From Pseudomonadota bacterium (GTDB lineage: Bacteria; Myxococcota_A; Polyangia; Polyangiales; JAKSBK01): a stretch of 37,771 nucleotides of DNA. Made by a program: the position numbers and the translations under genes. Under the pieces are notes generated by a model that saw only the letters and a program-made list of their open reading frames with translations, was not told where the DNA came from and did no database searches. The stretch is taken from NCBI GenBank assembly GCA_022361155.1, contig JAKSBK010000147.1, positions 1 to 37,771 of the forward strand. Direction: 5' to 3'. Of this stretch, positions 1-37,771 are shown piece after piece; position 1 is the stretch's first letter, and each line of letters begins with the position of its first letter.

Positions 1-70
1 CCCACCTGGACTCGAACCAGGAACGACCCGGTTATGAGCCGGGGACTCTAACCAATTGAGCTATGGGCCC
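1..70 (-). tRNA. tRNA with CAU anticodon, probably tRNA-Ile2 (3' end cut by window edge)
   Basis: Read on the minus strand, the sequence starts GGGCCCATAGCTC, has a D-arm with AATTGGTTAGAG, an anticodon loop CTCATAA (anticodon CAU), and a T-arm GGTTCGAGTCC. The 3' acceptor strand reaches only its first bases before the window begins. CAU is used by initiator Met, elongator Met and lysidine-modified Ile2. The GGGCCCA acceptor start is closer to Ile2 than to elongator Met as I remember them, and the first acceptor pair looks able to form, which argues against initiator Met. The Ile2 identity is inference; the presence of a tRNA is certain. Confidence 0.9.
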
Positions 71-214
71 TGACCTTAGGAGGCGCGACAGAATAAACGA
101 TCCAGACCGGGCGTGTGGGCGGAGTGCGATCGGGAGCGCGCTTTGCGAGGACGTAAGCCGTGAACGCGCCCGCCCGCGCGCCCGCAGCGGTAGCGCTTAT
201 GTCGTCGCGCCTCC

Positions 215-2179
215 TTAGGCCTCCACGAAGCTGCGGAGCTGCTTGGAGCGGCTGGGATGGCGCAGCTTACGCAACGCCTTGGCTTCGATCTGCCGGATAC
301 GCTCGCGTGTCACCTCGAAATCCTGACCTACCTCCTCAAGGGTATGGTCGCTCTTCTCACCGATACCGAATCGCATCCGCAGGACCTTCTCCTCGCGGGG
401 CGTCAGTGTCTTGAGCACGCGGCGGGTCTGGTCCTCCAGGTTGCCGCCTATCACCGCATCCACCGGCGAGACCACGCTCTTGTCCTCGATGAAATCGCCC
501 AAGTGGCTGTCTTCCTCCTCGCCAATGGGGGTCTCGAGCGAGATCGGCTCCTTGGCAATACGCAGCACCTTGCGCACCTTGTCGAGCGGCATCTCCATCT
601 TCTCAGCGATTTCTTCTGGGGACGGCTCACGTCCCAACTCCTGCACCAGATAGCGGGAAGTGCGAATCAGCTTGTTGATGGTCTCGATCATGTGCACGGG
701 AATGCGAATGGTGCGGGCCTGGTCGGCAATGGCCCGGGTGATGGCTTGGCGGATCCACCAGGTGGCATACGTCGAGAACTTGTACCCGCGCCGGTACTCG
801 AACTTGTCGACGGCCTTCATGAGCCCGATGTTGCCTTCCTGAATCAGGTCGAGAAACTGAAGACCCCGGTTGGTGTACTTCTTCGCAATCGACACCACCA
901 ACCTCAGGTTCGCCTCCACGAGCTCGGCCTTTGCGCGCTCTGCGGCGCGCTCCCCCTCGTGCACCTCGCTGTAGGTGGCTTGCAGCATGTCCACAGGCTG
1001 GCCGAGATCCTCCTCCACACCCCTGATGCCTCGGATGGATTCCTCGATCGCCTCCTCGGCACCGCGGAAGTCGTCGAGAGTCATCCCCAGCTTGCGCGCT
1101 GCGCGCCGCTCGCCGGCCTTGGTCGAGTCCATTTCCCCGACGGTTCTGCGAATGTCCCGCGCCGACAGTCCGCTGCTGCGTTGAATCTCAGCCAGCTCGG
1201 CCTCCGCCTTTTCGATGCGGCGGATATAGCCCTTGATCTTCAGGACAATGCGATCGACCAGCTTCTTATTGAAGCGCACGTCGTGGACCACCTCGAGCAA
1301 CTCTCGGCGGTTTCTCTCGATCGCGATCTCGGCCATCTTGCGACCTCTGTCGGCGGCCCTCCTCGAAGCCAGCTCCTCCCTCAACTTGGCGGTGTGAGCC
1401 TCCAGACGCCGGATTCGCTCGATGGAACGCAACACGCGCCGGCTCGCTTCCTCCTCGTCGAACTCCGCATCCTCGCTGTCGACATCCTTGATCACGTCCT
1501 TGACGCGCAGCTTGCCCCGCTTGAGCTTCTCGCCCACGTCGATCAATTCGCTGATCCCTACGTGCGAATTGATGATGACCTGGAAGACCTTGAGCTCTCC
1601 CTCCTCGATCCGCTTGGCGATCTCGACCTCGCCCTCCCGAGTCAGCAGCGAGACCGAGCCCATCTTGCGCAAGTACATCCGCACGGGATCGTTGGACTTC
1701 GCCTGGTAGCCGTCGTCTTCGAAAGCGGCGGGAGGTACCGCCGGAAACTCGCGCTCGTCACTGGATCTAGGCGAGTCCTCCACCCTTGGGCTCGCGTCCT
1801 TCCTGGTGTCCCCTTTTGCGCTGTATTGCGAGGGCGCCACCACCACCTCGATGGATTCGTTGCCAAGCAGCAGCATCAGATCGTCGATCTGCTCCGAGGT
1901 CACCATGTCGGGTGGGAGCGCGTCGTTGACCTCGTCGTACGTGAGAAAGCCCTTACCCAAGCCGCTGTCCAACAGCGCCTGCACTTCTCGACGCTCCCGA
2001 CCCTTGAAGCGCCCGCTCAAGATGGCCTCGGTCGTGGACCTATGCCCATTGCTCGCGGGCGGCGCCACGGATTGCTTTGCCCGTGGCGGCGGGGGCCTGC
2101 TGCTTCGGCCCTTGGTCGCCCTGGTGGTGACCTTCCCCTTGCTGTTGCGAGCATTCCGTGCGGCGTTTCGTACCGGCAT
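215..2179 (-). CDS. rpoD: RNA polymerase primary sigma factor RpoD (sigma-70)
   Basis: Housekeeping sigma factor that directs RNA polymerase to -10/-35 promoters. About 654 aa. The N-terminus is basic and Pro-rich. It is followed by region 1.1 (around [16 protein letters not shown]), region 1.2 ([21 protein letters not shown]), a long charged non-conserved region, region 2 ([39 protein letters not shown]), region 3, and region 4 ending in the helix-turn-helix [20 protein letters not shown]. Start choice: the ATG at 2179 has AAAGAGG six bases upstream and lies two bases after the dnaG stop. A GTG at 2185 overlaps that stop (GTGA) and is the alternative, adding two residues. It follows dnaG directly, so the two are cotranscribed. 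No rpsU is present next to them, unlike the E. coli macromolecular-synthesis operon. Confidence 0.98.
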
Positions 2180-2181
2180 TG

Positions 2182-4026
2182 TCACCTCTTTGTGCTCTGC
2201 ACCGCCAGGTGCGCGCTCTGAGCCAGCTGGTCATGCTGGCGCGTCAGCACGATGGCTTGGGCTTCATCCCCCCGATGCCACGCGTCATCGATCTGACGCG
2301 CCAACAAGGGGAGCGCACGCTCGACCCGTTGCTTCTCAAGTAAAGCTGTTCCGTTTCGAAGTGCGTCAACGGCAGCATTCTGGTCGTACTTCTCGATAGA
2401 AAAACGTCCTTCAAGCCAGGTGCGCACGGGCTCATCTTGGAGCCCGTCAAGCAAAGGGCCACACTCTATAGCACCGCGCAGCCCGACCATCGAAGCGGCG
2501 GCACGAAAGATGGCCTGTAGGGAGGGATGCGTCAAAAGCTCGCCGAGCCTTTTTGCATCGTGCGTGGTAAACAGGCTCGGCTGGTCGATCAGCACCCCGA
2601 TCAAGTCGCGCTCCAGTTCCGGAACGTCAGATTCCGTTGAATTCTGTTTTAGCCGAATGAAATTGGCTTCAGAGTGACCGGAACGCCCGGCTTTACCGTG
2701 CAAACCCGTTCGCAATTGGGCCTTTACGGCCTGCAAATCCGTGACCCCGAAGCGCCTCGCCACGCGCTCGACATAGAGGCGGCGCTCTACTGGGCTGTGT
2801 ACCGCTGCCAGCATGGGAGCCAAGCCCGCGATCGCCCGCGCCTTGGCCGCCGGCGTATCCGCCTCGGCGGCAGCTTGCTCGATCAGGTAGTCCATCGCAT
2901 TCGCGGCCCCATCGATCAGCCGGGTCAAGTGCTGGGCTCCCCTCGATCGAATCAACGAATCGGGATCCTCTCCGGGGGGCAGTTGTGCAACACGCGTCTC
3001 GATGCCCGCCCGCTGTAGCGCCTCGTAGGCTGGACGCACGGCTTTGTGGCCAGCCCCATCTGCATCGAACAGCAGTGTGACCCGATCGGCAGCCCGGCGA
3101 AGCAGTTTGCACTGTGCATCGGTCAACGCGGTCCCTAGCGGCGCCGCCGCATTCGGGTATCCGACTTGATGCAACGCAAGCACGTCGAAATTGCCCTCGC
3201 ACAGCGCGATCCAGCCGCGCCTGCGTGCCTCGACCCGACCCTGGTGCAGGCCAAAAAGCAACTCGCCCTTTGAATACAGGGGGGTATCGGGACTGTTGAT
3301 GTACTTGGGCTCCGAATGGGCCTCGGACGGCCCGCTTCGCTCCAGGAGGCGGCCGCTGAAGGCGACTACGTGGCCGTGCGCGTCTACGATCGGGAACATC
3401 AAGCGGTGTCGAAACCGATCGTAGTAGCGCCCAGCCTGGCCGGTTCGCGCTACCACCAGCCCGACAAGCTCCGCCTCTGCCATGGACACGCCCTGGGCAC
3501 GCAGCCATTGACCGAGCGTATCCCAAGCGTCCGGGGCGTACCCCAGGCCGAACGACTGTACCGCCCCGGCGTCGATTCTCCGTTTGGTCAGTTCGTCTTT
3601 GGCAACGACAGCCCCGGGGTGCTCCGAGTACTGACGCACGAAGAACTCGGCGGCACTAGCGACAATGGAGCGGAGCCGCTCGCGACGAATCCGCTCGCGT
3701 TTGGCCGCCTGCCCATCGTCGGTTGAAGGCTCGGGAAGCCTTACTCCAGCGCGCTCCGCCAACTGACGCAGCGCCTCGAGGAACGAGCAATCCTGCATGC
3801 GCATCACGAAAGCGATGCTGTCACCGGAGGCGCGACACCCGAAACAGTAGAAGAAGCCCCTCCCCGGATGTACATGGAATGAAGGCGTCTTTTCCGAGTG
3901 AAAGGGACACAGGCCGCGAAGGCTCTTGCCGGCGCGCTTGAGCGAGACGTACTCTCCAACGAGGGTCTCGATATCCGTTCTCTCGCGTACTTCGGAGATG
4001 TAATCGGATGGAATCAAGAACGACAT
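2182..4026 (-). CDS. dnaG: DNA primase DnaG
   Basis: Synthesises RNA primers at the replication fork. 614 aa, normal for the family. The N-terminal CHC2 zinc ribbon is visible ([21 protein letters not shown]). Next come the RNA-polymerase core with a Toprim fold ([28 protein letters not shown]) and a divergent C-terminal DnaB-interaction region. The reading frame stays open about 290 bases further upstream, but the chosen start [10 protein letters not shown] matches the usual DnaG N-terminus and sits about 13 bases after a predicted transcription start. Its ribosome site is only a run of G's. First gene of a two-gene operon with rpoD, with no spacer to speak of. Confidence 0.97.
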
Positions 4027-4045
4027 CCCCGGGGCGGCGTCGTTC

Positions 4046-4073
4046 AAGATAGGCACCGGACGACCCGCGTCAA
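4046..4073 (-). promoter_or_regulatory. Putative sigma-70 promoter of dnaG-rpoD
   Basis: On the minus strand: TTGACG (4073-4068), a 16-base spacer, then TATCTT (4051-4046). This matches 5 of 6 and 4 of 6 consensus positions. The predicted start lies about 13 bases before the dnaG ATG. Called by eye only. Confidence 0.45.
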
Positions 4074-4360
4074 GCCGCGCCAACCTCGTCCACGGTGCAA
4101 ACCGCCAAAAGCGTGCTCTGCTGTGGGGCTCCGGCCCACCCGATCGCGGCCGCAGGTAAACGGGCTCGCAGCGAGGCAGTGCTCGCTGAAACGCGGCGAA
4201 GCGGCCGGCCGGCCTCGCTGTGCGTGGCCAGGGCGTGTGTCGAGGCCGCGTAGCGCAAGATTCGGTCGGCCGGAACACGGAGGCAACCGAGCTCCATGTG
4301 CCGTGCACCGGCCGCAACGTAACTGTTCACGGGGTGACCACGCTTTCACGACGGCTTCCC

Positions 4361-4480
4361 AGGCGGTTTTCGGGGCAGCTTTCGTCCTCGGCCTCGCCCT
4401 GCGAAGTACCAGTAATACTCCTCGGGCGATTCCTGCGGGCACGCTCGCCCCGAAAGCCGCCTGAAAACCCGGCTTTCGGG
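4361..4480. repeat. Overlapping inverted repeats in the dnaG/CPBP intergenic region
   Basis: The 594-base gap between dnaG (minus) and the CPBP gene (plus) has no convincing gene. It holds AGGCGGTTTTCGGGGC (4361-4376), which can pair with 4447-4462 (15 of 16). It also holds a perfect 11-bp hairpin, CCCGAAAGCCG (4449-4459) with CGGCTTTCGGG (4470-4480) and a 10-base loop. The two pairings share 4449-4459 and are therefore mutually exclusive. There is no T-run on either strand, so neither is a standard terminator. It may be a degenerate fold-back element or a switchable RNA structure. Confidence 0.5.
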
Positions 4481-4532
4481 AGCCCGAACCGTTACGCCGC
4501 AACCGCCTCATGTCCCTACGTAGTATGGAAAG

Positions 4533-4562
4533 TTGTCCGGGCCCAAAATTTCTGCTTACAAT
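4533..4562 (+). promoter_or_regulatory. Putative sigma-70 promoter for the CPBP-nadC-birA run
   Basis: TTGTCC (4533-4538), 18-base spacer, TACAAT (4557-4562; 5 of 6 to TATAAT) in a locally AT-rich patch about 60 bases ahead of the CPBP start codon. Confidence 0.5.
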
Positions 4563-4620
4563 TTCCTCTTGCCTGGCGCCGAAGTGCTGCCGCGCCGGAG
4601 AAACTTGGGCCTAGCACGCG

Positions 4621-5388
4621 ATGACTGCGAGCGGGCGAACGACCGCCGACAGGGCCGCCTTGCGGGAAGTGGTGGTAGTCTTCGTCGTAGTCAGCGCGGC
4701 TGCGGTGGCGCTGACTCGGCTGCGCGGCATAGCGGGCGCTAGCGAGTACGTACACCTGTCCGTGGCGGTCCTGTTCCTGGCAATCCCAGTGCGGCTGGCT
4801 CAGCGGGAGCCTGATGGATTGCGCCGCTTCGGAATCGACCTGGCGGGTCTGCTGACGCCGAACCCGTTGTCGCCCCCGGGTGTGCGCGCAGCGATCATCG
4901 ATCTCGCCCAGGCCGTGTGCCGAGCCCTGCCGCACTTCTTGCGAGAAGCCGCGGTCGCGTTGGCTGTCGCGGCGCTCGTGTTTCCGCCGTTTGCCCTGGG
5001 CTTCTACCTCTGGCACGCTCCAGTGCATCCTTTCACGCTCCACTGGCCCGCCGACCCTGCCGCGTTCCTGCTGAGCCAGCTGTTGCTGGTGGCCTTGCCT
5101 GAAGAAGCCCTGTTCCGGGGCTACTTCCAAACGCGCCTGGACGACGGCCTCGCCCGGCGCGTGCGCTTGCTCGGCGCGCACGTATCGCTGCCGGCGTTGC
5201 TGCTGCAAGCCGTCTTGTTCGGAGTGATGCACTTCCTGGTAGACCTGATCCCCGCACGTCTCGCGGTGGCCTTTCCCGCACTGGCCTTTGGCTGGCTGCG
5301 AGCGCGCCGGCAAGGAATCGGTGCTGCCACCGTGTTTCACTGCCTGAGCAACCTGTACGCCGACGTCCTGGTGCGCGGCTGGTTGTAG
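4621..5388 (+). CDS. CPBP-family glutamic-type intramembrane protease (possibly myxosortase-like)
   Basis: 255 aa multi-pass membrane protein with all three CPBP/CAAX-protease signatures. These are EEALFRGYFQ near residue 161 (catalytic Glu-Glu and Arg), FGVMHFLVD near 200 (His), and FHCLSNLYAD near the C-terminus (His/Asn). Family members cleave membrane-anchored substrates or act in CAAX processing. In Myxococcota some members are the 'myxosortases' that process MYXO-CTERM proteins. The EExxFRGxxQ-then-HFLVD pattern looks like that subset from memory, but this is inference and no MYXO-CTERM protein lies in this window. It precedes nadC by 12 bases, so is probably cotranscribed with it without an obvious functional link. 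Confidence 0.85.
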   Translation: MTASGRTTADRAALREVVVVFVVVSAAAVALTRLRGIAGASEYVHLSVAVLFLAIPVRLAQREPDGLRRFGIDLAGLLTPNPLSPPGVRAAIIDLAQAVCRALPHFLREAAVALAVAALVFPPFALGFYLWHAPVHPFTLHWPADPAAFLLSQLLLVALPEEALFRGYFQTRLDDGLARRVRLLGAHVSLPALLLQAVLFGVMHFLVDLIPARLAVAFPALAFGWLRARRQGIGAATVFHCLSNLYADVLVRGWL

Positions 5389-5400
5389 TTTGGGCGTGCG

Positions 5401-6285
5401 ATGCGGGCTAAGCTCGGGGGCGTGAATCGTGGCAAGGGCGGTATTCCCCGTGCGGCGCTCGAGAAGGCAGTGGAGCTGGCGCTCGAGGAAGACATCGGGC
5501 GGGGAGACCTGACCACCTGGGTCTGCATCCCTGAGCAGCAGACCGCACGCGCGCATGTCGTCACCCGCCAGGATCTGATCCTCAGCGGCTTGCCGGCGGT
5601 GCGACGGGTTTTCGAGCGCGTCCACGCTTCGGTCCAGCTAGTGGCTCTCCACGACGACGGCTCTCGGCTGCCGGCTCGGAGCGTGATCGCGGAGCTGGTT
5701 GGCCCCGCACGGGCCCTGTTGGCCGGCGAGCGCGTCGCCCTGAACTTCCTTCAACGCCTCAGCGGGGTGGCCACGGCAACGCACAGCTACGTGAAGCAGC
5801 TGCCTGCGGGCTGCCGCACGCGTATCGCCGATACCCGCAAGACGACGCCCGGGCTTCGGGCGCTGGAGCGCTACGCGGTGCGCTGTGGCGGCGGATACAA
5901 CCACCGCGGCGACCTCGCTAGCGGGGTCCTTATCAAGGACAACCATGTGGCGGCCTGCGGCTCGCTCGATCTGGCGATACGGCGCGCGCGAGCGGCCGCA
6001 CCGCACACAACCCGAATCGGCTGCGAAGTCGATCGCCTGGCGCAGTTAGATGAAGCTATCGCAGCGGGCGCAGACTGGATTCTCCTGGACAATTTCAGCC
6101 CCGACGAGGTGGCGGCGGCGGTGACCAGCATCTCGGGGCGGGCGATCGTGGAAGCTTCGGGCGGCATACAAGCAAGCGACGTGCCGGCTCTCGCCAGCAG
6201 CGGCGTGGATGTCATCAGCGTCGGTGCTCTGACCCACTCGGCCGCGGCGCTGGACATCGGCCTGGACTGGATGCATCAGCCGTGA
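5401..6285 (+). CDS. nadC: Nicotinate-nucleotide pyrophosphorylase (quinolinate phosphoribosyltransferase)
   Basis: Converts quinolinate and PRPP to nicotinate mononucleotide in de novo NAD synthesis; cytoplasmic. About 294 aa. The signature DTRKTTPGLRALERYAVRCG followed by GGYNHRGDLASGVLIKDNH is complete. So are the C-terminal barrel motifs (CEVDRLAQLDEAI, ILLDNFSPDEV, VEASGGI, DVISVGALTHS). Start is uncertain: ATG at 5401 has a poor ribosome site, while a GTG at 5422 is preceded by a G-run. Either way the catalytic region is intact. Its stop overlaps the birA start by four bases (GTGA), so the two are translationally coupled. Confidence 0.96.
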   Translation: MRAKLGGVNRGKGGIPRAALEKAVELALEEDIGRGDLTTWVCIPEQQTARAHVVTRQDLILSGLPAVRRVFERVHASVQLVALHDDGSRLPARSVIAELVGPARALLAGERVALNFLQRLSGVATATHSYVKQLPAGCRTRIADTRKTTPGLRALERYAVRCGGGYNHRGDLASGVLIKDNHVAACGSLDLAIRRARAAAPHTTRIGCEVDRLAQLDEAIAAGADWILLDNFSPDEVAAAVTSISGRAIVEASGGIQASDVPALASSGVDVISVGALTHSAAALDIGLDWMHQP

Positions 6286-7031
6286 GACTCCGGCTTCGCA
6301 CCACGTGCTACGGGCGCTCCCTCGACCTGCGTGAACGCACCCTCTCGACCAACGATGACGCCAGGAATGCAGCCGACGCTGGCGCGGCACGCGGGCATGT
6401 CGTGGTCGCCGACGAACAGACGCAGGGCCGCGGCTCGCGCGGGCGCCACTGGCTCTCGCCCCCTGGCAAGGACCTGTACCTTTCGATCGTCGAGCGCCTG
6501 GATCAGCCCACTGCGCTGCTACCACCGCTGACGCTGGCGGTAGGGCTCGGGGTGGCGCAGGCCGTGGAGCGTCTGGTCGGACCCAACCACCGCGGTAGGC
6601 TGAAGTGGCCAAACGACGTGTGGATAGGAGAGCGCAAGTGCGCGGGAGTCCTGGTAGAGACCGCAAGCACGGGGCCAGATCACGGCCCGATAATCATCGG
6701 TATTGGCCTCAACGTGAACCGACGCGATTTCCCACCCGAGCTCGCGCGCGGCGCAACGTCGCTGGCCATGGTGCGCGGCGATGAGATCGAGCGAGCGTTG
6801 GCGCTGGCAACGGTCCTGGAGCAGGTCGAACGAACCGTCGAGCGTTTCATGAGCGAGGGGCCAGCCGCCGTGGCGGCTCTGGTCAACGAACGGCTTGCGT
6901 GGCGGGGCGAGCTGGTGCGCTGCGAGGGGATAGAGGGCACGCTGATCGGGGTGGCGCCGAGCGGGGCGCTGAGGCTGTGCGCCAAAGGGATCGAAACGCA
7001 GATCGTGTCTGGAGCCCCCTGTAGGCCTTAG
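6282..7031 (+). CDS. birA: Biotin--[acetyl-CoA-carboxylase] ligase, monofunctional BirA
   Basis: Activates biotin with ATP and attaches it to biotin carboxyl carrier proteins. 249 aa. Motifs seen: the substrate loop STNDDA, the biotinyl-AMP loop GRGSRGRHWLSPPGKDLYLS, the lysine motif KWPNDVWIGERKCAGVLVE, and GIGLNVN, then a short C-terminal domain. There is no N-terminal helix-turn-helix, so it is a class I ligase without the repressor role of E. coli BirA. The GTG start overlaps the nadC stop. The nadC-birA pairing groups two cofactor functions. Confidence 0.95.
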   Translation: MRLRLRTTCYGRSLDLRERTLSTNDDARNAADAGAARGHVVVADEQTQGRGSRGRHWLSPPGKDLYLSIVERLDQPTALLPPLTLAVGLGVAQAVERLVGPNHRGRLKWPNDVWIGERKCAGVLVETASTGPDHGPIIIGIGLNVNRRDFPPELARGATSLAMVRGDEIERALALATVLEQVERTVERFMSEGPAAVAALVNERLAWRGELVRCEGIEGTLIGVAPSGALRLCAKGIETQIVSGAPCRP

Positions 7032-7096
7032 GGCCCCGTCTGCCCAAGACCAGCGCTTGCCAGGCGAAAAGCACGACACCATGTTTACGCTCAGCC

Positions 7097-8029
7097 ATGG
7101 CTCGCACCTCTGCATGCGGCGCTCGGTTGCTCGTGGACAGCGTCGGGATCCGACTGCGCTCCGATCGAACGGTACTCGAGGTGCGAGGCGAGGATCGGGT
7201 CGGCTGGCTCAATGGGCAGATCACGAACGATATTCGGGCGCTGAAGCCGGGCGAGGCGATCTACGCACTGGCGACGACGGTCAAGGGCAAGGTACTGGCA
7301 GACCTGTGGGTCGCAGCGACGAAGGATGCGCTGCTTGGCTTCCTACCCGCCATGGCCGCGCAGGCTGTCATCGAGAGCTTCGACAAGTACCTCGTGATGG
7401 AAGAGGTAGAGCTGGTGCCCCGAAACGACCTCGGCGTAATCTGCCTACAGGGTCCCGCCGCAGCGCGCATGATCGACACGCTTCCCAAGCACAGCGAGCA
7501 CTACCCTTGCGACGATCTCGGAACCGGCGGTTACTATGTGTTGTGCCCTCGCGAAAGCGCGCACCCTGTGATGAGGGAACTCGCCCAACAGGCCCGAGGC
7601 CTTTCAGGAGGGCAGGTACAGGAGTGCGATTGGGAGCTGGCCCGGGTTCGGCTCGGCGTGCCAGAGTTCGGAGCCGATTTCGACCTTGACAACTACCCGC
7701 AAGAAGCGGGGCTCGCGCGAGCGCTCAGTTTCAGCAAGGGCTGCTATCTCGGCCAGGAGGTCGTATGCATGCTCGACAGCCGTGGCAGGGTCCACAGGCG
7801 TCTTGCACGGCTGACCCTGCGGATCGATGGCAGCGGAGCGCTGCCGGCCGCGGGAGAGGCGCTGCAGGATGAGCAGGGCAAGACGGCAGGCCGGCTCACG
7901 AGCGTTGTTCGCGATCCCGAAACGGGTGAGGGCCTGGCCTTCGGGTACGTCAAGTCGGCAGCAGAGCGGGAGGGCAGCACGCTGCGCGCCGGCCAGGCCC
8001 AGGTGCGGGTGGGAGCGGTTGTGGCGTAA
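7097..8029 (+). CDS. ygfZ: YgfZ/GcvT-family folate-binding protein
   Basis: 310 aa. Folate-dependent protein that supports maturation or repair of certain Fe-S enzymes, and through this tRNA modification in E. coli. The diagnostic motif KGCYLGQE (K-G-C-Y-x-G-Q-E, around residue 215) is exact. The N-terminal GcvT-like fold (RVGWLNGQITNDI..GKVLADL) and a C-terminal barrel ending are present. It follows birA by 65 bases; a weak TTGCCA/CATGTT pair in that gap could be its own promoter. An Fe-S carrier (IscA type) is encoded one gene further on, which fits an Fe-S theme. Confidence 0.93.
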   Translation: MARTSACGARLLVDSVGIRLRSDRTVLEVRGEDRVGWLNGQITNDIRALKPGEAIYALATTVKGKVLADLWVAATKDALLGFLPAMAAQAVIESFDKYLVMEEVELVPRNDLGVICLQGPAAARMIDTLPKHSEHYPCDDLGTGGYYVLCPRESAHPVMRELAQQARGLSGGQVQECDWELARVRLGVPEFGADFDLDNYPQEAGLARALSFSKGCYLGQEVVCMLDSRGRVHRRLARLTLRIDGSGALPAAGEALQDEQGKTAGRLTSVVRDPETGEGLAFGYVKSAAEREGSTLRAGQAQVRVGAVVA

Positions 8030-8067
8030 CCAAGGGTTCGCCCAAGTCCGCAGGCCCAAAACTCGTC

Positions 8068-8826
8068 TCAGGCTGGCTTGGTCCGGTGACCCGAGTGTCC
8101 CAGCAGCCTCCCGCCGTCGATGACGAGCTCTTGGCCCGTCACGTAAGACGCACGAACCAGATACAGCACCGCATCTGCAACGTCCTCGGGGCGCCCGGCC
8201 CTGCCGAGAGGAATCGCCTGGGTGATGCGTCCGAGCTCATCCGCGTCCATGTCCACAGGGGGCAAGACGGTGCCGGGAGCGACCGCATTGACCCGGACTT
8301 CGGGTGCCAGCTCGAGCGCAAGCACGCGCATCAGCTGCACCAGAGCACCCTTGGAAACGAGGTAGGGAACGTAGTCGGGGTAGGGAGCCCGCACTGCCAT
8401 GTCGGTAAGGAATACGATGCTCCCTCGCGTGCGGCGAAGCGCGCCGCGTGCACGGTGGGCCAGCGCAAAGGGAGCGTTGAGGTTGAGCTCGAGGCTCCGG
8501 TTCCACGATGCGTCGTCGATCGCCTCGAACGCCACCCGCTCGTAGCTCGCCGCCGACGCGACCAGCAGGTCGAGGCCGCCAAGCAGCCTCTCGGCTCGAT
8601 CGATCAACAGCCGGCAGGGCTCACGAGTCGTCAGATCGGCCCTTAACGGCACCGCCCTACTGCCGGAGCGCTCGATCGCGCTGCAGGTCTCCAGGGCACC
8701 GGTTTCCGAACCGTGGTAGTGAACAGCCACGTTGACCCCCTGGGCACCGAGGTGGCGAGCGATCGCAGCTCCCACTCGGCGGCCAGCTCCCGTGACCAAA
8801 GCGTTCCTGCCAGCCAGATCGCTCAT
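8068..8826 (-). CDS. Short-chain dehydrogenase/reductase, pteridine-reductase (FolM)-like
   Basis: 252 aa NAD(P)-dependent oxidoreductase. The cofactor loop is TGAGRRVGAAIA near residue 12. The extra arginines (GRR, where most SDRs have small residues) are typical of pteridine and dihydromonapterin reductases. VASAAS replaces the usual NNAG. The catalytic YxxxK is YLVSK, preceded by a Thr (LTDMA) where a Ser is usual. The C-terminal GRAGRPEDVADAVLYLV..YVTGQELVIDGG is classic SDR. Substrate is inferred, not shown. It is convergent with ygfZ. A folate-related role would suit the neighbour, but the link is only suggestive. Confidence 0.9.
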   Translation of the reverse strand: MSDLAGRNALVTGAGRRVGAAIARHLGAQGVNVAVHYHGSETGALETCSAIERSGSRAVPLRADLTTREPCRLLIDRAERLLGGLDLLVASAASYERVAFEAIDDASWNRSLELNLNAPFALAHRARGALRRTRGSIVFLTDMAVRAPYPDYVPYLVSKGALVQLMRVLALELAPEVRVNAVAPGTVLPPVDMDADELGRITQAIPLGRAGRPEDVADAVLYLVRASYVTGQELVIDGGRLLGHSGHRTKPA

Positions 8827-8965
8827 TTCCGCCGGGCCAGCCGCTGTCTATCACGATCCCACCACAACATGCACCCTTGACCCGCTCGGCTGTAGGCCCC
8901 ATAGACGCCCATCGTGTACGGTCGCCGGCGGTTTGCCATCCCTGGCGGCTGGCCTGACCCGTTCC

Positions 8966-9010
8966 TATACTGCTTATGGAAGGCAGGCGTGCCTGGCCTG
9001 CTGCCTTTTT
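8966..9010 (+). promoter_or_regulatory. Putative -10 box followed by terminator-like hairpin in the iscA leader
   Basis: TATACT (8966-8971) is a good -10, though no clear -35 precedes it. Nine bases later AAGGCAG (8980-8986) can pair with CTGCCTT (9001-9007), followed by a T-run (9006-9010). This makes an intrinsic-terminator-like hairpin about 32 bases before the iscA start codon. There is no plus-strand gene upstream for it to terminate, so it may act as an attenuator. The stem is short. Confidence 0.35.
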
Positions 9011-9042
9011 GCACCAACGTGTAGCTAGCGAGCCGAACACCC

Positions 9043-9366
9043 ATGATCTCCCTCACCGAACGCGCTTCAGAAAAAGTGAAAGAAATCCAGGACACCGAGG
9101 GCCTATCGGGGCAAGGGTTGCGTGTCCGCGTAATCGGCGGCGGCTGCTCAGGCTTCAGCTACGATCTGTATTTCGACGATGAGACGAGTGAGCTCGACGA
9201 GAACTTTAGCTCTCACGGCATCGAATTGTATGTCGACATGATGAGTTATCAATATCTCGCTGACACTGTAATCGATTACGTCGAGGGGCTGCACGGGGCG
9301 GGCTTCAAGTTCAACAACCCAACCGCCAAGACGACCTGCGGCTGTGGATCGAGCTTCGGGGTGTAG
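9043..9366 (+). CDS. Iron-sulfur cluster carrier, HesB/IscA family (ErpA-like)
   Basis: 107 aa A-type carrier that delivers Fe-S clusters to apo-proteins. The three ligand cysteines are C35 in GGGCSGFSYDL and C99 and C101 in CGCGSSF. The acidic FDDE segment and DYVEGLHGAGFKFNNP match the family. The start ATG has no strong ribosome site. It is not in an isc or suf cluster; the next plus-strand gene is a sigma factor. The last codons, which include two of the three ligands and the stop, form the first unit of a five-copy tandem repeat that continues past the gene end. Confidence 0.93.
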   Translation: MISLTERASEKVKEIQDTEGLSGQGLRVRVIGGGCSGFSYDLYFDDETSELDENFSSHGIELYVDMMSYQYLADTVIDYVEGLHGAGFKFNNPTAKTTCGCGSSFGV

Positions 9367-9594
9367 CGCGCGGGCACAACGACCTGCGACTGTGGATCGA
9401 GCTTCGGGGTGTGGCGCGCGGGCATAAACAACCTGCGACTGTGGATCGAGCTTCGGGGTGTGGCGCGCGGGCATAAACAACCTGCGGCTGTGGATCGAGC
9501 TTCGGGATGATTTCGCAGGGCGCGTGGGTGCAATGCCGGCGGGCATAAACAACCTGCGGCTGTGGATCGAGCTTCGGGGTGTAGCGCGCGGGCA
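9334..9594. repeat. Five-copy tandem repeat seeded in the iscA 3' end
   Basis: The core ACCTGCGGCTGTGGATCGAG continues with CTTCGGGG and GTGTAGCGCGCGGGCATA and recurs with starts at 9334, 9382, 9431, 9480 and 9552. Spacings are 48, 49, 49 and 72 bases. The fourth unit has diverged after CTTCGGG and is lengthened by about 23 bases. Copy 1 is the coding end of the Fe-S carrier; copies 2-5 are beyond its stop. Copy 2 is still in frame with copy 1, copies 3-5 are not. Copies differ by G/A in the CGGC/CGAC position and by TAG/TGG at the stop. Confidence 0.95.
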
Positions 9595-9596
9595 TA

Positions 9597-9639
9597 TTGA
9601 CAGCCGTCTCGGAACAGCTAACGTTACGTTACGTAATAT
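9597..9639 (+). promoter_or_regulatory. Possible promoter elements ahead of the RpoH-like sigma gene
   Basis: A perfect TTGACA (9597-9602) sits right where the last tandem repeat copy ends. The AT-rich stretch that follows contains TAACGT at 16 bases (a weak -10) and TAATAT (9634-9639), which is too far at 31 bases. The directly repeated ACGTTACGTTACGTA between them may be an operator. The pairing is uncertain. Confidence 0.3.
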
Positions 9640-9692
9640 TAGCCCTGAGTTCCCCCAGGCGGAACTTCAGATTAGCCAGGGATGGTGATGGC

Positions 9693-10532
9693 ATGCCGGC
9701 AGATCAAGCGGTGACTCGTTACATCGAACGGGTACGAGGGGTTCCTGTCCTGAATCGCGAGACGGAACACCAGCTGGCCGTGCGTGCACGGCAGGGAGAC
9801 GTGGCCGCAGGGCACAGGCTCGTCGAGGCCAACCTGCGCTTCGCGGTGGCCGTGGCGATACGCTTCCGCCACTACGGTATTCCCCTGGCTGAGCTTATCG
9901 CGGAGGGCAACCTGGGCCTCGCGATGGCTGTTCGAAAGTTCGACCCCACCCGGGGAACCCGCTTCGTCACCTACGCGGGCTACTGGATTCGAGCCCTGGT
10001 GCTGGACCTCGTGGTGCGTTCCACGAGCATGGTGGGAGGGGGCTCGGGCGTGCTGCGCTCGAAGGTCTTCTTTAGATTGCGACGCGAGCGAGCCCGAATC
10101 TCGAATCTGATCGGCGACGAGGAGCAGCGCAACCAAAAGCTCGCCAGGCGCTTCAACGTGAAGGCCGACAAGATGAGAGCAATGCTCCTGCAGCTGGATG
10201 CTCGGGATTCGTCGCTCGATGTACCCGCGTACCCGGAGGGCAACCTAACGCTTCTCGATCTCATGGCCGATCACGGGGCAGGCCAAGAGCAAACGTACCT
10301 CAACAGCGAGCGGGAACATATCCTGCGTCGCGAGCTCGGTGCTGCGCTGAGCACGCTCGACAAGCGCGAGCGTTTCATCGTGGAGCGACGGATCATGGGT
10401 GACGAAGAGGAGTCGTTGGCGGAGCTGGGCCGCCAGCTTGGAGTATCGCGAGAGCGCGCAAGACAGCTCGAGGCCCGCGCCAAACGCAAGCTGCGCGAGC
10501 GACTGAAACCCGAGATCTCCAACGCAGCCTAG
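9693..10532 (+). CDS. Alternative sigma factor, RpoH (sigma-32) family
   Basis: About 279 aa. Region 2 is clear (EANLRFAVAVAIRFRHYG, ELIAEGNLGLAMAVRKFDP, FVTYAGYWIRALV). Next is RSKVFFRLRRER, which corresponds to the RpoH box (QRKLFFNLR type) and separates this family from housekeeping sigmas. Region 4 ends in LGVSRERARQLEARAKRKLRE. Myxobacteria carry several such factors (SigB, SigC type) used in heat shock or development. The role here is unknown. Start choice: ATG 9693 (MPADQAV). An in-frame TTG at 9597 extends the frame but overlaps a TTGACA box and encodes no family sequence. The ribosome site AGGGA is rather far (about 10 bases). Confidence 0.93.
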   Translation: MPADQAVTRYIERVRGVPVLNRETEHQLAVRARQGDVAAGHRLVEANLRFAVAVAIRFRHYGIPLAELIAEGNLGLAMAVRKFDPTRGTRFVTYAGYWIRALVLDLVVRSTSMVGGGSGVLRSKVFFRLRRERARISNLIGDEEQRNQKLARRFNVKADKMRAMLLQLDARDSSLDVPAYPEGNLTLLDLMADHGAGQEQTYLNSEREHILRRELGAALSTLDKRERFIVERRIMGDEEESLAELGRQLGVSRERARQLEARAKRKLRERLKPEISNAA

Positions 10533-10581
10533 GGACTGCTTGACGAGAGGGGGCGCGCCCTGAGACCGTCTTGCAGAGAAT

Positions 10582-11292
10582 ATGGAGCCTTTGCTCGCCG
10601 AAGGAGCGCATCCGCTAATCCAAATTGGCATGGCCGTTGTGTACGGTGGCGCGATCGGCCTGGAGCGCGAAGTGCGAGGTCGGGCCGCAGGGCTGCGCAC
10701 CATGATCCTGGTGTGCCTCGCAGCCACTGTCATCATGATCGTGTCGGCGGCGCTCCCTGGGCCGTTCGAAGGAGAGGCTTCGAACGAGCTCGTACGCTTT
10801 GACCCAGGGCGCATCGCGTCTGGCATTGTCACGGGAATCGGCTTCCTCGGCGGAGCCGTCGTAGTGAAGCTCGGCGATCTGGTCCGAGGAGTCACCACGG
10901 CGGCCAGCATCTGGTTTGCCGCGGGGCTGGGCATCGTCATCGGCCTGCGCCACTACGCGCTCGCCACGGCAACCACGCTGGTTGCGCTGGCTGTGCTGTG
11001 GCTGCTCAACTACGCGGGCAACATCATCCCGTCGCGGCTGTATCGCGTGATCGTGGTCAGCGTGGCGCGGGACAAGTCCCACGAGACGTGCGAGGCGGTC
11101 GAGCAGCTGCTGTCGAAGCGCAGTGTGCGCCTGATGGACATGAGCGCGACCGAGGACACCCAGCAAGAGCTCACCGAGATCGCCTTCCATGTCCGCTCGA
11201 AGCAGAAGTTCCAGGCGCACGAAATGGTCAAGCTGCTTGGCGGTCTCGACGGCGTGCGCAGCGTCAGCTGGCACTCCCGCCCGCCTGCGTGA
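10582..11292 (+). CDS. MgtC/SapB-family membrane protein
   Basis: 236 aa. The N-terminal 140 residues form four to five hydrophobic segments with the MgtC hallmarks YGGAIGLEREVRGRAAGLRT, RIASGIVTGIGFLGGAVVV and VRGVTTAASIWFAAGLGI. A soluble C-terminal ACT-like domain follows. In pathogens MgtC protects against Mg2+ limitation and modulates ATP synthase; in other bacteria the role is unclear. It begins 49 bases after the sigma-factor stop and may be cotranscribed with it. Confidence 0.92.
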   Translation: MEPLLAEGAHPLIQIGMAVVYGGAIGLEREVRGRAAGLRTMILVCLAATVIMIVSAALPGPFEGEASNELVRFDPGRIASGIVTGIGFLGGAVVVKLGDLVRGVTTAASIWFAAGLGIVIGLRHYALATATTLVALAVLWLLNYAGNIIPSRLYRVIVVSVARDKSHETCEAVEQLLSKRSVRLMDMSATEDTQQELTEIAFHVRSKQKFQAHEMVKLLGGLDGVRSVSWHSRPPA

Positions 11293-11356
11293 CTTGCCAG
11301 CCACCCTAACTTGATCCGACGATGATTCGGCTCAGCGCCACCAGGAGGGATGCATC

Positions 11357-13168
11357 ATGGCCCGTTTCAAATCACTACCGGAGCTGTTTCTGCACCGGGC
11401 GGAGTCCACCCCGGACGCCCTTGCCTACCAGTTCCCCGCCGGCGACGACTGGGGGAGCCTGACCTGGCAACAGGCGGCGGCGCGTGTCAGGGCCATCGCG
11501 GCAGGGTTGACCGAGATCGGACTGAGACCGGAGCAGCGCTGCGCGATTCTGTCCAGTACCCGCATCGAGTGGATCCTGGCCGACCTTGGTATCGCGTGCG
11601 CGGGAGGCGCAACCACGACCATCTACCCTTCAGGCCTGCCGGAGGAATGCCGGTATATCCTGACCGACTCGCGGAGCGTGGTGGCCTTCGTCGAGGACGC
11701 CCAGCAGCTCGAGAAGCTGCGCGCCCAACGGGAACAGTTGCCCGACCTCAGCAGGGTGGTCGTGTTCGAGGGTGAGCCGGAGCCCGACGAATGGGTGATG
11801 AGCCTGGCCGAGCTAGAAGCGCGCGGGCGGCAGTACCACGACAAGGACAAGGACCGCTTCGCAACAATCGCTCGGGCGATCAGCCGCGACCAGCTCGCCA
11901 CGCTCATCTACACCTCGGGCACGACGGGACGACCCAAGGGTGTCGAGCTCGTCCACGATTGCTGGGTCTACCAGGGCGAAGCGGCCGAAGCGCTCGGCCT
12001 GCTTCACCCTGACGACCACCAGTACCTGTGGCTTCCTCTGTCCCACGTGTTCGGCAAGATGCTGATCGTCTGCCCGATTCAGGTTGGTTTTGCCACGACC
12101 GTCGACGGCCGTATCCCACAGCTCGTCGACAACCTGGGTCGGGTGAAGCCGACCTGGATGGCAGCTCCTCCGCGCATCTTCGAAAAGATCTACAACAAGG
12201 TGGTCATGGCCGCGAAGAGCGGTGGGGTGGTCAAGTACGCCATCTTTCGTTGGGCCTTCGGCGTCGGCAGGGAGGCGTCCGCGCTGCGCCAGCAAGGCGG
12301 CACACCGGGTGGGATGCTGGCACTGCGGTACCGCGTTGCGGATCGCCTCGTCTTCTCCAAGCTGCGGGCGCGTTTTGGCGGTCGCATCCGCTTCATGCTC
12401 TCGGGCAGTGCGCCGCTATCAGGGCAGATGACCGAGTTCTTTCACGCGGCAGGCATCGTGATCCTGGAGGGCTACGGGCTGACGGAGTCGAGCGCAGGCG
12501 CGGTCCTGAACCGCCTGGGTTCCCTCCGCTTCGGTGCGGTCGGTACACCCCTGCCGGGAACCGAGGTGAAGATCGACGTTGATGGGGAAGTGCTGTTGAG
12601 GGGCCGCGGTGTAATGCGCGGCTATCACAACATGCCCGAGGCTACGCGCGCGGCGCTCACGGAAGATCGCTGGCTGCGCACGGGCGATATTGGCGAGCTG
12701 GATCCGGACGGCTACCTGCGCATCACCGATCGCAAGAAGGACCTCATCAAGACCTCGGGCGGCAAGTACGTTGCCCCCCAGAAGATCGAGGCGCAACTCA
12801 AGGCGCAGTGCCCCTACCTGGGCCAGGTTCTGGTCCACGGCAACGGCAGGAACTTCTGCAGCGCGCTGCTGACCGTCGACCGAGAGGCTATCGAACAGTG
12901 GTCTCGAGCGCACGACGCCGGCGGCAGCCCCTACGAGAAGCTCATCCAGCACGAGGACGTCCAACAAATGCTGCAGGACGCGGTCGCCGCGGTAAACGAG
13001 AAACTTGCGAGCTACGAGACAATCAAGCGATTCGCCGTGCTGCCAGAGGATCTCAGTGTCGAAAACGGCATGCTCACGCCGAGCCTCAAGGTCCGCCGCG
13101 ACAAGGTGGAGCAACGCTACAGCTCGCTGCTCAACGGCTTCTACGAGGGCACCCTGGACTCACTTTGA
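11357..13168 (+). CDS. Long-chain fatty-acid--CoA ligase (AMP-forming)
   Basis: 603 aa adenylate-forming enzyme that activates fatty acids to acyl-CoA via acyl-AMP. The P-loop LIYTSGTTGRPKGVE (near residue 183), A5 motif GYGLTESSAG, A7/A8 motifs (RTGDIGELDPDGYLRITDRKKDLIKTSGGKYVAPQKIE) and a C-terminal catalytic lysine region are present. Length and the SHVFGKML motif are those of the bacterial long-chain group (FadD15 type). Excellent ribosome site AGGAGGG eight bases before ATG. No other beta-oxidation gene is adjacent, but a crotonase-type half-gene lies 2.6 kb downstream on the other strand. Confidence 0.95.
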   Translation: MARFKSLPELFLHRAESTPDALAYQFPAGDDWGSLTWQQAAARVRAIAAGLTEIGLRPEQRCAILSSTRIEWILADLGIACAGGATTTIYPSGLPEECRYILTDSRSVVAFVEDAQQLEKLRAQREQLPDLSRVVVFEGEPEPDEWVMSLAELEARGRQYHDKDKDRFATIARAISRDQLATLIYTSGTTGRPKGVELVHDCWVYQGEAAEALGLLHPDDHQYLWLPLSHVFGKMLIVCPIQVGFATTVDGRIPQLVDNLGRVKPTWMAAPPRIFEKIYNKVVMAAKSGGVVKYAIFRWAFGVGREASALRQQGGTPGGMLALRYRVADRLVFSKLRARFGGRIRFMLSGSAPLSGQMTEFFHAAGIVILEGYGLTESSAGAVLNRLGSLRFGAVGTPLPGTEVKIDVDGEVLLRGRGVMRGYHNMPEATRAALTEDRWLRTGDIGELDPDGYLRITDRKKDLIKTSGGKYVAPQKIEAQLKAQCPYLGQVLVHGNGRNFCSALLTVDREAIEQWSRAHDAGGSPYEKLIQHEDVQQMLQDAVAAVNEKLASYETIKRFAVLPEDLSVENGMLTPSLKVRRDKVEQRYSSLLNGFYEGTLDSL

Positions 13169-13307
13169 AGCGACCGGCCCCCGTGCCCCCCCGAGGCGCG
13201 CCGATGCGGCTGGCCGATCGGCCTCACCGGCGAGTTGCTCGTGTCTCAGCTCGACCCAACGACAGGCGGTCACTGTGTGACGCTTCTAACCGCCTCGTCA
13301 GCCCTAA

Positions 13308-13491
13308 CTAGTACCTCGCCACAGGAATCCTGATCGTTTGGCCCCAGCCCTGGCGCCCGCTGGCGGCGTTGGGACCTCCTCGAATATGCGCTGCACCGCA
13401 TCGAAATGAACCGCAGTCTCCGTCGGTCCGCCTTGCCAGCGAGCCCCACTGCAGGCCCCAACCAACCAGGATTCCTGTGGCGAGGCACTAG
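13308..13491. repeat. 184-bp fold-back element A (MITE-like)
   Basis: Terminal inverted repeats of 25 bases, 24 of 25 identical: left 13308-13332 begins CTAGTACCTCGCCACAGG, right 13467-13491 is its complement. Complementarity continues imperfectly inward, so the whole segment can fold on itself. Both ends carry CTAG. There is no transposase and no convincing gene inside. It lies in the 378-base gap between the acyl-CoA ligase and a small membrane protein. Confidence 0.75.
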
Positions 13492-13546
13492 CCGAATCCA
13501 CGAGATTTTGTACGACAGCGGGAGTGATCTCGGCGCAGCGACATAC

Positions 13547-13891
13547 TCACACCCCAGGGGTGGACGCGCTCATTTGACAGCGGCGGCTACGCAGCCGCCC
13601 GAGCCGGCGTACCAGCTCGTTCCAGGACGGCACAATCCCGGCATGCTGCAGCAGAGCCAGGTTGCGGCTGGCGGCAAACACCAGGACCGACACCACGACC
13701 GCCCTGGGATGCAGCAGCGCCGGCAGGGCCAGGGCGATCGCTACCCCTACAAGCCTGGCCATGGAGCCCACGGCCGTCAGGTGCCCACTTCCCTGTAGGA
13801 TGTGGGCGGCTTCCTTCTCGACTCCACTAACAAAGCGGCCCGCTACGAGGGCTCCGCAGAATCCAGCCAGAAAAACGGTCAGCGTATACAT
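13547..13891 (-). CDS. Small membrane protein of unknown function
   Basis: 114 aa starting MYTLTVFLAGFCGALV. The start at 13891 is supported by GGGAGGTGATAACTTC directly upstream, with GGAGGTGA matching the 16S anti-Shine-Dalgarno fully. There are two to three hydrophobic stretches (about residues 3-22, 46-63 and 68-85), then a basic tail. I do not recognise a family. The shape loosely recalls small ATP-synthase-associated membrane subunits, but no motif supports that. It is isolated, with about 390 bases of non-coding sequence upstream and fold-back element A just downstream. Confidence 0.6.
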   Translation of the reverse strand: MYTLTVFLAGFCGALVAGRFVSGVEKEAAHILQGSGHLTAVGSMARLVGVAIALALPALLHPRAVVVSVLVFAASRNLALLQHAGIVPSWNELVRRLGRLRSRRCQMSASTPGV

Positions 13892-14280
13892 GAAGTTATC
13901 ACCTCCCTCACTAAAACGGCCGATTTCACGACCTTGAACACCCCCAACTTGCGAGCGCCAGCGCCCGAAATCCACCGGGTCCGAGCCCAGATGCTCAGCT
14001 TCGTTCGTAACGTAACCACGCAAACGACCCGCGCCCAGAGCTAGCTTTCTTCGCTACTCGGTGGGCTCCCAAGACGTCCTCTAGGAGCCTACACACGCCA
14101 GGACCGCCGGTGAAAAAATCGGCACGGCGCGCCCCCCAAAAACACGTGGCGCTTTTTAGCAGACATGTGCCGAGCCTGCCAGACAAAAACGAACGCTGGA
14201 AAGCTCTCAAGTCCCGAGGCGCTGATGCGCCGCCCACGTTCGCGGGGCGAGCACTCGAGCCACACCGGGGGCCCGGGTCG
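13892..14280. other. 389-base intergenic region
   Basis: Separates the small membrane protein from the DsbA-like gene, both on the minus strand. It contains GTTACGTTACG (minus strand, around 14006-14016), an 11-mer also found ahead of the RpoH-like sigma gene. Near 14130-14155, GCGCC and GGCGC followed by a T-run make a short terminator-like hairpin on the plus strand. No gene is seen. Confidence 0.4.
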
Positions 14281-15381
14281 TCAAGTGCCTTGCTTGGGCT
14301 GGCCGAGCTTCTTCTTGATCAGCGTCGAGACCGCCGCAAAGTCGTACGGGTTGGTCACGCGCACTCCGTTGACGAATAGCGACGGAGTACCCGAGACGGA
14401 AACCGCTTTGCCAAGCGCCAGGTCCTCGTTCACAACCGCCTCGAAAGTGGACTCATCCAAAGCCTTCTTGAAGGCCCGCAGATTGAGCCCCACCTCGCGA
14501 GCCATGCGCTCGAGGGACTCGCGGTCCAGGGCCTTTTGGTTCTCGAACAGCTTGTCGTGATACTCCCAGAACTTGCCCTGTGCATGGGCCGCCAGCGCCG
14601 CCTGTGCCGCACGGTTGGCGTCCGTGTGGAACGACAGCGGGAACTGGCGGAAGACGACACGCACCTGATCGGGGTACTGCTCGCGGATCTTGTGGACGGT
14701 CTCCACGGCACGCGAGCAATAAGGGCACTGGAAATCGGAAAACTCCACCACCGTAACTTTGGCTGTCTTCGGACCGAATGAGGGTGCGTTCCCCGCTGCG
14801 ATCTTGGCCTGTTGTTCTGGGGCCAGCGGTTGATTGCGCTCTTCCATGCGTTTCAGATCCGCAAGCACCTTGTCGTATTGGCCGAGCATGCTCTGGCACC
14901 GATCGGGCGTAAACTGCTTGGTCCTGTCCTTGACCATGCTGCACGTCTGGGTCTGGTCGCCCAAATCCGCGCACAGCCTGCCTACCAGCTTGACGCAGAG
15001 CTTGCGCTGTTCGGCCATCACGCCGATGGAGTAGGCCATGTTGGCCAGCGCAAGCTTGCAGGCTTGAGCCGGCAACAGCTTCGCAGCCTCGGTCATCGAG
15101 CGGCAGGCCGGCGAGCTATCACCAGCCTCCTTGCAGATTCGCGCCGCGTAGTTGCCACACGGTCCTTGTATTGCTGTTGCGGCCGCGGTTTTCGTGCCAT
15201 CGGCGTTCTTTTCGCCTGCCTTGGCGGCGGCTTGACCCGAGGTGGCCTGCGGTTGTTTGGAGGCGCCCTCGCTACCCTGCCACGGCTTCTTGTCGCAGCC
15301 ATGAAGCACAGCCGCAGCGACCAGGACGGCCGCGCCAGCTTGCCGCCCGCTTGCCCACCATCGCCCGTACTTGCTCGTCAT
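14281..15381 (-). CDS. DsbA-family thioredoxin-fold lipoprotein
   Basis: 366 aa, predicted outer-surface or periplasmic lipoprotein: signal sequence with lipobox VLHGC, lipidated Cys29. A Gln/Ala/Lys-rich linker follows. Next are two similar Cys-rich modules (about residues 75-115 and 128-168, four cysteines each: CGNYAARICKEA..C..C and CVKLVGRLCADL..C..C). The C-terminal DsbA-like domain has active site CPYC at about 219-222 (FSDFQCPYCSRAVE) and a SGTPSLFVNG cis-proline loop. It is probably a thiol oxidoreductase or disulfide isomerase. Start at 15381 has AGGAAGG upstream. The frame is open further upstream, but that part lacks a signal peptide. Confidence 0.9.
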   Translation of the reverse strand: MTSKYGRWWASGRQAGAAVLVAAAVLHGCDKKPWQGSEGASKQPQATSGQAAAKAGEKNADGTKTAAATAIQGPCGNYAARICKEAGDSSPACRSMTEAAKLLPAQACKLALANMAYSIGVMAEQRKLCVKLVGRLCADLGDQTQTCSMVKDRTKQFTPDRCQSMLGQYDKVLADLKRMEERNQPLAPEQQAKIAAGNAPSFGPKTAKVTVVEFSDFQCPYCSRAVETVHKIREQYPDQVRVVFRQFPLSFHTDANRAAQAALAAHAQGKFWEYHDKLFENQKALDRESLERMAREVGLNLRAFKKALDESTFEAVVNEDLALGKAVSVSGTPSLFVNGVRVTNPYDFAAVSTLIKKKLGQPKQGT

Positions 15382-15563
15382 GGTGACCTTCCTAGTGGAC
15401 CCCAGCCCCGAAGGGCCGCCCGATGTTTGCCCGCGGCCTCGCGCCACATCAGGCCCGCACGCGAGCTCTGATCAGCCACCGGTGTAGCAGGCTTACCCAC
15501 AGGTTGCCATAGGCAACGGGTACGAGGGTCGATTTCGGGCTGAGCTCGGGCCAGTACCCCTTT

Positions 15564-15730
15564 GCCGGAAGTTCGATCCGGGTTTCTCCGCCGGCCGCAG
15601 GAGGGGGCGAGGGTCGGCTCCGAAACCCGGCCCCCACCGCGCTTGCTCAGGCACCTTCCTTGTCGATGCCGCGCTGCGCGCGGTCGTGCCCGCGGCCTAG
15701 CCGGGAGAAGACCCGGATCGGACTTCCGGC
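15564..15730. repeat. 167-bp fold-back element B
   Basis: Left arm 15564-15589 starts GCCGGAAGTTCGATCCGGG. Right arm 15704-15730 is its reverse complement with one mismatch and one indel over 26-27 bases. A further GGCCGC pairing lies just inside. It occupies most of the 378-base gap between the DsbA-like gene and the crotonase gene. It does not share sequence with element A. There is no T-run, so it is unlikely to be only a terminator. Confidence 0.7.
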
Positions 15731-15759
15731 CGCGAGCACTGGTGCGGTACCAGGCCGGG

Positions 15760-16824
15760 TCAGTTTCTAAGCGGCCTGTTGTGGCTCAGCAGGTGCTCGA
15801 TGCGTGCTTGGGTTTTCTGCTCGCCGCAGAGCGCCAGGAAAGCCTCCAGCTCGAGATCGAGGTATGCCTGCTCGCTGAGCAAAGTCCCTGCCGCGACCTC
15901 GCCGCCGCATAGCACGTGAGCGACCCTGCCGAAAATGAACGCATCGTGATCGCTGGCGGCGCCTTGTTGTAGCGTCGTTTCGGCGGCAGCCTCAAGCGCC
16001 TTGGCCGCGGCACTTCCGGCAGCGCGCAACCGGGAGGGCTCCGGGGGGTTGTAGCTCGCCTCCGCCAAGCTCAGGCCGCGCTCCTTGGCGCGCCCAAGCA
16101 GCTCGCTCCTATGGTTGGAGACCCTGTCCTGAGGACGCAGGTAGCGCATCCGCTTGGCCTCTGCGGCATCCGAGGAGACCTTGCCCTCGCAGATATTGCG
16201 CCAGGCCTCGTTCATGAGCGCAGGCTCGCTGGCCTCTGCGGCATCCGGAGCATCTTGCGCGTACCGCTGCACCATCCGCAAGCATCCTCCGCCCGCCGGC
16301 AGCAAGCCTACGCGGGTCTCGACCAACCCGGCCTGAACGTCGCTGTGGGCCTCGCACGCATCAGCTGCCATTGCCAGCTCCAGAACACCTCCAAGCGCGT
16401 AACCGGCGGGTGCCGCCACGACAGGCACGCCCGCATGGCGCAGGCCCTGCAGTGCCGCCTGCAAGTCGCGGATCACGGTCTCGATGGTGTGCCACGCTCC
16501 CGCGTGTGCCGCGCTCAAGAACACGCGCAGGTCCGCCCCAGCTCCAAAGTGCTTGCCCCCGTTTCCAATCACCAGGGCGCGGAAGTTGCGCTCGGCTTGT
16601 TCGATGGCCTGGGGAAGGAACGTGATCACCTCCCGATTCAAAACGTTCATCTTCGTGTGCACCTCGAAACACAGGCACCCATCGCCCAAGTCGATCAGCG
16701 ATGCGCAGGGGTTGGTTTTGACCAATCGAGAGGGGTCGGCCTTGAGGGCGTCGAGGTTGGGCAGCTGCTCGCCTCTTGCCTGGCTCCGTGTGTTCGCACG
16801 CGCGTGCTGGTTCGTTCGACCCAT
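15760..16824 (-). CDS. Stand-alone enoyl-CoA hydratase/isomerase domain (C-terminal half of a FadN-type protein)
   Basis: 354 aa. The sequence LIDLGDGCLCFEVHTKMN..ALVIGNGGKHFGAGADL..APAGYALGGVLELAMAAD matches the crotonase domain of two-domain 3-hydroxyacyl-CoA dehydrogenases (B. subtilis FadN type). Even the linker LDALKADPSRLVKTNPCA that normally joins it to the dehydrogenase domain is kept. The roughly 400-aa NAD-binding dehydrogenase half is absent. The two crotonase glutamates are retained (in LELAM and in LVETRVG), as are the oxyanion-hole glycines, so hydratase activity is possible. The start at 16824 has an ideal AAGGAGG eight bases upstream, which suggests an expressed separate gene and not a chance fragment. 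Confidence 0.85.
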   Translation of the reverse strand: MGRTNQHARANTRSQARGEQLPNLDALKADPSRLVKTNPCASLIDLGDGCLCFEVHTKMNVLNREVITFLPQAIEQAERNFRALVIGNGGKHFGAGADLRVFLSAAHAGAWHTIETVIRDLQAALQGLRHAGVPVVAAPAGYALGGVLELAMAADACEAHSDVQAGLVETRVGLLPAGGGCLRMVQRYAQDAPDAAEASEPALMNEAWRNICEGKVSSDAAEAKRMRYLRPQDRVSNHRSELLGRAKERGLSLAEASYNPPEPSRLRAAGSAAAKALEAAAETTLQQGAASDHDAFIFGRVAHVLCGGEVAAGTLLSEQAYLDLELEAFLALCGEQKTQARIEHLLSHNRPLRN

Positions 16825-16954
16825 GACCCGCACCTCCTTACATCGTCCGACTCACATCGACGTCGGCGACACTACACCATAAACCGGCTCGATCGCATGC
16901 GGCGAGCCCGTTGCTTGCGGGTGCAGCAGCTTGCGTGTGCAGCAGAGAGCCTCG

Positions 16955-19129
16955 ATGCCTCTTGCAGGTGCGCCCTTATCCGCAGAGAATTGCTTCGTGG
17001 AGCCGGTGCCGCGTCTGACCCTTTCACCCGCACTCGCGCTGGCGCTGGCTGCGACCCCAATCGTCGGTGCATGCGAAGAGCCCCAGAACGGTGGGGAAGC
17101 CGCCGCCGCGGACCAGAACGGCGACGCCACGCGAAAACCCGAAGAAGCCGCAGAGGCTGTAGCCTGGAGGCGCTTCGCAAGCGCGCACCGGGGCAACCGT
17201 TACGTCCCTCGCTTGTACCGAAAGACTCCGAGCCAGTCAGGAAGCAAGCGTCGGCTTCAGGAGTTCCGCGATTACCGCATTGCACGCGAAGCGGTACTCC
17301 GAAACAGCGCGTCCGAGACGCTCCTCGATAGCTACAGCGAAGACAAGCTCGACGATCTCGAACAGCGCGCGTACGTGCTCCAATTCCTGGAACGACGGCT
17401 GGCGCGCTCCCTGTATCCCAGTCACGAGCAGCAGCTCAGGCTGCAAGGAATGCAGCACGAACTCGCGCTACTGAAGCGGCAGGCCGATTCGGTGCGCCGG
17501 CAGCGGAGCACGCTCAAGCGCCAACCACGCAAGGCGAAGCGCCGTGCGCATGAGTCCGAGCCGCAGCAAGCCACCGCGATCCGACGACCTCGGAGCGTGT
17601 GTCTGGTGGACTCGTACGGCTTGGTACGTTGCGTGGTGGAGTCGCGACTAAGCGACGCGTTCATGAGTGGCCACTGGGAAGGTGGCAAATGGAGAATCGA
17701 CGCCACGGACGAGGCTCGCGCGTACGACGTCGTGCATCGCCTCGATTACCTGGACTTTGCGTGGGAGGCTCAGGCGCAGCGCAACACGCGCGTGGGTTGT
17801 CAAAACGGAGCTTGGCTGTCCGTCGACACCTACGGTCCGGGCGCACGGGAAGCCAGTGACCCTGCCCTGCCGTCCACGACGGAGATGCGTTGGATGCTGT
17901 GGGCGTGTCGCAGCTTCGGAAGCCAAACCAGGCGAAGCACTCGGCAGAGCGTACCGGGCTCGGCTGCTGGCCTCGGCGGAAGCGACCCCGGCTGGACCCG
18001 GAGCACGATCGAGCTGCTGCAGCGCGAGCTCGAGGCTTGCAAGGACGACGAAAGCGGCTCCGCCACCATCGAGGCCCGATCGAAGCCAGGAGCGGTCAAC
18101 GTTTTGGCCGTACTGAGCAGCGAGCTACCCAACGCGGCCAAGCGTGCGACCCGCCCGCAGATCGAAGCGGCCCGTGATCGCGCTACGGCACTGCAAGCGC
18201 GGATGCGCGCGCTACGCGAGGAACGCATTGCAGCCGAGCTGGAAGCCTCGGCGGTCGACCAAACCAGAGCAGCGAAAGGCGCGGAAATACAGGCATTGGC
18301 GGCGAAACAGCGGGCCGAGCAAGCGGCCGCCCGTACTGCCGTAGATGCTGCCGTTCCGGCTGGGCGCGGCCAAGCACCGGCAGCGCCTACCCAGCCGGAA
18401 GGGGCGGCGGGCGAGGAAAGAGCTCCGAGCCCCGACGAGCTCGAAAAGACGGCAAACGCCGCCGTGTCGCGCTCGGACGACGCCTGGCGCAAGGCCCGCG
18501 GCGCAACCCGGCGCGCCAAGGCGGTGGCCAAGCGCGCCCGCAGGGCGCGGGCCCAAGCCCGGACCGTGGCCAAGCGCGCGGGCATCGATCATCTGCCGCC
18601 TCCACCCCAGCTCGGGGTGTTGCCCGGTGCCGACTGTGCTAGCCGCCGGCGGCACTTCGATTGGTTCACCAGGCGCTGCGACGGGCGCAACGGCTGGGAA
18701 CGGCCCGGTGACCTTTGCCACGATCTGTTGCGGCGCAAGCAGCGCTGCTTCGACGGTGCGTCGTACGCGAGAAGCAGCCAAGAGTGGCGGCTTTGCGAAC
18801 CCCCCCTGCTGCCGGATTCCAGCCTGCTCGCGCAACGCTGTAAGGCACGCTCCGCCGAGCGCAGCGTGGCCGAGGGTGTGGACTCGGCCTGCGACTCCCG
18901 CGACGCCCCCCTTGCCAAGATGACCGGCGCGCCCGAGCCGTGCCGCGATCCTGGCCAACCGCCCCCAGCTGGATCGGATTGCCGCGTGGCAAGAGCCCCG
19001 CCGCCCGCAAAGGGCCAGGCCTCACTCCCGTCACCCGATCTGATCGCCCTGGGCCCTGTGCAGGTGCTCGACGGCTTCGGTTTGCAGGGGCTTGGCCTAC
19101 CGGACTCGCCCCACCGCCCCAAGCCGTAG
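16955..19129 (+). CDS. Large putative lipoprotein of unknown function
   Basis: About 724 aa; not recognised. The N-terminus has a hydrophobic segment (LSPALALALAATP) ending in a lipobox-like IVGAC, so it is probably lipid-anchored. Then come an acidic/Ala-rich linker, an Arg-rich region predicted helical (residues about 80-210), and a middle part with conserved-looking Trp and Cys. A long Ala/Arg/Glu coiled-coil-like stretch (about 400-590) follows. The C-terminal region is Cys-rich (DCASRRRHFDWFTRRCDGRNGWERPGD.. type spacing). Starts at GTG 16931, ATG 16955 and GTG 16997 are all possible; a start near 16955-16997 gives the most compact signal peptide. Codon usage and GC look like the neighbours. 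Confidence 0.7.
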   Translation: MPLAGAPLSAENCFVEPVPRLTLSPALALALAATPIVGACEEPQNGGEAAAADQNGDATRKPEEAAEAVAWRRFASAHRGNRYVPRLYRKTPSQSGSKRRLQEFRDYRIAREAVLRNSASETLLDSYSEDKLDDLEQRAYVLQFLERRLARSLYPSHEQQLRLQGMQHELALLKRQADSVRRQRSTLKRQPRKAKRRAHESEPQQATAIRRPRSVCLVDSYGLVRCVVESRLSDAFMSGHWEGGKWRIDATDEARAYDVVHRLDYLDFAWEAQAQRNTRVGCQNGAWLSVDTYGPGAREASDPALPSTTEMRWMLWACRSFGSQTRRSTRQSVPGSAAGLGGSDPGWTRSTIELLQRELEACKDDESGSATIEARSKPGAVNVLAVLSSELPNAAKRATRPQIEAARDRATALQARMRALREERIAAELEASAVDQTRAAKGAEIQALAAKQRAEQAAARTAVDAAVPAGRGQAPAAPTQPEGAAGEERAPSPDELEKTANAAVSRSDDAWRKARGATRRAKAVAKRARRARAQARTVAKRAGIDHLPPPPQLGVLPGADCASRRRHFDWFTRRCDGRNGWERPGDLCHDLLRRKQRCFDGASYARSSQEWRLCEPPLLPDSSLLAQRCKARSAERSVAEGVDSACDSRDAPLAKMTGAPEPCRDPGQPPPAGSDCRVARAPPPAKGQASLPSPDLIALGPVQVLDGFGLQGLGLPDSPHRPKP

Positions 19130-19336
19130 AGCCGGAGAGCTTGTCAAGTCCTTGGCACAGACAACCGCCAGCTACCCGCCGCCTACCACCTACCGCCTAC
19201 AAGGTTGGGCAAATATCCACGTGCCCGTTCCGTTTGTGTGGTATGGTGGGAGCAGATAGGTGTTTGTAGCACTGCTGGCAAGGCCATGTAGTACTGGTTT
19301 AGCCTAGGTGTTGTTAAGCAAACGTTTAGGAGTCGT

Positions 19337-20782
19337 GTGAGTCGAGAGAAGAACCTCGGCCTCCTTGGGGGGCCCAACAACGCCACCCGCGCCGCGATCG
19401 CCATCGAAACGAGTGGCGCGACCTCGGACGAGACCCCCCAAGACATGGCACCCGCTGCACCGCCGGCGCCGGTGCGCGTTTCGGCAAGAAAGCTGATCGT
19501 CCTGATGGTGACCCAACCCGGCTCGGGTTTCGACACGAAAGCCACCCTGGACGACGAGAACACGCTGGCGCTGCTGGCTTCGAGCTCGCTGCATGCACTG
19601 CAGCAGCTGCAGGCGTCGCACGTCGACGTGGTGGTCTCGAACCAGGCTGGCAACGAAGCCGTAGCCCTGCTCGAAACCGTACGCTACCGCTGGCCCGAAG
19701 CCCTGCGGGTCTTGTACCTCGATGAGCCGGACATCGAGGTGCTCTCGGGCGCCGTGAACCGTGCGGCCGTGCACTACACGCTGCGCAGCGACGTAGGGGC
19801 GCAAGCGCTCAAGCAGTGCCTGCACTCGTTGCTCAGCAGGGTACGCCCCGCAGGTAAGCCGGTCGCTCCAGAGCGATACGAGCCGCTTGCGCCGCGGTCA
19901 GAGCCGCAGGAACGCGAACGCCGGCCCGACGCCGGCCTGTGGCGGCGCAGGTATCCCAACGCAGCGGAAGTCATGGCGGAGGCCACAGAGCGCACGCAGC
20001 GCATGGACGACTCCGTTGCGATCGGGCGCGAGCCGGGCAATCAAGCAGCGCAATCCAGTCCAGATAGTGGCAACCTGGGTACTCGCTTCTCGCGCGCGGT
20101 TCGGGGACTGTATTGCGTCTACCAGCCGATCGTGTGCTGGTCCCGTCGAAGGGTCTACGGATACGAGGCGCTCTGCCGATCTCCCGAACCTACGCTTGCG
20201 AGTCCCGGTGCCTTGTTCGATCTCGGAGAGCGACTGGATCGGGTGGCCGAAATTGGACGAGCCGTCCGCGGCAAGGCGGGCGCACCGTTGGCGAAACAAC
20301 CCCCGGATCGTCTGCTTTTCATCAACGTGCACACCAAAGAGCTCCTCGACGAAACACTGTTCGCACCCGACTCGCCTCTGGCGCCGATCAGCACTCGGGT
20401 CGTCGTGGAGTTGACCGAACGAGCTCCCCTCGAGGACGTCGAGGACGTGAGCGAGCGCATCGCGGCGTTGCGCAAGCTGGGGTTCCGCATCGCGCTTGAC
20501 GATATCGGCGCCGGGTATGCAGGCCTCAACTGCCTGGCGTTGGTCAAGCCGGACATCGTGAAGCTCGACATGGCGTTGGTGAGGGACGTAGAGCAGATCG
20601 CCACCAAACAACGGGTGATCTCCATGTTGACGGAGCTCTGCTCGGACCTGCGGATTCCTGTTGTGGCAGAAGGTGTGGAGACGGCGGCCGAGCGCGACGC
20701 CTTGCTCGCTCTGGGTTGCGACTTGCTTCAGGGCGACCTGTTCGCAAAGCCGGGCCCGGGCATGCCCGAGCCCACGCTCTAG
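19337..20782 (+). CDS. Cyclic-di-GMP phosphodiesterase (EAL) with N-terminal pseudo-receiver domain
   Basis: 481 aa. Residues about 51-170 form a receiver-like fold (KLIVLMV..VDVVVSNQAG..VLYLDE). The phospho-acceptor position is Asn102 instead of Asp and the acidic pocket is missing, so it is probably not phosphorylated. A Pro/Arg-rich linker leads to an EAL domain (about 255-475) with the full catalytic set: E277 (EAL), N330, E358, D388-D389 (DDIGAG), K409, E445 (EGVET), Q465. It should therefore hydrolyse c-di-GMP to pGpG. GTG start with TAGGAG four bases upstream. An HDOD signalling gene follows two genes downstream. Confidence 0.9.
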   Translation: MSREKNLGLLGGPNNATRAAIAIETSGATSDETPQDMAPAAPPAPVRVSARKLIVLMVTQPGSGFDTKATLDDENTLALLASSSLHALQQLQASHVDVVVSNQAGNEAVALLETVRYRWPEALRVLYLDEPDIEVLSGAVNRAAVHYTLRSDVGAQALKQCLHSLLSRVRPAGKPVAPERYEPLAPRSEPQERERRPDAGLWRRRYPNAAEVMAEATERTQRMDDSVAIGREPGNQAAQSSPDSGNLGTRFSRAVRGLYCVYQPIVCWSRRRVYGYEALCRSPEPTLASPGALFDLGERLDRVAEIGRAVRGKAGAPLAKQPPDRLLFINVHTKELLDETLFAPDSPLAPISTRVVVELTERAPLEDVEDVSERIAALRKLGFRIALDDIGAGYAGLNCLALVKPDIVKLDMALVRDVEQIATKQRVISMLTELCSDLRIPVVAEGVETAAERDALLALGCDLLQGDLFAKPGPGMPEPTL

Positions 20783-20992
20783 CCCGCATCGGTCACCAGC
20801 CTCCGGCCCACTCGACCGATCCGCCCGCCCTGGCAGCCGCGTCCTCGTCTCCAGAGCATCCTCCGGGATCGCAGGAGCGAAGCGACGAGAACTCCGATAG
20901 CGTTGACTATGCCTCCGGTGCCTCGACTGCGGATCGGCCGCCATCGCAGGCGCCTCGACCGAGTGACCTCGAAGTTGGTGACCGATGCGGGC
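20782..20992. repeat. 211-bp fold-back element C
   Basis: Perfect 17-base inverted repeats: GCCCGCATCGGTCACCA at 20782-20798 and its complement at 20976-20992. The next 30 bases inward still match at about 20 of 30 positions, and weaker pairing continues toward the centre. The left end begins on the last base of the EAL gene's stop codon. No transposase is seen. The remaining 214 bases to the next gene show nothing recognisable. Confidence 0.7.
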
Positions 20993-21206
20993 CAGGCGAA
21001 CCACACCTACTCCTACGTACATTGGCCCGCGATAGCCTACGGCGGTCTAGGGTCGGCTGGAGGGGGCTGGAGGGGCTCACCGCGGTGGCTGGCGGCTGCG
21101 CCCCCACCAGGGCTGTGCGGTTCACAACTGTCTCCACGTGTCGTTGAAGCAGAGGTAACGGTTCACCGGGGCCTGAACGGTTGCAGCACAGGGCCCGGAA
21201 CCTGCA

Positions 21207-22277
21207 ATGACCAGCCCCAAGATATCGAAGGACACTGCCTCGGACACGGGCTGGCTCGTTCCGGACTCGGGCTGCCGGCAGCGCGATCTGCCCAGTGCGC
21301 TGAAGGCGGTCCGAGAACAACAGCGCCCCGTGCGGGAATTGGGGATCGATCTGAGAAAGGCACACCTGACCGGCGCCGAGCTTGCGGGGATTGACCTGTC
21401 GCATTGCGACTTGTCTGGAGCCGAGCTCAGCGATGTCGATCTGAGCAGCGCCACGCTCGTGGGCGCGCGGCTCGTGGGAGCCACGTTGTTTCGGGCCAAG
21501 CTGCGCAACTGCAACCTCATGGCCGCTGATCTGAGGCAGGCGGTGCTCAATCAGTGCGATGCCGAACACGCGAACTTCGGGCATGCGAACCTCACTGGTG
21601 CGCAGCTGTTCGAAGCGAATCTACCCGCGGTCACTTTGGTCAATGCGAAGCTGCACGGTTGCGACCTTCGGTGTGCGCACCTGCGCGCTGCCCTGCTGCG
21701 GGGCGCGGAGCTCGCGCAAGCAGATCTCTCGCGGACCGATCTCGCAGCTTGCGACCTAGAGCAATGTCGCGTGGACAACGCGAGCTTCACGGACGCAAAG
21801 CTCGACGGGGCTCGCGTGCGAGGCATGGCCGGCTACGAGACCGCATGCTGGATCGGCACGCGCGTTCCCAGCGTAGACTTCTGTGGCGCCTACTTGTTCC
21901 GCCGCTTTCTCATGGACCAGAACTACCTGCACGAGTTCAGGAGTCGGAACCGGTTCACACGCATCATGTACTGGCTGTGGCTGGTGACCTCGGACTGCGG
22001 TCGTAGTTTCGTCCGCTGGAGTGTGCTCACCGCGTTCATCGCGATCGGATATGGGTTCCTCTACACGAAGGTGTCGGTCGATTTCGGAGATTATCAAACC
22101 ACGCTGTCGCCCTACTACTACAGCCTTGTAACACTAACCACGCTGGGATACGGCGATGCAGTGCCCGCGTCGATGGCCGCGCAGCTTGTCGCGATGAGCG
22201 AGGCGCTGCTCGGCTACGTCCTGCTAGGTGGCTTACTCAGCATTCTGTCCAACAAGCTCGCGAGACGGGCTGACTAA
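21207..22277 (+). CDS. Pentapeptide-repeat protein fused to a two-TM potassium-type ion channel
   Basis: 356 aa. Residues about 45-205 are tandem pentapeptide repeats of the A(D/N)LXX type (LTGAELAGIDLSHCDLSGAEL..), expected to form a right-handed quadrilateral beta-helix. Residues 255-350 hold two membrane helices (WSVLTAFIAIGYGFLY and LVAMSEALLGYVLLGGLLS). They flank a pore helix and the selectivity filter TTLGYGD (311-317), which is the K+-channel signature. Pentapeptide repeats linked to such channels are known in bacteria, but their ligand is not. The start ATG has only a weak ribosome site. It is followed after 14 bases by the HDOD gene, so the two form an operon. Confidence 0.92.
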   Translation: MTSPKISKDTASDTGWLVPDSGCRQRDLPSALKAVREQQRPVRELGIDLRKAHLTGAELAGIDLSHCDLSGAELSDVDLSSATLVGARLVGATLFRAKLRNCNLMAADLRQAVLNQCDAEHANFGHANLTGAQLFEANLPAVTLVNAKLHGCDLRCAHLRAALLRGAELAQADLSRTDLAACDLEQCRVDNASFTDAKLDGARVRGMAGYETACWIGTRVPSVDFCGAYLFRRFLMDQNYLHEFRSRNRFTRIMYWLWLVTSDCGRSFVRWSVLTAFIAIGYGFLYTKVSVDFGDYQTTLSPYYYSLVTLTTLGYGDAVPASMAAQLVAMSEALLGYVLLGGLLSILSNKLARRAD

Positions 22278-22291
22278 GGGTCAACTGAACC

Positions 22292-23143
22292 ATGTTCGAG
22301 TTTCTGCGTCGCAAGCGCATCGATCCACGGCGTGAGCTCCAACGGGTGCTCGGGTCTTACGAGCTGCCATCGTTTCCGGCACTGCTGAATCGGGCGCTGG
22401 ATAGGCTACGCGATCCAGATTCGAGCCTCGGCGAGGTCGCGAAACTAATCGAAAGCGACCCGGGGTTGAGCCAGAAGCTCATCAGCCTGGTCAACTCCAG
22501 CGCCTATGCACTGCGCAACCCGGTACGCAACGTGACTCACGCCGCTTCCATGCTGGGGCGCGCCCAGCTCGAAGCGCATTTGCTGTCCGCTGCAGTACGT
22601 GGTGTCCTCGACCGGACGACGGAGCAGACGGGTCAACAGCGGCGTCGTTTTTGGCTGTCGGCCACCCGGCGGGCCGCGGCCGCGCGAGCGTTCGCTGCGG
22701 AGCTCCATCCGGCAACCCAGAGCGAGAGCTTCACGGCCGCGTTGCTGCAAGACATGGCGGTGCCGCTCATCCTACAGCATCGGAATCCGACCTACGGGCA
22801 GCTCCTCGAAAGGGCGCAGCAAGGCGAGCTGGCCGTGTGGGAGCTCGAGCGGGAGGCCTACGGTTGGGATCACGGCGATGTTGCATCCTGGCTATGCAAC
22901 GAGTGGAGCTTCCCCGAAGCTCTGGCTTCAGCCATCGCCAGCCATCATGCGGAGATCGGCACCGAGGGCGGGCTGGCCGCCGTGCAGCTGGCTGCCTTGC
23001 TCCTGGACGGCGACGATGCCAGCGACGAGGAGCACCTGGTGCAAGTCGCGCAAGAAGCGTGCGGGCTAGCCAGTGAACGAACGCTCGCGCTTCTCGATCG
23101 GTGCCGCTCCGAGGCCGACGAGCTCGCTCGCTTGCTCACGTGA
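22292..23143 (+). CDS. HDOD-domain signalling protein
   Basis: 283 aa. The N-terminal two-thirds is an HDOD domain (LPSFPALLNRALDRLRDPDSSLGEVAKLIESDPGLSQKLISLVNSSAY, then ASMLGRAQLEAHLLS). HDOD proteins are HD-fold signalling partners without the full metal-binding HD set, often linked to chemotaxis, c-di-GMP and natural transformation control. The C-terminal 100 residues (YGWDHGDVASWLCNEWSFPEALASAIASHH) complete the family pattern. It is cotranscribed with the ion-channel fusion upstream and lies near the EAL gene, suggesting a small signalling cluster. Confidence 0.92.
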   Translation: MFEFLRRKRIDPRRELQRVLGSYELPSFPALLNRALDRLRDPDSSLGEVAKLIESDPGLSQKLISLVNSSAYALRNPVRNVTHAASMLGRAQLEAHLLSAAVRGVLDRTTEQTGQQRRRFWLSATRRAAAARAFAAELHPATQSESFTAALLQDMAVPLILQHRNPTYGQLLERAQQGELAVWELEREAYGWDHGDVASWLCNEWSFPEALASAIASHHAEIGTEGGLAAVQLAALLLDGDDASDEEHLVQVAQEACGLASERTLALLDRCRSEADELARLLT

Positions 23144-23267
23144 CCTTCCGGGCCAGGCCATTCCCACCTGTCCGCCTGCCCAGGCCCAAAAGGCCCGAAG
23201 CGCGTCGCCCCTGGAAAACCAGACGGAACCGGGCGCCGCGCCTCCGGACGCACGCAGGACCGATGGG

Positions 23268-23342
23268 GAGCCGCAACAGGGACCGGGACCCGGATCGGGA
23301 CCCGACGCTGACCCCGACCCCGCCCCGGATTCAGTCCCGACG
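23268..23342. repeat. Low-complexity GACCCGGATC-type sequence
   Basis: Between the convergent HDOD and sulfatase genes is an imperfect repeat of GGGACCCG/GACCCCG units. It resembles in style the low-complexity sequence at 27,690-27,900. No gene is seen in this 248-base gap. Confidence 0.4.
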
Positions 23343-23391
23343 TGCCACACGCCGAGACACGCCAGCGCTTGTCCGGTTGGGCGCTAGCCCG

Positions 23392-25446
23392 CTACCGAGT
23401 AACCGCAGGCTTGTGGTCGATGCGTGCCAGAGCCGTTTCGCAACGGCTGCGCGCAGTCGCATCGCCGGGGCCCCAGCGGCCGGCGTGGTAGTAGCGAAAG
23501 GCGGCTCCGGAGGGCCTGCTCGCATTCGCTTGACGCGTGCCAGCCTCCGACCCGCTCGGCTTGCCAGTTGATCTTGCGGTCTTGCGTTTGGTCAGGGGGC
23601 CCGTCCAGGAGCAGACATCGCCGTTTGGCAGGATAGCTCCCCGGCCGCCGCGGAGCGCAGCGAAGCTCAGCGGCCTCGCCCGCTCGTGCCGCTGGCCAAG
23701 CAGATCGATCCCATCGCGTCCGTCGAGCTTCACTCCCAGCGCGCCCCCGATCGTCGCGCGCACGTCTACAAGCCCGACGACGTCGTCGATGTCTTTGCCC
23801 TGCTTGGTCCGCCCCGGGAGCTTGATCCACAGGGGCACATGCAGGTTCTTTATCGTTGGCCGAGCATGGCCCCAATGTAGCCTCCCATCGGACCCCCTCT
23901 CGTCGAGCAGGCTCTCGCCGTGGTCCGAGGTCAGGAGGATGAGCGCCCGATCGTAGGCTCCCAGCTGGCGCAGTGCATCGAAGTAGCGCGCCAGGGTGTC
24001 CTCGGAGCTGCGCACGCGAGCCTCGTAAAGCAACCCGGTGAGCTTGCGGTGACAGGTCCGATCCTCCTGTGCCAGCTCGACCCGATCCTCACCCGAGCCC
24101 TTGCTGAAAGGAAAATGAACGATCATGCGCTCGCCCCGGGTAAGACCGACGCGTTTGGCGCAGCGCTCGATATCGGCGCGCTCGGCTCCCAAGCCCAGCC
24201 CTTTTTCGAGCGTCCGATCCCAGTAGGCCCGTGCGACGCTGCGGTACTCCTGAACGTCGTAGGCATGCAACAACTGGAAGACTGGCTCGGAAGGATACTT
24301 GCGGAACCAGCGCAAGGAGCGTTCGAGTGTTGGCCCAAGTGTATGGGTATGGAGCTTGGCCTCAGCGCGTAGCGGATCCCCGATCTGGCGCGTGCGCGAA
24401 CGACGCCGAGCGGCCAGCACCTGCAGCCCCTCCAGGTACAGGTCAAACCCCTGCGCGAAGCCCGGATGGCCGGATCGAAAGCCAAAGCGGGCACGCATCA
24501 AGCCGCCGCCCACGAAACCCAGTGTGGTGTAACCGGCATCCCGCAGGTTCGATACGAGTGACAGCACTTCGCCGCTCGCATGCTGCCCAATTGCACCAGG
24601 ACGCAAACCCGACAACAGCGTGGAGTGCGATTCCGAGGTCCCGGGGGAGGAGGTGTAGCAACGCCGGTAGCGTAGTGAATCGTCGTGGAACTGTTGAAGC
24701 GATGGCGGACGCGAGCTGCGCCCGTCCCATGAGTCTGCGCGCAGGCCGTCGAGGGAAATCAGAATCACCGGTGGATACGCTTCCGCCGTGCGACTGACCA
24801 GCACCGGCCACGTCAGTGCGAGGCCGCTATCTGCAGGACGCGCGACCAGTTTGAGCCGATCGCGGCGCTTGTCCTGGCAAAACGACTGCGGAAGGGGCAA
24901 GTCGTATCGAAAAAGGCGGTGGGGCTCGCGCGTGAAACGCACCGGATAGCTGCTGCCGCCCACCTCGATATCCAAGGTTGCGACCCGTTTCGCTCGCCAG
25001 GTACCGAAAAACCAGCCTCGCAACCAAGGCCGGACGAGCCCCTCACAGTCAAACGAGAACGTCGCCTGGTCACCCTGGATGACGGCTCCCAACGTCGCAC
25101 GCAGCTTGACCGCCGCTCCCGCGATTTTGCGGGAAGGCCCCGGCCTGATTGCGATGCGCCGATAGGACGAACGCGCTGCGCTGCCTGGGAGCGGTCGCAC
25201 AAGACGTAGCTGCTCGCCCCCAACCCGGGTGAAGCCAGGCAGCTTGTCGAGGAAGGCGCCAAAGCTGCCGGCACGCCGGAACTCCAGATCGACAGCGGAC
25301 AGCGCAGGCCGCGACGCAAGCTCCGGCTCGTGTTTCTTCGCACAGGCCGATGACACGACCCAACACACCAGACCGATCAGCGCCATGCGACCATGCGCTG
25401 AATAGCAGCGCCGGCGACCCGGACGGCGCCGCGGCAGCACCGCCAT
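23392..25446 (-). CDS. Sulfatase-fold (alkaline phosphatase superfamily) lipoprotein
   Basis: 684 aa. Signal sequence with lipobox VSSAC (lipidated Cys35), then a roughly 180-aa N-terminal domain with beta-rich character. The sulfatase domain starts at PPVILISLDGLRADSW (metal ligand D233) and includes SSPGTSESHSTLLSGLRP and LLTSDHGESL (metal-binding Asp-His). At the nucleophile site there is Thr270 (PGTSESH), not the Cys/Ser-x-Pro-x-Arg that is converted to formylglycine. It is therefore more likely a phosphotransferase or phosphodiesterase-like member than a classical sulfatase. Its ATG shares one base with the stop of the protease gene upstream (TGATG), so it is translationally coupled to it. 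Confidence 0.88.
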   Translation of the reverse strand: MAVLPRRRPGRRRCYSAHGRMALIGLVCWVVSSACAKKHEPELASRPALSAVDLEFRRAGSFGAFLDKLPGFTRVGGEQLRLVRPLPGSAARSSYRRIAIRPGPSRKIAGAAVKLRATLGAVIQGDQATFSFDCEGLVRPWLRGWFFGTWRAKRVATLDIEVGGSSYPVRFTREPHRLFRYDLPLPQSFCQDKRRDRLKLVARPADSGLALTWPVLVSRTAEAYPPVILISLDGLRADSWDGRSSRPPSLQQFHDDSLRYRRCYTSSPGTSESHSTLLSGLRPGAIGQHASGEVLSLVSNLRDAGYTTLGFVGGGLMRARFGFRSGHPGFAQGFDLYLEGLQVLAARRRSRTRQIGDPLRAEAKLHTHTLGPTLERSLRWFRKYPSEPVFQLLHAYDVQEYRSVARAYWDRTLEKGLGLGAERADIERCAKRVGLTRGERMIVHFPFSKGSGEDRVELAQEDRTCHRKLTGLLYEARVRSSEDTLARYFDALRQLGAYDRALILLTSDHGESLLDERGSDGRLHWGHARPTIKNLHVPLWIKLPGRTKQGKDIDDVVGLVDVRATIGGALGVKLDGRDGIDLLGQRHERARPLSFAALRGGRGAILPNGDVCSWTGPLTKRKTARSTGKPSGSEAGTRQANASRPSGAAFRYYHAGRWGPGDATARSRCETALARIDHKPAVTR

Positions 25447-26912
25447 CAGCTGCCGATCTGTTCCCCGACACTCTGTACGCGTAGCTCGGCCCGTTCCTGC
25501 GCTGACAATTGGAAGACCCCGAACTGCCCCTGCCTGGTCTCGACAAAGACGAGATGGTGCCGCCCGTCGAGCGGCGTACGTATCGCATCAACCACCTGAT
25601 CCATCGCGCGCACGTGCCGCCCGTTGATCTTGGTGATTATCGCTCCCATACCGAAGAACATGTCGTCTGCTGGCGAGCCAGGGATCACGAAGCTCGCGAC
25701 TATCTTCGATGATTCTCCGTAGCGATCGTCGATCTCGGCCCAATAATTGCCGGAGATTTGGCTGGAAATCGCGCTGATGATCTCGTAGCAGAGCTCCTGA
25801 AGAATCATGCCCTGCAAAAGGACATAGCGCCGCTGCGCCACGTAGGGTTGCGTGTCTATGCCGTGGTTGGGTGCCGGCGTCGCCTCCGCGACCAGCTCGA
25901 ACGGTCTACCCTTGCGCACACCACACACCTTCACAGGCTGCCCCACGGGAATCTGGCGCACGACATCATAGAGGTTGCGCTTGCGGTTACCCTGCTGGCC
26001 TTTGACGATCCCATAACGATCGACGTGATGCTCGTCTATCTGCCGGATCACGTCGAGGGGTTCGATCCCTGCGGACGCAAACATGCCCTCGGGACGCACG
26101 CGCGTGACGATGACGCCGTCGACATCGGACTGCCGCAGGTACTCGGCGTTGGTGGGTGAGTTCGGCTGAAACCGCGCCCCGACTTCCGCAACCCGCGCTT
26201 CTCTGCTCGACAGCAGTTGCGGCAGCAGCAATTTCGCATAGTTGATTGGCGTGATGAAACCGATGTTGTCTGCGTTGACAACTATCGCGGTGTTGAGCCC
26301 GAGCGCCAATCCCCCGCGAGTTATCGCGGGGCCGCCGCTGTTACCGGGATTGATGGCGGCGTCGGTAACAAGCCGCTCCACGGTAACCTCATCTCCGGCC
26401 ACGAAGTTGGAGAGCTCTCCACCCGAAATGTTCGGCTCGGCCATCCCGAACGGATAACCGATCGCTTTGATGTGCCAACCACGACGCGCCGCATCCGAGT
26501 CCGCGAGCTCAACGTAGGGTGCCGATCCCCCACAGAGCCGGATGAACTCCTCCAGCTCGTCGTCGACGAGCTTTATCAAGGCCACGTCGGGCTCCTGACG
26601 AGCAGCGATCCCAACGACTTCGGCTGCGAACGTGCGCTCGCTCGTAAGCAAGGACATCACCTGCAGGTTCGTAGCATTGCGCACTACGTGGGCGTTGGTG
26701 AGAATCAGTCCCCCCCGTTGCTCGACCCCAATCAGAAACCCCGACCCACCCCAACTGCGCATGGAGGCGAACCGCGGATCCAGAACCGATGGCGCGTTGT
26801 CCTCGTCGAAGCCATAGGCCTGGATCTGGACGACGCCGCGCATCGCGATCCTCGCCCCTTCGGCTAGCTCGCCCAAAAAATCCTCGCCCAAGCTCGGTGG
26901 CGTACTCGGCAT
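25446..26912 (-). CDS. Trypsin-like serine protease with PDZ domains (Deg/HtrA type)
   Basis: About 488 aa. Catalytic triad His75 (LTNAHVV), Asp109 (DVALIKL) and Ser192 (NPGNSGGP). It is followed by PDZ-like regions (GVIVTRVRPEGMFASAGIEPLDVIRQIDEH and ASFVIPGSPADDMFFGMGAIITKINGRHV). There is no signal peptide or membrane anchor, so it is probably cytoplasmic, unlike typical periplasmic HtrA. Start: ATG 26912 is preferred because a good promoter overlaps the in-frame GTG at 26927; the transcript would then have a very short leader. It is the first gene of an operon with the sulfatase-fold lipoprotein. Confidence 0.9.
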   Translation of the reverse strand: MPSTPPSLGEDFLGELAEGARIAMRGVVQIQAYGFDEDNAPSVLDPRFASMRSWGGSGFLIGVEQRGGLILTNAHVVRNATNLQVMSLLTSERTFAAEVVGIAARQEPDVALIKLVDDELEEFIRLCGGSAPYVELADSDAARRGWHIKAIGYPFGMAEPNISGGELSNFVAGDEVTVERLVTDAAINPGNSGGPAITRGGLALGLNTAIVVNADNIGFITPINYAKLLLPQLLSSREARVAEVGARFQPNSPTNAEYLRQSDVDGVIVTRVRPEGMFASAGIEPLDVIRQIDEHHVDRYGIVKGQQGNRKRNLYDVVRQIPVGQPVKVCGVRKGRPFELVAEATPAPNHGIDTQPYVAQRRYVLLQGMILQELCYEIISAISSQISGNYWAEIDDRYGESSKIVASFVIPGSPADDMFFGMGAIITKINGRHVRAMDQVVDAIRTPLDGRHHLVFVETRQGQFGVFQLSAQERAELRVQSVGEQIGS

Positions 26913-26925
26913 GTTTGAGCGGCGC

Positions 26926-26954
26926 ACTATGGACCGGATCCACTAAACTGACAA
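26926..26954 (-). promoter_or_regulatory. Putative sigma-70 promoter of the protease-sulfatase operon
   Basis: Minus strand TTGTCA (26954-26949), 17-base spacer, CATAGT (26931-26926). Matches are 5 of 6 and 4 of 6. The expected transcription start is about seven bases ahead of the ATG at 26912, giving a nearly leaderless mRNA. Confidence 0.5.
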
Positions 26955-26980
26955 CCGCTGTGATCAGGAGCAGTCCCCAG

Positions 26981-27014
26981 CCCCAAACTGCGCAACTGAT
27001 TGCGCAGTTTGGGG
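26981..27014. promoter_or_regulatory. 34-bp perfect palindrome, candidate operator
   Basis: CCCCAAACTGCGCAA (26981-26995), a four-base CTGA spacer, then the exact reverse complement (27000-27014): 15 of 15 paired. It lies 27 bases upstream of the predicted -35 of the protease operon, a typical activator or repressor position. There is no T-run on either side, so it is not an intrinsic terminator. It is not CIRCE (TTAGCACTC) or HAIR. Confidence 0.6.
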
Positions 27015-27171
27015 CCCCAAATGTGACATGATGACCAGGGAGATCCGTGTCATCGGTCTGTTGGCGACCGTTCCCCCTGGATCGAGGTGGGGTCCTAGCT
27101 ATAAGCTTAAACTTGTCCTCCTCGAGCGAAGGCGGATATCGGGGGGCTTGAGCGCCAGGTAGGAGTTCCCG

Positions 27172-27264
27172 ATGAAAGCAGGCCCTCTCTACTCGTTGTT
27201 CTTTGTGCTCAGTGTCCTATGCGATGCGGTCGACGAGCTGCTCAACGGCTACGAGCAGAATTAG
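27172..27264 (+). CDS. Possible 30-aa small protein
   Basis: ATG at 27172 with TAGGAG about six bases upstream; 30 codons then TAG. The product begins MKAGPLYSLFFVLSVLCDAV and ends in acidic and polar residues, so it has a short hydrophobic core like many small membrane peptides or leader peptides. A TATAAG box lies at 27100-27105 in an AT-rich patch, without a clear -35. No homologue is known to me. No plus-strand gene follows closely. Confidence 0.4.
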   Translation: MKAGPLYSLFFVLSVLCDAVDELLNGYEQN

Positions 27265-27420
27265 GGAGTGTCTTCAGAATACTCCCGTCGATCCCGAGGC
27301 CCTCGAAATCGTGGGGTCTCCCGCCGCTCCTCAACGATGCACCAGATCGCCTCGTCACGGCGAAAAACCCAACGATTCCGATCATCCTCGGGCTCTCGGT
27401 CCGATGTTGAAGGCACTCCC

Positions 27421-27677
27421 TTGCGCCACCCGCAAATGGCAGCGTGTTTCATCCGCACTGCCCGCGCTGATCAAGAAGAACTGTATCCGGTCCTTGCCCT
27501 GCGCCGATTGCCTTCGCCCAAGTTGGCCACTACCGAGGAGGCCGAGTCCTCGAGCTGACGAGCCAACTTCGGACTGCGTCTACGAATCTTGTCGACCACG
27601 GGACGCAGGCTCCCAATCAGCGACAGGGCAAGCTCCAGCTCGCCACCATCGCACGACCGCAGTCCGTTCCCCGACCC
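27421..27677 (-). pseudogene. Frameshifted four-helix-bundle (S23/IVS-type) protein gene
   Basis: On the minus strand one frame reads ELELALSLIGSLRPVVDKI..QLEDSASSVVANLGEGNRR. After a frame change near 27500 the next frame continues KDRIQFFLISAGSADE and then HLRVAQ. Together these match the four-helix-bundle family related to the 23S rRNA intervening-sequence protein (pattern ..LGEGNRRAGKDR..FRIAAGSADEVR..LRVA). The C-terminal helix cannot be found, so it is a relic, unless the frameshift is a sequencing error. Its N-terminal side merges into low-complexity sequence. Confidence 0.65.
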
Positions 27678-27689
27678 AGATGTCGGGAC

Positions 27690-27900
27690 CCGATCCGGAT
27701 TTCGGACGCCGATTTCGGATTTCGATGCCCGACCCCGACGCCGATCTCCGACGGGTCCTTGACTCGGACTCGGACTCCTTGACTCGGACTCGGTATCGGC
27801 CGTCCACCTCGGAATCTGACATCCGCCTCCGACTCGGTCTCGGCCCACTGCCTCCGTCTGCCGTCCGCCTCCGCCTCCGACTCCTGCCTCGGGCTCGTCC
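27690..27900. repeat. Low-complexity region of GACTCG/GATTTCGG-type hexamers
   Basis: Imperfect reiterated short units (GACTCG, GACGCCGAT, GATTTCGG, CGCCTCC), with a direct repeat CTTGACTCGGACTCGG near 27758-27795. It lies at the upstream side of the four-helix-bundle relic. It has no coding signal of its own on either strand that I trust; the 27,265-28,007 interval otherwise holds only the relic. Confidence 0.6.
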
Positions 27901-28007
27901 CCAAAAGCGCAGCTTCGGACCTACGCCCGCCTATCCCGCCGAAATCATTGAACCCCCCCTACTTTTGCACCGGCATGTAGCCAGTTTCAGCCAATACTCC
28001 CTGTTTC

Positions 28008-29243
28008 TCAAGGCCCTGCCGCAGGCTCTCCATTCAGTGTGCGCTCGATGCGCCTGAAGACTTCGCGCTGGGTGACCGCGTCGGGCAGCAGCGTCGTGCG
28101 AAAGTGGGTATGGTAGTCCACGTTGAAGCTGCAGCCTGGGGCCAGCAAGACGTGCTCGCGTTCGAGCAGAGCGCGGGCGAAGGCTTGGTCATCGAAATCT
28201 CGAAGCCGCGTCTTGTCCACGCCGACGAAAGCGTACATGGCGCCCATCGGCTTGCTCAGCTGCAGCAGGGAGCTCGCCTGGACCGCCTCGATAGCGGCCT
28301 TGCGCGACTCGTAGAGGCGACCGCCGGGTGCCGTCAGCGCTTTGATGCTCTGGTGGCCGCCGAGCGCTGTCTGCACGGCCCACTGGCCAGGAACGTTGCT
28401 GCATAGCCTCAGGCTGCACAACAACTCGACGCCGCGCAGGTACTCGCGGCTGTCCGCCATCCTGCCGCTGAACGAACACCAGCCAACGCGCAGGCCGCAG
28501 GCGCGGTAGACCTTGCTGAGCCCGGACAAGGTAGCGCACAGCGTGTCGTGCACGAGTGTGGCCATGGGTACGAACTCGGCATCCTCGTAGAGCATCCCGT
28601 CGTATATCTCGTCCGCAAAGACGGTAAGCCCGTGACGCTCCGCAAGCCGCGCAAGCTCGCTCAAGACCTCGCGCGGGTAGACCGCGCCCGTGGGGTTGTT
28701 CGGGTTGATGATCACCAGGGCCTTGGTCCGCTCTGTGATCAGGCCCTCGACTGCGGCCGGATCCGGAACAAAGCCAGCTTCCGGTCGATTGGGATAATGC
28801 ACGGCACGCGCCCCGTGCAGCGTGACAGCCGCCGTCCATAACGGGTAGTCCGGGCTTGGCACCAGGACCTCGTCGCCCGGGTCGAGGAGCGCCTCCATGC
28901 AGATGCCGGTGAGCTCGCTCACGCCGTTGCCCATGAAGACGTCCTCGGCCGAAACGCCCGGGACCCCGCGTTCCTGCTGCTGCATCGCCACGGCTTCCCG
29001 GGCCGGAAACACCCCCTTTTCGTGGCAGTAGGCTTCCGACTGCCCGAGGTTCTCGATCATGGCTCGACGCATCGCCTCCGGCATCTGAAACCCGAACGCG
29101 CCCGGGTTGCCAATGTTCATGCGCACCACGTCGTAGCCGCTGCGTTGCAGATCGTCGGCGCGGCGGGCGAGCTCCCCCCGAATCTCGTAGCGGACGTCGC
29201 TCAGATGATGGCTTGCCCGAACCGGCCTGGACACGCGATCCAC
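28008..29243 (-). CDS. alaA: Alanine/valine-type aminotransferase AlaA family
   Basis: 411 aa PLP-dependent class I/II aminotransferase. It closely follows E. coli AlaA (glutamate-pyruvate transaminase): RYEIRGELARRADDLQ, RMNIGNPGAFGF, GNGVSELTGICMEALLDPGD, INPNNPTGAVY, FADEIYDGMLY, the PLP lysine in SGLSKVYRACGLRVGW, and LCSNVPGQWAVQTALGGHQS. GTG start, 18 bases after the leuB stop. As the last gene of the ilv-leu operon it may supply alanine from pyruvate, or transaminate branched-chain keto acids. No dedicated ilvE is in the window, so the second role is a reasonable inference. Confidence 0.93.
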   Translation of the reverse strand: MDRVSRPVRASHHLSDVRYEIRGELARRADDLQRSGYDVVRMNIGNPGAFGFQMPEAMRRAMIENLGQSEAYCHEKGVFPAREAVAMQQQERGVPGVSAEDVFMGNGVSELTGICMEALLDPGDEVLVPSPDYPLWTAAVTLHGARAVHYPNRPEAGFVPDPAAVEGLITERTKALVIINPNNPTGAVYPREVLSELARLAERHGLTVFADEIYDGMLYEDAEFVPMATLVHDTLCATLSGLSKVYRACGLRVGWCSFSGRMADSREYLRGVELLCSLRLCSNVPGQWAVQTALGGHQSIKALTAPGGRLYESRKAAIEAVQASSLLQLSKPMGAMYAFVGVDKTRLRDFDDQAFARALLEREHVLLAPGCSFNVDYHTHFRTTLLPDAVTQREVFRRIERTLNGEPAAGP

Positions 29244-29261
29244 CTCGATGCCTGGATCGCT

Positions 29262-30341
29262 TTAGATCGTGCCATCGAGGGCAGCGAGCACGCGCTCCGT
29301 GATCTCCAGGGTACCCAAGCTGCCTCCTAGATCCCGAGTCCGGGCTCCTGCATCGAGCGCGCGCTCTACGGCTCGCTCGAGCGCCGCGGCAGCCTGGCTG
29401 CGCCCGAGCGAGTGCCGCAGCAGCATGGCCGAGCTCAGCATCGCCCCGATCGGGTTGGCCACGTCTTGGCCGGCCAGGTCGGGGGCGGAACCATGAATCG
29501 GTTCATAGAGCCCGATCTTGCCGCTTCCGAGCGACGCGCTAGGCAGCATGCCGAGCGACCCGGTCAGCACGGCGGCCTCGTCGGTCAGGATGTCTCCGAA
29601 GGTGTTTTCAGTCACGATCACGTCGAAGTCACGGGCGTGGGTGATGAGCCGCATCGCACAGGAATCCACCAGCTGATGCTCGAGCTCAACGTCGCTGTGG
29701 CGTGTTCCTACCCGTGTCGTGACCTCGCGCCACAAGCGCGACGACTCGAGCACGTTGGCCTTGTCCACGCTGGTCAGCTTGCGGCGACGAGCGCGCGCGA
29801 GCTCGAAGGCCAGCTCGACGATCCGCTCCACCTCGGGCGCGGTATACTCCATGGTGTCAACAGCGCGCTCTATGCCGTGCTTGGTCTCTCGGATGCGAGG
29901 CTGACCGAAGTACAAGCCACCGGTTAGCTCGCGCACGACCACGAGGTCCACCCCGTTCAGCAGCTCCGCCTTGATGGGGGACGCATCCACGAGGGCCGCG
30001 TAGCAGCGAACGGGTCGCAGGTTCGCGTACAAGCCCAAGGCCTTGCGAATGGCCAGCAGCCCTTGCTCGGGTCGGACGCGCAGCCCCGGGTCGTCGTACT
30101 CGGGCGCGCCCACGGCGCCGAGCAGGATGGCGTCGGCGGACAGGCAGGCTTCGAGCGTCCTGGCGGGCAATGCTTCGCCGGTGGCCTGGATGGCCGCTCC
30201 CCCGATCAGCTCCTCGCTGAACGCAAGGCTCAGCCCCTCGCGCTCGGCGACCGCGGATAGCACGCGCTTGGCCGCGCCGGCCACTTCGGGGCCTATGCCG
30301 TCTCCGGGCAAGACAACTATCTTGGCATGCTCAGCCGGCAT
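29262..30341 (-). CDS. leuB: 3-isopropylmalate dehydrogenase
   Basis: 359 aa. Oxidatively decarboxylates 3-isopropylmalate to 2-oxoisocaproate with NAD+. Motifs: [57 protein letters not shown], and the family signature [20 protein letters not shown], then [25 protein letters not shown]. The ATG lies inside the end of leuD (11-base overlap), so the two are translationally coupled. Confidence 0.97.
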
Positions 30342-30906
30342 CGCGTTGATCCTCGTATTCCTTTATGCGCGGGGCGAAAGATAGCAGGTAGTCGAGGCTA
30401 TCGATTCCTTGCAACAGGCAACGCTTGGCGAACGGATCGACCGGAAACTCGGTGCGAATTGCGTCCCCGGCGCTGAGGCTCTGCTCGGCCAGATCCACGA
30501 CCAGCGCCAGCGCCGGATCGGCAGCGCGAGCCTCGGCCAGAGCCCGGTGAGCTTGCGGCTCGACTACCACGGGAAGCAGCCCGTTTTTCAACGCATTGGC
30601 ATGGAAGATGTCGGCGAAGCTTAGCGCTACGACCACGCGAAAGCCCCAGTCCAGCAGCGCCCAGGGCGCGTGCTCGCGCGACGATCCGCAGCCGAAGTTG
30701 GCACCGACAAGCAGGATTCGGGCACCCCCGCTCTCGGGTTGGTTCAACACGAAGGCCGGGTCCTTGCGCCAGGACGCGAACAGCCCGTCCCGCAGGCCTT
30801 CCCTGCCGGTGACTTTGAGAAAGCGCGCAGGGATGATCTGGTCCGTATCGATATCGCTTGCGAGCAGAGGGACGACACGTGAGCGTAAGCGGTCAAAGCG
30901 TTCCAT
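30331..30906 (-). CDS. leuD: 3-isopropylmalate dehydratase small subunit
   Basis: 191 aa swivel-domain subunit of isopropylmalate isomerase, partner of LeuC. Motifs: [58 protein letters not shown]. It is of the longer (E. coli-like, about 200 aa) type. It starts one base after the leuC stop (TGACATG) and overlaps leuB. Confidence 0.97.
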
Positions 30907-30907
30907 G

Positions 30908-32344
30908 TCAGAGCTCCGGTTCCAGAGGCAACGGGTCGGGCGCGAGCCTGCGCACGTCGGTCACCGTGCCTGTGACCGCGCAGGCCGCCGCGGTGAGCGG
31001 TGAAGCCAGGAAGGTTCGCCCGCCCGGCCCTTGCCGCCCCTCGAAGTTGCGGTTGCTGGTGCTTACCGCATACTGCCCCGGCTCGAGCTGATCGCCGTTC
31101 ATGGCGATGCACATCGAGCAGCCGGGTTGCCGCCATTGCGCGCCCGAAGCCTCGAATACCGTGTCGAGACCCTCGCTTTCGGCCGCGCGCTTGACTCGCT
31201 GGCTGCCTGGCACCACGAGCACGCGAACCCCGTCCGCCACCTTGCGTCCCCGCAAGATCGAAGCGGCCATCCGCAGGTCGGTCAGGCGAGCGTTGGTGCA
31301 GCTGCCCAGGAAAACCACGTCCACGGGTTGGCCAAGCAACGGCTTGCCGGGCTCCAGGTCCATGTAGCGAAGCGCGTGCTCGCACGATGCGCGCGTCCGG
31401 GCATCGCCGGCATCCTCGGGAGCCGGCACAGCTGCGTCGATCGGAATGCACTGGCCCGGGTGCGTGCCCCAGCTGATCATGGGCGCGAGGTTGCTCGCGT
31501 CGAGGTCCGCGTGGCTGTCGAACAGCGCGCCTCGATCGCTCTCGAGGCCACGCCAGCGCGAGACGGCGCGCTCGAACGCCTGCCCCTGGGGGGCCGAAGG
31601 CCGGCCGGCCAGATACTCGAAGGTCGTGTCGTCCGGAGCGATCATCCCGGCCCTGGCACCGCACTCGATCGACATGTTGCACAGCGTCATGCGTGCCTCC
31701 ATATCGAGTGCCTTGACGGCGTCGCCCCGGTATTCGAACACATGCCCGGTGCCGCCCGCCACGCCGAGCTTGCGGATCAACGCGAGGATCAAGTCCTTGG
31801 CCGTCACTCCCCGTGGTGGCCGACCTCGGAAGTCCACGGCGTAGGTCTTGGGACGTTGCTGCAGCAGGCACTGCGTGGCCAGTACGTGCTGAACCTCCGT
31901 GGTGCCAATCCCAAAGGCCAACGAGCCGAATGCTCCATGGGTGGCGGTATGACTGTCCCCGCACACGACGGTCATGCCGGGCTGCGTGCGGCCCTCCTCG
32001 GGAGCGATCACGTGCACGATCCCGTTGCCTTCGCTGCCCACAGGGTGAAGCGTCACGCCGAATTGGGCGCAATTTCGCACCAGCTCGGAAAGCTGAGCCT
32101 TGGCAGGCGCGTCGAGCAGCGACATCCCACCCGCCCGGGTGGGCGTGGAGTGATCCATGGTGGCGAGCGTACGTCCCGGGCGGCGCACCCCAATTCCGCG
32201 CTCCCTGAGCCGTGCGAAGGCCTGAGGGGACGTCACTTCGTGCACCAGGTGCAGGTCGATATACAGAATCGTGGGGCATCCCTGCTCTTCGGCCACAACG
32301 TGGGCGTCCCAGACCTTATCGAACAGTGTGCGCGCAGCGCCCAT
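30908..32344 (-). CDS. leuC: 3-isopropylmalate dehydratase large subunit
   Basis: 478 aa aconitase-family subunit that isomerises 2- to 3-isopropylmalate. [36 protein letters not shown] and [15 protein letters not shown] are family-standard. The 4Fe-4S ligands are visible in GSCTNARL and [10 protein letters not shown]. The end is [13 protein letters not shown]-like ([20 protein letters not shown]). The ATG overlaps the stop of the 24-codon ORF upstream (TGATG), with GAGG seven bases ahead. Confidence 0.97.
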
Positions 32345-32418
32345 CAGCCGGCCTCGAGCGCCCGGCGACGGCTCCCGCCGCGCCGCGTGCCGCCAAAGAA
32401 ACGTACGTGGTCTTCCAT
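32344..32418 (-). CDS. Possible 24-aa ORF linking ilvC and leuC
   Basis: An ATG one base after the ilvC stop opens 24 codons ([15 protein letters not shown]... Arg-rich, ending LEAG) and stops in TGATG, sharing a base with the leuC start. A GGAG within the last ilvC codons could serve as its ribosome site. The spacer could have been any length, yet it is fully open and coupled at both ends. That suggests it is translated, at least as a coupling device. No homologue is known to me. Confidence 0.45.
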
Positions 32419-32419
32419 G

Positions 32420-33430
<1,011 letters not shown>

Positions 33431-33450
33431 GTGTTGTCTCCAGCGTTCCT

Positions 33451-34170
33451 TCACCCGTGTACGTTGGGGGCGGGTAATGCGGTGCCTGACGGTAATGCGG
33501 TGCCGGGCGGTAATGCGGTGCCTGGCGGTAATGCGGTGCCTGGCGGTAATGCGGTGCCTGGCGGCAATGCAGTGCCTGGCGGTAATGCGGTGCCTGGCGG
33601 CAATTCAGCTTCTTCGGGTGCGCTTTCGGACGTGGACGTCGTTCGGGGTGAAAGCGTGTACGATCTGCCCTCGCTCACGACGCTGCGGGCCATGGCGATG
33701 GTACCTGTCTGCACCATCTCGCTGACACCGAAGGCTTTCAGGAGCGTAACCAGCCGATCGATCTTGCCTCGCGTACCCGTGACCTCGACAACCAGCGAGC
33801 TGGGGGCCACGTCCACGGCCCGGGCGTGAAACACCGAGCAGAGCTGCAAGACCTCGACCCGTTGCGCTGCGTCGCACGCAACACGAATCAGCGCCACGCC
33901 CCGCTCGAGGCTCGCGCGATCGGTGATATCGTCTACCCGGCGAACGTTGACGAGCTTGTAGAGGTTGGCCTCGATGAGCCGTCCGGCCCGCTCGTCGGCC
34001 TCGGCGACTATGGTCATGCGCGAGATGCCTGGCTGCTGCGTGCGTCCAACCGTGAGCGAATCGATGTTGTAGCAGCGCCGTCGAAACAACGAAGCGACCC
34101 GGTTTAGCACACCTGGCAGGTCGTCCACCAAGACGCTGAAGGTTCGCAAGCTGCGTGAGGCTTCGGTCAT
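33451..34170 (-). CDS. ilvN: Acetolactate synthase small (regulatory) subunit with hexapeptide-repeat tail
   Basis: 239 aa. The N-terminal ACT domain ([31 protein letters not shown]) binds the valine effector, and the C-terminal ALS regulatory domain runs to about residue 165 ([20 protein letters not shown]). The family normally ends there at about 160-175 aa. Here a Ser/Thr/Glu-rich linker and then seven hexapeptides (six PPGTAL and one PSGTAL, residues 191-232) plus PAPNVHG are added. The tail is encoded by an 18-bp minisatellite. It starts four bases after the ilvB stop, and ilvC follows after 20 bases. Confidence 0.96.
33473..33600. repeat. 18-bp minisatellite, seven copies, inside ilvN
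   Basis: On the plus strand the unit is GGTAATGCGGTGCCTGGC at 33473, 33491, 33509, 33527, 33545, 33563 and 33581. A few substitutions occur (GAC for GGC, CCGGGC, AATGCAGTG), and a partial, decayed copy follows. All units keep the ilvN frame and encode PPGTAL, so copy-number change would alter tail length without a frameshift. Confidence 0.97.
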
Positions 34171-34174
34171 CGCT

Positions 34175-35920
34175 CTACTCCGCTGCCTGTGGCATGGAAT
34201 CGTCCGTTGCGTCTCGGGTGGCGGGTCGCCGGATCATCTGCGCCAGACTGCGACCCGAGGGCACCATCGGAAACACGCTGTCCTGCTCGACGACCCGGAA
34301 GTCCATTACCACGGTGCCCTCGGTTGCTCGCGCCTTTTCGACTCGATCCTCGAGCTCGGACCGGCTCTCGACTCGCAAGCCCGAAAGCCCGTGGGCTTGC
34401 GCGAGCTGCACGAAATCGGGGCTCAGAATCGGCGTCGCAACGTAGCGGCTGCCGAAGAAGAACTCCTGCCACTGGCGGACCATGCCCAGGTAGCCGTTGT
34501 TGATGATGGCGATGTTGAGCTTGAGCTTTTCCTGGAGGCACGTCGAGAGCTCGGCCGCAGTCATTTGGAAGCCGCCGTCGCCTGCGACCACCCAGACTTC
34601 CTGGTCGGGGCAGGCAAGCTTGGCGCCGATGGCGGCGGGCAGTGCAAAGCCCATGGTTCCGAGCCCACCCGAGGTGACCAGACGCCGCGGATGGTCGTGC
34701 TTGTAGTACTGCGCCTCCCACATCTGGTGCTGCCCCACGTCGGTTACGATGATGGCCTTTCCCTCCGTGATCCGATACAGATCCTGAAGCACGTGTGCGG
34801 CGTGCAGCTGGCCGTCGTCCGGAGCGCTCTGAATATCGTTCTTCGACCCCTGAGCCCTCAGCTCGCCGATCTCCGCATTCCATGCCTGGCGCACGCGTGC
34901 CGAGACCCGGGGCCCGAGCTCTCGCAGGACCGCCGCCGCGTCTCCCTGGATCGGCAGCTCCACCACGACGTTCTTGTTGATCTCGGCCGGATCGAGCTCC
35001 ACGTGGATCTTCCTGGCGCCGGTCGCGTACGTGCGCAGATCACCGGTGACCCGGTCGTCGAAGCGCATCCCGATCGCGATCAGCAGATCCGCCCGCTGAA
35101 TGGACTCGTTGACCCACGCCTCACCGTGCATGCCCATCATTCCGAGGTTGCGGCGATGCGTGGCCGGAAACCCGCCGAGTCCGAGCAGGGTGCATGCCAC
35201 CGGGATATCGTTCTTGTCTACAAGCTGCGCCAGCAGGCTGCTCGCGTTCGCCTTGAGGATCCCATGCCCGCAGAGAATCAGCGGTCGCTCGGCCTGCTCG
35301 ATCATGTGTGCGGCCCGATCGAGGTCCCTTGGCTCCGGCGCGCGCGCCGTCCCTGGCGCCTGCCGTGTGGCTTCGGCGGCCGCTGCAGCGCAGGTCGCCT
35401 GCTGAGCATCCTTGGCGATGTCCACGAGCACGGGTCCAGGACGCCCGGATCGGGCCACGTGGAAGGCTTCGGTCAGCGTCGGCACGATCTCCTCTGCCGT
35501 GCGCACGAGGTAATTGTGCTTGGTGATGGGCAGGGTGATTCCGGTGATGTCCACTTCCTGGAAGGCATCCGTGCCTATGTGGGTGGACGCTACCTGCCCT
35601 GTGATCGCTACCAGCGGGATGGAATCGAGCATGGCGTTGGCTATGCCGGTCACGAGATTGGTGGCGCCGGGGCCGCTGGTGGCGATGCAGACGCCAACCC
35701 GACCGGAGGCACGCGCGTAACCGTCGGCCATGTGCGAGGCGCCCTGCTCGTGGCGACACAAGACATGCCGGATCGGATAGCGGGGCATGGCATCGTAGGC
35801 GGGCATGATCGCGCCGCCGGGATAGCCGAACACGATGTCGACTTGCTCGCTGACCAAGGTCAGCCAGATGAGGTCCGCTCCCGAAAGCTCCTTGGTCTGG
35901 GATGGGCTGTTTTGTTCCAT
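34175..35920 (-). CDS. ilvB: Acetolactate synthase large (catalytic) subunit
   Basis: 581 aa ThDP/FAD enzyme, first common step of branched-chain synthesis. Catalytic glutamate in RHEQGASHMADGYARASG, TSGPGATNLVTGIANAMLDSIP, FAD-domain motifs (LGMMGMHGEAWVN, GMRFDDRVTGDL), and the ThDP motif GDGGFQMTAAELST..NNGYLGMVRQWQ. ATG 35920 has GAGGGA seven bases upstream, directly after the attenuator's T-run. First structural gene of ilvBNC-leuCDB-alaA. Regulation is most likely by the leader described upstream. Confidence 0.97.
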   Translation of the reverse strand: MEQNSPSQTKELSGADLIWLTLVSEQVDIVFGYPGGAIMPAYDAMPRYPIRHVLCRHEQGASHMADGYARASGRVGVCIATSGPGATNLVTGIANAMLDSIPLVAITGQVASTHIGTDAFQEVDITGITLPITKHNYLVRTAEEIVPTLTEAFHVARSGRPGPVLVDIAKDAQQATCAAAAAEATRQAPGTARAPEPRDLDRAAHMIEQAERPLILCGHGILKANASSLLAQLVDKNDIPVACTLLGLGGFPATHRRNLGMMGMHGEAWVNESIQRADLLIAIGMRFDDRVTGDLRTYATGARKIHVELDPAEINKNVVVELPIQGDAAAVLRELGPRVSARVRQAWNAEIGELRAQGSKNDIQSAPDDGQLHAAHVLQDLYRITEGKAIIVTDVGQHQMWEAQYYKHDHPRRLVTSGGLGTMGFALPAAIGAKLACPDQEVWVVAGDGGFQMTAAELSTCLQEKLKLNIAIINNGYLGMVRQWQEFFFGSRYVATPILSPDFVQLAQAHGLSGLRVESRSELEDRVEKARATEGTVVMDFRVVEQDSVFPMVPSGRSLAQMIRRPATRDATDDSMPQAAE

Positions 35921-35934
35921 GCGCTGGTCCCTCG

Positions 35935-35974
35935 AAAAGCAAAAGCCCCCGCAGCCTGCCTGGGCTGCGGGGGC
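35935..35974 (-). terminator. Intrinsic terminator (attenuator) ahead of ilvB
   Basis: Transcribed right to left: GCCCCCGCAGCC (35974-35963), six-base loop, GGCTGCGGGGGC (35956-35945), a perfect 12-bp stem, then TTTTGCTTTT. It sits between the leader ORF and the ilvB ribosome site, so it ends transcription before the operon unless disrupted. CCCCGTAGCCC at 36012-36022 (plus-strand reading; GGGCTACGGGG in the mRNA) can pair with the stem's 5' arm at 10 of 11 positions, forming an antiterminator. Confidence 0.9.
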
Positions 35975-35997
35975 CGAAATCCTTGCTTGGGTGACTG

Positions 35998-36153
35998 TTA
36001 GGTCATCGGCTCCCCGTAGCCCAGAATGAGCAGGGCGAGTACGAGCAGGCTGGCTACTACGAGCAAGATCCCGGATGCGATCGCGCTCCCGCCACGATCA
36101 AATAGACCGGCCCGCACACCAGGACTGGGCATGGCGGCCTGAAGGGGCATCAT
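35998..36153 (-). CDS. ilv operon leader peptide rich in Ile/Leu/Val
   Basis: Short ORF ending TAA at 35998. Its 3' half encodes ILLVVASLLVLALLIL: 13 of 16 residues are Ile, Leu or Val, followed by GYGEPMT. It ends about 24 bases before the terminator stem, and its Gly-Tyr-Gly codons overlap the antiterminator arm. This is the arrangement of amino-acid attenuators such as E. coli ilvB and ilvGMEDA. Start is unclear: in-frame ATGs at 36171, 36153, 36150 and 36132, none with a strong ribosome site. The run could also be a single transmembrane helix of a true small protein; position favours a leader. Confidence 0.7.
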   Translation of the reverse strand: MMPLQAAMPSPGVRAGLFDRGGSAIASGILLVVASLLVLALLILGYGEPMT

Positions 36154-36179
36154 GCTTGCCAGAGCCAACATCGTTGCGC

Positions 36180-36208
36180 AGCATGAGGCAAGGTTGCTTC
36201 CGCGTCAA
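36180..36208 (-). promoter_or_regulatory. Possible promoter of the ilv-leu operon
   Basis: Minus strand TTGACG (36208-36203; 5 of 6), 17-base spacer, CATGCT (36185-36180; only 3 of 6). It would start transcription near 36173, just ahead of the leader ORF. The -10 is weak. Confidence 0.35.
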
Positions 36209-36605
36209 GCTTAGGGCCCGCGAAAGAACAACTTACACGTTTGGGCGAGGACCGGGCGCCGCCGGCAAGGCGCAACGACGAGGAATGCTGACCCGTCCTA
36301 AGGACTTTCCGGGTGGGCATCCATGTTGGACGGGAACTCGGGTCGGGTCTCGGACGGAATTGGCGCTCGTGGGACGAAAGGCGGCTAGCCCTGGAATCTG
36401 AATGTTTGGTCAGGTAGTCTAGTGTCCTGGATCTTCGATTCCGCTGGTCCCGGCGTCTGAAGGCGTCCGAATAGGACGCTTGGGATGTGAGTCTCAAGGA
36501 AGTACCTCGGGACTGCCAGGCGGTGCTAGACTTCGGTGCGTCACGTACATCGTTCTGCATTGACGTTCTACGTTTGACCTTGACAGTACGGTTTTGGAGG
36601 CATGC
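36209..36605. other. About 400-base divergent intergenic region
   Basis: Lies between the ilv leader (minus) and the Cys-rich lipoprotein (plus). It contains a small hairpin (GCGTCC/GGACGC near 36469-36481) and an AT-richer stretch near 36545-36600 with TTGACG and TTGACC boxes but no matching -10. No gene is seen. Confidence 0.4.
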
Positions 36606-37412
36606 ATGAGAGGGTATCGGCAGGTCGTGCTGGTGGGGCTCGTGACGGCGCTCGTGGCCGGTTGCAGCTGCGGAGACGACGATCCCGTCACTGGAGACGA
36701 TGCGGCGATCGGAGATGGTGGCATGGACGCCATGCCGCCGGACGCGCAGTCCGACACGGGTACCGGAACCGATTCCGGGCTGCCCGCCGCCTGCCAGAAC
36801 AGCGAGTGCAGCCTGCTCGACCCTGCGAGCTGCGCGATGGGCCAAGGCTGCCAGCTGCGTGACACGATGGCAGGCGCGCCCGAGCCCGTGTGCGAGGCCG
36901 CCGGCACGGGCAAGAGCGGAGACGCGTGCACGACCCCGGCCGATTGCGCACCCGGCCTCGGCTGCAGCGATGCCGACAACAAGTGCCATCAGTACTGTTG
37001 CGACCTCGACACGTCCACAGGCTGCCCCCCCAATCAGGCCTGTTGGCTCGAGCTTACGGATCGCGACACGCATCAGAGAACCGGGGTGGGTTTCTGCGAC
37101 GACTGCGACGACTGCGATTTGCTCGCGCAGACGGGCTGTACGGGAGCCCAGGGTTGCTACTCGGTCACCGAGAAGAACGACTGCACGGCTTGCTTGGCGA
37201 GCGCCAAGATGGTCGACGAGGGCATGCCGTGCGAGGCAGCCAACGACTGCAGACCGGGCCTCGGCTGTTACAGCCTCGATATGCAGCCCACGCGCTGCGT
37301 GGCGTACTGCCAGTTGCCGGCGATGCCGGGAGGCGCCGACTCCTGCGGCATGAATGCCGAGTGCCAGGACAATCTGGGCCTGGCGGGCGTGGGCCTGTGC
37401 GTGCCCAAGTAA
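36606..37412 (+). CDS. Cysteine-rich secreted lipoprotein
   Basis: 268 aa. Signal peptide MRGYRQVVLVGLVTALVAGC with lipobox LVAGC. An Asp/Gly-rich linker (about 25-65) follows, then four to five Cys-rich modules of the form C..xxDC.PGLGC.....C (DACTTPADCAPGLGCSDADNKC, MPCEAANDCRPGLGCYSLD). Such Dickkopf-like or tandem cysteine modules are common in surface lipoproteins of Myxococcota; their function is unknown. Start at 36606 has GGAGG five bases upstream; an in-frame ATG at 36594 precedes the ribosome site and is rejected. Confidence 0.85.
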   Translation: MRGYRQVVLVGLVTALVAGCSCGDDDPVTGDDAAIGDGGMDAMPPDAQSDTGTGTDSGLPAACQNSECSLLDPASCAMGQGCQLRDTMAGAPEPVCEAAGTGKSGDACTTPADCAPGLGCSDADNKCHQYCCDLDTSTGCPPNQACWLELTDRDTHQRTGVGFCDDCDDCDLLAQTGCTGAQGCYSVTEKNDCTACLASAKMVDEGMPCEAANDCRPGLGCYSLDMQPTRCVAYCQLPAMPGGADSCGMNAECQDNLGLAGVGLCVPK

Positions 37413-37460
37413 GAGCCGCTATGGCGCGTGGAAAGAAGTGCGGGTGACAGGGTATTGATA

Positions 37461-37673
37461 ATGAGACAAAAGGCCGGTGTGCTGGTGCTCGGCGTGGTCC
37501 TAAGCGCCTGCGCAGCACAGACGATTCCTGAGGGTTGCATCGAGGACGCAAAGCCGCTCGTGGCTTGTGCTAATATATGGGTTCCTGTCTGCGGTTGCGA
37601 TCACGTGACGTACATGAATGAATGTATGGCTTGGGCGAATGGGCTTACCTCCTGGAGGCGGGGGGGGTGTTAG
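37461..37673 (+). CDS. Kazal-like small lipoprotein
   Basis: 70 aa. Signal peptide with lipobox LSAC, then a single Kazal-type module: CIEDAKPLVAC..PVCGCDHVTYMNECMAWANG..C. The PVCGCDxVTYxNEC core is diagnostic. Kazal domains inhibit serine proteases, but the many short bacterial versions are mostly untested. It starts 48 bases after the Cys-rich lipoprotein and may be cotranscribed. Start ATG 37461 is chosen to give a compact signal peptide; an in-frame ATG at 37428 is possible. Confidence 0.82.
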   Translation: MRQKAGVLVLGVVLSACAAQTIPEGCIEDAKPLVACANIWVPVCGCDHVTYMNECMAWANGLTSWRRGGC

Positions 37674-37703
37674 CGTAGGAGGGCCGGCGCCGGTCCACTA
37701 CGC
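37673..37703 (+). terminator. GC-rich hairpin after the Kazal gene
   Basis: GCGTAG (37673-37678) pairs with CTACGC (37698-37703), and the inner GGGCCGG pairs with CCGGTCC. The stem begins at the stop codon. No T-run follows, so termination is plausible but not certain. The last 68 bases of the window show no gene. Confidence 0.35.
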
Positions 37704-37771
37704 AGCGCAGGGCTACATACACAGAGCGAGGACTTTTCGAGGACGAAAGCGGCTATGGCGCCTCCAAGCCC

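Follow-up and report, generated by a model that had tools for sequence, protein, structure and literature searches.

A probably functionless tandem array of the erpA gene end, and an operator-like element, before an RpoH-like sigma factor gene in a draft genome of the Myxococcota

Introduction

Bacterial VNTR or minisatellite loci and partial gene duplications are the closest described systems to the tandem array presented here, which starts inside an iron-sulphur carrier gene and runs up to a sigma factor promoter. As in those loci, near-identical units of tens of bases stand head to tail, are private to one lineage and were born locally, and the array would likewise have been amplified by slippage or unequal exchange. 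A literature search, judged by title, returned nothing specific on tandem repeats that span a stop codon.

The window, meaning the whole stretch of 37,771 nucleotides that was analysed, corresponds to contig C147 of a draft genome of 5.4 Mb in 608 contigs. The features discussed below are collected in Table 1.

Table 1. Positions of the array, its copies and the flanking elements in the window
Feature	Position	Strand	Remarks
erpA, A-type iron-sulphur carrier, 107 aa	9043-9366	+	Pfam PF01521, 1.2e-19; stop TAG at 9364-9366
Tandem array	9331-9596	+	Five head-to-tail copies of 48, 49, 49, 72 and 49 bp
Array copy 1 (48 bp)	9331-9378	+	Last 36 nt of erpA (TTCGCGSSFGV and stop) and 12 nt downstream
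Array copy 2 (49 bp)	9379-9427	+	GGC>GAC within CGCG, TGG in place of the stop; in the frame of erpA
Array copy 3 (49 bp)	9428-9476	+	Shares the changes of copy 2; not in the frame of erpA
Array copy 4 (72 bp)	9477-9548	+	With a 23-bp insertion that has no other match in the genome
Array copy 5 (49 bp)	9549-9596/7	+	Keeps TAG; right edge at the putative sigma promoter
TTGACA, -35-like box of the putative sigma promoter	9597-9602	+	TTGAC kept in 13/22 palindrome-bearing spacers, window included
Operator-like element TAACGTTACGTTACGTAATATTA	9619-9641	+	Conserved before sigma orthologues; overlaps the site where a -10 box is expected
RpoH-like (sigma-32-type) sigma factor gene	9693-10532	+	Pfam Sigma70_r2 and r4

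The erpA gene end and the tandem array

The carrier gene had been named iscA in the initial annotation, an identity that was not borne out. Its product passes the NCBIfam ErpA equivalog NF010147 with 125.4 bits (cut-off 117), and IscA was rejected because the equivalog TIGR02011 scored 88, far below its cut-off of 150.6. The ErpA translation contains the three conserved cysteines, one internal in GGGCSGFSY and two in the C-terminal CGCG. The tail of the protein hardly varies in length or sequence among relatives (CGCGSS followed by three residues), and array copy 1 is the functional end of the gene.

The annotated run of four further tandem copies downstream of the gene end was confirmed, giving five copies with a TRF score of 304. 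The whole window was simulated 200 times with a first-order Markov model; an array of any kind arose in 157 of these runs, and no score exceeded 77. The five copies thus form a tandem repeat array of the minisatellite or VNTR-like kind (unit of about 10-100 bp, head to tail, beyond chance). Its unit had been described as the last 48 or so bases of the gene, which proved incorrect, since it joins the last 36 nt of erpA to 12-13 nt of DNA from beyond the stop. Because every unit takes 36 nt from the neighbouring erpA end, the array is at the same time a partial gene duplication.

Identity among the copies is 30-32 of 33 positions in a 33-nt core, and copy 5 differs from copy 1 there by a single base. 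The reported repetition of CGCGSSFGV and stop held for the two Cys codons of CGCG, which are found in all five copies, but not for the rest of the motif: copies 2 and 3 have CDCG instead, and the TAG stop is kept in copies 1 and 5 only, with TGG in copies 2 and 3 and the insertion of copy 4 placed at the stop-codon point. The offsets from copy 1 are 48, 97, 146 and 218 nt, so that copy 2 alone shares the frame of erpA and copies 3-5 are out of frame. Copies 2-5, which lie within the spacer, together occupy three reading frames; stops have been lost, a 23-bp insertion is present, and the coding sense of these copies is gone. Judged from the sequence, these changes (Gly to Asp within the ligand motif CGCG, the lost stop, the frame shifts) ignore coding, as expected for untranslated DNA.

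Searching the 5.4 Mb genome with the unit gave five matches at no more than three mismatches, all of them in the array. A distant DNA search of plasmids gave no match. CRISPR, REP/BIME and mobile-element repeats were ruled out, as the unit is confined to one array and its copies abut. Folding of RNA and DNA from the array and from single units was no better than that of shuffled sequences; for the array RNA, z was -0.14 and -1.26 on the two strands. An Rfam scan of the region gave no match.

Strong tandem arrays are common in this genome, with eight rows scoring at least 100 in the 191 kb sampled. Elsewhere in the window, an 18-bp unit is repeated 7.3 times at 33473-33604, in frame at the 3' end of a minus-strand gene (33451-34170), where it adds a tail of about seven copies of the hexapeptide PPGTAL. 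The N-terminal part of this gene's product, compared by eye, presumably represents a relative of the acetolactate synthase small subunit (IlvN/IlvH).

The erpA 3' end in relatives

For comparison, 103 deduplicated erpA loci were assembled from Myxococcota and Acidobacteria, the window included. The closest genomes compared share the order of the window's genome, whose closest kin, judged by ErpA, are uncultured Myxococcota (Sandaracinaceae and other Myxococcales MAGs). Searching relatives for the array had been proposed as a check; none of the other 102 loci carries the array at the 3' end of erpA, a result that fits neutral duplication. At loci with erpA on the plus strand, the last 36 nt of the gene were also compared with the 600 bp downstream, and loci in reverse orientation were covered by the tandem-repeat search. 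The best downstream match was 35/36 in the window and 27/36 in one other locus (L074), against a background of 16-22/36 in the remaining scanned loci. No recombinant erpA end was found among the 103 loci.

The locus L074 (JAGQIT010000537.1, Myxococcales HKST-UBA11) carries at 3294-3518 a 111-bp unit in two tandem copies with 97% identity, which runs over the erpA stop and also takes in a terminator-like hairpin downstream of the gene. The two arrays share neither sequence nor length and are therefore regarded as independent events. A duplication hotspot at the erpA 3' end was considered and found unconvincing: at a TRF score of at least 80 the stop is crossed in 2/103 erpA loci against 1/330 other gene ends, where one of the two is the window itself, selected for its array, and the other ends come from crude ORF calling. 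In another relative (L003, G040:C29), the erpA-sigma spacer is nearly 1 kb long and full of degenerate, GC-rich tandem repeats of 12 to 56 bp.

The sigma factor gene, its promoter and an operator-like element

The sigma factor is termed RpoH-like only, since it does not pass the equivalog rpoH_proteo (TIGR02392; 217.5 bits, cut-off 323). Of two possible starts, the ATG at 9693 appears likelier than the TTG at 9597 because the latter falls within the promoter box; homology to the sigma genes of relatives starts near this ATG. The array was correctly annotated as abutting a TTGACA. It ends directly before the hexamer, and both the hexamer and the palindrome downstream of it are left intact.

The gene order erpA to sigma is kept in about 22 of the nearest relatives. 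The core of TAACGTTACGTTACGTAATATTA (9621-9634) matches the palindrome ACGTTACGTAACGT at 13/14 positions, and this palindrome stands upstream of the sigma start at 11/14 or better in 22 of 23 spacers, window included (nine exact, five at 13/14, seven at 12/14 and one at 11/14). Among 4,600 shuffled stretches of 120 bp, none reached 12/14. TTGAC lies within 35 nt upstream of the palindrome in 13 of these 22 spacers, compared with 0.6 expected from shuffles. When eight relatives were searched genome-wide, exact ACGTTACGTAACGT was present in five, solely at the sigma gene, including two genomes of over 10 Mb, and one-mismatch matches were rare. The palindrome accompanies the sigma gene also away from its usual place after erpA (L125, L127 and L130), and it was not seen at a more distant homologue, L129. 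A second strong operator match in the window's own genome (on C603) falls within a long open reading frame and probably arose by chance.

A consensus promoter scan found no sigma-70 promoter on the plus strand of the erpA-sigma spacer, so that support for the TTGACA box is purely comparative. This comparison makes it very probable that TTGACA and TAACGTTACGTTACGTAATATTA serve as promoter and operator for the sigma gene. No conserved DNA-binding neighbour was recognised beside the sigma gene in 14 relatives as the operator's regulator; the recurrent neighbours checked were an OmpA-family protein, a DUF4398 protein, a TPR-repeat protein and proteins without a Pfam match. A literature search, by titles, found no printed motif with the palindrome as a bacterial operator. 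The combination of a TTGAC box and ACGTTACGTAACGT before an RpoH-like sigma gene extends across several Myxococcota families (L003-L030 and L117-L130) and is nearly gene-specific in each genome tested. This putative operator, which came to light while the promoter claim was being judged, is of more interest than the array. A gene-specific palindromic operator would make the control of an RpoH-like sigma factor a testable question.

Origin and possible function of the array

The array is best explained as a young, lineage-specific tandem duplication without a coding role that spread into the erpA-sigma spacer (probability about 0.85), and it is probably functionless. In favour of this reading stand the core identity of 30-32/33 in five copies, far beyond chance, and the absence of the array from the other erpA 3' ends, where downstream matches in the scanned loci stay at background apart from L074. 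The changes in copies 2-4 (Gly to Asp, stop to Trp, frame shifts and the insertion), which would be harmful if coding, the lack of an unusual fold and of an Rfam match, and the frequency of tandem arrays in the sampled 191 kb also speak for it. Counted against it were that the erpA array has the top score in this sample, that no other array there scoring at least 100 has a period indivisible by 3, and that on its right side it stops, to the exact base, where a conserved promoter box begins. The last coincidence could reflect chance or constraint.

From this pattern we infer the mechanism of birth, the neutrality and the age of the array. One initial duplication, through replication slippage or illegitimate recombination, would have created local homology, on which further slippage or unequal exchange may have driven an outward amplification. 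The slippage array named in the initial annotation thus gains support, the pattern being that of ordinary tandem duplication followed by slippage. Selection would have preserved copy 1, which holds the ErpA C-terminus, and the sigma promoter at the opposite side, leaving the array only the tolerant DNA between two constrained ends. It would be tolerated because copy 1 preserves ErpA and because the array sits in the sole free DNA before the promoter. Physically, the array mainly adds about 230 bp to the erpA-sigma spacer.

Another reading takes the array as a spacer or insulator, which would keep transcription of erpA apart from the sigma promoter or would tune this promoter, as the initial annotation suggested, whether by distance or by bending. 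The promoter itself gained comparative support from TTGAC and the palindrome, and the array stops exactly there. Moreover, a scan of the window found no intrinsic terminator in the erpA-sigma spacer, and terminator-like hairpins do follow erpA in one tested relative. However, the terminator scan of another relative, L143, likewise found no terminator, the array RNA has no unusual fold and the 49-bp period does not equal a whole number of helical turns. The distance from the erpA stop to TTGAC is 230 bp, which is unremarkable beside the 28-284 bp (one outlier at 833) of array-free relatives, so that tuning by distance is not indicated. A role as spacer is accordingly considered unlikely. A narrower form of this idea is that, in a lineage with no intrinsic terminator seen at this place, the array is kept as an insulator of the regulated sigma promoter against readthrough from erpA, with the duplicated gene end co-opted as a transcriptional spacer; this is considered highly improbable.

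An assembly artefact, with units wrongly multiplied in a draft and probably metagenomic assembly, receives a still lower estimate. The number of contigs, and an array longer than one short read, would permit such an error, but the copies are told apart by point changes and by a unique 23-bp insertion, differences that would not arise if a single sequence had been falsely duplicated. Least probable of all is the annotated C-terminal reservoir, in which copy 1 would recombine with later copies to give ErpA variants with changed tails: copy 2, in frame and without a stop, does open a tail of more than 30 residues and fusion to copy 4 would give CGCGSSFGMISQGAWVQCRRA, but fusion to copies 2 or 3 turns CGCG into CDCG, the long tail is foreign to a family whose ends hardly vary and show no recombinants, and the genome holds no repeat cassette elsewhere.

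Comparison with known systems

As a repeat, the array is of an ordinary and very familiar kind. Unlike the usual VNTR or minisatellite, its founding unit straddles a stop codon and joins a gene end to spacer DNA, and its period of 49 bp is not divisible by 3, whereas the other strong arrays sampled in the genome have periods of 15, 18 and 36 bp. The L074 duplication is similar in being an independent tandem event that includes the erpA end (CGCGSSFSV and stop), yet it differs in its longer unit (111 bp), its two copies only, its duplicated terminator-like hairpin and its unrelated spacer sequence. Set beside these systems, the array illustrates how a tandem duplication can start within a gene and be harmless while the original gene end stays first.
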